From the NCBI GenBank assembly GCA_032881465.1, contig CP126168.1, forward strand, positions 1,984,001 through 2,048,000: a DNA stretch of 64,000 bases, given 5' to 3'. Source of the stretch: Parvibaculaceae bacterium PLY_AMNH_Bact1 (GTDB lineage Bacteria; Pseudomonadota; Alphaproteobacteria; Parvibaculales; Parvibaculaceae). Numbering within the stretch: position 1 is the stretch's first letter; the number at the start of each line of letters is the position of its first letter. Below, piece by piece: positions 1 to 64,000 of the stretch. The notes below the pieces were generated by a model. The model was not told where the DNA came from and searched no databases. It saw nothing but the letters and a program-made list of their open reading frames with translations. The position numbers and the translations under genes were made by a program.

Positions 1-143
1 TCATCGCTCTGCGCGAGAGTAACCTCATCAACGAGTGTCATAGACATCTCGCCTTTGGGACCCTTTATCGCCAGATTCTGACCGTCAATGTTGACAGTTA
101 CGCCGCCTGGCACAGCGATGGGTTTTTTGCCAATTCGTGACAT
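1..143 (-). CDS. rplF: 50S ribosomal protein L6 (partial)
   Basis: This is the N-terminal 47 residues of L6, a protein near the factor-binding region of the large subunit. The ATG is at 141-143 and the product begins MSRIGKKPIAVPGGV, the normal L6 start. The reading frame stays open to base 1, so the rest lies outside the window. It is the last visible gene of the S10/spc cluster, 35 nt downstream of rpsH. Confidence 0.95.
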   Translation of the reverse strand, partial: MSRIGKKPIAVPGGVTVNIDGQNLAIKGPKGEMSMTLVDEVTLAQSD

Positions 144-178
144 GGTTGCTTCCTAACCCGTCCGTTTACCGCGCGTCT

Positions 179-577
179 TTAGAAGACGCGGCAGAGTACT
201 TCGCCACCGACATTTTCGTCACGGGCGACTGAGTCCGACATAACACCCTTAGGTGTCGACAGGATCGAGATGCCCAGGCCGTTATGCACAGCTGGAATAT
301 CCTTCACCGATGAATATACGCGACGACCTGGGGTCGAAACTCGGGAGATCTCCCGAATAACCGGACGGCCTTCGTGATACTTTAGCTCAATCTCGAATTC
401 GGCTTTGCCACCATCGAAATCAGTGCGCGAATACCCGCGGATGTAACCTTCATCCTCGAGAACATCGAGCACCCGGCCCCGCAATTTAGACGCCGGAGTT
501 TTCACATTGCCTTTCCCGCGCATCGCAGCATTGCGAATACGGGTCAGCATATCTCCGAGGGGATCTGTCATAGACAT
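179..577 (-). CDS. rpsH: 30S ribosomal protein S8
   Basis: The 132-residue product begins [17 protein letters not shown] and ends GGEVLCRVF, both classic S8 ends, and is of normal length. S8 is a primary 16S rRNA binder that organises the central domain of the 30S subunit. In other bacteria it is also the translational autoregulator of the spc operon; no S8-binding mRNA element was modelled here. It lies 13 nt after rpsN. Confidence 0.97.
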
Positions 578-590
578 GCGATCTCTCTCC

Positions 591-896
591 TCACCAACTT
601 GACTTGACTAAGCCGGGGATCAGGCCCTTGGAGCCCAGTTCCCGAAGCGCGATACGCGACATCTTCAGCTTGCGATAGTAGGCACGTGGACGACCGCTGA
701 CTTCACAACGATTACGTACGCGCGTCTTCGACGAGTTACGTGGCAACTCAGCGAGTTTCAACCGAGCCTTAAAACGCTCTTCGACCGTCAGAGACTTGTC
801 GTCAGCAATCGCCTTGAGTGCTGCACGCTTGTTTGCGTACTTGGCGACCAATTTACGCTTCTTTTGGTCTTTTAGAACGCTGCTTTTCTTAGCCAT
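591..896 (-). CDS. rpsN: 30S ribosomal protein S14 (zinc-free type)
   Basis: The start is the ATG at 894-896 ([15 protein letters not shown]), giving 101 residues. An upstream in-frame start would add 13 residues that S14 does not have. The conserved tail [19 protein letters not shown] is present. The CxxC pairs of the short zinc-binding S14 are absent, so this is the long C- form typical of proteobacteria. It lies between rplE (42 nt) and rpsH (13 nt), in standard spc order. Confidence 0.96.
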
Positions 897-938
897 TCTT
901 ACCTCCGGTGAACCTGCGCATCCCGCGCAGGCCAACGA

Positions 939-1499
939 TTAATCCTGTGCTGCAAACGGGAAGTTGATGCCCTTGAGCAATTCCCGCGCTTCGTCATCTG
1001 TCTTCGCCGTCGTACAGACAACAACGTCCATACCCCAGACTTCATCCACTTTGTCGTAGTCGATTTCTGGGAACACGATGTGCTCTTTCAAGCCCATTGC
1101 GTAGTTACCATTTCCATCGAAGCTCTTGTCGTTCAGGCCACGAAAGTCACGTACCCGCGGCAGAGCCACCGTCACAAGGCGATCAAGAAATTCAAACATG
1201 CGGTCTTTGCGAAGTGTCACTTTGCAACCGATGTTCATGTCCTCACGAAGCTTAAAGCCCGCGATTGATGTCTTCGCTTTTGTCGCCACAGCCTTCTGGC
1301 CTGCAATCAGGCCAAGGTCTTCAAGCGCTGACTTGATCTTCTTAGAGTCGCCAACAGCTTCACCAACACCCATGTTCAAGACAACTTTGTCCAGTTTGGG
1401 CACCATCATATTGTTGGTGTAGTTGAACTTCTCCTGAAGCGCAGGCCGCACCTTATCGTTGTATACGCCTTTGAGGCGGGGTTCGTATCCCTCAGCCAT
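939..1499 (-). CDS. rplE: 50S ribosomal protein L5
   Basis: The 186-residue product contains the L5 hallmark [11 protein letters not shown] at about residues 38-48 and the C-terminal NFPF motif. L5 binds 5S rRNA and contacts the P-site tRNA. The start overlaps the 3' end of rplX by 8 nt, which suggests translational coupling. Plus-strand frames opposite this gene are shadows. Confidence 0.97.
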
Positions 1500-1809
1500 C
1501 GATCACTTCTCCTGATGCTTTGGCAACACGGACCTTTTTGCCGTCTTCCAAAACCTTGAAACCTACGCGAGTGGCTTCACCCGACTTAGGGTCGACATAA
1601 GCGATGTTCGACAGATCAAGCTTCGCTTCACGTGTCGCAATACCGCCAGCACTGGTCTGGGTCTGTTTCTCGTGACGTTTCACAAGGTTCACACCCTGCA
1701 CCAAAACACGGCCTTCCTGAGGGAACACGCCGAGCACTTCGCCCTGCTTACCCTTGTCTTTGCCAGCCAACACGATGACCTTGTCACCCTTTTTAATCTT
1801 CGCAGCCAT
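1492..1809 (-). CDS. rplX: 50S ribosomal protein L24
   Basis: The 105-residue product has an N-terminal KOW motif ([20 protein letters not shown], residues 6-25). L24 is an early assembly protein at the exit side of the large subunit. Its ATG shares one base with the rplN stop and its 3' end overlaps rplE by 8 nt, so the three genes are tightly coupled. Confidence 0.97.
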
Positions 1810-2177
1810 CAGATCACCTCCGGTGCGAGGGAAACGATTTTCATGTGGTTCTTCGCACGCAGCTCACGAGTAACAGGGCCGAAAATACGGGTCCCTACTG
1901 GTTCACCCTGCGCGTTGATCAGGACAGCTGCATTTCCGTCAAACCGGATCGTGCTGCCGTCAGCGCGGTGAATGTCTTTCGCAGTGCGCACGACGACAGC
2001 CTTCATGACGTCGCCCTTCTTTACACGACCCCTGGGGATCGCTTCTTTCACGCTGACCACGATGATGTCGCCTACAGAAGCGTATTTACGCTTCGAGCCG
2101 CCCAACACCTTGATGCACTGAACGCGTTTTGCGCCTGAATTGTCAGCGACGCCCAGATTTGTTTGCATCTGAATCAT
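1809..2177 (-). CDS. rplN: 50S ribosomal protein L14
   Basis: The start at 2175-2177 gives 122 residues beginning [18 protein letters not shown], the universal L14 N-terminus and exact family length. The frame is open 33 codons further upstream, but that part overlaps the end of rpsQ and has no L14 character. L14 lies at the subunit interface (bridge B8). It is 44 nt after rpsQ and overlaps rplX by 1 nt. Confidence 0.97.
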
Positions 2178-2221
2178 GGCTAAATGCCCGTTCTCAGTGG
2201 GTGGAAACCAAGTCTTTCGAC

Positions 2222-2458
2222 TTAAGCTTCGTTCCCGATTACTTCCCAAGTCTTGTTCTTTGATACCGGCCGGCATTCCCGGATCGATACCATCTCACCC
2301 ACTTTGTGAGAGTTGCTCTCATCGTGTGCGTGGTATTTCTTTGACCGACGAACGGTCTTCTTCAACAGTGGATCTGTGAAGCGACGCTCGACTTTGACCA
2401 CGATGGTCTTGTCGTTTTTGTCGCTTACTACGACGCCCTGCAAAATTCGCTTTGGCAT
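2222..2458 (-). CDS. rpsQ: 30S ribosomal protein S17
   Basis: The 78-residue product contains [16 protein letters not shown] and [11 protein letters not shown], typical of the S17 OB fold. S17 is a primary 16S rRNA binder of the 30S body. It lies 10 nt after rpmC and is of normal bacterial length. Confidence 0.97.
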
Positions 2459-2468
2459 GATCGACCCC

Positions 2469-2669
2469 TTACTTAGCGGCTTGGGCTACGAGCGACTGCT
2501 GGATCGTCATGATCCGGGCAATATCGCGGCGAACCTGCCGAATGCGCGCCGTGTTTTCCAACTGACCACTTGCAGCCTGAAAGCGCAGGTTGAACTGCTC
2601 CTTCTTCAGCTTCACAATCTCGTCGTCGAGTTGATCCGGCGTCATATCTCTAATCTCACTGGCCTTCAT
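2469..2669 (-). CDS. rpmC: 50S ribosomal protein L29
   Basis: The 66-residue helical protein begins [18 protein letters not shown] and has the L29 core ending in [12 protein letters not shown]29 sits next to the nascent-chain exit and helps form the docking platform for SRP and trigger factor. The rplP-rpmC-rpsQ order is the standard S10 operon order. Confidence 0.97.
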
Positions 2670-2706
2670 GGCCTCATCCTCTTCTCAACCGTAGAGCGCT
2701 ATGCTC

Positions 2707-3126
2707 TTAAGCCTGGTCGCCAGGTCGCGTTACAAACCGTGTCTTGATCGGAAGCTTTGCTGCACCAAGCCGCAATGCTTCTTCTGCGATGTCGTGTGGC
2801 ACGCCATCAATCTCGAACATGATCCGACCGGGCTTCACTCGAGCCGCCCAATACTCAGGCGTACCCTTACCTTTACCCATCCGAACTTCTGTCGGTTTCT
2901 TCGAAACCGGCACATCCGGGAAAATCCGGATCCACACACGGCCAGCACGCTTCATATGACGCGTAATGGCACGACGAGCGGCTTCGATCTGCCTTGCGGT
3001 TACCCGCTCTGGCTCAAGAGCCTTCAGGCCATAAGCGCCAAATGTTAGCGCCGTACCACCTTTTGCAGTCCCCTTAATCCGGCCCTTATGAGCCTTGCGG
3101 AACTTTGTACGTTTCGGTTGCAGCAT
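2707..3126 (-). CDS. rplP: 50S ribosomal protein L16
   Basis: The 139-residue product begins [16 protein letters not shown] and contains the conserved RMGKGKG and RVWIRIFPD motifs. L16 shapes the A-site region of the large subunit. It lies 29 nt after rpsC and 37 nt before rpmC. Confidence 0.97.
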
Positions 3127-3155
3127 CGTTTAACTCTCTTCGCTTGAGCGCTGGC

Positions 3156-3854
3156 TTACTTTGAGTCCCGACGGCGGCTATCTCCACCACCTTCGAGGGC
3201 ACGTCGTTCATGAGCCATTGGATCGTGCTCAAGGATTTCACCTTTGAAAATCCAAACCTTGATGCCGCAAACCCCATAAGCTGTATGAGCGGATGCAACG
3301 CCATAGTCGATATCAGCACGAAGCGTGTGCAGCGGCACACGGCCCTCGCGATACCATTCAGTCCGAGCAATCTCAGCACCACCAAGACGGCCCGCGCAGT
3401 TGATCCGGATACCACCAGCGCCAAGACGCATAGCAGACTGGACCGCCCGCTTCATCGCCCGACGGAACGCCACACGGCGCTCAAGCTGCTGAGCAATGTT
3501 TTCTGCAACAAGCGTCGCATCAATTTCAGGCTTGCGAACTTCGACAATATTCAGATGGACTTCAGAGTCCGTCATCGTGCCGATCTTCCGGCGCAGCTTT
3601 TCAATGTCTGCACCCTTCTTGCCAATCACCACGCCAGGGCGAGCTGAGTGGATCGCAACCCGACACTTCTTGTGCGGACGCTCAATAACAATCTTGCTGA
3701 CACCAGCTTGCTTCAGAGCCTTTTCAAGATACTTCCGGATCTTGAGGTCTTCGTGCAGCAGGTCACCATATTCATGGCGTCCAGCAAACCAGCGGGAGTC
3801 CCAAGTGCGGTTGATCCCAAGGCGCAAGCCAATCGGATTAACTTTCTGACCCAT
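3156..3854 (-). CDS. rpsC: 30S ribosomal protein S3
   Basis: The 232-residue product begins [14 protein letters not shown]. It has the KH domain with its GxxG loop (GKKG, about residue 78) and the C-terminal [19 protein letters not shown] motif. S3 lines the mRNA entry channel. Its ATG shares one base with the rplV stop codon. Confidence 0.97.
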
Positions 3855-4234
3855 TAGGCTTTTTCCTCAACTTGGCGCACCACAATTGTGATCTCGCTGA
3901 AAGGCTTCATGATCTTGCCAACACGACCACGTGCACGCGGGCGCCACCGTTTCATCATCAGGTTCTTGCCGACATATGCTTCCGACACGATGAGATCATC
4001 CACATCCAGATCGTGGTTGTTCTCTGCATTCGCAACGGCGCTTTCCAGCACCTTCTTAACGTCCTTGGCGATCCGCTTCGGCGAGAAGGAAAGGTCCGCG
4101 ATCGCGCGTTCCACTTTCTGTCCCCGAATGGTCTGTGCGACAAGGTTAAGCTTCTGACCGCTTGTGCGGATCATACGGCCTTTTGCCATTGCCTCATTAT
4201 CAGCCAGGCGCCGTGGTTGTGACGACTTCCCCAT
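3854..4234 (-). CDS. rplV: 50S ribosomal protein L22
   Basis: The 126-residue product carries the L22 beta-hairpin segment [16 protein letters not shown] near the C-terminus; this loop lines the exit tunnel and is where macrolide-resistance changes arise in other species. The N-terminus [20 protein letters not shown] is slightly longer than in E. coli, as is common in alphaproteobacteria. The gap from rpsS is 3 nt. Confidence 0.96.
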
Positions 4235-4237
4235 GGC

Positions 4238-4516
4238 TTACTTCCTTTTCGCTTTTTTGTCCGATGCGTGACCGAAATAGGTCCGCGATGGAGCAAATTC
4301 ACCGAACTTATGACCAACCATGTCCTCGGAAATATTTACCGGAACATGCTTCTGGCCGTTATGTACGCCAAAAGTCAGGCCAACGAACTGAGGCAGGATC
4401 GTAGAGCGACGGCTCCAGATCTTGATCACTTCCTTACGACCCGATTCACGGGACGCTTCGGCTTTCTTCAGGATATATCCGTCAACAAACGGACCTTTCC
4501 AGACAGAACGTGTCAT
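4238..4516 (-). CDS. rpsS: 30S ribosomal protein S19
   Basis: The 92-residue product begins [20 protein letters not shown] and contains [16 protein letters not shown]. Both are S19 signatures, and the length is standard. S19 is in the head of the 30S subunit with S13. It lies 11 nt after rplB. Confidence 0.97.
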
Positions 4517-4527
4517 GAGTTCTTACC

Positions 4528-5361
4528 TTACTTACGACGCTGGTGACGGCTGCGTACGATGTACTTATCCGTCGATTTGTTTTTCCGAGTCCGCTTGCCC
4601 TTGGTTGGCTTACCCCAAGGCGTCACAGGATGACGACCACCAGAGGTCCGACCTTCACCGCCACCATGCGGGTGATCGACCGGGTTCATTGCCACACCGC
4701 GAACAGATGGACGCTTGCCGAGCCAGCGGTTACGACCCGCTTTAGCCAGCGTGATATTTGACTGATCCGGGTTCGACACAGCACCAATGCTGGCCATGCA
4801 CTCACCACGGATAAGACGCTGCTCACCTGATGACAGGCGGACGATAGCGAAACCGCCGTCACGGCCAACCAGCTGAACATAAGTTCCAGCAGACCGTGCA
4901 ATCTGAGCACCCTTGCCTGGCTTCAGCTCCACATTGTGGATGATCGTGCCAACAGGGATATTCTTCATCGGCATCGCATTGCCGGGCTTCACATCAGCGC
5001 GCTCTGCAGAGATCACCGTGTCCCCTTCAGCCAAACGCTGAGGTGCGATGATGTAAGCCTGCTCGCCGTCTTCATATTTGATCAGCGCGATAAAAGCTGT
5101 CCGGTTTGGATCATATTCCAGACGCTCTACAACAGCTGGGATATCCCGCTTCGTCCGCTTGAAGTCGATGACGCGGTACGTCCGCTTGTGCCCGCCACCA
5201 CGGCGCCGAGCCGTGATACGACCATTATTATTCCGACCACCCGATTTTGTCAGACCTTCGGTCAGCTTCTTAACAGGCTTGCCGCTCCACAATGCCGACT
5301 TGTCGACAAGAACGAGGCCACGCTGTCCCGGGCTGGATGGTTTATACTGTTTTAGTGCCAT
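4528..5361 (-). CDS. rplB: 50S ribosomal protein L2
   Basis: The 277-residue product ends with the L2 region [21 protein letters not shown], whose conserved histidine lies near the peptidyl transferase centre, and a basic tail. It lies 31 nt after rplW and 11 nt before rpsS. Long plus-strand frames opposite it (for example from 5078) are shadows. Confidence 0.97.
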
Positions 5362-5392
5362 AACGTCTCAGCTTTCGCTTTTGCTGCCGTCC

Positions 5393-5686
5393 TTAAAGAC
5401 CGGTGCTCACATCAATGGAGTGACCGTCTTCAAGTGTCACAATTGCTTTCTTATAGTCGCCCTGCTTCCCGCTCACGCCGCGGAACCGCTTCAGCTTCCC
5501 CTGTTGGCGAAGTGTATTAACCGCTTTCACCTTCACGCTGAACAGCTTCTCGACAGCTGCCTTTACCTGAGGCTTTGTGGCATCAAGCGGTACCCGGAAA
5601 ACAACCTGGTTGTGCTCAGATGCCAGCGTCGATTTCTCCGTGATTACGGGAGAGAGGATGGCGTCGTAGTGACGAGCTTCACTCAT
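5393..5686 (-). CDS. rplW: 50S ribosomal protein L23
   Basis: The 97-residue product contains SPVITEKST near the N-terminus and [20 protein letters not shown]-like L23 core features. L23 is the main docking site for trigger factor and SRP at the tunnel exit. Its ATG overlaps the rplD stop in an ATGA arrangement of 4 nt. Confidence 0.96.
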
Positions 5687-6303
5687 TTGAACCGAGCCTC
5701 CAGGCCTTCCAGCGCTGCTTTGGTCAGGACCAAAGTATCGCGCCGCAAAATGTCATACACGTTGATGCCCTGCACTGGCAGAACGTCCACAGCAGGAATA
5801 TTCCGAGACGCCAGCGCGAACTTATCGTCGACTTCGGCCCCATCGATAATCAGAGCTGAGGTCAGACCAAGCTTCGTCAGCGCGCCGCGCAGACCAGCTG
5901 TCTTGCCGTCTTTGGACTTCGCGTCTTCCAGAACGATAAGCTTCTCAGCCTTCGCTTTACTCGACAGCGCATGTTTCAATGCCAGAGCACGAACCTTTTT
6001 TGGCATATCAATCGCATGGCTGCGAACAACCGGTCCGAATGCCTTACCGCCGCCACGGAACTGTGGAACCTTCTTATCACCATGCCGCGCACCCCCGGTG
6101 CCCTTCTGGCGATACATTTTCTTGGTCGTTCCAGTGATTTCTGACCGGCCTTTGGTTTTGTGCGTACCAGCCTGGCGCTTTGCCAACTGGTAGTTCACCA
6201 TCCGGTGCAGCAAATCAGCACGGGGCTCCAGCGCGAACACTTCGTCCGGCAGGTCGACCGTTCCGGCCTTCTTGGCCTCAAGTGTGGTCACATCCGCCTT
6301 CAT
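5683..6303 (-). CDS. rplD: 50S ribosomal protein L4
   Basis: The ATG at 6301-6303 ([14 protein letters not shown], 206 residues) is preferred over the GTG one codon upstream. The product carries the exit-tunnel loop segment [17 protein letters not shown] and the L4 fold. In E. coli L4 represses its own S10 operon; no S10 leader-like structure was identified here. The start shares one base with the rplC stop. Confidence 0.96.
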
Positions 6304-7058
6304 CACGCGTCATCCTTCTGTTCGTCAGCTGCTGGGGCTTCCGCCTCAGCAGGTGCTTCTTCCGCAGCCGCTGGAGCTTCAGCAGCCGCCCGAATAGCTG
6401 CCGGCATCGGCACACCTTCAGGAAGAGGCTTCTTCACAGCGTCCCGCAGGAACACCCAACCACCTTTGGACCCTGGAACAGCGCCCTTGACCATGATCAG
6501 ACCACGATCAACATCGGTCTTAACAATCTCAAGGTTCTGCGTCGTGACACGCACAGAGCCCATCTGACCAGCCATCTTCTTACCTTTGAAGACTTTCCCT
6601 GGGTCCTGGCACTGCCCTGTCGAACCATGGCTACGATGCGAAATGGACACACCGTGGGAGGCGCGAAGCCCGCCAAAATTATGACGCTTCATCGCACCAG
6701 CAAAACCTTTACCGATCGAAACGCCTGACGCGTCGACCCGCTGGCCGGAAATGAAGTGGTCGGCAGTGATCTCTGCACCCACGTCCAGCATATTGTCTTC
6801 GCTGACGCGGAACTCTGCGAGCTTCCGCTTCGGCTCAACATGAGCCACCGCAAAGTGGCCACGCGCTGCACGTGTTGTGTTTTTCACCTTGGCTTTGCCA
6901 GCGCCCAATTGGACTGCCGAATAGCCGTTCTTTTCTTCGGTTCTCTGAGCAACAACCTGACAATTGTCGAGGCGCAGTACCGTGACAGGCACGTGCCGTC
7001 CCTCTTCAGTGAAGAGGCGGGTCATTCCCAGTTTTTGAACAATCACACCGGAACGCAT
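6303..7058 (-). CDS. rplC: 50S ribosomal protein L3 with acidic C-terminal tail
   Basis: The ATG at 7056-7058 ([16 protein letters not shown]) lies 10 nt after AAGGA. A TTG three codons upstream is less likely. The 251-residue product has the L3 core ([20 protein letters not shown], with the conserved Gln that is methylated in E. coli). It ends in an Ala/Glu-rich tail of about 35 residues, seen in several alphaproteobacterial L3 proteins but absent from E. coli. Confidence 0.95.
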
Positions 7059-7098
7059 GGGTCCCAATTCCTTTTATCGTTTGGAGACGAAAGTCCCC

Positions 7099-7407
7099 TT
7101 AGAGCTTGATCTCAACATCGACACCGGCTGCCAGGTCGAGCTTCATAAGAGCATCTACCGTCTGCGGCGTTGGGTCGACAATGTCTAGAAGACGCTTATG
7201 TGTCCGAATTTCGAACTGTTCGCGGCTCTTCTTGTCGATGTGCGGTCCACGGAGCACGGTGAACTTTTCAAGCCGTGTCGGAAGTGGAATTGGGCCGCGC
7301 ACATTTGCGCCAGTCCGTTTCGCGGTATTCACGATCTCCTTGGTTGAGTTGTCTAAGACACGATGGTCAAAGGCTTTCAACCGGATCCGAATATTTTGAC
7401 TTTGCAT
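7099..7407 (-). CDS. rpsJ: 30S ribosomal protein S10 / NusE
   Basis: The 102-residue product begins [19 protein letters not shown] and contains [20 protein letters not shown], diagnostic of S10. S10 works in the 30S head and, as NusE, in antitermination with NusB and in NusG-linked coupling. It follows tuf by 68 nt with no evident promoter or terminator between, so the str and S10 clusters probably form one transcript. Confidence 0.97.
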
Positions 7408-7475
7408 GTTCAGTCCTTACGCCCTGGGGCTAGAAGAAGGCGCGGCGTTAAAGTGAGCACCGCGCCCCTTAATCC

Positions 7476-8666
7476 TTACTCGATGATTGAGGATACGACG
7501 CCGGATCCGACAGTCCGTCCGCCTTCACGGATAGCGAAGCGCAGCTTCTCTTCCATGGCGATCGGCGCGATCAGCTCAACCTCAATTGCAACATTATCTC
7601 CTGGCATCACCATTTCGGTGCCTGCAGGAAGGCTCACAACACCCGTCACATCTGTCGTCCGGAAGTAGAACTGTGGACGATAGTTCGTGAAGAAGGGTGT
7701 GTGACGACCACCTTCATCCTTCGTCAGGATGTAGGCTTCAGCCGTAAACTTCGTGTGCGGGGTGATCGAACCAGGTGCACAAAGAACCTGACCACGTTCA
7801 ACCTGTTCGCGGTCAACACCACGCAGCAGAGCCCCGATATTGTCACCTGCTTCACCGCTATCAAGCAGCTTGCGGAACATTTCAACACCCGTACAGGTCG
7901 TCTTCTGTGTGTCCTTGATGCCGACGATTTCAATTTCGTCACCAACATTGATCACACCGCGCTCAACACGACCCGTCACAACTGTCCCACGACCTGAGAT
8001 TGAGAACACATCCTCAATCGGCATCAGGAACGGCTGGTCCTTCGGACGCTCTGGCTGTGGAATGGCTTCATCAACCGCTTCCATCAGCTTCATGATGCTG
8101 TCTTTACCGATATTGTCATCACGGCCCTCAAGGGCTGCGAGGGCTGAACCAGCGATGATTGGGATATCGTCACCTGGGAAGCCATATTCGGAAAGAAGCT
8201 CACGCACTTCCATTTCAACGAGCTCAAGAAGCTCTTCGTCATCAACCTGGTCAACCTTGTTGAGATAAACAACAAGCGCTGGAACACCAACCTGACGGGC
8301 AAGAAGAATGTGCTCGCGTGTCTGTGGCATCGGGCCATCAGCTGCGTTCACAACAAGAATGCCACCATCCATCTGAGCCGCACCGGTGATCATGTTCTTC
8401 ACATAGTCAGCGTGACCTGGGCAGTCCACGTGCGCGTAGTGACGGTTCGCCGTCTCATATTCAACGTGCGCCGTCGAGATCGTAATACCGCGCGCCTTCT
8501 CTTCTGGCGCTTTGTCGATATCTGCATAATCAGAAAATTCTGCCCCACCAGCTTCAGCCAGCACTTTCGTAATCGCCGCCGTCAGCGTCGTCTTACCGTG
8601 GTCAACGTGACCAATCGTGCCAATGTTACAGTGTGGCTTATTACGCTCGAATTTCTCTTTGGCCAT
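7476..8666 (-). CDS. tuf: Elongation factor Tu, copy 1
   Basis: The 396-residue GTPase has [15 protein letters not shown] and NKVD motifs. It delivers aminoacyl-tRNA to the ribosome. The gene is in the str position between fusA (37 nt upstream) and rpsJ. It encodes the same protein as the copy at 26240-27430, and comparison shows only two base differences, at 8559 and 8580, both synonymous. Confidence 0.98.
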
Positions 8667-8703
8667 CTTAAGGCTCCCTCAGAACTGTATTGTTCTTCGC
8701 TGA

Positions 8704-10779
8704 TTAAGCGAGTTTCGCTTGGATCTCATCAGAGACCGCCTGCGGCACTTGCTCGTAGTGATCGAATTGCATGGTGTATTGCGCCCGGCCCTGCGACATA
8801 GACCGCAGATTGTTCACATACCCAAACATGTTTGCGAGTGGCACCATGGCGTTGATCGCAGTCGCGACGCCCCGGTTTTCACTGCCGGCAATCTGTCCGC
8901 GACGGCTGCTCAAGTCGCCAATCACGTCACCCATATAGTCTTCCGGTGTCACCACCTCGACCTTCATAATGGGTTCGAGAAGCTTAGCACCTGCCTTTGG
9001 TGCGATTTCCCGCATTGCCGCCCGCGCTGCGATCTCGAACGCGAGAACGCTGGAGTCAACATCATGGAACGCGCCGTCTGTCAGAGTGACTTCGAAGTCA
9101 ATCAGAGGGAAGCCTGCAAGAACACCGTTCTCAGCGACACTCTTAATGCCCTTCTCAACACCTGGGATATATTCTTTCGGAATAGACCCACCAACAATCT
9201 TACTGTTGAAGACCATGCCTGAGCCAACTTCGCCCGGCGTGATAACCATTTTGATCCGAGCAAACTGACCAGAACCACCCGACTGCTTCTTGTGGGTGTA
9301 GTCAATGTCAGCTTCTTTCGTGAAGGTCTCACGGTAGGCAACCTGAGGCGCCCCAACGTTCGCTTCCACTTTAAACTCGCGCTTCATGCGGTCGACAAGA
9401 ATGTCCAGGTGAAGCTCGCCCATACCAGCAATAATCGTCTGACCACTTTCTTCGTCCGAAGAAACGCGGAAAGAAGGGTCTTCCTGAGCGAGACGCGCAA
9501 GCGCCATACCCATTTTTTCTTGGTCAGCTTTTGTCTTAGGCTCAACAGCAACCTCAATAACCGGATCAGGAAATTCCATCCGTTCCAGGATTACAGGGCT
9601 GTTCGGGTCACAAAGCGTGTCACCTGTTGTGGTGTCCTTGAGACCAGCAAGCGCAACAATGTCGCCAGCATAAGCCTCTTTCACTTCTTCACGACTGTTA
9701 GCATGCATGAGAAGCATACGGCCGATGCGCTCGCGCTTGTCTTTCACCGTATTCAACACACCAGAACCAGCGGTGAACACACCTGAATAAACACGGGCAA
9801 ATGTCAGCGAACCAACAAATGGGTCGTTCATGATCTTAAAGGCGAGAGCAGAAGCAGGAACATCGTCGGACGCTTCACGAACAGTGGCCTCTTCGGTCTT
9901 CGCGTCAATACCGTCAATCGCCTTAACGTCGAGCGGTGACGGCATGAAGTCGACAACCGCATCGAGAAGCGGCTGAACGCCCTTGTTCTTAAAAGCTGTA
10001 CCATTGAGCACAGGAACAAAATTCTGTTCGATTGTACCCTTGCGGATGCAGCGCTTAAGCGTCTCTTCGTCAGGCTCATTGCCTTCAAGATACGCTTCCA
10101 TGACGTCGTCATCGACCTCAACAGCGCCCTCAACGAGCTTCGCGCGATACTCTTCAGCCTGGTCTTTCAGCGAGTCACGAATATCAACATATTCAAACTC
10201 AGCACCGAGATTCTCATCCTTCCAGAGGATCTCTTTCATCTTCAGAAGATCGATAAGACCTTCATACTCAGCTTCCGCACCGATCGGCAGCTGAAGAACC
10301 AGCGGGTTCGCGCCAAGACGATCCACGATCATATCAACACAGCGGAAGAAGTCCGCACCCATACGGTCCATCTTGTTGACAAAACACATACGGGGAACAG
10401 CATAGCGGTCAGCCTGGCGCCAAACAGTCTCAGACTGAGGCTCAACACCAGCAACAGAGTCAAACACAGCTACCGCGCCATCAAGCACCCGAAGCGAACG
10501 CTCAACTTCAATAGTGAAGTCAACGTGGCCGGGTGTATCAATGATGTTAATGCGCTTGTCGTTCCAGAAACAGGTTGTCGCAGCGGATGTAATCGTAATC
10601 CCGCGCTCTTGCTCCTGCTCCATCCAGTCCATCGTCGCAGCACCGTCGTGCACTTCGCCGATTTTGTGGCTCTTACCTGTGTAGTAGAGGATCCGTTCCG
10701 TCGTCGTGGTCTTACCCGCATCAATATGGGCCATGATGCCGATATTGCGGTAGTCCTCGAGTTTTGTCTGGCGTGCCAT
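8704..10779 (-). CDS. fusA: Elongation factor G
   Basis: The 691-residue translocase begins [20 protein letters not shown]. The GTPase motifs [23 protein letters not shown] and NKMDR are followed by EF-G domains II to V. EF-G drives tRNA-mRNA translocation and, with RRF, ribosome recycling. It lies 28 nt after rpsG and 37 nt before tuf, the standard str order. Confidence 0.98.
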
Positions 10780-10807
10780 GATCTTAAACCTCTAAAGCGC
10801 CTGTCTG

Positions 10808-11278
10808 TTACCAGCGGTAGTGTGAGAAGGCGCGGTTCGCTTCTGCCATGCGGTGCGTGTCTTCACGCTTCTTCACTGCAGAGCCGCGATTATTTGATGC
10901 ATCGAGGATTTCCGCCGACAAGCGATCAACCATCGTGTTTTCATTCCGACCGCGCGCAGCTGTAATCAACCAACGAATGGCGAGCGCGCGTTTGCGGTCA
11001 GGACGAACTTCAACCGGAACCTGATAGGTCGCACCACCAACACGGCGAGAACGAACTTCAAGCGCTGGCATCACATTTTCCAAAGCTTCATGGAAAGTGC
11101 GGAGAGGATCAGCAGTCCCCTTCTCAGCCATCTTATCGAAGGCACCATAGACGATCCGCTCGGCGGTCGACTTTTTGCCGTCTTTCATGAGGCTATTCAT
11201 GAATTTCGTCAGAACCAGATCACCAAACTTGGCGTCAGGAATGACTTCTCGTTTTTCTGCGCGGTGACGTCGCGACAT
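10808..11278 (-). CDS. rpsG: 30S ribosomal protein S7
   Basis: The 156-residue product begins [20 protein letters not shown] and ends NRAFSHYRW, the usual S7 ends. S7 organises the 16S 3' major domain and forms part of the E site. It is 12 nt after rpsL. In E. coli S7 autoregulates the str operon; that was not assessed here. Confidence 0.97.
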
Positions 11279-11290
11279 CTATCGTATTCC

Positions 11291-11662
11291 TTACTTAGGA
11301 CGCTTGGCGCCGTATTTCGAACGGCGCTGCTTACGGTCTTTCACACCCTGCGTATCGAGCACACCACGAATGATGTGATACCGAACGCCGGGCAAGTCCT
11401 TCACGCGACCACCGCGGATCATCACCACGGAGTGCTCTTGAAGGTTATGACCTTCACCAGGGATATAGCTGGTGACTTCAAAACCATTGGTCAGACGAAC
11501 ACGGGCAACCTTACGAAGAGCCGAGTTCGGCTTCTTTGGTGTCGTCGTATAAACGCGTGTACAGACGCCGCGCTTCTGAGGACAAGCCTCCATCGCTGGC
11601 ACCTTGTTTCGCTTTACCGGCACTTTGCGCGGCTTGCGGATCAGTTGTTGGAAAGTTGGCAT
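11291..11662 (-). CDS. rpsL: 30S ribosomal protein S12
   Basis: The start at 11660-11662 ([13 protein letters not shown]) gives 123 residues; an upstream frame extension of 12 codons is not S12-like. Lys43 (in [13 protein letters not shown]) and Lys88 (in [13 protein letters not shown]) are intact, so the streptomycin-interaction positions are wild type. It is the first gene of the str-S10-spc cluster, with a long upstream leader region. Confidence 0.97.
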
Positions 11663-12128
11663 ATTGCTCTGCCGTTCCTTTAGTTCATCCAAACACAAAA
11701 CCGCGTGCTACCGGGAAGTCCCTTAAGGTTGCACACGGCTCTTAGACACATGAGGCATTCGCTTAATGCCAGCGTCTAAACTTGCAGAGGACCCTGAGAA
11801 AACCCAGGGTCATGCCCCAGTCCTTATCGTCGATTTCGGGCGTCAGCGTTTAGGTTGATCGGCTATCAGTACCGGTAACCGCCTACTGCCTGGCGCGAAA
11901 GTTGGCGGAACCTACCGTCGCCCCTGGGGGGCGTCAACCCCGAGTATTAAGAAAATGGAAGATTTTGTGCGGTTTTTCGTCTTCCCAAGCACCCTGACCA
12001 GAATATCGTGACAACTGCAGCTCAAGAAGGCGGTTTTCACCCCCCAAACACCGATCATCCGCTTGAAAGTGTGCCTTTGACTCAAGGGAACCGGCCATTT
12101 GATTCCCCTCCTCATTTACATTTTTGCC
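11663..12128 (-). promoter_or_regulatory. Upstream region of rpsL (no gene seen)
   Basis: This roughly 470-nt stretch between divergent rpsL and the metallo-beta-lactamase-fold gene has no convincing coding frame; a 67-codon minus frame at 11912-12115 has no recognisable features. It should contain the promoter of the ribosomal superoperon, but no clear -35/-10 pair was found by eye. A perfect 7-bp inverted repeat (GACCCTG/CAGGGTC, 11790-11796 and 11805-11811, 8-nt loop) would form a hairpin in the rpsL leader RNA. Its role is unknown. Confidence 0.35.
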
Positions 12129-12177
12129 TTGTGGATTTTAATTTCACACTTATATTCGTTTAAATGAATATAGGAGA
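12129..12177 (+). promoter_or_regulatory. Promoter with ATTC-N8-GAAT operator (persulfide-repressor type)
   Basis: A -35-like TTGTGG (12129-12134), 16-nt spacer and TATATT (12151-12156) precede the gene at 12184. TATATTC-N8-GAATATA at 12151-12172 is a palindrome with perfect 7-bp arms and a TTTAAA centre. It overlaps the -10 and abuts the AGGAGA ribosome site at 12172-12177. It contains ATTC-N8-GAAT, the motif I recall for SqrR, an ArsR-family persulfide sensor related to BigR. Occupancy would block polymerase and ribosome loading. No ArsR-type regulator gene is present in the window. Confidence 0.55.
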
Positions 12178-12183
12178 TAGGGA

Positions 12184-13089
12184 ATGCCAGCCATAAGCTC
12201 AACCGCCGCGAAGTCCGGTACAAGATCCGTTTTGAAACCAGACGTCCTCTCTTATTTTGACGAGCCAACCAACACCATCACCCACATTGTCACCGATCCG
12301 GAGACAGGCTCGGCAGCCATCATTGACCCTGTCCTTGATTTCGATCAGGCCTCAGCCCGGACGGGCACCAAATCCGCCGATAGGCTGATCGAAACTGTGA
12401 AAGACAAGAACCTCAAGGTTGAGTGGATTTTGGAGACACATATTCACGCCGACCACCTGACAGCCGGCCATTACTTAAAAGAACAGCTAAATGCACCCAT
12501 CGGTGTCGGCCGAAACATCTCTACCGTTCAGAAGACGTTCAATCCTGTTTTCCACCAACCCTACCCTGTTCCCGACGATGGTCGGCCCTTCGACCACCTG
12601 TTTACCGAGGGTGAGAAATTCAGGATCGGCACCCTGGAGGCGTCCGTGATGGCGACACCAGGACACACCCCTGCCTGTGTGTCTTTCCTCATCGGTGACA
12701 GTGTCTTCGTTGGAGACACTCTGTTCATGCCTGACTACGGGACCGCCCGATGTGATTTTCCCGGTGGCGATGCGGGTATGCTCTACGATTCCATAGAGCG
12801 GCTCCTCAACCTGCCGGACAACACCCGCATGTTCCTCTGCCATGACTATCCCCCAGCAGAACGCGAGCCCAAGTGGGAGACCACGGTTGGCGAACAACGC
12901 AACCACAACATTCACATTGCCAACCGCGCTCGAGACGCCTTTGTGGAAATGCGCGAGGACCGAGACAGTGGCCTAAACATGCCCCAACTCATCTTCCCAT
13001 CCCTACAGGTCAATATACAGGCAGGCGAGCTGCCGCACGCGGAGGAGAACGGTGTCCAATATCTGAAAGTTCCGCTCAATCAGTTCTGA
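12184..13089 (+). CDS. MBL-fold hydrolase, persulfide-dioxygenase/Blh-like
   Basis: The 301-residue metallo-beta-lactamase-fold protein has THIHADHL at residues 85-92 (the HxHxDH metal motif), GHTPACVSF and VGDTLFMPDYGTARCDFPGG. Relatives include persulfide dioxygenases (ETHE1/PDO) and the BigR-controlled Blh proteins, which oxidise glutathione persulfide to sulfite using one iron. There is no rhodanese domain. The operator overlapping its promoter supports a sulfide-detoxification role. Its 3' end overlaps the convergent DUF4344 gene by 10 nt. The fold is certain; the exact substrate is inferred. Confidence 0.85.
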   Translation: MPAISSTAAKSGTRSVLKPDVLSYFDEPTNTITHIVTDPETGSAAIIDPVLDFDQASARTGTKSADRLIETVKDKNLKVEWILETHIHADHLTAGHYLKEQLNAPIGVGRNISTVQKTFNPVFHQPYPVPDDGRPFDHLFTEGEKFRIGTLEASVMATPGHTPACVSFLIGDSVFVGDTLFMPDYGTARCDFPGGDAGMLYDSIERLLNLPDNTRMFLCHDYPPAEREPKWETTVGEQRNHNIHIANRARDAFVEMREDRDSGLNMPQLIFPSLQVNIQAGELPHAEENGVQYLKVPLNQF

Positions 13090-14078
13090 TCGCCAGAAGA
13101 CCGATGGATCGCTGAGCTGGCACACCCAAAACTTTCCCCATAAAGCCGCCGCAAACCAGCATTGGCGCAAACAACAACCGCGCTGCGGCTCAAAAACATC
13201 TCTGACTTCGCAAGGAAAACATCGAACAGCTCATAGCAAAACACAATCTCAGAGACGTTGCGATTGTAGTAAGCCTCAGCGCTGCCTGGGCAATTGTCAA
13301 AGAAGAGCCGAACCGGTTGCGGCCAGGCAAAGAACTCTGATGTTCTAGATGCAATCTCTTGTACGAGCCCCGACTCAATCAGCCACCCGCGCACCATTTC
13401 ATGGCGCGGATTTCGCGTCGCCTCATACTCGACCACTATCCCATTGTAGGGCACCAGTGTGCTCTCGCTACGCGCAAAGGAACTCAGCAACCAAAGGTTT
13501 GCCTCAAAAGCTTGGTTGTAGGCTTGCTCACAATCAAAGCCCCTTTCCGCCGGCAACATGTCAGTATCCAGAAGAAAAGAAAGCTCGTCCGGGTTTGCGC
13601 CAAAAAGGAGGCAGTTCACATTGTAGAACCGCTGAATGGCAAGCGAATGGCTGTCCCAGAAGGCATGAGCACTCGGACCAGACGCACTTTCTTCTTCCTC
13701 CCACTCTGACAACCACTCAACCGAGACCATAAGCAGCTTGTTCATCGCAGTCGGGTTGATATCGGTATTGTGGCGAAGGATCATGAAGGTGGTCGCTATC
13801 TGATCTGCAGCGTCCTCTTCCCGTCCAAACAATGGAATAGGAAACTGATGGATCAGTGCATGCCCGATTTCATGCAGCAATGTGAATTCGACATTGGCAA
13901 GAACAAAATCTCTTAAGACTTGCTCCCGCTCTTCGCCGCTCGGCTCTTTAGGCACCAGGTCATTAGCAGCAACAGGGGCGACGACCATCAGGTAACAAAG
14001 CACGGCAAAAAGCAAAAAGCCGCCGCGTCGAAACGCAGCGGCTTTCTGTCTCAAGACTGGCATCATCGCCGCAACCAT
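13080..14078 (-). CDS. Secreted DUF4344-type putative metallopeptidase
   Basis: The 332-residue protein has an N-terminal hydrophobic signal at about residues 18-38 (FLLFAVLCYLMVVAPVAA). It carries a zincin motif, HEIGHALIH, at about residues 69-77, with acidic residues (EEDAAD) about ten residues later as a candidate third ligand. This layout matches DUF4344 metallopeptidases, whose substrates are unknown. The ATG shares one base with the rpoC stop, so it is probably read from the rpoBC transcript; a second ATG four codons in is possible. It converges with, and overlaps by 10 nt, the MBL-fold gene. Confidence 0.75.
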   Translation of the reverse strand: MVAAMMPVLRQKAAAFRRGGFLLFAVLCYLMVVAPVAANDLVPKEPSGEEREQVLRDFVLANVEFTLLHEIGHALIHQFPIPLFGREEDAADQIATTFMILRHNTDINPTAMNKLLMVSVEWLSEWEEEESASGPSAHAFWDSHSLAIQRFYNVNCLLFGANPDELSFLLDTDMLPAERGFDCEQAYNQAFEANLWLLSSFARSESTLVPYNGIVVEYEATRNPRHEMVRGWLIESGLVQEIASRTSEFFAWPQPVRLFFDNCPGSAEAYYNRNVSEIVFCYELFDVFLAKSEMFLSRSAVVVCANAGLRRLYGESFGCASSAIHRSSGDQN

Positions 14079-17000
14079 TAAGCGCCCTCAGAGGGTGCTT
14101 CCGGCGCAGGGGCGACTTCAATCACCTCCTCCGCCACAGCTTCAGCGGGAGCTTCCTCTGGCGGGGCAATCACACCTGTTTCGATTTGCTCTTGCAGGAT
14201 CTTCTCATCACGCTCTGATGCTTCACCACGCAGAAGCTCAACGACCCGACCGGTACCGGCTGGGATCAAACGACCCACGATGATGTTCTCTTTCAGACCG
14301 TGTAGTTCATCGACCTTACCGTTCACCGCGGCGTCTGTGAGGACGCGCGTGGTTTCCTGGAAGGACGCAGCCGAGAAGAAGGAACGCGTCTGCAGCGACG
14401 CTTTGGTAATTCCAAGGAGAACCGGTGTACCCGACCCTTCTTCTTTACCTTCTGCCCGCAGACGATCATTGATCTCGTCAAGCTCAATCCGGTCAACCTG
14501 CTCACCTGAAAGGTAAGGCGCATCACCTGGGTTGGTAATTTCTACCTTCTGCAACATCTGACGGACAATCACCTCGATGTGCTTGTCGTTAATGCCCACG
14601 CCTTGCAGACGGTAAACGTCCTGAACTTCGTTCACGAGGTAGGTCGCCAGTTCCTCAACACCAGATATGGCAAGAATGTCATGCGGTGCCGGGTGGCCAT
14701 CAAGCAGGTATTCGCCCTTCTCGATGATATCGCCTTCCTGCACTGTGATGTGCTTGCCTTTCGGGATGAGATACTCCCATGGATCCCCACCATCTTCAGG
14801 GTGAACCATGATCCGGCGCTTGTTCTTATAGTCACGTCCGAACTCAACCTTACCGGTTCCTTCGGAGATGATGGCGTGGTCCTTCGGACGACGCGCTTCA
14901 AAGAGTTCAGCCACACGTGGCAGACCACCCGTAATGTCACGGGTCTTAGCGCCTTCGGTTGGAATACGTGCAAGCACGTCACCAGCGTGGACGTCAGCAC
15001 CCGCTTCCACTGACAAGACAGCGTCAACGGAAAGCAAGAACCGCGCATCATTTCCGTTAGAAAGCTTCAGCACCTCGCCGTCACTTCCCTTCACAACAAC
15101 AGCTGGACGAAGTTCCGCAGCTTTCGGGCTTGTCCGCCAGTCAATAACAACGCGTTGGGAAATACCCGTCGCTTCGTCAGTAACTTCTCGGATGGACATG
15201 CCTTCAACCAGGTCTTCAAACGCAGCAGTACCATTCACCTCTGTCGCGATTGGCACTGTGTACGGATCCCACTCAGCGATACGCTGACCACGCTCAACCG
15301 TGTCACCATCATCAACCCGCAAGCGCGAACCGTAGGTCAACTTATTGGAAGAACGCTCATTGCCATGCTCGTCCAGAATCTGGATCTGCACATTCCGACC
15401 CATGACGATCAGAGCCCCAGAGGAGTCTTTCACGATATTACGGTTTGCAATCTGTACCGTACCGGCATGGTTTGATTCCAGGAAGGACGTGTCGACAACC
15501 TGCGCTGTACCACCAATATGGAACGTCCGCATAGTGAGCTGTGTACCAGGCTCTCCGATGGACTGAGCGGCAATAACACCCACAGCTTCACCCATGTTCA
15601 CAGGCGTTCCGCGAGCAAGGTCACGGCCATAACAGGTCGCACAGATACCGTTCCGGGTTTCACATGTCAGGCCCGAGCGAATGCGAAGCTCTTCGATATT
15701 TGCTTCCTCAAGCACATCGACATCTGCTTCGTCGAGCAAATGCCCTGCTTTAAACAGAAGCTCACCAGTAGCTGGGTGCAGAATATCATCGACCGGTGTC
15801 CGTCCGAGAACACGCTGACCAAGAGAAACTGTCACCTCACCAGATTCAATCACCGCGCCAAGCGTAATGCCGTTCTTGGTTCCGCAATCCTCTTCGATTA
15901 CGATGCAATCCTGCGCAACGTCAACCAGACGACGAGTGAGATATCCAGAGTTCGCTGTTTTAAGCGCCGTGTCGGCAAGACCTTTACGCGCACCGTGAGT
16001 TGAGTTGAAGTACTCAAGAACGGTCAGACCTTCCTTAAAGTTCGAGATAATCGGTGTTTCGATAATCTCGCCAGAAGGCTTGGCCATCAGGCCACGCATC
16101 GCGGCAAGCTGGCGCATCTGCGTGGGAGATCCACGCGCGCCAGAGTGCGCCATCATGTAGATTGAGTTGATCGGCTCTTCGCGCTTGGTTTCTTCGTCGA
16201 TTTGAACGGAAGAAATTTTGCCCATCATCGTGTCAGCGACTTTGTCCGTACACTTCGCCCAGGCATCAACAACCTTGTTGTACTTCTCACCCTGAGTGAT
16301 CAGACCGTCAATGTACTGCTGCTCATATTCCTTCGCGAGAGCACGAGTCTCTTCAACCAGGTTCACCTTTTCAGCTGGAATGATCATGTCATCCTTACCG
16401 AAAGAAATACCCGCACGGCAGGCCTGGCGGAAACCGAGACCCATAATCTGGTCACAGAAGATCACCGTTTCCTTCTGACCGCAGTGGCGGTAGACGACGT
16501 CGATCGTGTTGGAGATTTCCCGCTTCGTGAGGAGACGGTTGATCAGATCAAACGGCACCTTGTGGTTCTTTGGAAGAACTTCCGCGATCAACATCCGGCC
16601 AGGCGTCGAGTCAACGACATGAGAAACCAGGTTCCCCTCTTCGTCCTTCGTCGTCCAGCGTGCCTTGATCTTGGCATGCAACGTGACGAGCTTATTGTCG
16701 AGAGCATGTTCGATTTCAGAAATATCTGAGAAGATCATGCCTTCGCCAGGCTCATTGTCTTTCATCTGCGAGATGTAATAGAGACCGAGCACAATATCCT
16801 GCGACGGCACAATAATCGGCGACCCATTGGCTGGGTGCAGAATATTGTTGGTCGACATCATAAGTACCCGAGCTTCCAGCTGAGCTTCCAGCGACAGCGG
16901 CACGTGAACCGCCATTTGGTCACCGTCGAAGTCAGCGTTAAACGCCGCACAGACCAACGGGTGTAGCTGAATGGCCTTACCCTCAATCAGAACGGGTTCA

Positions 17001-18316
17001 AACGCCTGAATGCCCAAGCGGTGAAGCGTCGGCGCCCGGTTGAGAAGCACCGGATGTTCCCGGATCACTTCCTCAAGAATATCCCAGACCTCGGGACGTT
17101 CTTTCTCCACAAGCTTCTTAGCCTGTTTCACCGTTGCGCTGAGGCCTTTGGCTTCGAGACGTGAATAGATAAACGGCTTGAAGAGCTCCAGTGCCATCTT
17201 CTTCGGCAGGCCACACTGATGCAGCTTAAGCTCTGGACCCACCACAATCACGGAACGACCGGAATAGTCGACACGCTTACCAAGAAGGTTCTGACGGAAA
17301 CGTCCCTGCTTGCCTTTAAGCATATCAGCAAGAGACTTCAGCGGACGTTTGTTGGCGCCCGTAATGACGCGGCCACGACGACCATTGTCGAAGAGCGCAT
17401 CAACAGATTCCTGCAGCATCCGTTTTTCGTTACGGATGATGATGTCAGGAGCCCGGAGCTCCATCAAACGCTTCAGCCGGTTGTTCCGGTTGATCACCCG
17501 ACGATACAGATCGTTGAGGTCGGACGTTGCAAACCGACCACCATCTAGCGGCACAAGAGGACGCAGCTCAGGCGGAATAACCGGCACAACTTTCAGGATC
17601 ATCCACTCAGGGCGGTTGCCGGAATGGATAAAGGCTTCGATCACCTTCAGACGCTTAGCAAGCTTCTTAGGCTTCAGCTCAGTGGTTGCTTCCGCAATTT
17701 CCACACGCAGGTCAGCCGCGATCTTCTCAAGATCAAGACCTTCCATCATGTCGCGGATGGCTTCCGCGCCAATGCCAGCAGTAAAGCTGTCAGGACCATA
17801 TTCGTCCTGAGCGTCGAGATATTCTTCCTCGGTGAGGAGCTGCTTCTCTTTCAGCGGTGTGAGGCCCGGCTCAACGACGATGTAGTTTTCAAAATACAGA
17901 ACCCGCTCAAGATCCTTGAGCGTCATGTCCATCAACAGACCGATGCGTGATGGCAGTGACTTCAGGAACCAAATGTGTGCAACCGGCGCGGCGAGCTCAA
18001 TATGGCCCATGCGTTCACGACGGACTTTGGTCAGCGTAACTTCGACACCGCATTTTTCGCAGATGATGCCCTTATATTTCATCCGCTTGTATTTGCCGCA
18101 AAGGCATTCGTAATCCTTGATCGGCCCGAAAATCCGCGCACAGAAAAGACCATCCCTCTCCGGTTTGAACGTCCGGTAGTTGATCGTCTCTGGCTTTTTG
18201 ATCTCGCCATAGGACCAGGAAAGGATCCGCTCGGGGCTGGCGAGCGAAATCTGGATCTGCTCAAAAGTTTGAGCTGGCGCAGTTGGATTGAAAAGGTTCA
18301 TGACCTCTTGGTTCAT
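14078..18316 (-). CDS. rpoC: RNA polymerase beta' subunit
   Basis: The 1412-residue product has the N-terminal zinc ribbon ([20 protein letters not shown]), the catalytic [12 protein letters not shown] magnesium motif, the trigger-loop region and the second zinc site around [17 protein letters not shown]-terminal Ala/Pro/Glu-rich tail follows the conserved core. It follows rpoB after a 154-nt spacer that carries two hairpins. Its stop codon overlaps the next gene's start. Confidence 0.98.
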
Positions 18317-18417
18317 GGACTTCTCCTCGGTTCGGACCCGGATCGGTCAAAAGACCTTTAGGGGTATTTGAGATACCGACAGGGCCCGTCAGCATCGCCC
18401 CAATTCAAATTCGCATC

Positions 18418-18464
18418 TGCTCCCTCGAGAGGAGCAATTGACGGGCGCGTCAAACGCGCCCGTC
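18418..18464 (-). promoter_or_regulatory. Tandem hairpins between rpoB and rpoC
   Basis: Just after the rpoB stop, GACGGGCGCGT/ACGCGCCCGTC (18440-18464) forms an 11-bp perfect stem with a 3-nt loop. It is followed in the transcript by AATTGCTCC and a second stem TGCTCC/GGAGCA (18418-18436, 7-nt loop). There is no U-run, so a simple intrinsic terminator is unlikely. A processing, stabilising or attenuating element is more plausible. The layout and the GGAGCAATTG element match the rplL-rpoB spacer. Confidence 0.5.
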
Positions 18465-18470
18465 CAATTC

Positions 18471-21400
18471 TTAGCTCGCTGGCCGATCGATCAGCTCGAC
18501 ATTGAGGCCGAGAGAACGCATCTCTTTCACAAGAACATTGAAGCTTTCCGGGATACCCGCTTCGAACGTGTCATCCCCACGAACGATCGCTTCATAGACC
18601 TTGGTACGACCGGCAACGTCATCCGATTTCACGGTCAACATTTCCTGCAACGTGTACGCAGCGCCATAAGCTTCAAGTGCCCACACTTCCATTTCACCAA
18701 AGCGCTGGCCGCCGAACTGGGCCTTACCACCGAGTGGCTGCTGAGTGACGAGACTGTATGGACCGATGGACCGCGCATGGATCTTGTCGTCGACAAGGTG
18801 ATGCAGCTTCAGCATATAGATGTACCCAACCGTCACATCACGGTCGAAGGTCTCTCCTGTCCGTCCGTCATAGAGCGTAACCTGACCAGAGTGACCAAGA
18901 CCCGCATTCTCGAGCTGGGTCACAACATCTGGTTCGTGGGCCCCATCAAACACCGGCGTCGCAAACGGCACGCCGTTGCGAAGATTACCTGCCATCTCGA
19001 TCAGGGCTGGCTCTTCAAGCGATGCGTATGTCTCATCGCCCTCATAGACCTTGTCCAAAGTTTCACGCAGTGCGGCGGTGCTATTCTCACGCTGATAAAT
19101 TTCCAGCGCTTGCGTGACCTTCCGTCCAATGCCGTGCGAAGCCCAACCCAAATGGGTTTCAAGGATCTGCCCGACATTCATTCGGCTCGGCACCCCGAGA
19201 GGATTAAGCACCACGTCAACCTGTGTTCCATCTTCCAGGTGAGGCATATCTTCCACTGGCACGATGCGAGAAATCACACCCTTATTGCCGTGACGACCAG
19301 CCATCTTGTCACCAGGTTGAAGCTTACGCTTCACCGCAACAAACACTTTGACCATCTTCATAACGCCAGGTGGCAATTCATCTCCACGCTGAAGCTTGTC
19401 GACCTTGTCTTCAAAGCGTGCCTCTAGGCGCGCTTTAGACTCGTCATACTGACGCTTCAGAGCTTCGATTTCGGTCATGGCTTTTTCATTGCCGACAGCA
19501 ATCTGCCACCACTGTCCCTTGGACAGACCATCCAGATCCGCTTTCGAAACCTTGGCGCCAGCAGCAAGATCAGCAGGTCCGGAAACCACTTCCTTGCCTG
19601 TCAGGATTTCCTGAAGACGTCCATAAACGTTCCGCTCAAGGATCGCGAGCTCATCATCCCGGTCTTTTGCGAGACGTTCAATTTCATCACGCTCAATCGA
19701 CATGGCACGCTCGTCTTTGTCGACGCCGTGGCGGTTAAACACACGAACCTCAACAACCGTCCCCGTTACACCTGGCGGCAAACGAAGTGACGTGTCACGA
19801 ACGTCAGATGCTTTTTCACCGAAGATGGCGCGCAGAAGTTTTTCTTCCGGCGTCATTGGGCTCTCACCCTTCGGCGTGATCTTACCGACGAGAATGTCGG
19901 ACGGACCAACTTCAGCACCGATATAAACGATACCTGCCTCATCAAGATTGCGAAGCGCTTCTTCACCAACGTTTGGAATATCGCGCGTAATCTCTTCAGG
20001 CCCAAGTTTCGTATCACGAGCCATCACTTCGAACTCTTCGAGGTGAATGGACGTAAACACGTCATCCCGCACGATCCGCTCAGAGATCAGGATAGAGTCC
20101 TCAAAGTTGTAGCCATTCCAAGGCATGAACGCGACGAGCACGTTTCGGCCAAGAGCCAGTTCCCCAAGGTCTGTGGAAGGACCATCCGCAATGATGTCGC
20201 CACCATTGATCCGATCACCCACACGCACCAGCGGACGCTGATTGATGCAAGTGTTCTGGTTCGACCGCTGGAACTTCCGCAGGTTGTAAATATCGACCCC
20301 AGGCTTGCCTGGATCAGTTTCTTCTGTCGCTCGGATAACGATACGTGTCGCGTCCACCTGGTCGACAACACCTGTCCGACGGGCAGCAATCGCAGCACCG
20401 CTATCGCGCGCCACAACCTCTTCCATACCCGTACCAACGAACGGCGCTTCAGCTTTCACCAACGGCACCGCCTGACGCTGCATGTTCGAGCCCATAAGAG
20501 CACGGTTCGCGTCATCGTTTTCAAGGAATGGGATAAGAGCGGCCGCAACAGACACAATCTGTTTTGGTGACACGTCAATCAGATCCACCTGCTCAGGCGG
20601 GACCATTTCGAAGTCGCCATCGATACGACAGTTCAGAAGGTCATCCTGAAGTTTGCTGTCTGCACCGATTGGTACATTCGCTTGCGCGACGCGGTAGCGG
20701 GCTTCTTCCATGGCAGAAAGATAAACCGTGTCGTCGGTCACCTTCCCGTCCACAACGCGCCGGTATGGGCTTTCAATGAAGCCATACTTATTGACGCGGG
20801 CGAAGGTTGCCAGGGAGTTGATCAGACCAATATTTGGCCCTTCCGGTGTTTCAATCGGACAGATACGACCATAGTGAGTTGGATGGACGTCACGGACTTC
20901 AAAGCCAGCCCGTTCACGTGTCAAACCGCCTGGCCCAAGCGCAGAAAGACGACGCTTATGCGTAATCTCTGAGAGTGGGTTCGTTTGGTCCATAAACTGC
21001 GAGAGCTGCGATGAGCCGAAGAACTCACGAACAGCCGCAGCAACCGGTTTCGCATTGATCAGGTCATGGGGCATGACTGTGTCGATATCGACAGAGCTCA
21101 TCCGCTCCTTGATCGCCCGCTCCATGCGCAGCAGACCGATGCGATATTGGTTTTCCATCAACTCACCAACCGAACGCACACGCCGGTTGCCGAGATTATC
21201 AATGTCATCAATTTCACCGCGGCCATCACGCAGACCAACAATGGTCCGGATGACCTCAATGATGTCTTCTTTGCGCAACACACGTACTGTATCTTCCGCA
21301 TCAAGATTGAGGCGCATGTTCATCTTCACGCGACCAACAGCTGACAGGTCATAGCGTTCTGGATCGAAGAACAGGCTGTGGAAGAGCGCATCGGCCGTAT

Positions 21401-22562
21401 CAAGGGTCGGTGGCTCACCTGGGCGCATCACACGGTAAATATCGTAGAGGGCCTGCTCACGGTCCGTGGCCTTATCAACAGCCAATGTGTTGCGAATGAA
21501 GGCGCCCGTATTCACATGGTCAATGTCGAGCGTGTTGATTTCGCTGGCACCAGCGTCAACCAAGGTCTCAAGAAGCTCTTCTGTAATCTCCTCGCCTGCT
21601 TCGGCAAAGATCTCACCAGTCTCTGTATTCACGAGCTCTTCGGCCATATAGCGACCGATCACTTCAATGTCCTGAACCAGGAGTTCTTTCAGACCATCTT
21701 CTGCAAGCTTGCGTGCCAGGCGCGGAGTCATCTTCCGGCCAGCCTCAACAACAACTTCACCATTCTTCGCATTGACCAGGTCATGCTCAGGTTTGAAGCC
21801 ACGATAGCGCTCAGGGTCAAACGGAAGCTTCCAACCGTCCTTCGTCTTCGCGTATTTTACATGACCATAGAACGTGTTGAGGATGTCCTCAGAGTCCAGA
21901 CCAAGCGCGTAGAGCAGCGTCGTTACCGGCAGTTTCCGGCGACGGTCAATGCGCACATGGACAATGTCTTTTGCATCAAACTCGAAATCGAGCCAGGAAC
22001 CTCGGTAAGGGATAACGCGCGCAGCAAACAGCAGCTTGCCCGATGAGTGGGTCTTGCCCTTGTCATGGTCAAAGAACACGCCCGGGCTACGGTGCATCTG
22101 CGAAACAATCACGCGCTCCGTGCCGTTCACGACGAACGTACCGTTCGTGGTCATGAAAGGCATGTCGCCCATATAGACATCTTGTTCTTTGATGTCTTTA
22201 ACGGACTTGGCACCTGTGTCCTCGTCCACTTCAAACACGATCAACCGCAATGTGACCTTGAGCGGCGCTGCGAACGTCATGTCGCGCTGCTGACACTCTT
22301 CCACGTCATATTTTGGATGCTCAAACTCGTAGTCGACAAATTCCAGCATAGCGGTTTCTGAAAAATCGCTAATCGGGAAGACCGACCCGAATACAGACTG
22401 CAGACCTTGATCAAGGCGCGTCCCATCGGACTGCCGATCAACCTGCAAGAACTGGTCATAAGAATATTTTTGAACCTCGATCAGGTTTGGCATTTCTGCC
22501 ACCTGGGGGATACGTCCAAATGATTTACGAACCCGCTTCCGACCAGTAAATGACTGCGTCAT
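18471..22562 (-). CDS. rpoB: RNA polymerase beta subunit
   Basis: The 1363-residue product is full length. The rifampicin-binding region reads [20 protein letters not shown] then [10 protein letters not shown], with the residues equivalent to E. coli Asp516, His526 and Ser531 unchanged, so it looks rifampicin-sensitive. It lies 110 nt after rplL, across a hairpin-bearing spacer. A 329-codon plus frame opposite it is a shadow. Confidence 0.98.
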
Positions 22563-22620
22563 TTTTGTTCCTCGAAATCTTCCTCAGACAAAGTGCCGGA
22601 TCAGTGAGAAACCTCACCAC

Positions 22621-22666
22621 GCTCCTCCGGCGGAGCAATTGGGAGCGACCGTGAGGCCGCTCCCAA
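22621..22666 (-). promoter_or_regulatory. Tandem hairpins between rplL and rpoB
   Basis: In the transcript, TTGGGAGCGGCC pairs with GGTCGCTCCCAA (22639-22666; 12 bp including one G-U, loop TCAC). It is followed by TTGCTCCG and a second stem GCTCC/GGAGC (22621-22636). In E. coli this spacer holds an attenuator and RNase III site that lower rpoBC expression relative to L7/L12. The location fits the same job, but that role is inferred. Confidence 0.5.
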
Positions 22667-22672
22667 GCAGTA

Positions 22673-23047
22673 CTACTTGAGCTCGACAGATGCGCCTGCA
22701 TCTTCCAGCTTCTTCTTAAGCTCATCAGCTTCAGCCTTAGGACAGTCAGCTTTGACTTCCTTAGGTGCACCTTCAACAAGCTCTTTAGCTTCTTTCAAGC
22801 CAAGACCCGTGATTGCGCGTACTTCTTTGATGACGTTGATTTTCTTGTCACCAGCTGCAGTCAGAACAACTGAGAATTCAGTTTTCTCTTCAGCAGGAGC
22901 ACCAGCATCGCCACCAGCAGCGGCAGCAACAGCAACAGGTGCAGCAGCAGAAACGCCCCACTTCTCTTCGAGAAGCTTGGACAGCTCAGCTGCTTCAAGC
23001 ACGGTCAGGTTCGACAGGTCGTCGGCAATTTTTTCAAGATCAGCCAT
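22673..23047 (-). CDS. rplL: 50S ribosomal protein L7/L12
   Basis: The 124-residue acidic protein has an N-terminal dimerisation domain ([20 protein letters not shown]), an Ala/Gly-rich hinge at about residues 34-51, and the C-terminal domain with [20 protein letters not shown], which recruits translation factors. It lies 52 nt after rplJ. Confidence 0.98.
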
Positions 23048-23099
23048 TTTTACATTTCTCTCTAATCAATCAGTTCAAACTTGGGGTTCGAGGACCGGC

Positions 23100-23621
23100 C
23101 TATGCCGCTTCCTCGCCCTGTGCAGCTTTTGCGCCCATAACGCGAGCCAGCTGACCGGCGGGTGCTTGCAGCACTCCGGCAATACGTGTTGCAGGCGTAG
23201 AAATCATGCCCACCAGCTTTCCGCGTAGCTCGTCCAGAGATGGCAGTTCGGCCAAGGCCTTCACACCGTTCTGATCAAGCAGGGTTTCGCCCATCGCACC
23301 GCCAAGGATCACGAATTGCTCGTTCTCTTTAGCGAAGGCTGCAGCAATTCTTGGCGCTGCAACCGGGTCTTCCGAATAGGCGATTGCCGTTGGTCCCGTG
23401 AAATGGTCGGCAATGCCGGCCACTACGGTTCCGTCCAGAGCGAGTTTGGCGAGCCGGTTCTTTGTAACTTTGACGCTGCCGCCCGCTTCCGCCATCCGAG
23501 CACGCAGAACTGTCATCTGCGCGACCGTCAAACCGGAATAGTGAGCAACAACAACCACGCCAGCGTCCGTAAAGACGCCTTTGAGGTGCGTTACCAGATC
23601 CTCTTTTTCGGCTCTATTCAC
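23100..23621 (-). CDS. rplJ: 50S ribosomal protein L10
   Basis: The 173-residue product begins at a GTG (23619-23621) preceded by GGAG at a spacing of 8 nt. It reads [17 protein letters not shown] and has the C-terminal helix that binds L7/L12 dimers. L10 anchors the stalk and, with L12, represses its own leader in E. coli. The long untranslated stretch upstream fits such control. Confidence 0.96.
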
Positions 23622-24020
23622 TTACTCTTCTCCAAAGCATCCAAATCCCTCGGATGCGTCGGGGGTGAAACAGTAGCTTGCGCTCCCACTCCACCGTTGG
23701 CAGATGCCGCTCGTGCGTGTCCCCCGAGGAGGCGCGCCACACGACCAGCGCTCTCTTGCCTGTCCCGGGTTTGAACCGACAGTGAAACCGGGCCAAAGCC
23801 CGACACCACAAATCTGCTCTCTCCCCCGTCTATTGCAGGCAGGTCAACCGACCCATTAAGCCAACCAACAAAAGCATGGCTGACACCCACCGTCTCGGAC
23901 AGGATGAAGACGTGACACGACGCCTCTCCGTCTCCGGAAAACCGTTTGTCCCGCCTTCGCCCAACTCACCAAACTCGTGAGCTGGGAATTCTTTACTCGA
24001 CGTCTAATCCCAAACCGGGA
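23622..24020 (-). promoter_or_regulatory. L10 leader / rplA-rplJ spacer
   Basis: This 399-nt stretch between rplA and rplJ has no credible gene; a 90-codon minus frame at 23618-23890 shows no features. Its place matches the L10 leader, an mRNA structure bound by L10-L12 to repress rplJL. A 9-bp hairpin (arms 23961-23969 and 23977-23985, one G-U) lies shortly after the rplA stop, without a U-run. No definite promoter was found. The leader call rests on position, not on a covariance match. Confidence 0.5.
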
Positions 24021-24719
24021 TCAGGCGTCCTGAACACTCGTAAGGTCGATCTTTACACCAGGCCCCATTGTGGAGCTGATCGCGACCTTCTTCATGAACG
24101 TTCCTTTTGCCCCAGTAGGCTTCGCCTTCTGGATCGCATTGAGCAGCGCACGCACATTGCCTGCAATCTGATCTTCGCTGAAACTTGCTTTGCCAACACC
24201 AGCATGGACGATGCCCGCTTTTTCAACACGGAATTCCACCGCGCCGCCTTTGGCAGATTTCACGGCCTCACCGATGTCCGGTGTCACTGTTCCAACCTTC
24301 GGGTTTGGCATCATGCCTCGCGGTCCAAGCACCTTACCCAGGCGCCCAACAAGCGGCATCATGTCTGGCGTGGCTATACAACGATCAAAATCGATCTTGC
24401 CCGCCTGCACTTCAGCAGCCAACTCGTCATCACCGACAATGTCTGCGCCTGCAGCTTTTGCTTCTTCAGCTTTGTCGCCTTTAGCAAACACCGCAACCCG
24501 CACGGTACGGCCAGACCCATTAGGCAGCTCAACAACGCCGCGAACCATCTGGTCAGCGTGACGCGGATCAACACCAAGGTTGATTGCAAGCTCAATAGTT
24601 TCATCGAACTTCGCTTTCGCGCGTTCCTTGACCATCTTTACTGCGTCGTCAAGATTGTAGAGCGTCTTCGCATCAACACCTTCACGAGCAGCAGTTGTTC
24701 TTTTTCCAAGCTTTGCCAT
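24021..24719 (-). CDS. rplA: 50S ribosomal protein L1
   Basis: The 232-residue product contains [20 protein letters not shown], diagnostic of L1. L1 forms the mobile stalk that handles deacylated tRNA and in many bacteria represses rplKA translation. The gap from rplK is only 4 nt. The 5' end begins [15 protein letters not shown]. Confidence 0.97.
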
Positions 24720-24723
24720 CGTC

Positions 24724-25152
24724 TTACTCCGCTACCTCAAGACCCATCGAACGGGCAGAGCCCATGATGATCTTCGCTGCTTGATCGAGATCGTTGGCAT
24801 TAAGGTCAACCATCTTCTTTTCAGCAATCTCGCGGCACTGCGCGACAGTCACAGACCCAGCAACGTCGCGACCAGGTGTTGAACCGCCTTTTTTCAGCTT
24901 AGCGGCCTGCTTCAGATAGTAAGAAGCCGGCGGCGTCTTGGTCTCGAACGTGAAAGACTTGTCCTGGTAAATTGTAATGATGGTTGGGATGGGCATCCCG
25001 TTTTCCATCTGCTGCGTTTTTGCGTTAAACGCCTTACAAAATTCCATGATGTTCAATCCACGCTGACCGAGCGCTGGACCGATCGGTGGTGACGGGTTCG
25101 CCGCACCTGCTGGCACCTGAAGCTTCAGATAGCCTTCAATTTTCTTCGCCAT
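24724..25152 (-). CDS. rplK: 50S ribosomal protein L11
   Basis: The 142-residue product begins [20 protein letters not shown] and contains [20 protein letters not shown], the thiostrepton-region N-domain. L11 contributes to the GTPase-associated centre and to RelA activation in other species. It follows nusG by 112 nt, which may hold an L1-responsive leader; none was modelled. Confidence 0.97.
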
Positions 25153-25264
25153 TTCTCTTTCCCCTTCCGATTGGGATATACCCGCCCGGAAACTTTAAAG
25201 GGTTAGTGGTACGGCAGTCGCAAGACCACCTCCCACACACAACACGGGACCTACCCGACAAGCT

Positions 25265-25795
25265 CTAGAGCTTGTCGACCTGCCCGTACTCAAGTTCGAC
25301 CGGGGTAGCCCGACCGAAAATAGACACAGCAACTTTGAGCCGCGTCCGTTCTTCATCGACTTCTTCGACGATGCCGTTGAACGAGGCAAACGGCCCATCG
25401 GCCACCCGCACTTGCTCTCCAATTTCGTACGTGATGCTCGGTTTCGGCCGCTCGACCCCTTCCTGCACCTGGTGCAGGATCACATCAACTTCTTTCTGAC
25501 TGATCGGCTGCGGCTTGTTATCCGCGCCAAGGAAACCAGTCACCTTCGGCGTATCCTTGATGAGGTGATAGGCCTCATCTGTCAGAGCCATCTTCACCAA
25601 AACGTAGCCAGGGAAGAATTTCCGCTCCGCATTCACCTTGCGCCCGCGACGCAACTCAACAACCTCTTCGGTCGGAACGAGGATCTCCTCGAACATTTCC
25701 TCAAGCCCTGCGCTATTCGCGCGCTCGCGAATAGATTCAGCGACCTTCTTCTCGAAGTTCGAATAAGCCTGAACGATGTACCACCGCGCCTTCAT
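25265..25795 (-). CDS. nusG: Transcription antitermination factor NusG
   Basis: The ATG at 25793-25795 ([20 protein letters not shown], 176 residues) follows AAGGTG at 8 nt. A longer frame starting inside secE was rejected. The NGN domain holds the RNA polymerase contact region including [10 protein letters not shown]. The C-terminal KOW domain ([19 protein letters not shown]) binds S10 or Rho. It lies 28 nt after secE. Confidence 0.97.
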
Positions 25796-25823
25796 GATCG
25801 TCGCACCTTTAATCGCCCGTACC

Positions 25824-26021
25824 TTAGCCACCAAGTCCGAGCACGAGAGAAACCCCGTAACTCAAGACCTGATCCGCAAGAAAAAAGAACAGAGCCGCCA
25901 TCACAACCATGATGAAGACCATGACCGTCGTCACAATCGTTTCGCGCCGTGTCGGCCACGTCACCTTCGACGCTTCAGACCGAACTTCCTGCACGAACTG
26001 AACTGGATTGCTTTTCGCCAT
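25824..26021 (-). CDS. secE: Preprotein translocase subunit SecE
   Basis: The 65-residue single-span form is typical of alphaproteobacteria. The amphipathic N-terminus includes [17 protein letters not shown], the conserved SecY-contact motif, followed by one membrane helix at about residues 31-52. SecE clamps SecY in the Sec translocon. The secE-nusG pair is conserved. Confidence 0.96.
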
Positions 26022-26085
26022 AGTTCCTCTCGCGAGTTTGACCGAACATTCGGTCCCTCAAGTTAATTCCTGCCCACCCTTTCGG

Positions 26086-26161
26086 TGGCAGGAGTGGAGG
26101 GACTCGAACCCCCAACCCCCGGTTTTGGAGACCGGTGCTCTACCAGTTGAGCTACACTCCT
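26086..26161 (-). tRNA. trnW: tRNA-Trp (CCA)
   Basis: The 76-nt cloverleaf has acceptor arms AGGAGTG/CACTCCT, D-arm AGCTCAACTGGTAGAGC, anticodon stem CCGGT/ACCGG with loop CTCCAAA (anticodon CCA) and T-arm GGGGGTTCGAGTCCCTC. CCA is encoded. It lies between tuf2 and secE, a common alphaproteobacterial position. Confidence 0.97.
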
Positions 26162-26239
26162 AAACCGAATGCCCCACCGCCAAAATGGCTGCGGGACAAA
26201 CAACTGAGCGGCCCTGGTAAGAGCCGCCCAGCAAACGCC

Positions 26240-27430
26240 TTACTCGATGATTGAGGATACGACGCCGGATCCGACAGTCCGTCCGCCTTCACGGATAGCG
26301 AAGCGCAGCTTCTCTTCCATGGCGATCGGCGCGATCAGCTCAACCTCAATTGCAACATTATCTCCTGGCATCACCATTTCGGTGCCTGCAGGAAGGCTCA
26401 CAACACCCGTCACATCTGTCGTCCGGAAGTAGAACTGTGGACGATAGTTCGTGAAGAAGGGTGTGTGACGACCACCTTCATCCTTCGTCAGGATGTAGGC
26501 TTCAGCCGTAAACTTCGTGTGCGGGGTGATCGAACCAGGTGCACAAAGAACCTGACCACGTTCAACCTGTTCGCGGTCAACACCACGCAGCAGAGCCCCG
26601 ATATTGTCACCTGCTTCACCGCTATCAAGCAGCTTGCGGAACATTTCAACACCCGTACAGGTCGTCTTCTGTGTGTCCTTGATGCCGACGATTTCAATTT
26701 CGTCACCAACATTGATCACACCGCGCTCAACACGACCCGTCACAACTGTCCCACGACCTGAGATTGAGAACACATCCTCAATCGGCATCAGGAACGGCTG
26801 GTCCTTCGGACGCTCTGGCTGTGGAATGGCTTCATCAACCGCTTCCATCAGCTTCATGATGCTGTCTTTACCGATATTGTCATCACGGCCCTCAAGGGCT
26901 GCGAGGGCTGAACCAGCGATGATTGGGATATCGTCACCTGGGAAGCCATATTCGGAAAGAAGCTCACGCACTTCCATTTCAACGAGCTCAAGAAGCTCTT
27001 CGTCATCAACCTGGTCAACCTTGTTGAGATAAACAACAAGCGCTGGAACACCAACCTGACGGGCAAGAAGAATGTGCTCGCGTGTCTGTGGCATCGGGCC
27101 ATCAGCTGCGTTCACAACAAGAATGCCACCATCCATCTGAGCCGCACCGGTGATCATGTTCTTCACATAGTCAGCGTGACCTGGGCAGTCCACGTGCGCG
27201 TAGTGACGGTTCGCCGTCTCATATTCAACGTGCGCCGTCGAGATCGTAATACCGCGCGCCTTCTCTTCTGGCGCTTTGTCGATATCTGCATAATCAGAAA
27301 ATTCTGCCCCACCAGCTTCAGCAAGCACTTTCGTAATCGCCGCTGTCAGCGTCGTCTTACCGTGGTCAACGTGACCAATCGTGCCAATGTTACAGTGTGG
27401 CTTATTACGCTCGAATTTCTCTTTGGCCAT
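26240..27430 (-). CDS. tuf: Elongation factor Tu, copy 2
   Basis: The 396-residue product is identical to the copy at 7476-8666. Only two synonymous base differences were found, at 27323 and 27344, both near the 5' end. It lies in the tRNA-tuf-secE-nusG context usual for the second proteobacterial tuf gene, 156 nt after tRNA-Gly. The flanks diverge immediately outside the gene, which suggests gene conversion rather than recent duplication of a larger block. Confidence 0.98.
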
Positions 27431-27586
27431 GGCCTCTTCTAACCTTCATCTATATGGGGCCCGCCCCACCTACTACATGGGAGCCGCCCCGGCCTATACA
27501 CTGTGAGCAAGTCGATCACGCCGCCTGCTCTTTTCTTACTACCTCAGGTCATCAACGCGACCCGTGCGCCTTAGTGCCCCAATAGC

Positions 27587-27660
27587 TGGAGCGGGTGAAG
27601 GGAATCGAACCCTCGTCATCAGCTTGGAAGGCTACTGCTCTACCATTGAGCTACACCCGC
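27587..27660 (-). tRNA. trnG: tRNA-Gly (TCC)
   Basis: The 74-nt cloverleaf has acceptor arms GCGGGTG/CACCCGC, the D-arm stretch AGCTCAATGGTAGAGC, anticodon loop CTTCCAA (anticodon TCC), T-arm GAGGGTTCGATTCCCTT and encoded CCA. It lies 47 nt downstream of tRNA-Tyr and is probably processed from the same transcript as tuf2. Confidence 0.97.
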
Positions 27661-27707
27661 CTCATTCCGTCGAAATTCGCTTCTTAAAGTCTTCGTCTCA
27701 AAGTCGA

Positions 27708-27792
27708 TGGTGGAGGGAGTTGGATTTGAACCAACGTAGGCATAGCCAACGGATTTACAGTCCGTCCCCTTTAACCGCTCGGGCATCCCTCC
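27708..27792 (-). tRNA. trnY: tRNA-Tyr (GTA)
   Basis: The 85-nt class II tRNA has acceptor GGAGGGA, a long variable arm (TTGGCTATGCCTACG region), an anticodon stem-loop GACGGACTGTAAATCCGTT giving anticodon GTA, T-arm GTTGGTTCAAATCCAAC and encoded CCA. It is the first product of the tRNA-tuf2-secE-nusG transcript. Confidence 0.97.
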
Positions 27793-27864
27793 AAAACCGA
27801 ATACAAATTCCTTATTAAACGCAGTGGCTTCGCGGCACAGAGACCCGACCGAATATTGATCGGG

Positions 27865-27893
27865 TTTATGTGCGCCCGCCCTTAGCCTGTCAA
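27865..27893 (-). promoter_or_regulatory. Promoter of tRNA-Tyr/tRNA-Gly/tuf2 operon
   Basis: On the minus strand TTGACA (27888-27893, exact -35 consensus) is followed by a 17-nt spacer and CATAAA (27865-27870, 4 of 6 matches to TATAAT). The spacer is GC-rich. Transcription would begin about 65 nt before tRNA-Tyr. The assignment rests on consensus and position. Confidence 0.6.
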
Positions 27894-28019
27894 CTAAAAA
27901 TCATCCGAAAAAACGTGCAAGCCCCCGCAGCGTCACCGCTATTTCGCTTGAAGTAAGCTGGCGGCACTGTGGAGGCTGTTCATTGCGTAAGCCTGTGGAT
28001 GCGGAATATAAGATCGGAT

Positions 28020-28841
28020 ATGACCAAGCGCAAGCAACCTCGCCCCCATGCGGCGCCGATTTCTCAAGAGAAAACCAAGAAAAACCGCGGAAAACGGCGC
28101 TCTACACCGCCGTCAGCGGCCAAAGCCGATGCAAGCGGCGCTTATCTCTATGGCCTCCATGCAGTCACTGAGGCTCTCGCGAACGAAAAACGGAAGATAT
28201 CTCAACTTTTTTGCACATCTTCTGTCGCCAAAGAACTTGAGGCCGCCGAACAGACCAGACGAATCAAACCGATCCTTGCGGAAACAGGCGAAATTTCCGA
28301 CTTGCTGCCGCCCGGCGCCGTGCATCAGGGCATTGCGCTTAGAACCAACCCACTTCACGAACCAGACCTTACCCAAGTTATGGAGGGAGCGACCCGCCTC
28401 GCCCTCCTTGATCAGGTGACCGATCCCCATAATGTCGGCGCCATCCTCCGCTCCGCCGCCGTCTTCGGCGTTTCAGGATTGGTGATGACAGATCGCAACA
28501 GCCCACCGCAATCAGGCGTGCTGGCAAAGTCTGCTTCGGGCGCCCTCGAACATGTCTCCATCTGTCGTGTCAGCAACCTCTCTCGGTCAATTGAAATCCT
28601 TATAAAACAAGGGTTTACAATCATCGGCTTAGACGGAGAGTCAGATCAGGAATTAAGCGCCATAGATACAAAAGGCAAAGTCGCTCTGGTGCTTGGCGCG
28701 GAAGGCGCGGGCCTTAGACGCCTGACCCGCGAGAAGTGCGATTGGCTGGCAAAACTCCCCGCCTCCGGCCCAATGCGCAGCCTAAATGTCTCCAACGCGG
28801 CGGCAGTTGCCTTCTATGAATTAGCACGAAACGATAGATAA
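28020..28841 (+). CDS. rlmB: 23S rRNA 2'-O-methyltransferase, RlmB/TrmH family
   Basis: The 273-residue SPOUT methyltransferase has a basic N-terminus, a substrate-binding domain from about residue 40 (YLYGLHAVTEALANEKR) and a knotted catalytic domain. The three TrmH motifs are DPHNVGAILRSAAVFG, LVLGAEGAGLRR and LNVSNAAAVAFYEL. The probable product is the Gm2251 methyltransferase that uses S-adenosylmethionine. The start at 28020 is preferred on homology; its ribosome site is weak and frames are open to 27969. It ends 6 nt from the convergent Gfo/Idh gene. Confidence 0.88.
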   Translation: MTKRKQPRPHAAPISQEKTKKNRGKRRSTPPSAAKADASGAYLYGLHAVTEALANEKRKISQLFCTSSVAKELEAAEQTRRIKPILAETGEISDLLPPGAVHQGIALRTNPLHEPDLTQVMEGATRLALLDQVTDPHNVGAILRSAAVFGVSGLVMTDRNSPPQSGVLAKSASGALEHVSICRVSNLSRSIEILIKQGFTIIGLDGESDQELSAIDTKGKVALVLGAEGAGLRRLTREKCDWLAKLPASGPMRSLNVSNAAAVAFYELARNDR

Positions 28842-28847
28842 AAGCCG

Positions 28848-29837
28848 TCAAACCCCGCGCGGAGCGAGCCCAGCAGCGGTGTAGATTGCATCAATCGCCT
28901 CCATATTGGCGACAGCGTCTGGCCCACCGGTCGGCACGCCGGGCCCTCCCCTAATCGCTTGAATCACGGCGTCGAGCTGATGATCGAATGTCGACTGCCC
29001 ATCCACCTGCTCAGTCACTTCCTCGCCATCCACGACGAGAGTCAATTGATGGCCAAGATAGGGGTGGATCGGATTATTGACATGCAGACGACCTTTTTGC
29101 CCGATCACCTCAAATTCCGCACGGATGGCAACACCAGAGTTCATATCACAGGAAATCCGAGCCGGAATGCCACTGAATTGCAACTCGGCGTCCATTGAGA
29201 GGTCAATGCCTGGTCGTCCGACTTCTGCCTTTGCGCTCAATACCTGAGGCTCAGAACCAGCGATATGCCGGAGCATATGAAGCAGATAGCAGCCAAGATC
29301 CATCAAGGCGCCACCACCCAGCGCCAGGTCATGCCGAATATTGCCGGCAACATCGGGTATTTCCACATCAAAGGCACCACTCATGGCAATCAACGGCCCC
29401 AACCGACCGGATCGGACAATCTCAAGAACCCGAGCAAAAAGGGGATGGTAGAAATAGTGAAAGCCTTCGACACAAACCCGTCCTGTCTGCAATGCCATTT
29501 CGACCATATGCCTGGCTTCGCCGGCATTCAGAGCGAACGGTTTTTCGCAGAGTACATGGCGGCCTGCCTTCATAGCCGTAACGCTAAGAAGCGCATGAGA
29601 AGATGGGGGTAAACCGTTGTAAATAAGATCGATTTCAGGATCAGAAACCAGCTCCTGGTAGGTGGTAGCGACCCTCGAAATGCCATGCTCCGCGGCGAAG
29701 GATGCTGCGCGCTCACGGTCCCGGGCAGCGACAGAGACAATCTCAGCATCATCACGTCTGGCGGCTGGCGCAATGATGGCCAGTGGCGCGATCTGCGATG
29801 CCCCAAGAAGCCCTATCCGAACCGCCCTCTGATCCAT
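28848..29837 (-). CDS. Gfo/Idh/MocA-family oxidoreductase
   Basis: The 329-residue product starts at the ATG 29835-29837, preceded by GGGAGGGGGG. It has an N-terminal NAD(P)-binding fold (VRIGLLGASQIAP), the family motif CEKPFALN at about residue 96 and a C-terminal alpha/beta domain beginning near VEGFHYFYHP. The family oxidises or reduces sugars, inositol or trans-dihydrodiol substrates; the substrate here cannot be told. It stands alone, divergent from the DUF1761 gene. Confidence 0.85.
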   Translation of the reverse strand: MDQRAVRIGLLGASQIAPLAIIAPAARRDDAEIVSVAARDRERAASFAAEHGISRVATTYQELVSDPEIDLIYNGLPPSSHALLSVTAMKAGRHVLCEKPFALNAGEARHMVEMALQTGRVCVEGFHYFYHPLFARVLEIVRSGRLGPLIAMSGAFDVEIPDVAGNIRHDLALGGGALMDLGCYLLHMLRHIAGSEPQVLSAKAEVGRPGIDLSMDAELQFSGIPARISCDMNSGVAIRAEFEVIGQKGRLHVNNPIHPYLGHQLTLVVDGEEVTEQVDGQSTFDHQLDAVIQAIRGGPGVPTGGPDAVANMEAIDAIYTAAGLAPRGV

Positions 29838-29916
29838 TCGCCCCCCTCCCTCAACCGAACCTGGCCCAACAACTATCACACCGCAACTAGGGCCCAGCAA
29901 TGTCCAGACAGGTCAA

Positions 29917-29945
29917 TTGACATTATTAAGCAGTCAATTAAATAT
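29917..29945 (+). promoter_or_regulatory. Candidate promoter of the DUF1761 gene
   Basis: TTGACA at 29917-29922 (exact -35) is followed by a 17-nt spacer and AAATAT (29940-29945, a poor -10). The palindrome GTCAATTGAC covers the -35, and a half copy (GTCAATTA) lies 16 nt downstream; both could be operator elements. A GGAGG ribosome site precedes the ATG at 29983. Confidence 0.35.
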
Positions 29946-29982
29946 CGATGCTGAAAATCATTGATTTTGGGAGGAACCCGGC

Positions 29983-30393
29983 ATGTCAATTTCACTGGAA
30001 GCAATCAACTGGCTGGCTGTTTTGGGCGCCATCGTGGCCAATATGGCCGTCGGTGCCATCTGGTACTCCCCTCTCGCCGCTGGCAAAGCGTGGCTGGAGT
30101 CGACGGGCCGAAGTCAGGAAGAAATTGAAGGCGGCGGCGGAGCCATGGCACTCGTAACCATTCCAGCAGCGCTCAATGCCGTCGTGATCGCGATCCTCGC
30201 ATCAGGCCTAGGCGTCGCTTCAGCTGGTGGCGGTGCCCTGCTCGGGCTTCTCGTATGGCTGGGATTTGTTATGCCCACCAACTGGATCGAAGTGATTTTC
30301 GATCGCAAAAGCTACCGCACCGCCATCATCAATAATGGCAACTTCATTATTACGATGCCCCTGATGGGCGCCATCATAGGCATGTGGGGCTAA
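29983..30393 (+). CDS. DUF1761 integral membrane protein
   Basis: The 136-residue protein has four predicted membrane segments (about residues 10-30, 53-72, 77-98 and 115-135). DUF1761 features include NMAVGAIWYSPL near the start and LGFVMPTNWIEVIFDRKSY in the middle. The function of the family is unknown. A truncated second copy lies at 31531-31677, on the far side of the sigma-factor operon. It converges with the small membrane-protein gene 41 nt away. Confidence 0.8.
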   Translation: MSISLEAINWLAVLGAIVANMAVGAIWYSPLAAGKAWLESTGRSQEEIEGGGGAMALVTIPAALNAVVIAILASGLGVASAGGGALLGLLVWLGFVMPTNWIEVIFDRKSYRTAIINNGNFIITMPLMGAIIGMWG

Positions 30394-30434
30394 GCAGGTC
30401 TCGCGAGGCCGCAATAATCAGCAAAACATCCTGC

Positions 30435-30818
30435 TCATTTTTGTTGAGCTATCGATTTGGCAAGAAACGCAATCTGAAGCTCAACACGCTTGAGCTCCCG
30501 AACGACTGTGTTCTTGTTCAGCTCCATCCAGTACCAAATTTTTGCAAGCATGATCGCCAGAATCAGAATGATCCAGACACCCCCCCAGATCGCCAGATCC
30601 TTGGTGTCTGTCGCTTGAAGAAAGCGGATCGTTGCCCAGATTGCGCCACCGAACGCGGCGATCGAGTAACCCCAGAGCAAAATCATCCAGTACCGCATCT
30701 TCGAACGAAAACTCTCGCCAATCATGTCGAACATGCCCTGCTCACCAGTTAGCTTCTCAAGCTCGTCCATTTCCTCCGCACTCAAGACCGCGCGGATCTC
30801 ATCATCAATGTTCGTCAT
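30435..30818 (-). CDS. Small membrane protein paired with ECF sigma factor (DUF6768-like)
   Basis: The 127-residue protein starts at the ATG 30816-30818, whose AAGGAGAAGG ribosome site lies within the end of the sigma gene. It has an acidic N-terminal half (IDDEIRAVLSAEEMDELEKL), two membrane helices (about residues 44-66 and 76-96) and a basic amphipathic C-terminus. The 14-nt overlap with the sigma gene implies translational coupling. Proteins of this shape next to ECF sigma factors are often annotated DUF6768. An anti-sigma role is plausible but there is no zinc anti-sigma motif. Confidence 0.65.
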   Translation of the reverse strand: MTNIDDEIRAVLSAEEMDELEKLTGEQGMFDMIGESFRSKMRYWMILLWGYSIAAFGGAIWATIRFLQATDTKDLAIWGGVWIILILAIMLAKIWYWMELNKNTVVRELKRVELQIAFLAKSIAQQK

Positions 30819-31368
30819 TACCTTCTCCTTCATGGGCGCGGTGAAGCACCTCTCTTAAGCTGTGCAGCCGCGACTTTACGGTTCCACTGGGGATGCCGAG
30901 TTGTGTCGCAATCTCTTCAATTGAAAAACCTTGGGTGTAATAGAGGCTCAGAAGCTGCCGCTGATCGGACGCCAGCGTCCGTATCGCTGCCTTGAGATCC
31001 AACACGGAGGCGTCTGTCGCTACGTCGTCAGAGTGCTGTCCATTCAACGCAACATCTTTGTAGTGAGCCGCTAAAGTCCGCCGGTGAACCTGCCCGCGCA
31101 CTTGGTCTGCACAGGCACGGGCTGCAATGGTGAACAGCCATGCCGGAAAGCGCGCCGGGTCTTCTAACCGGCGAAACCCTTTTACCACCTGCAACCAGAC
31201 GCTCTGGACCACTTCCCGCGCAGTATCCAAATCATCGGTCCGTCGCCGGCAAAACCGCAGCAGTTGAGGCGACCAACGCTGTACAAGGTCGCGAAAAGCC
31301 CGTTCGTCCCCGCCTTGCGCACGCAGAACCTGCAATTCGTTCACGATTGTCTTGACGTTTCTAACCAT
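30805..31368 (-). CDS. ECF-family RNA polymerase sigma factor
   Basis: The chosen ATG at 31366-31368 (MVRNVKTIVNELQVLRA, 187 residues) has AGGCG 8 nt upstream; a GTG at 31440 is an alternative. Region 2 (AFRDLVQRWSPQLLRFCRRR then ARFPAWLFTIAARAC) and region 4 (TLASDQRQLLSLYYTQGFSI, then GIPSGTVKSRLH) are clear, with no region 3. ECF factors are usually held by a partner and released on an envelope signal. The coupled small membrane protein is the obvious partner candidate. Confidence 0.9.
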   Translation of the reverse strand: MVRNVKTIVNELQVLRAQGGDERAFRDLVQRWSPQLLRFCRRRTDDLDTAREVVQSVWLQVVKGFRRLEDPARFPAWLFTIAARACADQVRGQVHRRTLAAHYKDVALNGQHSDDVATDASVLDLKAAIRTLASDQRQLLSLYYTQGFSIEEIATQLGIPSGTVKSRLHSLREVLHRAHEGEGNDEH

Positions 31369-31530
31369 CAACCATGCGCCTGGTTCGAGGGGTCGCCAAC
31401 GGACAGTATACCGCTCGCGACCACCAAAAGTGTCTCTCACCCCCTATAGTCGCAGAAGGACGCTCATTGGTTCATTCGAAAGCAGTTTTTCGGCAGGCTG
31501 ATTTCTACAATCAAAGCAGCGGAGCTCAGC

Positions 31531-31677
31531 TTGGCTGTCTGGCTCGGATTCGTGATGCCCACCAATTGGATCGAAGTGATAGTCGATCGAGAGAGCTACC
31601 GCACCGCCATCATTAACAATGGCAACTTCGTTATTACGATGCCCCTGATAGGCGCGATCATCGGCATGTGGGATTAA
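31531..31677 (+). pseudogene. 3' remnant of a DUF1761 gene
   Basis: The frame encodes LAVWLGFVMPTNWIEVIVD, then RESYRTAIINNGNFVITMPL and an IIGMWD end, nearly identical to the last third of the intact DUF1761 protein ending at 30393. No start codon, ribosome site or N-terminal two thirds are present; upstream sequence in this frame has no similarity. The region 31369-31530 between the sigma gene and this remnant otherwise holds nothing recognised. Confidence 0.85.
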
Positions 31678-31691
31678 TCCCACATGCCGAT
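31660..31691. repeat. 32-bp perfect palindrome at the remnant's end
   Basis: Arms ATCGGCATGTGGGATT and AATCCCACATGCCGAT abut with no spacer, centred at 31675/31676 on the stop codon of the DUF1761 remnant. The right arm repeats the last codons of the gene in inverted orientation, so it looks like a small inverted duplication made when the copy was truncated. As RNA it would form a hairpin 28 nt beyond the end of the chemotaxis gene and might act as its terminator, though there is no U-run. Confidence 0.75.
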
Positions 31692-31718
31692 CACCAACTC
31701 GTTTCTAACCTTGGAAGA

Positions 31719-33491
31719 TTATGCGGACTTAAGTCCTGCAAGGAAATCATCCACATGTCCTTTGAGAGCATCTGCCTCTTTCGAGAGGTGCTCCACGGCA
31801 CCATTCACTCGGGTAGCAGAGTCGCCGGATACTTCTGTGGCTTTCTGGACGCCTGTCATGGATTCAGACAGTTCCTGGGTACCCTGGGCGGCCTGTTGAA
31901 CACTGCCACTGATCTCATGCGTGGCATTTTTTTGCTCTTCAATCGCAGACGCCACGGTGGACGAGTATGAATCGATCTCACTAATCGTCTTCGTGATCTC
32001 AGAAATCGCCGCAACAGATCTTCCTGTGACAGCCTGAATTTCAGTGATCTGCGTCGTGATCTCACCCGTCGCTTTCGCAGTCTGATTTGCCAGCCCCTTA
32101 ACCTCGGACGCAACAACGGCAAACCCTTTGCCCGCCTCGCCAGCGCGCGCGGCCTCAATCGTCGCATTCAACGCCAACAGGTTCGTTTGGTCGGCAATAT
32201 CGCTGATCAGATCAACCACATCGCCAATCTTCGAAGCCGCTTCTGCAAGGCTTGTCACTGATTGGGTCGTGGTCTCGGCATCTTCTACAGCCTGTTGTGT
32301 CACCTTTGCCGTTTTCGCAATGGTATTAGACACTTCGTTGATAGAGGCTGCCATTTCTTCCGCAGCAGAGGCAACAACCTGTACATTGGTACTGGTTTCC
32401 TCCGTCGCAGCAGAAACAGTCGCCGTCTGGGATCTGGATGTGTTCGCGGCTTCGCTCATCTCTTTGGATGCCGCGCCCAGAGTGGTGACACTTTCGCGGA
32501 AAGACTCGATGACGGATGCAACCGACGCATCAAATTCTTCCGTCAGGCGGTCCATTGCCTCTCTCTTACTCGCTTCCGCAGCATCGAGCTCTTCCTGATG
32601 CTTTTTCGTCGCCGCTTGCGCATCTTCAGTTGCCTGGCGCAAAACACCATAGGCTTCGGCAGTCCGGCCAATTTCATCCGCACTATTCACGGCAACCTCA
32701 TGGCTGGTATCGCCCTTAGCCAGAGTGGCCAGGGCGTCAACAACGTTCCTGAGAGGCCCGACAATGCCACGAACCACCACAAAGCCAACTACCCCGGAGA
32801 TCACGACAGCCACCACTGTCAGAATGAAAACCATCCAGACCGCCATGGCCTCATGTTCTTTCACGACGTTTAGGGAGTCCGCCGTAAGATGCTCAATTTC
32901 CACAAGAATTTCAGTAATTTCTTTATCAAGCGCATCTTCTTCGGCATGAACGGTGTGAGCCAACTCCTTGATCCCAGTGGTCTCTCCACGTCGGATCATT
33001 TCAATCAGTTCATCAGCGTGCCTCTGATAGACGACATGCCCCTTGTCAAAGTGCTTTAGTGATTTAAGAATGGCAGTGTACCGCTCCACGACGGTGGCCA
33101 AGGGCGTAACCTCAGCCGCCTCCGCAGCAATCTCTTCAGCGGTGATAATCGTTTCAGCTACGATTTTGCCATCCTTTTGAAAGCTTTCAACGAGCGGGGC
33201 CAAATCAGAACTCAACGGCCGCCCATATGATGAATAGGACAGCGCCAGAATGCGTTCGAAGTAAACCGCTTGCTCTAGCTGTGTCAGCGCAACCTTGGTG
33301 ACCACTTCGGTCAACGGCATCTGCCGATCCGAGACCTCTTCAATCTCTGTTGTGATTGACGCCATCTGCCATAGCGTGACAGAGCTCGTTGCTATGAAAC
33401 AAAAAGTTAGAAAACCAAGAACACCATAGATCTTTTGCGAAACCATAAGCTTGGCAAGGCTCAAACGCCCGCCGAAAAGAAGCCGATTCAT
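31719..33491 (-). CDS. Methyl-accepting chemotaxis protein
   Basis: The 590-residue protein starts at the ATG 33489-33491 with GGTGGA close upstream; an ATG 13 codons earlier is possible. It has a cytoplasmic stub, a first membrane helix at about residues 21-42, a periplasmic four-helix sensor of about 180 residues, a second helix at about 216-238, HAMP, and the coiled-coil signalling domain. The tip reads [20 protein letters not shown], then [19 protein letters not shown]. There is no CheB/CheR-tethering pentapeptide at the C-terminus. No che genes are nearby. The ligand is unknown. Confidence 0.93.
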
Positions 33492-34062
33492 TATTTCCAC
33501 CCAAAAATTTGTAACCACCAAAAAATTCATTCATGTCCCGGTCAAAACCAATTTAGATCAAAGTCTCTACGAAACTCCTAATTCCACGTAACTAAAAGTG
33601 GGAAAAAGACCTGCACTGGTAGCGATCAAATCACTATCGCTGAGCACTTCACCCTTTAAGCTGACGGGGTATTGGCTCACGCGGTGCGCACAGTCTCCAA
33701 AAACTGGGACATATGACGTCTCAGGGTACTGTCTGTTTGGAAAGGGGCTCTACAGCAGCCTCGACACGGCGGGTAGCATCCCCCGACAGCTGAGCTGCTT
33801 TCTAAACACTACCGTTAATTGAGACAGTTACTGCGTGCCCATGGCTGCCTGTTGTGCACCGCCACCAATCTCATGGGTCGCTGCCATCTGGTTCATTTTC
33901 CCACCCAAATCTCAATTTCGACCTGCTGGGACCGCAATTCTAACGTTCTAGGAAACTCCTGGTTACACCTTTGGCAAGTTAAACGTTGAGAAAAGCCAAT
34001 TTCCGGAACTCATCGCTTGCGGCTCACGAAGAGCGCCAGTATGTTGGCGCCGAATCTAAGGG
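33492..34062. other. Gene-poor decayed stretch
   Basis: About 570 nt between the chemotaxis gene and tRNA-Thr hold no intact gene. It should contain the chemotaxis gene's promoter on its left side. A 74-codon plus frame at 33598-33822 has neither a ribosome site nor recognisable features. A short remnant of a second chemotaxis gene lies at 33828-33905. The rest is unassigned. Confidence 0.6.
33828..33905 (-). pseudogene. Short remnant of a chemotaxis-protein gene
   Basis: The minus frame ends NQMAATHEIGGGAQQAAMGT-Q-stop. It aligns with [20 protein letters not shown] of the neighbouring receptor (ATHEI, QQAA and GTQ are shared) but has a stop codon immediately after GTQ. No further similarity is seen on either side. 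This is a degraded piece of a second, related receptor gene. Confidence 0.7.
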
Positions 34063-34138
<76 letters not shown>

Positions 34139-34265
34139 TTTCCCCCACAAACTGTCCATATGTGAGCGCCGGTCCCAGAATATCCGCTGGACTGGGCCTT
34201 GCTGCACCTCTCACAAAGTCCGATAGTATTAGAGACTTGGGGTCAGCGACTGTAGGACATAATTC

Positions 34266-35123
34266 ATGACATTAGTCTCCCACCCGGCCCTCCGGCCCGG
34301 CAGCACCGCAGTCATTACCGGTGGTGCCAATGGGATCGGCCTGGCTGCTGGTGTTCGATACGCCTCCATGGGCATGAATGTTCTCGTTGCGGATCGAGAC
34401 GTCGAACAACTTGAGGTAGCCGAAGAAGCTCTTCAGGCCGCCGCTGCGAATGGCGCCAAAACAATGGGACTCACATGTGATGTGAGCATTGCATCAGAGC
34501 TCACCGAGCTTGCTCAGACCGCCACAGAAACATTCGGCACCGTCAATGTCTTGATGAACAATGCCGGCGCAGGCATGAACCCCGGCAAGCCTTGGGAAAA
34601 TACAGGTGGGTGGAAGAAACTCCTCGACGTTAATCTCTGGGGCGTCATTCATGGTGTTCAAGCCTTCGTACCCGCCATGCTGGAAGCCGGAAATCCAGGT
34701 CTGGTGATCAATACAGGCTCCAAACAGGGCATCACCCGCCCGCCGGGCAATGCTGCCTACAATCTTTCCAAGGCGGGTGTCATTGCGTTCACAGAAGCGC
34801 TAGCGCACGAGCTGCGGCAAATTGAAGACTGCCAGCTTTCTGCCCACCTTCTGGTGCCCGGCTTCACCTATACCGGCATGATCTCCAAATTCCTGCCTGA
34901 GAAACCCGACACAGCCTGGACATCAGAACAAGTCGTCGACTTCATGCTGAAAAGCCTGGAGACTGACGACTTCTATATTCTCTGTCCCGATAATGATGTC
35001 AGCCGCGAAACGGATGAGCGGCGCATTCAATGGAACGCAGACGATCTCATCCAGAACCGCCCGGCTCTTTCAAGATGGCATCCCGATTATGCAATCGCCT
35101 TTGACGAGTTCATGAAGAAGTAG
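34266..35123 (+). CDS. Short-chain dehydrogenase/reductase (SDR 1)
   Basis: The 285-residue classical SDR has TGGANGIG (cofactor), NNAG, the catalytic Asn in DVNLWG, Ser in NTGSKQG and YNLSK (Tyr-x3-Lys). It reduces or oxidises an alcohol/carbonyl with NAD(P). A C-terminal extension after the core (DFYILCPDNDVSRETDERR) is typical of SDRs that act on bulky lipophilic substrates. It is the first gene of a plus-strand run SDR1-SDR2-SDR3. The substrate is unknown. Confidence 0.9.
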   Translation: MTLVSHPALRPGSTAVITGGANGIGLAAGVRYASMGMNVLVADRDVEQLEVAEEALQAAAANGAKTMGLTCDVSIASELTELAQTATETFGTVNVLMNNAGAGMNPGKPWENTGGWKKLLDVNLWGVIHGVQAFVPAMLEAGNPGLVINTGSKQGITRPPGNAAYNLSKAGVIAFTEALAHELRQIEDCQLSAHLLVPGFTYTGMISKFLPEKPDTAWTSEQVVDFMLKSLETDDFYILCPDNDVSRETDERRIQWNADDLIQNRPALSRWHPDYAIAFDEFMKK

Positions 35124-35280
35124 CCAAAGAGCTTGCAGACACCAAGTACGGGTGTCCCTGCGTCAACATTTTCCCGTTCACCTGACATTGGTTGGTTTGA
35201 GAAAGATTCACGGACAGCGCGCCGGCCGACCCCTGCCCCTCGTTATCAAAAGTCGCTACACTTTTTGCGACACGGGACAA

Positions 35281-36132
35281 ATGGGGAAAAGAAAAGTGAC
35301 CGACCATATTGAGAACAAGGTCATCATCGTCACAGGTGCTGGTGGTGGCTTCGGTCGCCTGGTTTGCGAGAAAGCAGGTGCACTCGGGGCCAAAATTCTG
35401 TGTGCGGACATTGATACATCCACACTCAATGAAACAGTCGAAATCGTCAGGTCAGCTGGCGGCATCGCATCAGCTGTTCAAACCGACGTCACCGACCTTA
35501 GTCAAATGAAAGCGCTTGCTGCGCACGCTCTCGAGGAACATGGCGCCATTGACGTCATGATCAACAATGCGGGTGTCATGCCGCTTTCCTTTTTCTCAGA
35601 CCACGAAGACGCAGCAGAGGCCTGGTCACGCTGCATTGATATCAATATCAAAGGCGTGCTGCACGGCATCACAGCAGTCTACGATCAAATGATCGCGCAG
35701 GGCCGTGGCCATGTAATCAACCTCTCATCGATATATGGAAATTTTCCGGTAGTAGGCGCTGCCGTCTATGGCGCGACCAAGACGGCTGTGAACTTCCTCT
35801 CAGAATCCCTGAGAGTCGAAGCACAAGGAAAGATCAAAGTGACCATTGTCAAACCGACCGGCGTGCCTGCGACAGGGCTTGGCTCGGGCGTTGTAAACGG
35901 AGAAGCCGTGGTTGGCATCCTTGGTCAAAACGCCCCCTCCTATTTGGGCACTCTCATGGAGCTTGCGGAAGGCAAGGCTGACCCGAAACAGGTAGATCCG
36001 GAACAGCCTGACTATGTGGCTCTCGACCCTTCCTATATTGCCGACGCGATCATTACAGCCATAGACCAACCCTGGGGCGTGTCTCTCGGAGACATCACCG
36101 TCCGCGCAACAGGTGACGGATACATTCTTTAA
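35281..36132 (+). CDS. Short-chain dehydrogenase/reductase (SDR 2)
   Basis: From the ATG at 35281 the product is 283 residues (MGKRKVTDHIENKVIIVTGA); a GTG at 35296 has a better purine-rich upstream stretch and is an alternative. Motifs are TGAGGGFGR, NNAG, the Asn in DINIKG, Ser in NLSSIYG and YGATK, all intact. It follows SDR1 by 157 nt, a spacer with a weak hairpin at 35138-35156. It is followed by SDR3 after 31 nt, so SDR2 and SDR3 are likely cotranscribed. Confidence 0.9.
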   Translation: MGKRKVTDHIENKVIIVTGAGGGFGRLVCEKAGALGAKILCADIDTSTLNETVEIVRSAGGIASAVQTDVTDLSQMKALAAHALEEHGAIDVMINNAGVMPLSFFSDHEDAAEAWSRCIDINIKGVLHGITAVYDQMIAQGRGHVINLSSIYGNFPVVGAAVYGATKTAVNFLSESLRVEAQGKIKVTIVKPTGVPATGLGSGVVNGEAVVGILGQNAPSYLGTLMELAEGKADPKQVDPEQPDYVALDPSYIADAIITAIDQPWGVSLGDITVRATGDGYIL

Positions 36133-36163
36133 ACAAAAGCCAAAACCAAAATGGGGAGACATC

Positions 36164-36949
36164 ATGAAGTTTGATGAAAACACCGCCGCCGTTGTAACGG
36201 GCGGCGCATCTGGCTTGGGGCAAGCCAGCGCCACGGCTCTGAGAGCTGCGGGCATCAAGGTCGCAATCTTTGATGTGAACGAAGAGAAGGGAAAAGAAGT
36301 CGCAGCCGACATCGGCGCGCTCTTCTGCAAGGTAGATATCACCAGCGAAGAAAACGTCATCGCCGGGTTTGAAGAAGCCCGCGCCGCCAACGGCCAGGAA
36401 CGCGTCTGCGTCCATTGCGCGCAAATCTCACGCGGCCGCATGAAAACCGTTGGTCGCAACAGAGAGACCGGTGAGCTTACCCGCTATCCGACAGAGAATT
36501 ATGAGTTCTCCATCCAAGGCATTCTGGTGGCGAGCTATCGCGTCGCGTCCCTATCTGCATTAGGCATGGCAGCACTTGATCCTTTGGAAGACGGCGAACG
36601 CGGTGTTATCACCCTCACCTCGTCTGCCGCAGCCCAAGATGCCCAGGTCGGACAGATTGGATACGGCTCTGGCAAAGCAGGCGTGAACGGCCTGGTGCTC
36701 CCCATGGCCCGCGACCTCATGGATCTGGGTATCCGGGTTAACTCCATCATGCCGGGTATTTTTGCGACACCGCCCATGCTGGGCGCGCCCCCCAAAGTGC
36801 TGAACACACTGGCGGCCTCTGTCCCCTTCCCCAAACGATTGGGCAACCCGGAAGAGTTTGGAAGCCTCGTTATGGAACTGGTCCGTAACAGTTACTTCAA
36901 CGGCCAAGCGCTTCGTCTCGACGGCGCGATCCGCATGCCACCGCGTTGA
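36164..36949 (+). CDS. HSD10-like SDR (SDR 3) with altered motifs
   Basis: The 261-residue product starts at the ATG 36164 behind GGGGAG. It is strongly like type-2 3-hydroxyacyl-CoA dehydrogenases (HSD17B10): AVVTGGASGLGQAS, PLEDGERGVI, LPMARDLMDLGIRVNSIMPG, SVPFPKRLGNPEEF and LDGAIRMPPR. Ser and Tyr-x3-Lys (YGSGK) of the active site are present. The NNAG-equivalent motif reads HCAQ instead of NCAG, and the catalytic Asn position (usually VNLMG) reads FSIQG. Activity may be altered. A beta-oxidation-like role fits the hydratase and dehydrogenase nearby. Confidence 0.88.
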   Translation: MKFDENTAAVVTGGASGLGQASATALRAAGIKVAIFDVNEEKGKEVAADIGALFCKVDITSEENVIAGFEEARAANGQERVCVHCAQISRGRMKTVGRNRETGELTRYPTENYEFSIQGILVASYRVASLSALGMAALDPLEDGERGVITLTSSAAAQDAQVGQIGYGSGKAGVNGLVLPMARDLMDLGIRVNSIMPGIFATPPMLGAPPKVLNTLAASVPFPKRLGNPEEFGSLVMELVRNSYFNGQALRLDGAIRMPPR

Positions 36950-36961
36950 AGGCAAACGCAA

Positions 36962-36991
36962 AACGGGAAGGCTCCAAAGAGACTTCCCGTT
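36962..36991. terminator. Convergent terminator between SDR 3 and SDR 4
   Basis: AACGGGAAG (36962-36970) and CTTCCCGTT (36983-36991) form a 9-bp perfect stem with a 12-nt loop between two convergent genes. In the minus-strand transcript the stem is followed by TTTTGCGTTT. It probably ends the SDR4 transcript and may also stop the plus-strand one. Confidence 0.6.
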
Positions 36992-37016
36992 CAAACAGTC
37001 TGATGTGTCGCGCCAG

Positions 37017-37790
37017 TTATTCCCCGGTGAGCGAGCGATGCAGTTTATTCATGCCACCAATCCAGCGATCATAATCGTCTGTCTTGCGCCGCATATAGCC
37101 AAGTACTTCCTTGTGGGGAAGAATACAGAACGTATTGTTCGCCAAGCCTTCCATCACCGCTTCCGCAAGCACATCGGGTTCCATCATACCGTCTGTCGCA
37201 GCAGCCTGAGTGCTGGCGCTGGCATTTGCCGTCATCGCAGTGCGCACCGCCTGCGGACAAAGGATCGAAACACCAATGCCCTGATGCTTGTAGGTAAGCG
37301 CCAACCATTCGCCAAAACCAACGGCTGCATGTTTTGTCACACCATAAGCAACGGAGCCGATCTGATTGAGCAACCCGGCAGCAGAGGCTGTATTGAGAAA
37401 ATAGCCGCCGCCCCGCTCAACCATTTTGGGCGCAAGATGCCGTGCCGCATAAACATGCGACATCACATTCACGTCCCAGGAGAGAGTCCACTCATCATTT
37501 GACGAAGAAAGATCACGGCCAGCCCCGATACCCGCATTGGAACAGAAGAGATCAATCGGACCGATCTCGGTTTCTGTCTTGTCGATGACAGCCTTGATGT
37601 CCTCTTCTTTGCTGACATCAGCCTGCATTGCCGTCCCGCCAAACTCAGCTGCTGTCGCCTTCGCGCCATCAAGATTGATATCAACGGATACAATGTGTTT
37701 TGCACCGGCAGCATAGAACCGCTTGACCAGCGCCACCCCAATGCCGCTCGCCGCACCCGTGACCACAATAATCTTATCTTTAACGTCCAA
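37017..37790 (-). CDS. Short-chain dehydrogenase/reductase (SDR 4)
   Basis: The start is the TTG at 37788-37790, 6 nt after GGGGAGA; it gives 257 residues beginning (M)DVKDKIIVVTGAASGIG. Open sequence upstream is not SDR-like. Motifs are TGAASGIG, SNAG, the Asn in DVNVMS, Ser in NTASAAG and YGVTK. The C-terminal segment is the extended type. It is divergent from the enoyl-CoA hydratase gene, with 184 nt between. Confidence 0.88.
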   Translation of the reverse strand: MDVKDKIIVVTGAASGIGVALVKRFYAAGAKHIVSVDINLDGAKATAAEFGGTAMQADVSKEEDIKAVIDKTETEIGPIDLFCSNAGIGAGRDLSSSNDEWTLSWDVNVMSHVYAARHLAPKMVERGGGYFLNTASAAGLLNQIGSVAYGVTKHAAVGFGEWLALTYKHQGIGVSILCPQAVRTAMTANASASTQAAATDGMMEPDVLAEAVMEGLANNTFCILPHKEVLGYMRRKTDDYDRWIGGMNKLHRSLTGE

Positions 37791-37891
37791 GGGTCTCTCC
37801 CCGTCTTTTGTATTTATTGATGAATTCCAGTTTGAGCAATCTAGCAGCCGGTCCAACATGAAGCACCCAAAATCAGACGCTGAGGAACCTG

Positions 37892-37904
37892 TTCCCCTAG
37901 GGAA
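37892..37904. promoter_or_regulatory. Short palindrome in the SDR4/hydratase divergent spacer
   Basis: TTCCC-CTA-GGGAA is a 13-bp perfect interrupted palindrome in the 184-nt spacer between divergently transcribed genes. This is a plausible operator position, but the site is short and no regulator gene is adjacent. No promoter pair was identified with confidence. Confidence 0.25.
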
Positions 37905-37974
37905 ATGGAATGTCGATTGGTCCGCTCTAGTGAACACGGTAAGCTCTCTTCAACGATGAAACAGGGAGAAGACC

Positions 37975-38715
37975 GTGAGCGATCTCGTTATCCGCGATGA
38001 CAAAAACGGCGTTGCAATTCTAACCATCAACCGTCCAGATAAATTGAATGCGCTTAACGTGGCTGCCTTTCAGGCACTCGAATCTCATATTGACGATCTG
38101 GAGAAACAGACAGAAACCGTTGGGTGCGTTGTCCTCCGCGGCAATGGCAAGTGCTTCTCAGCCGGGCATGACCTGAAGGACATTGAAGCGGGCGAGAAGC
38201 TTCCCCGTCCCAACTTCCAAGCGCACGTTATTGAACGTCTCGCAAACCTGCCTCAACCTGTCATAACTGCTGTCCACAGCCACTGCTATACCGGCGCGCT
38301 AGAGCTTGCACTCGCTGGAGACATCATTCTTGCGGCGGAGAATGCGAAATTCGCTGATACTCATGCCAAATGGGCACTGACCCCAGTGTGGGGTATGAGC
38401 CAGCGGCTGCCTCGCCGAATTGGCAAGGTGAAAGCGGCAGAGATGATGTTCACCGCCAAGACCTATTCCGGCCGCGAGGCGGAAGAGATCGGTCTCTGCA
38501 ATATCTGCTATCCCGATGAGGGCTTCGAGGCAGCCGTTGAGACCTTTTGCGCCGAGATGCTCACTAACTCCTGGTTCTCCCTTCGCGCCAACAAAAAGCT
38601 GCTCCGTGACACAGACGGCATGTCCATCGAAGCCGGCCTCGCCCACGAGATATACCAGAGCCAGGGCGTCGGGCCTGATATGGCAGAACGCATCGGAGGC
38701 TTTGGCAAAAAGTGA
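37975..38715 (+). CDS. Enoyl-CoA hydratase/isomerase family protein
   Basis: The 246-residue crotonase-fold protein starts at a GTG behind AGGGAGA. The oxyanion-hole segments are GNGKCFSAGHDLKDI and HSHCYTGALELALAGDI, the latter with the first acidic catalytic position (GALE). The segment where the second catalytic Glu usually lies reads LTPVWGMSQRLPRR without an obvious Glu, so isomerase or another crotonase activity is possible. Its stop overlaps the dehydrogenase start (GTGA). Confidence 0.88.
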   Translation: MSDLVIRDDKNGVAILTINRPDKLNALNVAAFQALESHIDDLEKQTETVGCVVLRGNGKCFSAGHDLKDIEAGEKLPRPNFQAHVIERLANLPQPVITAVHSHCYTGALELALAGDIILAAENAKFADTHAKWALTPVWGMSQRLPRRIGKVKAAEMMFTAKTYSGREAEEIGLCNICYPDEGFEAAVETFCAEMLTNSWFSLRANKKLLRDTDGMSIEAGLAHEIYQSQGVGPDMAERIGGFGKK

Positions 38716-39899
38716 CCGATCTCACTCAATTCACGGACGAAGTCCGTTCATTCATCTCTGAGAGCCTGACACCGGACCTGAAACGCGCTGGAGAACTCTG
38801 CGCAGGCATCTACGCTGATCAGCCCGTAGCAGTTGAGTGGCACCGGATCCTCAATAAACAAGGCTGGTCTGTCCCTGCCTGGCCGTTTGAGCATGGCGGC
38901 ACCGGTTGGGATTTGGAGCAGCACGCCATCTTCCAGCGGGAATTGATCCTGGCCGCCGCGCCGGTAGTCACCCCCAATGCTACACGTATGGTGGGACCCG
39001 TGGTGATCGCGTTTGGTTCAGAAGAACAAAAAACACAATATCTGCCACGCATCCGCAGCGGGGACGATTGGTGGGCACAAGGCTACTCCGAGCCAGGTTC
39101 AGGATCAGACCTCGCCTCACTGCAATGCAAAGCGGAGCGCGACGGTGATCACTATATCATCAATGGAACGAAGATCTGGACGACACATGCGCAATGGTCG
39201 AACAAGATTTTCTGCCTGGTACGCACCGACAATAGTGGCAAAAACCAACAAGGCATCACCTTCCTGCTCTTCGACATCGACCTTCCCGGCATTGAGATCA
39301 GGCCCCTGATTTCAATTTCCGGCGACCATGAATTCAATCAGGTCTTCTTCGAAAACGTCCGCGTGCCCGTTTCGGGACTTCTGGGAAAAGAGAATGACGG
39401 TTGGACGGTCGCCAAGTATCTTTTGCAGCACGAACGCAGTGGCAGTTATGCCCCCGGTCTGAAGACGCGGATCGACCTGCTCAAATCTTTTGCCCGCCAG
39501 GAACACAATGGAAGGACCGAACCGCTCCTGGCCGACGCAGCCTTTGCACATAAGATCGCCGCGACAGAGATCGAGCTTTCTGTCTTGGAGAGCTTTGAAC
39601 AGAAAATCTTTTCCGCTGTGAACAGCGGCGAAACCGTGGGCGCCATTTCTTCTGCGATCAAAGTCCGTGGAACAGAAATGCGCCAGCGCGTGACCGAACT
39701 GGTAGTAGAAGCCGTCGGATACTATGGCTTGCCCTACCAACCTGAGGCACGAGCGTTCGAAACCAATACAGCGCCTATCGGCTCAACTCTCGCTGCGACG
39801 GCTTTGCCGCAATACCTCAACGACCGCGCCGCGACAATCTATGCAGGCTCCAATGAAATTCAACGCAATATCATGACAAAGGCTGTTCTCGGCCTCTAG
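38712..39899 (+). CDS. Acyl-CoA dehydrogenase
   Basis: The 395-residue flavoprotein begins at a GTG overlapping the hydratase stop by 4 nt. It has QGYSEPGSGSDLASLQ and the C-terminal FAD/CoA segment YAGSNEIQRNI. The usual YEG catalytic Glu position is Ala (YAG), as in isovaleryl/long-chain types and several mycobacterial steroid FadE proteins, where the base comes from another position. It oxidises an acyl-CoA to the enoyl-CoA that a neighbouring hydratase could use. The substrate is unknown. Confidence 0.92.
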   Translation: MTDLTQFTDEVRSFISESLTPDLKRAGELCAGIYADQPVAVEWHRILNKQGWSVPAWPFEHGGTGWDLEQHAIFQRELILAAAPVVTPNATRMVGPVVIAFGSEEQKTQYLPRIRSGDDWWAQGYSEPGSGSDLASLQCKAERDGDHYIINGTKIWTTHAQWSNKIFCLVRTDNSGKNQQGITFLLFDIDLPGIEIRPLISISGDHEFNQVFFENVRVPVSGLLGKENDGWTVAKYLLQHERSGSYAPGLKTRIDLLKSFARQEHNGRTEPLLADAAFAHKIAATEIELSVLESFEQKIFSAVNSGETVGAISSAIKVRGTEMRQRVTELVVEAVGYYGLPYQPEARAFETNTAPIGSTLAATALPQYLNDRAATIYAGSNEIQRNIMTKAVLGL

Positions 39900-39916
39900 C
39901 CTATGATTTGTGCACG

Positions 39917-39947
39917 AAAAAAGCCGGTCTCGCGAACGAGACCGGCT
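39917..39947 (-). terminator. Intrinsic terminator of the small secreted-peptide gene
   Basis: AGCCGGTCTCG and CGAGACCGGCT (39922-39932 and 39937-39947) form an 11-bp perfect stem with a 4-nt loop. In the minus strand it is followed directly by TTTTTT. This is a textbook rho-independent terminator for the gene ending at 40019; it may also stop plus-strand reading from the acyl-CoA dehydrogenase. Confidence 0.85.
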
Positions 39948-40018
39948 CTCCGATGTCCGGGTTAGCTGAACGCGCAAGCCCCCACTTAGCGCATCACGGC
40001 CACCGCGCGGACCTCAGA

Positions 40019-40177
40019 TCAGTAACTCCAGTACCAGTCCCAAGACCAGCTGCCACCGCCACCGTTGTCACTACCACCAGAACAGGCGTAGGCAGGCTCC
40101 GCTGTGAGGGTTAGGGCACCCGCCCCGGCAAGAACGGCAAACAAGGCGCCAAAAACCATCATACGTGTGCGTTTCAT
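40019..40177 (-). CDS. Small secreted Gly/Trp-rich peptide, unknown
   Basis: This is a 52-residue frame starting at the ATG 40175-40177, with GGAG 8 nt upstream, and ending just before a strong terminator. Residues 1-31 look like a signal peptide (KRTR, then hydrophobic FGALFAVLAGAGALTL) with a likely cleavage after AYA. The predicted mature part is 21 residues: one Cys, a GGSDNGGGGS linker and an aromatic SWSWDWYWSY end. I do not recognise the family. Ribosome site, signal and terminator support a real gene. Confidence 0.7.
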   Translation of the reverse strand: MKRTRMMVFGALFAVLAGAGALTLTAEPAYACSGGSDNGGGGSWSWDWYWSY

Positions 40178-40373
40178 TTCAAAACTCCGTCGCAAGCATT
40201 GTCCCATTGCGAGACGTGTTGATTAGTTCACACCATCCCTCGCAGGAGATATGCCAAACCAAGGCTGCGCGATCCCCACATAGCGAAACTACCGTATTTT
40301 CGCTGAATTGGCCTTTTCAGAAAGTCTTAACGCCCCGGGTTCGAGGCTGGGCGCTCAAATCGCTGGAGGGGAA

Positions 40374-40394
40374 ATGGGGGTGATGGAGGCATAG
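40374..40394 (+). CDS. Six-codon leader ORF (MGVMEA)
   Basis: An ATG behind a strong GGAGGGG site starts a 6-codon frame that ends in TAG 3 nt before the ATG of the next gene. Ribosomes ending here would be placed on the next start, whose own GGAGG site lies within the mini-ORF. It could be a coupling leader or a chance reading; the strong ribosome site is the main support. Confidence 0.4.
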   Translation: MGVMEA

Positions 40395-40397
40395 CCA

Positions 40398-40631
40398 ATG
40401 TCTTTGAAAGACCAAGCTGTCAGAAATCTCACACAACCTCCCAGGGTCGCCGATTGGACAGACCTACCCGCCCAAGCCTGGAACGATATTCAGAAAACGA
40501 TAGTGCTCACCTGGGACGCCTGGACCGGCTTGTTCCCCAGGCTCGAGTTCTGGGATCCACTCGGCGCAACTGTTACGCTCAGCCTGTTTGTTGGACTGGT
40601 CGCATGGCTAATCAAAGTGAGGCCGGGATAG
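40398..40631 (+). CDS. Small membrane-anchored protein, unknown
   Basis: This is a 77-residue frame whose ATG lies 8 nt after GGAGG. It has a polar, Trp-rich N-terminal part and one hydrophobic C-terminal segment (TVTLSLFVGLVAWLI, about residues 58-72) followed by KVRPG, suggesting a tail-anchored inner-membrane protein with its N-terminus in the cytoplasm. I do not recognise it. It converges with the Cys-rich secreted protein gene 6 nt away. Confidence 0.55.
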   Translation: MSLKDQAVRNLTQPPRVADWTDLPAQAWNDIQKTIVLTWDAWTGLFPRLEFWDPLGATVTLSLFVGLVAWLIKVRPG

Positions 40632-40637
40632 CCCTAG

Positions 40638-41135
40638 CTAGTTCACATCACAGCGAACGTCACAACGGTCATGCCCATCCACCTCTTCGCAAATGCCGAC
40701 GCTCAGACGCACCGTTGCAAAGGAGACACCCGGGTCGAATGGGCCAACAACCTCCTCAAAAGCGGGGGTCAGGTCGCCCGCGCCTTCGCCAGGACGCCGG
40801 CCTGGAACGTAGCCACTTCCCCGGAAAACTTTCTCCAAATCAACCGCGCACTGGCCAGCAAGGGTAAGCTGTTTCTCTTCACAAGAACCGGTCACATTGA
40901 TCTGTGCCCATTTGGGACGCACACCGGGACGCAACTCCACATGCTTGGTCTGGTAAGGCGCGACTTGAACCTGGCACCCGCCATATCCAAAGCAGGAATC
41001 GTTGCCCTCTGCTTCAAGATGAATGGCAACGCAGGAGTCATTCTTAAAAGCAATGACGTTCCCCTCAGCCACTGCCGGGCCAGCCAAAGCAACAATGCCT
41101 GCTGCGAAGATTGATGAACGAAATAACGTCTGCAT
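40638..41135 (-). CDS. Secreted Cys-rich protein, unknown
   Basis: The start at 41133-41135 has GGAGG 8 nt upstream; the longer frame is rejected. The 165-residue product has a signal peptide (MQTLFRSSIFAAGIVALAGPAVA, cleavage near residue 23, given here as a description of positions 1-23). The mature part has eight Cys (DSC, DSCFGYGGC, GSC, GQC, GIC and DRCDVRC), suggesting disulphides in the periplasm or outside. No family is recognised. It is downstream of SDR5 but separated from it by a terminator. Confidence 0.65.
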   Translation of the reverse strand: MQTLFRSSIFAAGIVALAGPAVAEGNVIAFKNDSCVAIHLEAEGNDSCFGYGGCQVQVAPYQTKHVELRPGVRPKWAQINVTGSCEEKQLTLAGQCAVDLEKVFRGSGYVPGRRPGEGAGDLTPAFEEVVGPFDPGVSFATVRLSVGICEEVDGHDRCDVRCDVN

Positions 41136-41164
41136 CTGTCCGACCTCCAATGCTATCGACCACG

Positions 41165-41197
41165 TAAACAATAAGGGCCGCGCAGTGCGCAGCCCTT
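41165..41197 (-). terminator. Terminator after the TetR/unknown/SDR5 genes
   Basis: In the minus transcript AAGGGCTGCGC pairs with GCGCGGCCCTT (41173-41197; 11 bp with one G-U, 3-nt loop), followed by ATTGTTTACG. It lies 43 nt beyond the SDR5 stop and is probably the operon's terminator, though the U-run is short. Confidence 0.6.
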
Positions 41198-41240
41198 GAT
41201 ACGGATCAAAGTCAGAAAGATTTCTGTGAGGTCAGTCGCC

Positions 41241-42125
41241 CTATTCCTGGCGACCAATCGCAGTCAGGTCCTGAGGAGAGGAATAGCCGGAACCCTTAAG
41301 CGCATTGCTCTTTTCAGCCCGGTCAAATGCTTCCATGATGCCCGCAAACCGCATCTCAACTGCGGCCCGCATATCTGGATGCGTGAAGATGTAGAGCTCA
41401 TTCTCCCGAATAGCTTCCAGCACCCGCTCGCCAACCCGGTCAGGGTCCAATCCATTGAGAACAAACTCCGCAGCAGCACCGGCCACTGCCTCATTTTCCT
41501 CAACAGCTTCGCCATATTCTGACTGACGCGCGCGGCCTGACTCGTGGATACGGGTTTTCACAAATCCAGGGCACAAGACGGAAACGCCGATATCAAGTTC
41601 CTCCAGCTGTCCACGCCACCCTTCAGACATAGCAACAACTGCAAACTTGGTTGCGTTATAGGGCTCCATTCCGGGCGGTGAGACCATACCGGCCATAGAG
41701 GCGGTATTTACGAAGTGCCCACCTTCACCTTGCTCTCGCATGATCGGTGCAAAGACTTCAGTCCCGATCACAACACCCTTCAGGTTTACGTCAATCACCC
41801 AATCCCAATCACTGGGGCGAACCTCTTCAATCGGACCACCCGCACCAACACCTGCATTGTTACAGACGACATGCACTTTTCCGAATTCAGCAATCGCCTT
41901 CTTGGCAGCCTCCTGCATCGACTCCCGAGAGACGACGTCACACTCAACTCCGATTGCCTTGATCTGCCTTTGGTGAAGATCGGCTAGAGCTGTCTCCAGC
42001 GCTTCTGGGTCAATATCTGCCAGAACAATATTCATACCGGCCCGACCGAACGACCGCGCCATGGAGAGACCGATGCCGCTAGCGCCACCGGTGATGAAGG
42101 CTGTACGCCCTTCTACTTGTTTCAT
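41241..42125 (-). CDS. Short-chain dehydrogenase/reductase (SDR 5)
   Basis: The 294-residue classical SDR has TGGASGIG, NNAG, the Asn in DVNLKG, Ser in NTASMAG and YNATK. A long C-terminal extension (after FVKTRIHESGRAR) of about 100 residues is shared with SDRs of steroid- or terpene-degrading clusters. Its ATG shares one base with the stop of the unknown upstream gene, so the two are translationally coupled and probably act in one pathway. Confidence 0.9.
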   Translation of the reverse strand: MKQVEGRTAFITGGASGIGLSMARSFGRAGMNIVLADIDPEALETALADLHQRQIKAIGVECDVVSRESMQEAAKKAIAEFGKVHVVCNNAGVGAGGPIEEVRPSDWDWVIDVNLKGVVIGTEVFAPIMREQGEGGHFVNTASMAGMVSPPGMEPYNATKFAVVAMSEGWRGQLEELDIGVSVLCPGFVKTRIHESGRARQSEYGEAVEENEAVAGAAAEFVLNGLDPDRVGERVLEAIRENELYIFTHPDMRAAVEMRFAGIMEAFDRAEKSNALKGSGYSSPQDLTAIGRQE

Positions 42126-43159
42126 TAAGCTGCTTTCTCGCTATAGGTGTCGAGCGCATCAAAATCGGCGAGCAGCTTTTGCCCGTTTTCTTTTGAAAGA
42201 AGACGCTCTTTGATGTTTTCGTAGCTTTGTTCTTTGGAGAGATCGAACTGGGTTTCCCCATGCCAGATCACCATATTTTTCCAAACTGGATCAATCAGGT
42301 CTTTACCCGCAATTGTGCCGCCATCGACGGTTTTAAAGGTAAAACTGCGCATCTCTGAGATGACTGTCTGCAAGTATCCTACATGAACGGACTCATCTAT
42401 ACGAATGCGCTCGACCATGGTCGCCGCATGATCGGCTTCTGCTGCGTTGCTGAAGATGTCACGATCACGCATAAGGGCGACTGAGTGCGCAAAGAACGCT
42501 TCCGCCCGCACTTCAATCATCAAAACGTTCATAAGAAGGAGCAGCAGCCCTTCGTGGGACTCAGGTAGCTGCGGCATAAGACGCCCTTGATCAGGACGCC
42601 CGATGGATTCAGGTGGTTCCACAAGTGGATATGCATCTTTCCCAAACACAAGATCACGGGCCGCAAACCACATCGCGTCATGGGCACCAAATTCGGGTTT
42701 GTCAGGGTCGCCCCCTTCATCAGCACCATGGGCGTAAAGAAGACCCTTGTTCAGATGACCTGTTGCCGTTTCGGAGATGTCTTCAACGATAATATCCTGG
42801 TAGTCCGGCGCCTCGACGGTGCAGAGAATTTGCCCACGTGCTTCGATGATACCGGTGACGGTGAGCGAGTTCCAAAACGACTCCCCAAATCCATTATTAA
42901 TGAGGAGCTTTTGCTGCTTGAGGTTCGGATAGTTACCCCGATGCAGTAGATCACCCGTCGCTTCAACCAGGTCCCATCCATTGTCCGTGAGTGCTTTCTG
43001 CCATGCGCGGATCGCAGGCCAGCGATGAAGTGTCTTTGGTGAGACGTAGGTACCGTTCTCATCAAAACCGCCATGCAGAAGATATCCAACCTCGCGGTGT
43101 TCTTTGGCGTATGGATGGTCTGCCATCAACTCATCGCGTGTGTACACAAGCTTTTCCAT
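42125..43159 (-). CDS. Unrecognised 344-residue protein, ferritin-like features
   Basis: The ATG at 43157-43159 follows AGGAGG. I do not recognise the family. A helical stretch at about residues 203-272 has acidic/His residues spaced as in diiron four-helix proteins: E216, E220 and H225, then E250 and E256-S-V-H259 (an ExxH motif). Another candidate helix contains E130 and H135. There is no signal peptide. It is soluble and fused by overlap to SDR5, downstream of a TetR regulator. A diiron oxygenase feeding the SDR is a hypothesis only. Confidence 0.6.
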   Translation of the reverse strand: MEKLVYTRDELMADHPYAKEHREVGYLLHGGFDENGTYVSPKTLHRWPAIRAWQKALTDNGWDLVEATGDLLHRGNYPNLKQQKLLINNGFGESFWNSLTVTGIIEARGQILCTVEAPDYQDIIVEDISETATGHLNKGLLYAHGADEGGDPDKPEFGAHDAMWFAARDLVFGKDAYPLVEPPESIGRPDQGRLMPQLPESHEGLLLLLMNVLMIEVRAEAFFAHSVALMRDRDIFSNAAEADHAATMVERIRIDESVHVGYLQTVISEMRSFTFKTVDGGTIAGKDLIDPVWKNMVIWHGETQFDLSKEQSYENIKERLLSKENGQKLLADFDALDTYSEKAA

Positions 43160-43212
43160 TGTTTCCTCCTGAAACCGCTCACCATTCAAATGGCCTCTGA
43201 GCGGAGTCGTTT

Positions 43213-43893
43213 TTAGGGCGTCGTGGTAAGCGAACGCACGATCGAGCGCGTCAGTTTTTCCAGCGTTTCTTCTGGTCCCAGGCCCACACGATAGGCATAA
43301 GCCCCCCCTTGCCGGATCATCCCAACCAGGACATGTCCCGCGAACATGGGGTCAGTGTCTGGAGCAACCACGCCTTTGTCCGCCCATTCCTGGATCGTAC
43401 TGGCCCATTGCTCCGCCCATCGGTCCACAGGCATAACCTTGTCAGTCTCATCCACCGCAAGCACATTGATGTCAGTGAGGGCTGCAGCCAGCACCCCGGG
43501 ATTTTCTTCAGAATACTCAAACACGGCCTTCAGAACTTCCCGAATGCCTTCCTCAAGAGAATGCACGTCGGAGTGATGTTCCTCGGCGAACTTTTCAAGC
43601 TCTGCGGAGGCTTCCTCAGCAAATGCGAGGAAGCATTCCAGCTTGTCTGCAAAGTGAAGATAGAAGGTGCCGTGCCCCACCCCCGCAGCTTTAGAAATAT
43701 CTTGCGGACGCGTGCCGTGATAACCGCGTTCAACAAACAGTTGCGGTGCGGCTGCCAAAATGCGGCGGCGACTTTCTAAACGCCTTTTCGAAGGCGCTGG
43801 TGACGGGCCTTCTTCCACTGTTAGGGTTGCGCTATCGCCATCTTCAGGTGCATGATTATTTGTCATGTCAGCAGTGTTTGCTGAATGTGACAT
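43213..43893 (-). CDS. TetR-family transcriptional regulator
   Basis: The 226-residue product has a disordered N-terminus, then a TetR helix-turn-helix at about residues 40-85 (RILAAAPQLFVERGYHGTRP, AAGVGHGTFYLHFADK) and a ligand-binding C-terminal domain. The ATG at 43893 lacks a visible ribosome site; the ATG nine codons in is an alternative. It is the first gene of the run TetR-unknown-SDR5, and a perfect palindrome lies just upstream, so autoregulation is likely. The effector may be the pathway's substrate. Confidence 0.88.
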   Translation of the reverse strand: MSHSANTADMTNNHAPEDGDSATLTVEEGPSPAPSKRRLESRRRILAAAPQLFVERGYHGTRPQDISKAAGVGHGTFYLHFADKLECFLAFAEEASAELEKFAEEHHSDVHSLEEGIREVLKAVFEYSEENPGVLAAALTDINVLAVDETDKVMPVDRWAEQWASTIQEWADKGVVAPDTDPMFAGHVLVGMIRQGGAYAYRVGLGPEETLEKLTRSIVRSLTTTP

Positions 43894-43899
43894 TTTGTC

Positions 43900-43917
43900 A
43901 ACTCACGATAGTGAGTT
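43900..43917 (-). promoter_or_regulatory. Palindromic operator upstream of the TetR gene
   Basis: AACTCAC-GATA-GTGAGTT is an 18-bp palindrome with perfect 7-bp arms, 7 nt before the TetR start codon. TTGACA (minus strand, 43895-43900) touches its edge, and a second small palindrome TGACA-AAA-TGTCA overlaps the start codon. Size and place fit a TetR-dimer operator. A hairpin marking the end of yaaA is an alternative. Confidence 0.5.
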
Positions 43918-43918
43918 T

Positions 43919-44695
43919 CTAGCCCTGGAGGCGTGTAAAGACATAGGTAGACGCGTCCGACAGCTGCGACCGAAACACATAACCCTCTTCGTTGAACTCT
44001 TTCAAACCTTCAGCACGATCAATTTGGTGGCGAACCATGTAAGCCGCCATCATGCCCCGCGCCTTTTTGGCGTGAAACGAAATGATCTTCGCCACGCCAG
44101 CAACTTCCTCTTTGAAAACCGGTGTGATGACTTCAGGGCCTAAGGCAGCCCGATCAACAGATTTGAAATATTCAACCGACGCACAATTGATGATTGCCCG
44201 CGCGCCACCGGAAGCATCGCAATCCTCATTCAAAAGCGCTGCAATGCGCTCACCCCAAAACGCATAAAGGTCAGGCCCACGAGGGTTTTTAAGCTTGGTC
44301 CCCATTTCAAGGCGGTGCGCCTTGATGAGATCCATCGGCTTCAAAAGACCATAGAGGCCAGAGAGAATGCGCAGATGGTCCTGCGCATAGGCCAGGTCCG
44401 CATCTTCAAAACGCGACACATCCAGCCCGCGGTAGGTGTCACCCGCATAGGCAAAGACCGCGGGTTTGGCGCCACTCACAGGGTCCACCGCGTCAAAAAC
44501 CTGAAATCTCTCATAAGTAAGATCTGCCAGCGCGTCTGACAGCTTCATGAGTTTCTTGAACTCCGAACGCGACCGCTTCTTCGCAACAGCCCCAATTTCG
44601 GCAGCGCCATCCAACAAACGTGGATGACTGACCGGAACTGGTGGCTCCAAGGGATCAAAGTTCAAGGCTTTAGCAGGTGAAACGACAGCGAGCAT
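43919..44695 (-). CDS. yaaA: Peroxide stress protein YaaA
   Basis: The product begins at the second ATG (44693-44695; MLAVVSPAKALNF, 258 residues), matching the family's N-terminus; a start four codons earlier is possible. Family features are SPAKAL at the start, the run LSGLYGLLKPMDLIKAHRLEM and SFHAKKARGMMAAYMVR near the end (DUF328). In E. coli YaaA limits damage under peroxide by lowering free iron. It lies 153 nt after the molybdenum subunit gene and may be independently transcribed. Confidence 0.92.
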   Translation of the reverse strand: MLAVVSPAKALNFDPLEPPVPVSHPRLLDGAAEIGAVAKKRSRSEFKKLMKLSDALADLTYERFQVFDAVDPVSGAKPAVFAYAGDTYRGLDVSRFEDADLAYAQDHLRILSGLYGLLKPMDLIKAHRLEMGTKLKNPRGPDLYAFWGERIAALLNEDCDASGGARAIINCASVEYFKSVDRAALGPEVITPVFKEEVAGVAKIISFHAKKARGMMAAYMVRHQIDRAEGLKEFNEEGYVFRSQLSDASTYVFTRLQG

Positions 44696-44848
44696 TGCAG
44701 GCAACATACTCAGTTTGAGAAGACAACAGCCGCACCCTCTCGCGCCGCTGCTTTAAGGTCAACGATTCCCTGACACGCGGAAAACAATCTCTTTCCCCCA
44801 GAGAGAGTATGGACTCCAACCCCATTCCAGACAGAACTACTCCGCAGC

Positions 44849-47176
44849 CTACTTCGCGCCGGTATGCATAAGACGCCAGAGTTTTTGCGGGGTTACAGGC
44901 ATATCAATCCGCGTCACGCCATGCCCTTTTAGCGCATCAATCACAGCTGAAATGAAGGCTGCAGGCGCGCCGACTGTTCCAGCTTCGCCTGCCCCTTTTA
45001 CGCCCATGGCATTAGAGGTCGCCGGTATCTCATTGTAAGAGAAATCAAACATGGGCATGTCATCCGCACGCGGCATCCAATAGTCCTGAAAAGAGCCTGT
45101 GAGCAGCTGGCCACTATCTTCGTCATAAACCGTATGCTCACCCATGGCCTGACCAAGCCCCTGCACGATCCCACCATGCACTTGTCCAGCAACGATCAAT
45201 GGATTGAGCACGGTGCCAAAATCATCAACGACCGTGTAGCGGGTGATCTCAAACTCACCTGTATCCACATCCACTTCAACCTCGCAGACATGAGCTCCGT
45301 TGGGATAGCTGTTGCCTGCTTCGTCATACTCACCGTCAGCGCTGAACTCACCGAGATCGGCTTGGCCTTCCGCGATTTTAGCAACAGTGAAGAGGTCGAT
45401 GCGTTTGTCCGTCCCGACGACAGCGAATACGGGTTCCCCATCGCTCCCACGGAACTCAACATCCACGACGGCCGCCTCCAACTCATTGGCGGCGAGTTCA
45501 CGACCTTTTTCAATGAGCGTGTCAGAGGCAACACCCAAAGCACCAGTTGCCATGTAGACCGCCTTCGAACCCCCGGTCCCTGCCCCGCCAGCAAGCACTT
45601 CGCTGTCACCGGCGTGAACTTTGATTTTCTCCACATCAACACCAAGCCGCCCCGATACATATTGTGTCCAGACGGTTTCGTGGCCCTGACCGTTTGATTG
45701 CTGGCCTGTATAGACATGGACCATATCGTTTTCGCTATCGACCTCCAGGCGCGCAAACTCTGTCATGCCCGCTGCCGTGCGTTCAACGTAATAGGCAAGA
45801 CCGATACCTGCGAGCTTGCCCCGAGAGGCAGCAGCTGAACGACGGGCTTCAAAATCAGCGAAGTCAGACTTCGCCAGCGCATCTGTCAGGTTGCGATCAA
45901 AGTCGCCTGAGTCAAAGGGAAGTGATGGCTTATTGTTATAAGGCATCTCCGCAGCGGGAATAAAATTTCGACGGCGCAGCTCATCCGGCCCGATGCCAAG
46001 CTCGCGCGCAGCCGCATCCATCAGGCGTTCAATCACATAGGATGCTTCCGGGCGGCCGGCACCGCGATAAGCGTCAACCGGCACCGTATTCGTCATAACC
46101 GCTTTCACCCGATTATAGAGCGCTGGCACCTGATAGACACCCGCATGCATGCCGCGCGGCGCAAGTGTCGGAATAAACGCTGCAAACTGGCTTTGATAAG
46201 CACCAAGATTGGCAATGGTGCGCACATCAACACCAAGGATTTTACCGTCAGCATCAAGCGCAAGTTCAGCGGCAGTAACGTGGTCACGGCCCTGCGTATC
46301 CGACAAGAAGGACTCACTTCGATCACCCGTCCACTTCACGGGACGGCCCAACTGCTTTGCAGCAAATAGAACGATGGGATACTCGTTATAAACGAAGGTC
46401 TTCATGCCGAAGCCACCGCCAACATCATCGGAGATCACCCGCAACTTCTCCTCAGGAAACCCGACGCACAACCCAAGCCGCCCGCGCATCCCATGCACAC
46501 CCTGGCTCCCCGAATACAGAGTGTACTTGTCTTCTGCTGCATCGTAAGCGCCGAGCGCTGCCCGCGGTTCCATCGCATTCACAACAATGCGGTTATTGAT
46601 CAGCTCCACCTTGGTAATATGTGCGGCCTTCTCTTTCGCTTCTTGGGCAGCAGCCTCATCCCCCCATTCCCAATCGTAGACAACATTGGACCCATGCTCG
46701 TCCCAGATAACGGGCGCGTCTGCTGAAGCCGCTCCCTCCGTGTCCACCACAACCGGAAGTTCGTCATACTCTGGCATCACAAGCTCAGCGGCATCCCGCG
46801 CCAGAGCTTCGCTCGTTGCAACAACGACCGCCACAGGCTCCCCAGCAAATCGCACGCGATCACGCGCAAGGATTGGCCTGGTTGTTTTATACATGGGCGA
46901 CCCATCCCGGTTCTTCACCATGGCATGGGCAACGTTCGGCACTTCGCCATATCCTGCAGTGTCAAGATCCGCAATCGTATAGACGGCGAGCACCCCCTCA
47001 GCGCTCTTTGCTTCCGTTGTTTCAACCTCCCCCAGTTTCGCATGGGCATAGGGCGAACGCACCAAAACGGCATAGACCTGGTCAGGCAGCGAAACGTCAT
47101 CCGTGTAACGGCCATGTCCGGTGATCAGGCGGTCGTCTTCGACCCGGGTCATTGGTTGTCCGACACCAAATTTCAT
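44849..47176 (-). CDS. CoxL/xanthine-dehydrogenase-type molybdopterin-binding subunit
   Basis: The 775-residue product follows AGGAGA at 8 nt. It has the aldehyde oxidase/xanthine dehydrogenase a/b hammerhead domain (about residues 18-135) and Mo-pterin motifs VGGGFGMKTF, VDAYRGAGRPEASY, GQQSNGQGHE and KGAGEAGTVGAP, the last with the catalytic Glu. The active-site loop is the AYRGAGR form (form II CoxL-like), not AYxCSFR of true CO dehydrogenase. The usual [2Fe-2S] and FAD subunits are not adjacent. The substrate is unknown. Confidence 0.9.
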   Translation of the reverse strand: MKFGVGQPMTRVEDDRLITGHGRYTDDVSLPDQVYAVLVRSPYAHAKLGEVETTEAKSAEGVLAVYTIADLDTAGYGEVPNVAHAMVKNRDGSPMYKTTRPILARDRVRFAGEPVAVVVATSEALARDAAELVMPEYDELPVVVDTEGAASADAPVIWDEHGSNVVYDWEWGDEAAAQEAKEKAAHITKVELINNRIVVNAMEPRAALGAYDAAEDKYTLYSGSQGVHGMRGRLGLCVGFPEEKLRVISDDVGGGFGMKTFVYNEYPIVLFAAKQLGRPVKWTGDRSESFLSDTQGRDHVTAAELALDADGKILGVDVRTIANLGAYQSQFAAFIPTLAPRGMHAGVYQVPALYNRVKAVMTNTVPVDAYRGAGRPEASYVIERLMDAAARELGIGPDELRRRNFIPAAEMPYNNKPSLPFDSGDFDRNLTDALAKSDFADFEARRSAAASRGKLAGIGLAYYVERTAAGMTEFARLEVDSENDMVHVYTGQQSNGQGHETVWTQYVSGRLGVDVEKIKVHAGDSEVLAGGAGTGGSKAVYMATGALGVASDTLIEKGRELAANELEAAVVDVEFRGSDGEPVFAVVGTDKRIDLFTVAKIAEGQADLGEFSADGEYDEAGNSYPNGAHVCEVEVDVDTGEFEITRYTVVDDFGTVLNPLIVAGQVHGGIVQGLGQAMGEHTVYDEDSGQLLTGSFQDYWMPRADDMPMFDFSYNEIPATSNAMGVKGAGEAGTVGAPAAFISAVIDALKGHGVTRIDMPVTPQKLWRLMHTGAK

Positions 47177-47279
47177 GTGGAAGCTCTCCTGGGGGCAAAT
47201 GTTTTTGAGAACGGAAGCATAAACACAAACGGGGCCGCGCCGGAAAAACCGCCGCAGCCGCCATCGCTATCCTTACATG

Positions 47280-48059
47280 TTAATCCCGATAGGAAGGATC
47301 AACCCTATCGATGGTTCTGAGCAGCGCAGGCCATGCCAAGTTGCCAATTCCATTGGCATCTTGGAAGCGTGCCTGCCCCGCCACCGTGTCGATCGCTTCT
47401 TGCGACGGAGGTTGAACACACTCTCGGCCACCCGACAGAGCTTTAATCTGCATCGTGCAAGCGCGCTCCAGGAAAAAGAGCCGCAAGAAAGCATCCGCGC
47501 AGGTGTCGCCACATGTCAAAAGCCCATGATTGCGCAAGATCATGGAGTGTTTGTCGCCAAGGTCAGCAATCAAACGCTCTCGCTCATCATGATTGAGCGC
47601 AATCCCCTCATAGTCATGATACGCAAGATCTGCCATGACGACCATGGCCGTCTGCGAAAGAGGCAAGAGCCCTTCTTTCTGCGCAGACACGGCCACCCCA
47701 TCGTCTGAATGGGTGTGGATCACTGCGTGCGCATCTTTACCCTCGGCGTGAACGGCGCTGTGGATCGTAAACCCAGCCGGGTTGATCATGTAAGGTGTGT
47801 CCATGACAATGTTGCCCTCAAGATCCACCTTCACCAGACTAGAGGCCGTTATCTCATCAAACGTCATGCCATAGGGATTGATCAGGAACTGATTTTCCGC
47901 ATCTGGCACACGGGCAGAAATATGAGTGTAAATGAGATCCGACCACCCATAATGCGCAACCAGACGATAGGTTGCAGCGAGATCGACGCGGGCTTGCCAT
48001 TCGGCATCTGATACCTGGCCACGGACAGATGTGATTGTCATGTCTTCAGCAACGGACAT
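47280..48059 (-). CDS. Class II aldolase/adducin family protein
   Basis: The ATG at 48057-48059 (MSVAEDMTITSVRG, 259 residues) follows GGAGG at 8 nt. Zinc-binding histidines are visible in HTHSDDG and ILRNHGLLTCGD, and the phosphate-binding-like region includes THISARVPD. The family covers fuculose-phosphate-type aldolases and decarboxylases; many alphaproteobacterial members like this are of unknown substrate. It lies between the FAD oxidoreductase and the Mo subunit. Confidence 0.88.
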   Translation of the reverse strand: MSVAEDMTITSVRGQVSDAEWQARVDLAATYRLVAHYGWSDLIYTHISARVPDAENQFLINPYGMTFDEITASSLVKVDLEGNIVMDTPYMINPAGFTIHSAVHAEGKDAHAVIHTHSDDGVAVSAQKEGLLPLSQTAMVVMADLAYHDYEGIALNHDERERLIADLGDKHSMILRNHGLLTCGDTCADAFLRLFFLERACTMQIKALSGGRECVQPPSQEAIDTVAGQARFQDANGIGNLAWPALLRTIDRVDPSYRD

Positions 48060-48141
48060 GGATTTTTCCTCCAAAAAAGACTGTTGTCTCTAGAGTGAGC
48101 CAGCACCCAGCAAGTGTCAAATCAAGCCTAATGACCTGGCC

Positions 48142-49539
48142 TTATTCTGCCGCCGCCCGCAAGCCGGGCTCCAACACTTTCCCAGGATTGAGAATACCCT
48201 TGGGGTCGAGCGTCGCTTTCAGCGTATGCATCAGAGCAACCTCTTCTGGCGTACGAGACCAGCCAAGATAGGGGCGTTTCTCCAGGCCAATCCCATGTTC
48301 AGCCGAAACAGAGCCACCAATTTCCCGAAGCGGCGAATAGACGATCTCTTCAACCCGCCGCCGCGCTTCAGGTTCGCCGTCCCCAACACCCACAATGACG
48401 TGCAGATTTCCGTCACCCAGATGCCCAAAGATCATCGCAGTCGGGCTGTCCCACTCAGCGGCAAGTCGCTCCTTCACCGTCGCGACATATTTCTCCATGT
48501 GAGAAATCCCGAGGCTCACATCATAGGTAAAGATCGGCCAGTTTTGCGCGACCTGCCCGACATCATCCCGAAGCGCCCACATGGCATCACGTTCTGATTG
48601 GTTTTTCGCGATCACTGCATCTGAGATAATACCTTCTTCCATCGCGGCCATGAGCGCTGCTTCAAAGCGCGCGGAATCTTCCTCCTGGTGGCCGCCAAGC
48701 GATTCCACCAGAACGTAATATGGGTGCGTGCTGGCAAGTGGTGGTTTTCCGAGAGCAGGCTCCCGCGTCACCAGATTGTAGAAATCCTCCCACATAACCT
48801 CAAAGGCTGAGAGCGTGCCGCCAAGTGCGATGTCCATGTGACGAAGGAGCCGTGGCATCGCATCAAACTCACCAACACCAACAAAGGCAACGTCCTGGCT
48901 CGACGGTGCCGGACGTAAGCGAACAACAGCACGGGTCACCACACCTAGCGTCCCCTCAGTACCGATAAACAATTGTTTCAGGTCATATCCCGCATTGTTC
49001 TTGAGCATGCTGTTCATCGACGACAAAACGGTCCCGTCAGCAAGGACCACTTCCAGGCCCAAAACCATTTCCCGCATCATGCCGTAGCGCAGCACCCGAT
49101 TGCCGCCTGCGTTAGTGGAAACATTTCCGCCAATCGTGGCTGACCCGCGTGCGCCGAGATCAAGCGGAAAGAAAAACCCCTTCGCTTCAACAGCATCACA
49201 AGCCGCTTCCAGAACAGTCCCCGCCTGAACGGTCATGGTGCCACTAACGGTATCGATTTCTTCAATCTTGTGCATACGCTCCATTGAGAGCGCAATCATG
49301 CCCTCGGCATTGCCGCCCTCCACGAGGCCTGTCTTACCTCCCCAGGCGACAATTCCCTGACCAGCCGCATGGCAAAGCTTCAGTGCTTTCGAAGTTTCTT
49401 CTGTTGAAGCGGGCCGCACGACCGCCAGCGGTGTGCCCAGATGGCTCCACCCGCCCTGCGCCTTTTCTTCCGCATCAGCGCCGGTGAGAACGCCTACATC
49501 CCCCAGTTCAGACCGTAACTTTTCCACAAGATCGGACAT
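48142..49539 (-). CDS. FAD-binding oxidoreductase, GlcD / D-2-hydroxyacid dehydrogenase type
   Basis: The ATG at 49537-49539 (MSDLVEKLRSELGDVGV, 465 residues) follows GGGAGG at 7 nt. It has an FAD_binding_4 domain (GGKTGLVEGG, GGNVSTNAGGNRVLRYG) and a FAD-oxidase C domain (GHLGDGNLHVIVGV, SAEHGIGLEKRPYL, PKGILNPGKVL). Relatives oxidise D-lactate, glycolate or D-2-hydroxyglutarate. It is 30 nt downstream of glpK. Confidence 0.9.
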   Translation of the reverse strand: MSDLVEKLRSELGDVGVLTGADAEEKAQGGWSHLGTPLAVVRPASTEETSKALKLCHAAGQGIVAWGGKTGLVEGGNAEGMIALSMERMHKIEEIDTVSGTMTVQAGTVLEAACDAVEAKGFFFPLDLGARGSATIGGNVSTNAGGNRVLRYGMMREMVLGLEVVLADGTVLSSMNSMLKNNAGYDLKQLFIGTEGTLGVVTRAVVRLRPAPSSQDVAFVGVGEFDAMPRLLRHMDIALGGTLSAFEVMWEDFYNLVTREPALGKPPLASTHPYYVLVESLGGHQEEDSARFEAALMAAMEEGIISDAVIAKNQSERDAMWALRDDVGQVAQNWPIFTYDVSLGISHMEKYVATVKERLAAEWDSPTAMIFGHLGDGNLHVIVGVGDGEPEARRRVEEIVYSPLREIGGSVSAEHGIGLEKRPYLGWSRTPEEVALMHTLKATLDPKGILNPGKVLEPGLRAAAE

Positions 49540-49569
49540 CGCCATTCCTCCCAAAGCCGGATCAGAAAA

Positions 49570-51075
49570 CTATACAGTCAAAACGCGGCCCACTGCATCC
49601 TTCCAGCGCCCATATCGACTTTCCCGCGACACTTCGTCCATCACTGCGTCAAAACGGGCTTCCTGCTGCCATTGGGCAGAAACGCTGTCCTGGCCGCCGA
49701 AAAAGCCAACCTGCATGCCCGCAAGGTAGGCAGCGCCGAGCGCCGTCGTTTCTTGCACTACCGGGCGAACAACCGGCCTCCCCAAAAGATCAGAGAGATT
49801 TTGGGCAAACCAATTATTGGCGACCATGCCCCCGTCGACACGCAACTCGTTAGGTGCAGAAAGCCCTGCCCCTTCCATGTCCGCACCCATGGCGTCCATC
49901 AGGTCCCGCGTTTGATAGGAAACGGACTCAAGAGCCGCCCGCACAATTTCAGGAGCGCCTGTGTCCCGGGTCATGCCGAGAACTGCCCCGCGCGCATTTG
50001 GATCCCAGTAAGGCGCCCCAAGGCCCGTGAAGGCTGGAACCACAATTGCCTGAGAGTCAGGGTTGGCTTGTTTGGCAAGCGCTTCACTTTCCTCAGCTGA
50101 GGCGATGAACTTCATCTCGTCCCGCAGCCATTGGATCGTCGCACCAGCCATAAAGATGGACCCTTCAAGCGCGTAAGTTACCTTGCCGCCAATCCGATAG
50201 GCGACGGTGGCAAGCAAACGGTTTTGGGAGTGCACATGGGCGCTGCCGGTATTCACCAGCGCAAAACAGCCGGTCCCATAGGTCGACTTCATCATGCCGG
50301 GCTGGAAACAGGCCTGACCGACCGTCGCTGCCTGTTGGTCTCCCGCAATACCTGTTATCGGCAAGGTCACATCAAACAGGCCAGCCGCAGTCTCACCAAA
50401 GGCGGCACAACAATCTTTCACCTCCGGCAAAAGTGAACGTGGAATATCAAACCAGCCGAGGATTTCATCATCCCAATCTTGGCTGTCTATATTGAACAGA
50501 AGCGTGCGCGACGCATTGGTGGCATCTGTCACATGGGACGCGCCACCTGTCAGATTGTAGACAAGCCAACTGTCAATCGTCCCGAAACAGAGCTCGCCCT
50601 TGATGGCCCGAGCCCGTGCCCCCTCCACATTGTCCAGCAGCCAGGCGAGTTTGGTGCCCGAGAAATAGGGGTCGAGCAACAGTCCGGTTTTCTTCTGAGC
50701 AATCGGTTCCTTACCTTCGCTCTTAAGCCGGGCGCAGAGATCAGCGGTCCGACGGTCCTGCCAGACAATCGCGTTATGGAGAGGCTCGCCAGTCGCGCGA
50801 TCCCAAATAAGGCTCGTCTCTCGCTGATTGGTGATGCCAATCGCTGCAACTTCATCTGCCTGAACCCTCGACAGCACCTCCCGACACACCTCGAGCGTAT
50901 CCGCCCATATCTGATTGCCGTCATGTTCCACCCAGCCATCATTCGGGAAGATTTGGGGTAGTTCTTTCTGGGCGACCTGAACCGGCGTACCCTCGGCATC
51001 GAACAGGAGTGCCCGTGTACTCGTGGTCCCCTGATCAATACTCAGCACATACGCTTTGCCGCCGCTTTCAGCCAT
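49570..51075 (-). CDS. glpK: Glycerol kinase
   Basis: The ATG at 51073-51075 follows AGGGGA at 7 nt, giving 501 residues. FGGY-family motifs include [48 protein letters not shown] and STYGTGCF. It phosphorylates glycerol to glycerol 3-phosphate. No glpF or glpD is nearby; instead a GlcD-type flavoprotein follows. It diverges from moaA, 139 nt apart. Confidence 0.95.
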
Positions 51076-51214
51076 TCTGCTGTCCCCTGCTTTCCTTTTT
51101 GGCCACATCTGACCTTTTCTTGAAGCCTAACCCGTCAAAATACGCTGGCAAAGTGCCTGTTTGCCCCCATATTGTCGGATAGCACCAGCCTCAAGGGCTG
51201 CCAGAGGGACCTTA

Positions 51215-52246
51215 ATGAGCCAGACCGACACCATCGCTAAGCAGCCGACTATGCCAAATATGATTGACCCGTTCGGACGCGCGGTCACCTATTTACGCGT
51301 ATCCGTTACGGATCGGTGTGATTTCCGCTGTGTCTACTGCATGTCCGAGCACATGACCTTTCTGCCCAAGAAAGACGTGCTGTCACTGGAAGAACTGGAA
51401 TCGGTTTGTAACGCTTTCATCAAAAAAGGCGTCCGAAAGCTCCGCCTGACCGGCGGCGAGCCATTGGTCCGCAAAGACATTATGGTTTTGATCAACCGCC
51501 TAGGGGCGAAGGTAAAGTCCGGAGAGCTGGACGAACTGACCCTTACAACCAACGGGTCCCAACTCACCAGATTTGCAGATGACCTCTATGCTGCTGGCGT
51601 CCGGCGGATCAATGTGTCGCTCGACACGCTCAACCCAGAAAAATTTGCAGAAATCACCCGCTGGGGGCGCCTGCCTCAGGTTCTAGAGGGCATTGAAGCA
51701 GCGAAAGCAGCGGGTCTGAAAGTAAAGATCAACGCCGTCGCACTGAAAGACGAAAACGAATCTGAAATTCCCTCAATGATTGAGTGGGCCCATGGCAACA
51801 GCCACGACCTCACCCTTATAGAGACTATGCCTATGGGCGACATTGATGAGGATCGGACGGATCAGTACCTGCCCCTCTCAAAGGTTTGCTCCGATCTTGA
51901 GAAGCGGTGGACCTTGACAGATCTTCCGGAACGCACTGGCGGCCCAGCGCGTTACGTGCGCATTGAAGAGACCGGCGGCAAGCTCGGATTCATCACGCCC
52001 CTTACCCACAATTTCTGTGAAAGCTGCAACCGAGTACGTCTTACCTGTACAGGACAGCTCTATATGTGCCTCGGTCAGGACGACAATGCAGACCTGCGGG
52101 CGGCACTGCGAGAAGGCGGACAAGCCGCCCTCTCAGACACGATTGACGAAGCCATTGGCCGCAAACCAAAGGGCCATGACTTCATCATTGATCGGGACCA
52201 TAAAGCTCCAGCCGTCGGCCGGCATATGTCGCTGACCGGCGGCTGA
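51215..52246 (+). CDS. moaA: GTP 3',8-cyclase MoaA
   Basis: The ATG at 51215 has GAGGGACC upstream and gives 343 residues. It is a radical SAM enzyme with CDFRCVYC (CxxxCxxC) at about residues 36-43, a C-terminal second iron-sulphur site ([20 protein letters not shown]) and the essential GG end (SLTGG). It makes the first intermediate of molybdenum cofactor. It stands near the Mo subunit gene at 44849. Confidence 0.96.
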
Positions 52247-52278
52247 CCCTGCTTTTTGGCCAGGTCTTTAATCAGTCC

Positions 52279-53385
52279 TTAGAACGCCTTCTGCCAGCCG
52301 ATGGTGACCATGAGATCGGTTTCCATCTGAGGGCCATTAAGGTTCTCATATATCGGTGCCCCGACTTCAAGTGCAAGACGGTGACCTTCAAGGAAACCTG
52401 ATTGCCCTGCGAGATTAAGTCCCACAAAGGCTTCCACCCGCTTGCCGCCAAAATTGTCCGGGTCAGCAGTTTGGACGGGGGCTGTTATTCGAGGATCAAA
52501 CCCCTCAATCGTGCCCTCATGCTTTGCAGTCAATCGGCCCGACAGACTGATCCACGGCTGGAATTGATAGGAACTCCAAGCCGTTAGCTGGTGCTTATTC
52601 CCAAGTGTGTAACCCTCGTCATTGGTGCCCGTCCGCAGGGTTGAGCGCCATTGTGCGCCCCAGCCCCAGTTAGCATCGGTACCGGTGTAGGTCATCCCAG
52701 GCTCAAGGTCGAACGTGCCTGAACCCAATTGCATGGCGTAGGGAAGACGCAATGTTGGACGCGTGCCCATAGGCGTCAGAACACTATCCGACTCTGTGAT
52801 AGAGCCCGTCGGAATGCTCACACCCAGATTGGCATGCAGCTTGTGCCCCTCTTCATCGTGCAGGCTGACGAGAGCAGACGCCTTTGTGTCGCCAATCCCT
52901 GAGCTTTTTGTTGTGAAGGTGCCAAGCCGCGTCGTCCCGGCCATGCCCTGAAACGTGACGTGGTCCATTTCCTTTTCGAGGTACATGCCCATCAGCATCA
53001 AAGTGATGTCATCCGTCGGCGCATACATGGCACCAAACATATGCATGTCCATAGTCATCTCGGTAGGCACAACACGCAATGTTGGTGGACCCGCAAAACG
53101 ATTAGGTACAGTTGTTACAATCTCTTCCGGGCTGAGAGAATTTGTGCCACTGCGGTTACCTTCCATATCCATATGCATAAAGCGGTAGGAGAACATGATC
53201 TCCCCTGCTTTGTGCAGATGGTCACCCATCACACCAATCGGCGCGTGGGCATAGGCATTGGTCGCATCCGGTTCGTGATCAACGCCATCATGGGCGAAAG
53301 ACGGTGTCGAGAATGCCAGAGCAGCGGAGACAGCAATACCCATTGCGGATGCTGATTGTGACCACCTGATAGTAGAGTTTGTCAT
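52279..53385 (-). CDS. Met/His-rich outer-membrane protein of a copper locus
   Basis: The ATG at 53383-53385 follows AGGAGG at 9 nt; the product is 368 residues. It has a signal peptide (about residues 1-31, ending PSFA), then a His-rich HDGVDHEPD start and Met/His clusters FMHMDMEGN, TEMTMDMHMFGAM and LMLMGMYLEKEMDH. The rest has alternating polar/hydrophobic strands and a terminal Phe, as in outer-membrane barrels annotated only as transporter. Methionine clusters fit Cu(I) handling. It follows the copper receptor after a 78-nt gap. Confidence 0.7.
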   Translation of the reverse strand: MTNSTIRWSQSASAMGIAVSAALAFSTPSFAHDGVDHEPDATNAYAHAPIGVMGDHLHKAGEIMFSYRFMHMDMEGNRSGTNSLSPEEIVTTVPNRFAGPPTLRVVPTEMTMDMHMFGAMYAPTDDITLMLMGMYLEKEMDHVTFQGMAGTTRLGTFTTKSSGIGDTKASALVSLHDEEGHKLHANLGVSIPTGSITESDSVLTPMGTRPTLRLPYAMQLGSGTFDLEPGMTYTGTDANWGWGAQWRSTLRTGTNDEGYTLGNKHQLTAWSSYQFQPWISLSGRLTAKHEGTIEGFDPRITAPVQTADPDNFGGKRVEAFVGLNLAGQSGFLEGHRLALEVGAPIYENLNGPQMETDLMVTIGWQKAF

Positions 53386-53463
53386 TGTATGTTTCCTCCT
53401 GAAACAGTTAGGGGAGAAGCTGAACCTCTTGATGGATTGCAAAGGCCCACCTTCTCCAAGGCA

Positions 53464-55599
53464 TCAAAAATTCAGTGAAACTTTCAAAAACGCTGACCGG
53501 CCAGGCTCATCCACCTGTACGCTGGCACCAGAGAAAACATCTTCCCTGTTGAGGTGATAGGCATAGTCAGCATCAAGAATATTTGAGACACCGCCCTCAA
53601 GAGCAACGGCATCATTGATCAGGTATTTCCCGAACACACCCAAGGTTGCCCATGAAGATGTTCTTCCCGCATCGCGGCCTGTCCCCGTGGTCAGGTCTGC
53701 ATCGACACGTGTTGCTTTAGCGGCCATGTCGACACGTGCGCCCACCAGCCACTCTGTTGCGTCATATCGAAGTTCGAAATGGGCCTCTACCGGCGGAATC
53801 TGAGCAAGAGCCCGGTCATCCGTTTCATTTTGCCCGTAGGTGTAGGCAACACCTGCAGAGCCTTCCCAGCCCGACGCAAAGGCATGGCGCGCTTCCAGTT
53901 CACCGCCGGCCAACGTCGCCCGCACATTGCGATAAATCGTCGTGCGTGTATCATTGGTCAGAATGCTGGCCTGTGCACGCGCCCGGTCGCGAAGAATATA
54001 ATCTTCAACGCGATCATAGTAGAGCGATCCAGAAAGACCCCAGGCCCCGCCATCGGACGCAAAGCCCACATCAATTTGATGATGACGCTCTGGATCAAGG
54101 TTGGGGTTTCCAACCCAGCTGCTCACGCCCCCGGGCCCCATAAAGTTTGAGAGATAGCGTTCTGTTGCATCTGGTGAGCGCATGGAATGGCTCGCCCCAG
54201 CAAAAACACTCGTGAGATCCGACACATCATGCTCAAGCCGGGCCAACCCGCTTATATTGTGGTCCGTTGTCCGGTCCGCCGTGATGCCGTAGTGGGCCTG
54301 ATAAAGGTTGTTCGCAGACCGAAACACACCTCCGCCCACAGGGCTGATACGCGCTTGAACATCTGCCTTACGGGCCTCAGACGTGACATTGTCATAGCGA
54401 AGCCCGAGTGTAAGACCGGTTGCCCCACCGAGGGGTAGAACGCCCTCTGCGAACAGACCAACCTGCGTGATCGCAACATCTGGCCAGAGCAGGTTTTGCA
54501 GAACCGTAGCGGTCGCACCTGTCGGACCATCCAGCCGCCGCGCCTCCCGTTCATTTCGCTGCAGATCCACCCCAACAGAGAGGGACAGATCATCGAACCG
54601 CAAGTCGCCAATGACCCGCCCGCCATAGGTGTCCGACGTGCTGTCGACAAAACGGGCTCGCATGGCAGTGAAAGGACGCAGAGAGAAATTGTCCATCTCA
54701 TGGTCAACCAACGACCCATAGGCCTCAAGGCGGAGACGAGAAAGCAACCCGTCAAAATCTAATATGCCTTTGGCGGTGATTTTGACCGAGTCAGACAAGG
54801 GCGAGTCCATGCCGACACCGGGAAACAAGGCATCCGTCACACGGTCTTGTTCAATATCGACAGAGAAAAATTGATTGGGTGTAGGCGTGAGCGAGAGGCC
54901 AATCCCTCCGTGCCGTTGGCGGTATGAAGTCGCAACTTCATTCCCGTCGCCATCGTCATAATTGCCAGCATCAACATAAGTAGCATCAGCGCGGACTGAG
55001 CCCCAGCTATCCCCAACAAGTCCGACGCCAGACGCTCTTTTGGACGAGCCATTGCTCTCATAACCGACAGAGACATCGCCTTTGCTGGTCCAGTTGTTCA
55101 ATCGCACAGGGTCCCGTTCGAAAAGCACCGTGCCCCCTGTGCCTCCAGCGCCATAGAGCACGCTGGAATACCCCTTCAATACGGTCACGCGGTCATAGGT
55201 ATCCATATTGATGAAGGAGGCAGGTGGATCCATCCGGTTCGGACAAGCGCCATACTGAGAAGCCCCGTCATTCAAAATGTTGATCTGATTTTGCTGCTGG
55301 CCCCGAATGACCGGGTCAACGCCATGTCCGCCCATACGGCCGGCTGAGATGCCAACCGTGGAACGCAGATAAGCGCCGCTATCCGTTTCAGGCGTCAGGC
55401 GCTCACGCGGAAAGCTTTGGCGGATCGACGGGTCGCCCTCACTCGCGCGCACGACTATTTCAGAGAGATGAAGCCCTGCAGCCTCATCATTTGCTGAAGA
55501 TGCAGATACAGAACCAATTAATGGAATAAGCGCCACTGTGCTTAACAGCACAAAATGGCCGCCAAAGCGTCGTCCCAGACGCTCGGGTGGAAATGTCAC
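53464..55599 (-). CDS. oprC: TonB-dependent copper receptor, OprC/NosA-like
   Basis: The 711-residue receptor starts at a GTG with AGGGGA about 9 nt upstream. It has a signal peptide, a plug domain with VIRGQQQNQINILNDG and ACPNRMDPP, and a 22-strand-type barrel ending in the Phe of KVSLNF. Cys119-x3-Met123 and His300-x-Met302 are 181 residues apart, as in the CxxxM-HxM Cu(I) site described for Pseudomonas OprC. It probably imports copper across the outer membrane. It is preceded by the DUF2946 gene and followed by the Met-rich protein. Confidence 0.85.
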   Translation of the reverse strand: MTFPPERLGRRFGGHFVLLSTVALIPLIGSVSASSANDEAAGLHLSEIVVRASEGDPSIRQSFPRERLTPETDSGAYLRSTVGISAGRMGGHGVDPVIRGQQQNQINILNDGASQYGACPNRMDPPASFINMDTYDRVTVLKGYSSVLYGAGGTGGTVLFERDPVRLNNWTSKGDVSVGYESNGSSKRASGVGLVGDSWGSVRADATYVDAGNYDDGDGNEVATSYRQRHGGIGLSLTPTPNQFFSVDIEQDRVTDALFPGVGMDSPLSDSVKITAKGILDFDGLLSRLRLEAYGSLVDHEMDNFSLRPFTAMRARFVDSTSDTYGGRVIGDLRFDDLSLSVGVDLQRNEREARRLDGPTGATATVLQNLLWPDVAITQVGLFAEGVLPLGGATGLTLGLRYDNVTSEARKADVQARISPVGGGVFRSANNLYQAHYGITADRTTDHNISGLARLEHDVSDLTSVFAGASHSMRSPDATERYLSNFMGPGGVSSWVGNPNLDPERHHQIDVGFASDGGAWGLSGSLYYDRVEDYILRDRARAQASILTNDTRTTIYRNVRATLAGGELEARHAFASGWEGSAGVAYTYGQNETDDRALAQIPPVEAHFELRYDATEWLVGARVDMAAKATRVDADLTTGTGRDAGRTSSWATLGVFGKYLINDAVALEGGVSNILDADYAYHLNREDVFSGASVQVDEPGRSAFLKVSLNF

Positions 55600-55666
55600 G
55601 TAAAATGTCCCCTAGGAATTCAGACTCGAAAGATCGAAAAATCAGTGCGCAAGGCACTGTCTGAAT

Positions 55667-56083
55667 TCAGGCAGGAGGAGCTCTCGTGGGGTGAGAACTG
55701 ATAACATGAGACGCAAGCTGGCCTTGATCTATTGGGGGAGAAGCGCCAGCCAGCATGTACGAACGCTGTAGAACCAGCTTGATGGCCCCACAGCCACACC
55801 CAGCACCAGAGGTACAGGCGCAGACAGTACAGACATCACATCCCGCACTGTTGCTGGTCTTATCACCAGGCGTGTCCGCGCCGTCTCCAAGATAGATGTC
55901 TTCGATGCCTGCAGTGGTGCAGATCGTGACCCAGAATTCGTCACCCGACTCTGCGGCAAGGGCACCAGCGAAGGGCAGCATCAGCTGAATAAGCAGCGCC
56001 CACACGCCGAGCACCGCGACAACGAAACGCCGTGTATCGCCAGTCTGTGCACCTTGGGTGCGTGTGGTTGATTTTGGCCCCAT
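55667..56083 (-). CDS. DUF2946-like Cys-rich membrane protein
   Basis: The 138-residue protein has one hydrophobic helix at about residues 20-43 and a Cys cluster CDVCTVCACTSGAGCGCG at about residues 80-97. DUF2946 proteins commonly neighbour TonB copper receptors. The thiols may bind Cu(I) in the periplasm. It begins 205 nt from the divergent nadK gene and ends 67 nt before the receptor gene. Confidence 0.7.
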   Translation of the reverse strand: MGPKSTTRTQGAQTGDTRRFVVAVLGVWALLIQLMLPFAGALAAESGDEFWVTICTTAGIEDIYLGDGADTPGDKTSNSAGCDVCTVCACTSGAGCGCGAIKLVLQRSYMLAGASPPIDQGQLASHVISSHPTRAPPA

Positions 56084-56258
56084 GCCGCTCGTTACCCTTC
56101 TGAACTCGTCAATTTCTAACTGGACTATCGCATCCTGTCATCAGGACGAAATGCCTCATGCGGTTTGCGACGGCGATTGGCCCAAGAATCACTCATAAAT
56201 TCAAACCGTTACCTAAAACGCTTGAAAGGTTATAGTGCGCTCCACATTTAACGCCTTG

Positions 56259-56271
56259 ACCTGAATCAGGT
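56259..56271. promoter_or_regulatory. Palindrome upstream of nadK
   Basis: ACCTGA-A-TCAGGT is a 13-bp perfect palindrome 17 nt before the nadK start, within the 205-nt spacer shared with the copper genes. It could be an operator for either side. No known metal-regulator consensus is matched with confidence. Confidence 0.3.
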
Positions 56272-56288
56272 GGAAAACGGAGCCGGAG

Positions 56289-57056
56289 ATGAAGTTCCGC
56301 AATATTGCCTTTGTGGCGACCGACGTGCCGGAAGCACAAGCCGCGCTCAAAAACTTGAGTGCGCGCTATGGCAATGCCGACATGGAAGATGCAGACGTCA
56401 TCGTCGCTCTTGGGGGCGATGGCCTTATGCTGCAAACGCTCCACACCTATATGGACAGGCGCATCCCGATATACGGTATGAACCGCGGATCGGTGGGCTT
56501 CCTGATGAACGAGTTCCAGGACAACAACCTGCCTGAGCGCTTGAACGCTGCTGAAATCACCACCCTCCACCCCTTGAGGATGGAAGTTACCGTCGCAGAC
56601 GGCAGCAAACACTCAGCACTGGCTATTAATGAGGTCGCCTTGTTGCGAGAAACCTACCAGGCGGCAAAGATTCGAATCTCTATCGACGGTAAAGTACGCA
56701 TGGAGGAGCTGATCTGTGACGGCGTTCTGGTCGCCACACCAGCCGGCAGCACCGCCTACAATTTTTCTGCCCAGGGTCCGATTGTGCCCATTGGCGCAGA
56801 GCTTCTGGCGCTAACACCCATAAGCGCCTTCAGGCCGCGGCGTTGGCGCGGCGCCCTGCTGCCCCATACAGCCGAAGTCCGGTTTGAAATTCTGGAAGCA
56901 GGAAAGCGGCCGGTCAGTTGCGTTGCCGACCACTCAGAAGTTCGAAACGTGACGGACGTCCATATCTCGGAGGAACGATCCGTCGAACTGCTGATGATGT
57001 TTGATGAAGGCCATAGCCTGGATGAACGCATTCTACGCGAACAGTTTCTTCCTTGA
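56289..57056 (+). CDS. nadK: NAD kinase
   Basis: The 255-residue product has the [18 protein letters not shown] motif (GGDG) with its catalytic Asp, the NE/D region ([10 protein letters not shown]) and [17 protein letters not shown]. It phosphorylates NAD to NADP, using ATP or possibly polyphosphate. The ATG follows CGGAG closely. The next gene overlaps its stop by 4 nt. Confidence 0.93.
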
Positions 57057-58141
57057 ACTCTAACAATCCTCTTTCCAAGCCGGCAGAGGATATCAGGCTC
57101 TCGCCTAGACAGGTCGCCGTTGCTCTTGCCGCGGGATCGCTTGGAGGCACGCTCTTCGCTTTCCTCGGCGCACCCCTCGCCTGGATGTTGGGTGCCATGG
57201 CAGCAACCACATGCCTCGCCCTCTTCGGAGCAAAAACAGAGATATACCCCAGCACTGTGAGCATCATGGTCGCGGTCCTCGGCGTCCTGATGGGGTCTGC
57301 CTTTACACCCGATATCGTCAAGCAAGCCGCTAACTGGGTACCAAGCGTGATCCTGATGATAATCGTCATGACCGCATTTGCCGCAGCCGGCTACATCATT
57401 TTTCGGCGGCTTGGCAGATATGATCCGGTCACAGCCTATTTTTCTGCGGTGCCAGGTGGTTTCACCGAAATGACATTGATGGGCACAGACTTAGGCGGAG
57501 ACGCCAAAACCATAGCACTCGCACATGCGACCAGGATCTTGATCGTGGTGAGCGTTATCCCCTTCTACTTTCGTGGCATTTTGGGGCTGGAAATCCCGAC
57601 GCTTCCCTCCAATCTTCTGAGCATCGCATTCTTTCCAGTCGCCGATGCCATCATCCTGTCCGGCTGCGCGGTTGTCGGGCTGTATTCGGCGCGTTGGATG
57701 AAACTTCCCGCCCCCGCCTTTCTCGGCCCAATGGCGTTGAGTGCTCTGGCACACGCCACCGGTTTGACCACAAATGCCCCGCCTCTTGAACTCATCGCCA
57801 TCGCTCAGATTATTGTGGGAGCATCAATCGGCAGCCGTTTTGCAGGCCAGACCTGGAAAAACGCCCGAAAAACCATCCTCCTTGCCACGCTCACGACGGG
57901 TCTGATGATCGTTGCTGCATCCCTGGTCGGCTTGGGAATGGCCGATATTCTAAAACGCCCCATGGAAGCACTCGTTTTGGCGTTAAGCCCCGGCGGATTG
58001 ACGGAAATGGCGCTGATCGCACTGACTTTGGGCGTTAACACGGCCTATGTCTCGACCCTTCACATCCTCCGGATCCTCTTTGTATTGATGGCAGCGCCTC
58101 TTGTGGGCGCAAAAATCAGCCCAGAAAAACCACCTCGGTAA
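57053..58141 (+). CDS. AbrB-family integral membrane protein
   Basis: The 362-residue protein starts at a TTG overlapping the nadK stop (TTGA). It has about ten to eleven membrane helices and two repeated halves, each with the signature [10 protein letters not shown] (about residues 126-135) and LSPGGLTEM (about 305-313). The family was formerly annotated as ammonia monooxygenase and includes E. coli AbrB; transport function is not established. Coupling to nadK is clear but its meaning is not. Confidence 0.8.
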
Positions 58142-58203
58142 ATGGATTGTTAAACTGACCTGTCTAAAATGAACCGAGTAACAAAGGATTGGGGAGTCCA
58201 CGG

Positions 58204-58707
58204 GTGAGCGAAATGACATGGACCACGGAGAATCTCGACATGGTTGCGCAGAGTCGCAAAGTCACCCCTAAGAGGCTATTGCCCGCACGCATTTCCCGCG
58301 AAGACCTGATCGCCCGCGCCGAAAAAGCAATCGACAGCATGCGCGATGAGTTCGCAGGTTGGATTCAAGAAGAAGCAGAAGACCTCACAACGGCCCTTAC
58401 TGCCTGGCTTGAAATACCAACGGACGCAGAACGTACAGATGATTTGTTCCGACGCGCCCACGATCTAAAGGGACAGGCACCAACGCTCGGCTATCCCATT
58501 GTAGGCCGTATCGCGACATCGCTTTGCGAACTGCTTGGGTGTCAAAAAGTCGACCTCGCCGAGTTGGTTATGCTCACCAAGAGTCACGTTGGCGCCATCA
58601 AAGCCGCCGTGCGTGATGAGGTTCGCGATGAGACGAATGCGACCGCCGCAGCCCTCGCATCCGAGCTGGAAGCAGCCGTCAACACGCTCTACGAAAAACT
58701 CAATTAA
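58204..58707 (+). CDS. Orphan Hpt-domain protein
   Basis: The GTG at 58204 lies 7 nt after GGGGAG; an ATG at 58213 is an alternative. The 167-residue product carries a histidine phosphotransfer motif, FRRAHDLKGQAPTLGYP, with the phosphorylatable His at about residue 86, in a helical bundle. No histidine kinase or response regulator is adjacent. Its 3' end overlaps the convergent Nudix gene by 8 nt. Confidence 0.8.
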   Translation: MSEMTWTTENLDMVAQSRKVTPKRLLPARISREDLIARAEKAIDSMRDEFAGWIQEEAEDLTTALTAWLEIPTDAERTDDLFRRAHDLKGQAPTLGYPIVGRIATSLCELLGCQKVDLAELVMLTKSHVGAIKAAVRDEVRDETNATAAALASELEAAVNTLYEKLN

Positions 58708-59512
58708 TCCGGTCCATGGCCTCTTCGACAACGGAATAGTCTGCCTCTGCCGGAATGCAGAGCTTGGACACGCCATCAATTTCGCGCACGACAGGCTCCA
58801 CAGTGACAACCTGTGTTGCTTGTGCGGTGGAAAGAGCTGCGGCCACATTAGGCGAGCGTCCCAGTTTTTCGACATTCAATCGTGTCGGGAAGATGATCGT
58901 CCGCCGTTTTTCTTCTGCATCTTTCAAAGCCGCGGCTGGTTCAATCCAAACGGAGTCGACACTCTCGTGCCCGTCATGAACCGCGAGATGATCGTCAGGG
59001 GCGGCTGCAAGGTAGAAATAGGTGTCAAATCTCTTCGGCATCATCTTCGGCGTGATCCAATGTGCAAAGGGCACCAACGCATCGCAGGCTAGGTGAAGAT
59101 CTTCCTGTTCGAGGAAATCCGCAATGGGGACCTCTCCTTTGTGCAACCTATCCCGCCAAGGCTCCATGCCTTCTAAGCGCTTGCCATCGACAAACGACGT
59201 TGTCCCTTTTGGCCGCGCAAGCAGCACACCGCATTCCTCAAAGGCTTCACGAATAGCCGCGACCTGGATCGCAAGTTCGCCATCAGAAACACCGTCGGCC
59301 CCATCGCAGCGTGCGCGAATGGCAGGCGCCTTATCGCCTTCATCAAGCTTTCCACCTGGGAAGACGAGAGCACCAGAGGCAAAGTCGATCTGATGGTGAC
59401 GAACGACCATGAAGACTTCGAGGCCCGGCTCTCCGTCTCTGAGCAACATGATTGTCGCCGCTGGAATCAACGGTTTTGCAGTTTTCTCGCTCAACTCATC
59501 CCCCAATATCAA
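58700..59512 (-). CDS. Nudix hydrolase, NUDT19-like
   Basis: The 270-residue product (first possible start a TTG at 59512; another TTG at 59494 has GGGGAT nearby) has a Nudix box interrupted by an insertion. FPGGKLDEGD is separated from REAFEECGVLL by about 27 residues instead of the usual 7. Such an insertion is the hallmark of NUDT19-type CoA diphosphatases. CoA or acyl-CoA may be the substrate. No ATG start is available in frame, so the start is uncertain. Confidence 0.8.
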   Translation of the reverse strand: MILGDELSEKTAKPLIPAATIMLLRDGEPGLEVFMVVRHHQIDFASGALVFPGGKLDEGDKAPAIRARCDGADGVSDGELAIQVAAIREAFEECGVLLARPKGTTSFVDGKRLEGMEPWRDRLHKGEVPIADFLEQEDLHLACDALVPFAHWITPKMMPKRFDTYFYLAAAPDDHLAVHDGHESVDSVWIEPAAALKDAEEKRRTIIFPTRLNVEKLGRSPNVAAALSTAQATQVVTVEPVVREIDGVSKLCIPAEADYSVVEEAMDRIN

Positions 59513-59662
59513 TTGGATGACCCTAGCGCTTTGGCCGTCATAGAAACAAATTTAGTCAAATTTGCACGGCGAACGCGACGTCATCCTAACGCGCGACACT
59601 TAGATTGGTGCGCAAGTTCAGACAGATTTCGACCCCAGATTCTATCTCGGTGCCATTAGATT

Positions 59663-60625
59663 ATGTATAGCAGTTCATCTCCCCTATCCACTGACGATCT
59701 CGATCAAGCGTTCAGCCAAGGACATTTCTCGGCGGTGTTTCAACCGAAGCTATCTTTGATTGATGGGCGAACATTGGGTGTTGAGAGTTTCATTCGCTGG
59801 CACCATCCGGAATTCGGAACCTTGTTGCCCGGCGAATTTCTGAGTTTCGTCGGAGCGCAAGGGCGTCTTCAGGACCTGACAGACCTAATGCTCCATGAAG
59901 CCGCACGCGTCGTATCAATCTGGCGGTCCCAGCAAAGACACTGGACAGTTTCTGTGAACTTGAGCGCAGAGGACATCGACAACCCTCACTTGCCCCATCA
60001 CATTTGCGACCTCTTCACCGCCTATGCGATCCCGTCAGATGCTATCTCCGTAGATGTTCCAGAAGCGGCCCTAACCGAAGCCCCAGATAGTCGGCTAAAA
60101 GCGCTGAGCGAACTCAAGAAAAAAGGCATAGCGATTGCGCTGGACACAACCGGGATGGACCTCCTGCCCCTTGAAAAAATCAATGCTGAGTATTTTTCCG
60201 AACTGAAAATCGGGGGCACGTCTTTGATTAAGTTTGCCAGAAGCATTAGCCGATCCCGCAAAGGTCTGATAGCAGAAAGACTGGAAGCAGCAGCCGCCAA
60301 TGGTCTTTCAGTAACAGCCACCCGCGTAGAAGACATTAACACCATCAAGCCGCTGGCGGACATGGGTTTCAGTGCTGCTCAGGGCACCTTCTTCCGGCAT
60401 CCTGACACTCAAGAGGGATTGGAAAACTGGTCATCAGATTGGCTATTGCCCGTTCTCTCAGGCGAACGCCCTCCTCGTGCTGACACCATTGCCCGCGCGC
60501 GCGCCGATCTGGCGGACCCGGAACTGTTGCGCCTGCCTGAAGAAGACCAAAAGGAAATCCCGGAGGCGACATCCAGTACGCCGACAGAAGAAAACCCCGA
60601 AACGCTTCAGGTCGCTCTTCACTAG
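59663..60625 (+). CDS. Degenerate EAL-domain protein
   Basis: The 320-residue protein has an EAL fold but has lost key residues. The EALLR motif reads ESFIR (residues 41-45), the later ExTE motif reads VDVPEA, DDFGTG reads DTTGMD, and LKID reads LKIGG. Asn in NLSAEDI remains. Catalysis of c-di-GMP is therefore unlikely; binding or a protein-contact role is possible. A disordered acidic tail follows residue 265. It starts at an ATG with a poor ribosome site and ends 18 nt from the convergent thiolase gene. Confidence 0.85.
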   Translation: MYSSSSPLSTDDLDQAFSQGHFSAVFQPKLSLIDGRTLGVESFIRWHHPEFGTLLPGEFLSFVGAQGRLQDLTDLMLHEAARVVSIWRSQQRHWTVSVNLSAEDIDNPHLPHHICDLFTAYAIPSDAISVDVPEAALTEAPDSRLKALSELKKKGIAIALDTTGMDLLPLEKINAEYFSELKIGGTSLIKFARSISRSRKGLIAERLEAAAANGLSVTATRVEDINTIKPLADMGFSAAQGTFFRHPDTQEGLENWSSDWLLPVLSGERPPRADTIARARADLADPELLRLPEEDQKEIPEATSSTPTEENPETLQVALH

Positions 60626-60643
60626 CCTCTTTGAAAGTGTAGC

Positions 60644-61858
60644 TCAAAGACGCTCGATGATCGTTGCAATGCCCTGCCCGACACCAATACACATTGTGCA
60701 GAGTGCATAGCGGCCACCTGTCTCCTGCAACTCGTGAACCGCAGTCGTCACAAGACGCGCGCCACTCATGCCCAAGGGATGCCCAAGAGCGATCGCACCA
60801 CCATTCGGGTTTACATGAGACGCATCATCTGAGAGGCCTAAATCACGCATCACAGCGAGCGATTGAGAGGCAAAGGCTTCATTCAGTTCGATCACATCCA
60901 TGTCTTCAATGGAAAGGCCGGTCTGGTCAAGGACCTTGCGCACGGCCGGTGCGGGACCAATCCCCATCACGCGAGGGGGCACACCCGCCGTTGCCATCCC
61001 GACAACACGGGCAAGGGGTTTAAGGTCATGCTGCTCAACCCCTTCATGTGAAGCCAAGAGCAATGCACAGGCGCCATCATTTACCCCTGAAGCATTCCCG
61101 GCTGTCACGGATCCACCTTCCCGGAACGGCGCTCTGAGTTTGGCAAGTCCGTCAGCTGTTGTTTCAGGCCGAGGGTGCTCATCCACAGCAACGACAGTTT
61201 CCCCTTTACGGGTTGAGATGGTGACCGGAACGGTCTCTTTCTCAAACCGTCCCCGTGCCATCGCAGCCCCCGCCTTCTTTTGGCTCGAAAGCGCAAACCG
61301 GTCCTGATCTTCACGAGAAATCTGGAAGTCTTCTGCGACGTTTTCGCCGGTTTCCGGCATCGAGTCTGTACCGTACTGGCTATTCATGAGTGGGTTCACA
61401 AACCGCCACCCAATGGTCGTGTCATACATGGTCACATCGCGAGCAAAAGCAGTCCCGCCTTTTGCAACGACGAACGGTGCCCGCGACATGCTCTCCACAC
61501 CACCGGCAATCATAAGGTCCGCTTCACCGGCCTTGATAGCTCGAGAAGCAGTACCAACAGCATCCATGCCGGAACCGCAAAGGCGGTTGATTGTTGTCCC
61601 TGAAACGTTCACGGGAAGACCCGCAAGGAGCGCCGACATGCGCGCAACATTGCGATTGTCTTCGCCAGCCTGATTGGCGCAACCAAAGATCACATCATCC
61701 ACCCGTTCCCAATTGACGCTGTTGTTTCGCTCCATAAGCGCCATCAAAGGAACCGCCCCCAAATCATCAGGTCGGACAGTCGACAAGCTGCCGCCATACC
61801 GGCCAATGGGCGTGCGGATGGCGTCGCAGATGAAGGCGTCAGTTCGGGAATGGGACAT
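60644..61858 (-). CDS. pcaF: Thiolase, 3-oxoadipyl-CoA thiolase (PcaF/PaaJ) type
   Basis: The 404-residue thiolase begins MSHSRTDAFICDAIRTPIG and continues RYGGSLSTVRPDDLGAVPL, as in PcaF. Active-site Cys is in NRLCGSGMDAV, His in GGAIALGHPLGMSGARL and the second Cys in CTMCIGVGQG. It cleaves 3-oxoadipyl-CoA to succinyl-CoA and acetyl-CoA in aromatic degradation, or acts as a general acyl thiolase. No other beta-ketoadipate genes are adjacent, so the in vivo substrate is uncertain. Confidence 0.85.
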   Translation of the reverse strand: MSHSRTDAFICDAIRTPIGRYGGSLSTVRPDDLGAVPLMALMERNNSVNWERVDDVIFGCANQAGEDNRNVARMSALLAGLPVNVSGTTINRLCGSGMDAVGTASRAIKAGEADLMIAGGVESMSRAPFVVAKGGTAFARDVTMYDTTIGWRFVNPLMNSQYGTDSMPETGENVAEDFQISREDQDRFALSSQKKAGAAMARGRFEKETVPVTISTRKGETVVAVDEHPRPETTADGLAKLRAPFREGGSVTAGNASGVNDGACALLLASHEGVEQHDLKPLARVVGMATAGVPPRVMGIGPAPAVRKVLDQTGLSIEDMDVIELNEAFASQSLAVMRDLGLSDDASHVNPNGGAIALGHPLGMSGARLVTTAVHELQETGGRYALCTMCIGVGQGIATIIERL

Positions 61859-61934
61859 TGTGCAAGCCTCGCGTCTCGAAGAAAGTCGAGCGCGCAGACT
61901 ATCTCATTTACGGGCTATTGCCAGCAGCGATGCG

Positions 61935-63083
61935 CTAAACGAAGGCCACCTCTTCGCCGGGCGTGTCAACATGCAGCTTGTCGGAAATACGCGACATACG
62001 GCTGAGCAGGAAGTCCAGATCATCTCCCTCCAAGCCGTCATAGCTCGTCAACAGGCGCTCCAGCATCCGCAGGCGGAAATTGTAGCGGTCGCTCTCTTCC
62101 CCCGTGTAATCCATCTCCTGATAGATATCGACGGCGGCCCGAAATGCAGGGAAAAGAACCTGCGGCAGCCTTGCGCGCGCATAGAGCGCTTTCAAGCCTA
62201 AGGGCCCCTTATCATGCATAAGAGACCAGACTTTAGGCTCAGGCAGCCCGGTAAGCTGAACGAAGATTGCTTCGGCGAAACGCATCTCGCCTAAACACAT
62301 AGCACGCAGAAGCAGAGACGATGTCATACGACCGGTGGAAGCAAGCTGTTCCACAAGCTTAGGAATGTCCTTGCTCTCAATGCCATCGACCAAATCGATC
62401 GTCGTACGCTCGCGGCTGTCTTTTATGACCTGAGCTGCAACGTCTTCACTAATGTCGTGACGCTCAATCAAGTATCCTCGCAGCTCATCAGAGACGGCAG
62501 TAACCAAGTGCTCCACTACTGTCACTGGCAGATCAGCACGTTTCACGAGTTTCTTGGCAATGGCTTCATCATCACCAAATCGGTCAGCGACAGCGACGAG
62601 AGTGCCCTCCCAGAAACTAGCACCCTCATTGCCCGTGAGGCACAGAACAACGTCTCGGTTGTCGGTTGAAACAAGGGCATCTGATACTTCTGGCGAAACG
62701 GTCGGGCGACTGGCAATAGAGAGCTGCTTAGCCCGTGACCCACTATTCACAATAGAAATCAACGCCTCGTCACTAAAGACAGGTGATGCTTCAAGAACCG
62801 GGCGCGCCACCTCATCAATATCAGCCGCCAGTGAATCAAGAATGTCTTTTGGGGCGCCAGGCATGGAGCATAAAGACTTGGCCAGGCTCTCACGCACCAT
62901 CTGCGCTGTGTCTTGGACAAGAAGCGCCAGAATTTCGTGGGCCAATTCTCGCTCACGATGGGTGATCAGCGCGTTATCAAAACGCTCCGCGACTTTTGTG
63001 CCAACTTCTACTCTGGCCTCAGGCGACGGGTCGCGGGCCAGCGCGGCGACATCGAAAGCACTCAAAACTGGGGTATCTGTCAT
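61935..63083 (-). CDS. DUF2336 protein
   Basis: The ATG at 63081-63083 (MTDTPVLSAFDVAALARD, 382 residues) has GGAG upstream. The product is all-helical with HEAT-like repeats, including PEARVEVGTKVAERFD and AQMVRESLAKSLCSMPGAP, characteristic of DUF2336, a family largely confined to alphaproteobacteria. Function is unknown; some members are linked to signalling. It lies 76 nt upstream of the thiolase gene on the same strand. Confidence 0.85.
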   Translation of the reverse strand: MTDTPVLSAFDVAALARDPSPEARVEVGTKVAERFDNALITHRERELAHEILALLVQDTAQMVRESLAKSLCSMPGAPKDILDSLAADIDEVARPVLEASPVFSDEALISIVNSGSRAKQLSIASRPTVSPEVSDALVSTDNRDVVLCLTGNEGASFWEGTLVAVADRFGDDEAIAKKLVKRADLPVTVVEHLVTAVSDELRGYLIERHDISEDVAAQVIKDSRERTTIDLVDGIESKDIPKLVEQLASTGRMTSSLLLRAMCLGEMRFAEAIFVQLTGLPEPKVWSLMHDKGPLGLKALYARARLPQVLFPAFRAAVDIYQEMDYTGEESDRYNFRLRMLERLLTSYDGLEGDDLDFLLSRMSRISDKLHVDTPGEEVAFV

Positions 63084-63338
63084 GGGTGTCTCGCTCCTAT
63101 TCCCTCTCCCGCAAACGCAGGAGACATGGATCATTCCGGTAATAGTAGCCAGCACGGGTTAACGAAGACTTCAGGTGGTGTGTATAAACGGCGCTAGAAC
63201 GCAAGAAAGTGGAAACCACAAAAAACGCCGTTTTTAACGTTTTCAGGACCGCGCGCACCGATCCTCAGGATATCGGGTCACCTTTTGACTTCTGCAGAAA
63301 ACGTAAAAGTTTACCAATCCGCCTGTCCTCAAGATGGA

Positions 63339-64000
63339 TCAGTCTGAAGGCGGTTTCCTGAACGGAAAGACCAATTGCTCGGTGAAACCTGCAGGCATAG
63401 GCCCATGAATCCCAATTTTCGCTGGGGGCCGACGATCTGCATCAAAATAGGTGCGAAACAGAATGTCCCAAAGCATCAGGTTTTCACCGTAATTCTTGTT
63501 GCCTTCATTCAGGTCAAGAGAGTGGTGCCAACGATGCATCCCAGGTGTGTTGAACACATAATTGAGGGGTCCAGTGCGCGTCTCAATGTTGCAATGGGTC
63601 AAAATGCCCATAAACGCCGTAAACGCACTGACCCACAAAAAGACTTCCATCGGCGCGCCCATCAGAAAGAGCAGAGGCTGACTCAAAATGATGCTGAAGA
63701 AAGAATCCACAAAATGAAAGCGCCCAGTATTGATGAACCATAAACGCGTGACAGAATGATGCACCGCATGGAAGCGCCAGATGAGAGGGATCTCGTGGGC
63801 GAGCCGGTGCGCCCAATAGAGCCCAAACTCAGCGAGCACCAATCCCAGAACCACCTGCGCCAGCATTGGCCAACTACCAGGCCAGAGCCCGTCCGTAGAC
63901 CCGGCTGGTGGCTGAACAGCACCTGCAATTCCAACAGTCGCCGTAACCACCACAAGGATCTGAACGAGCCCCTTGTTCAGAAGCGTATGCGCAAGATTCG
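63339..64000 (-). CDS. Sterol desaturase / fatty acid hydroxylase family (5' end outside window)
   Basis: The frame is open from the window edge, where upstream codons continue as AHTLLNKGLVQILV, so an internal GTG at 63953 is not needed as a start. It has the three His clusters of the family: HRLAHE, FHAVHHS and HRWHHSLD, the ligands of a diiron centre, plus membrane segments. It probably hydroxylates or desaturates a lipid. The visible part is about 220 residues. Confidence 0.85.
   Translation of the reverse strand, partial: NLAHTLLNKGLVQILVVVTATVGIAGAVQPPAGSTDGLWPGSWPMLAQVVLGLVLAEFGLYWAHRLAHEIPLIWRFHAVHHSVTRLWFINTGRFHFVDSFFSIILSQPLLFLMGAPMEVFLWVSAFTAFMGILTHCNIETRTGPLNYVFNTPGMHRWHHSLDLNEGNKNYGENLMLWDILFRTYFDADRRPPAKIGIHGPMPAGFTEQLVFPFRKPPSD

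Follow-up and report, generated by a model that had tools for sequence, protein, structure and literature searches.

The dioxygenase gene and the palindrome in front of it

In the stretch of DNA analysed here (the window, 64,000 nt, positions 1984001-2048000 of the genome), a gene for a dioxygenase of the ETHE1/persulfide dioxygenase (PDO) type is preceded by a 22-base palindrome, which overlaps its proposed promoter. The features of this region, in window coordinates, are as follows:

12129-12134, plus strand: proposed -35 hexamer TTGTGG (weak), read by eye; its TTG columns are invariant in 7/7 genomes registered on the site
12151-12156, plus strand: proposed -10 hexamer TATATT, within the left operator arm, read by eye; columns invariant in 7/7
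12151-12172, no strand: putative operator palindrome TATATTC-N8-GAATATA, 10/11 pairs, conserved in the genus
12164-12166, plus strand: ATG within the operator, at the expected (inferred) transcription start, read by eye; out of frame with the dioxygenase here
12173-12176, plus strand: Shine-Dalgarno-like GGAG abutting the operator, read by eye
12184-13089, plus strand: ETHE1/PDO-type metallo-beta-lactamase-fold gene, 301 aa, from profile and structure matches; a convergent gene follows

The 301-aa product matches known enzymes over its full length, with THIHADH, PGHT and GDTLF present in the alignment, and among solved structures it matches 4ysk, which we take to be a characterised bacterial PDO (E 3.8e-99), and human ETHE1 (4chl, E 1e-18). 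Against the model of Blh (NF040641), a protein defined by DUF442 and dioxygenase domains together, it scores 389.3 bits, below the cut-off of 625, and covers profile positions 137-423 of 423 only, that is, the dioxygenase half. Since the DUF442 sulfurtransferase part is absent, the product is, judged from its full-length match and metal-binding motif, a stand-alone ETHE1/PDO-type dioxygenase and not Blh. A search of plasmids for the enzyme returned 664 records, every one below 60% identity, and has no bearing on the finding. The gene that converges on the dioxygenase gene (13080-14078, minus strand) encodes a DUF4344 putative metallopeptidase, and DUF4344-like frames seem, by eye, to adjoin the dioxygenase gene also in the genus genomes G004 and G006.

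The palindrome, TATATTCGTTTAAATGAATATA, was confirmed at 12151-12172, where it reads TATATTC-GTTTAAAT-GAATATA with its central eight bases. An inverted-repeat search gives two arms of 11 nt without a gap, 91% complementary, and reports no other inverted repeat in window positions 11700-12250. An earlier note, made from the sequence of the window, had described a palindrome overlapping the -10 and meeting the ribosome site of the gene at 12184, and both sequence and coordinates hold. Its comparison with the SqrR motif also stands, the site having the ATTC-N8-GAAT form that is deduced for SqrR of Rhodobacter capsulatus in the accessible part of the source (PMC9774250). This core, at 12154-12169, is found once in the window against 1.50 expected, which is not above chance, and it was therefore dropped as evidence by itself. 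The 14 arm bases are more selective, with one match in the window at 0 mismatches where 0.05 are expected at up to two (5/100 shuffles had one) and two exact matches across the 3.74-Mb genome, in which the core occurs 35 times as against 10 for the pattern read backwards.

The -35, the -10 and the transcription start of the dioxygenase gene are a plausible by-eye reading of the sequence, in which TTGTGG and TATATT are separated by a spacer of 16 nt and GGAG directly follows the right arm, 8 bases before the ATG at 12184. A generic promoter scan did not report this promoter, its single match there being on the minus strand. At the predicted 5′ end of the mRNA, the AUG opens a frame of 10 codons (12164-12196) which overlaps the start of the gene. 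Among the seven genus genomes, the operator ATG shares the reading frame of the dioxygenase in G001, G002 and G003 but not in G000 (the genome under study) and G004, and G005 and G006 lack it; an upstream frame is thus not conserved.

Conservation in the genus and a candidate ArsR regulator outside the window

Judged column by column across the seven genomes, it is conservation that gives the strong evidence for the palindrome. The enzyme and an ArsR protein, described below, are both present in all of them (G000-G006, the present one included), and the site in front of the dioxygenase gene retains 14/14 arm bases in five genomes and 13/14 in G005, while G006 has a degenerate 10/14 site at the usual place plus a 12/14 site 35 bp upstream. 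When the genomes are registered on the site, the arm columns are identical on average in 6.64 of 7 genomes and the central eight columns in 5.5, as compared with 3.8 (-70 to -31), 5.2 (-30 to -1) and 4.2 (25 downstream) in the flanks.

The earlier note had stated that no repressor gene is present in the window, and in fact none of the nine PF01022 (ArsR) genes found by profile search in the genome, a single contig of 3,741,076 bases, lies inside it. The SqrR/BigR homologue with two conserved cysteines for which that note proposed a search was found elsewhere, at G000:C1:622084-622383, 1.37 Mb from the dioxygenase gene; because it is encoded away from the window, control would be exerted in trans. 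This candidate regulator has the ArsR winged helix (PF01022, 49.9 bits, cut-off 22) and cysteines at 30 and 96 in its own numbering, 66 residues apart, in the second and last helix; the pair is present in the 7/7 genus proteins and both residues align with the cysteines of HlyU and BigR. Its nearest solved relatives are, in order, HlyU, BigR, NolR, YgaV and SqrR (E 8e-21 for the BigR structure 3pqj and 4e-14 for the SqrR structure 6o8k). With 95.4 bits against the 155 of the NCBIfam BigR equivalog cut-off, it is by profile score a relative of BigR and not BigR proper.

A one-domain rhodanese (PF00581) is encoded divergently from the ArsR gene, and the same pair is found in 7/7 genus genomes. 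The ArsR gene has a site of its own, with an ATTA-N8-GAAT core spanning the start codon (622071-622092, locus L033), which differs from the palindrome at 3/14 arm bases. Only this one among the nine ArsR genes of the genome has an 11/14 site upstream; the others score 7 to 10, the next-best one having 10 with 4/8 core bases. A score of 11 arose by itself in 48/5000 random 220-base stretches of the window (15 more contained the operator itself), and such a score alone is not rare enough to convince; here again it is conservation that does the work. The site is present in 7/7 genomes as TAAATTA or TATATTA-N8-GAATATA/T, with the ATG inside and 11 to 13 of 14 bases.

Beyond the genus, the regulator and the enzyme are often neighbours. 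Of the 60 relatives searched (61 genomes with the present one), 33 that do not belong to the genus encode the enzyme at full length (>200 bits), and in at least 16 of the 33, counted by hand from the listed match coordinates (G008, G010, G012, G015, G017, G022, G024, G025, G026, G028, G029, G031, G033, G036, G039 and G047), an ArsR gene of the same kind is divergent from the dioxygenase gene at a distance of 200 bp or less; in G037 and G060 it is nearby in other orientations. G012 has ArsR, rhodanese and TauE-like frames together beside the dioxygenase gene (names by eye), and G018 has ArsR, a rhodanese (by eye), an SQR-like frame (NCBIfam below cut-off) and the dioxygenase within about 7 kb. 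Across 80 other dioxygenase loci, the fetched flank holds an SqrR-like ArsR in 28, with the cysteine pair in 20. The SqrR-like ArsR of eight dioxygenase loci (L044, L048, L060, L073, L104, L106, L107 and L117) does not have the cysteine pair at the 66-residue spacing, and the signal may therefore differ there.

The two observations that, according to the earlier note, would count against its proposal were the lack of an ArsR/SqrR homologue and the lack of conservation. Within the genus the homologue is present and the palindrome lies upstream of the orthologues, with 13-14 of 14 arm bases in 6/7 genomes and a degenerate form in the seventh; beyond the genus, on the other hand, the exact site is lost, the full 8/8 core being found between -300 and +45 in only 1/80 dioxygenase loci, a locus within the genus, and 7/8 core bases in 12/80. 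The simplest reading of these comparisons would be that the genus parted the dioxygenase gene from the regulator gene and kept both joined by the operator.

The note had also suggested a wider sulfide regulon, which did not emerge. At up to two mismatches, the full palindrome occurs at 39 places in the seven genomes (12 for the reversed control), of which 7 are at the dioxygenase gene, 6 at the ArsR gene and 26 elsewhere. The latter were rejected as further members because they show no non-coding recurrence: four pairs are shared by two genomes, each within an open frame of at least 155 residues, and at this threshold no promoter apart from those of the dioxygenase and of ArsR/rhodanese is shared by three or more of the seven genomes. 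The second exact TATATTC-N8-GAATATA of the genome (G000:C1:2935555-2935576; locus L026, 1501-1522) lies upstream of a short frame, amid integrase- and relaxase-like frames (by eye). Away from sulfur genes and not recurrent, it was not retained as a regulon member either. Of the sqr and PDO genes at which the earlier note would have taken a co-occurring site as support, the PDO gene has one, and no sqr was recognised. A type-III-SQR-like query from G018, itself an NCBIfam match below cut-off, gave E 2e-4 or weaker in 4/7 genus genomes, and among the 36 PF07992 matches of the present genome none was named SQR in the 15 whose N-termini were read or the 6 scanned with NCBIfam.

A probable split persulfide switch and its alternatives

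The explanation that best accounts for the site, its conservation, the family and cysteines of the regulator, its own related site and the linkage in relatives is, with high probability, that the palindrome is the operator of the SqrR/BigR-type ArsR at 622084-622383, which would repress both the promoter region that it shares with the rhodanese gene and, acting in trans, the dioxygenase gene. When reduced, the ArsR dimer would cover the -10 and the start region of the dioxygenase gene and prevent transcription from the start proposed above. Persulfides or polysulfides, formed when sulfide is present, would link its two cysteines and release the protein, inducing the dioxygenase, which would oxidise glutathione persulfide to sulfite. 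A second target of the same ArsR would be the spacer that separates its gene from the divergent rhodanese gene, whose product presumably moves sulfane sulfur. The persulfide chemistry of this proposal is taken from SqrR, BigR and HlyU as far as the consulted portions of the reports describe it (PMC9774250, PMC10451225, PMC10509353). Against the proposal stand the BigR cut-off that the regulator misses, the fact that its nearest solved relative, HlyU, is an activator, the three arm bases at which the ArsR site of the present genome departs from the palindrome, a score that random stretches also reach, the degraded site of G006, and the PDO of R. capsulatus, which is stated to be free of SqrR control.

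AT-rich palindromes commonly serve as operators, the window contains the core by itself no more often than chance predicts and the second exact copy has no sulfur genes near it, all of which would suit an operator that belongs to some other regulator (another ArsR, a TetR, MarR or similar) and resembles the SqrR site by accident. We judge this unlikely, as it would make coincidences of both the similar site that spans the start of a two-cysteine ArsR gene in 7/7 genomes and the pairing of ArsR and dioxygenase genes in relatives. The conserved block could also consist of promoter and ribosome site only, with an incidental palindrome, given that the -10 lies in the left arm and the right arm abuts GGAG; however, GAATATA in the right arm is neither a -10 nor a Shine-Dalgarno sequence, yet each of its bases is common to 6 or 7 of the 7 genomes, which makes this account very improbable. 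That the self-complementary sequence acts as an RNA hairpin in the 5′ leader is scarcely credible, because there is no loop between the arms and a transcript directed by the -10 in the left arm would begin within the palindrome and lack that arm.

The operator of the two-cysteine ArsR thus being the preferred reading, the system is very probably a switch of a known type whose parts lie far apart in the chromosome, an arrangement found in close relatives too. The comparisons that follow refer to the known systems as they are presented in the accessible parts of the cited papers. The description of the dioxygenase as a classic Blh/PDO target, made in the earlier note, is borne out for Blh, which is a target of BigR (PMC5823870), and does not extend to R. 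capsulatus, where sqr and a rhodanese are stated to be under SqrR control and the PDO (rcc02976) is not (PMC9995734). In Xylella fastidiosa and Agrobacterium, as proposed here, a two-cysteine ArsR repressor controls an ETHE1-type sulfur dioxygenase and a rhodanese-type activity belongs to the set, but there BigR and Blh form one operon and Blh is fused to the DUF442 sulfurtransferase, whereas here the dioxygenase gene is unlinked, its product is without DUF442 and the rhodanese is separate (PMC5823870). The SqrR regulon of R. capsulatus shares with the one proposed here the ATTC-N8-GAAT site, the scattered targets and a rhodanese target (PMC9774250, PMC9995734); sqr is a main target there and PDO is not, while here PDO would be the target and sqr was not recognised (PMC9995734). 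In Acinetobacter baumannii, a two-cysteine BigR controls, as the ArsR would here, a persulfide dioxygenase, PDO2, which is however encoded in a yeeE-yedE-pdo2 operon, and FisR is the primary sulfide regulator (PMC7315123). HlyU of Vibrio, the nearest solved relative of the candidate ArsR, has the same cysteine pair and its DNA binding is abolished by persulfide, but it is an activator of hlyA, with helix SALSQHL and an ATTA-type site (PMC4330345, PMC10509353). By comparative evidence a lone dioxygenase gene is in this way tied to a regulator 1.37 Mb away, and a small, complete persulfide regulon (repressor, rhodanese, dioxygenase) can be proposed in a group in which no recognisable sqr was found.

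Start codons inside operators and the recognition helix

The start codon that lies inside the ArsR operator has counterparts in a comparison of 155 ArsR genes of the same kind, 30 from relatives and 125 from matches of a 385-genome class sample (Alphaproteobacteria), whose upstream regions were searched at a threshold of at least 10/12 outer bases, blind to the two inner bases that distinguish ATTC/GAAT from ATTA/TAAT. A site at this threshold was found in 69 of the 155. In 23/69, the seven genus genomes among them, an in-frame ATG occupies exactly site positions 14-16 and the proteins begin with MNI, MNV or MNL. In 33/69, a hexamer that begins with TTG precedes the site by 16 to 18 nt, as compared with about 1.2 expected per spacer. 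If the left arm holds the -10, the first transcribed base would fall at the operator ATG, and leaderless mRNAs are therefore predicted. A literature search of limited reach found no paper on leaderless SqrR-type genes; a precedent for a repressor on a leaderless mRNA is AcuR of Rhodobacter sphaeroides, an autorepressor with an operator overlapping the promoter, although it belongs to the TetR family and responds to acrylate, as far as the accessible text goes (PMC3017554). For Escherichia coli, moreover, AUGs at the very 5′ end of messages that also carry a Shine-Dalgarno site have been described, according to the portion of the report that was available (PMC4965119).

The inner bases vary with the recognition helix. 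Where the helix could be read (68 sites, locus L278 being left out because of its length), proteins with SAxSQHL have A..T in 26/35 and C..G in 0/35, and proteins with other helices have C..G in 13/33 and A..T in 3/33. Three known regulators serve as anchors, and their sites, as given in the accessible parts of the sources, agree with this pattern: SqrR, with helix AVSQQL and ATTC-N8-GAAT (PMC9774250); HlyU, with SALSQHL and the site TAAATTAATTCAGACTAAATTA (PMC4330345, PMC10509353); and NolR, with SALSQHL and (A/T)TTAG-N9-A(T/A) (PMC8960804). The raw counts are strong but may reflect shared descent, as the tree holds a single supported independent pair, and a helix-to-operator code is for the moment a lead.

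A joint reading, which we put forward tentatively as a real possibility falling somewhat short of probable, is that many SqrR/BigR-like repressors of Alphaproteobacteria are translated from leaderless mRNAs and have an operator half-site that doubles as the opening codons of their gene (ATGAATAT, Met-Asn-Ile), so that the dimer and the ribosome would compete for one element, and that residues of the recognition helix (SAxSQHL versus SQQL and others) would set ATTA/TAAT or ATTC/GAAT. In the genus, the dioxygenase operator would keep this geometry, with its ATG at the predicted 5′ end, after parting from the regulator. If this is confirmed, autoregulated SqrR-type genes could be recognised simply by their MNI start, and their targets could be predicted from the recognition helix.

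A set of 36 proteins from other classes yielded only 7 sites at the same threshold, one of them with an embedded start, which does not demonstrate the architecture outside Alphaproteobacteria. The inner bases of these seven sites tell against a helix-to-operator code: C..G was found in none and A..T in six, three with SAxSQHL and three with SSxSQHL helices.
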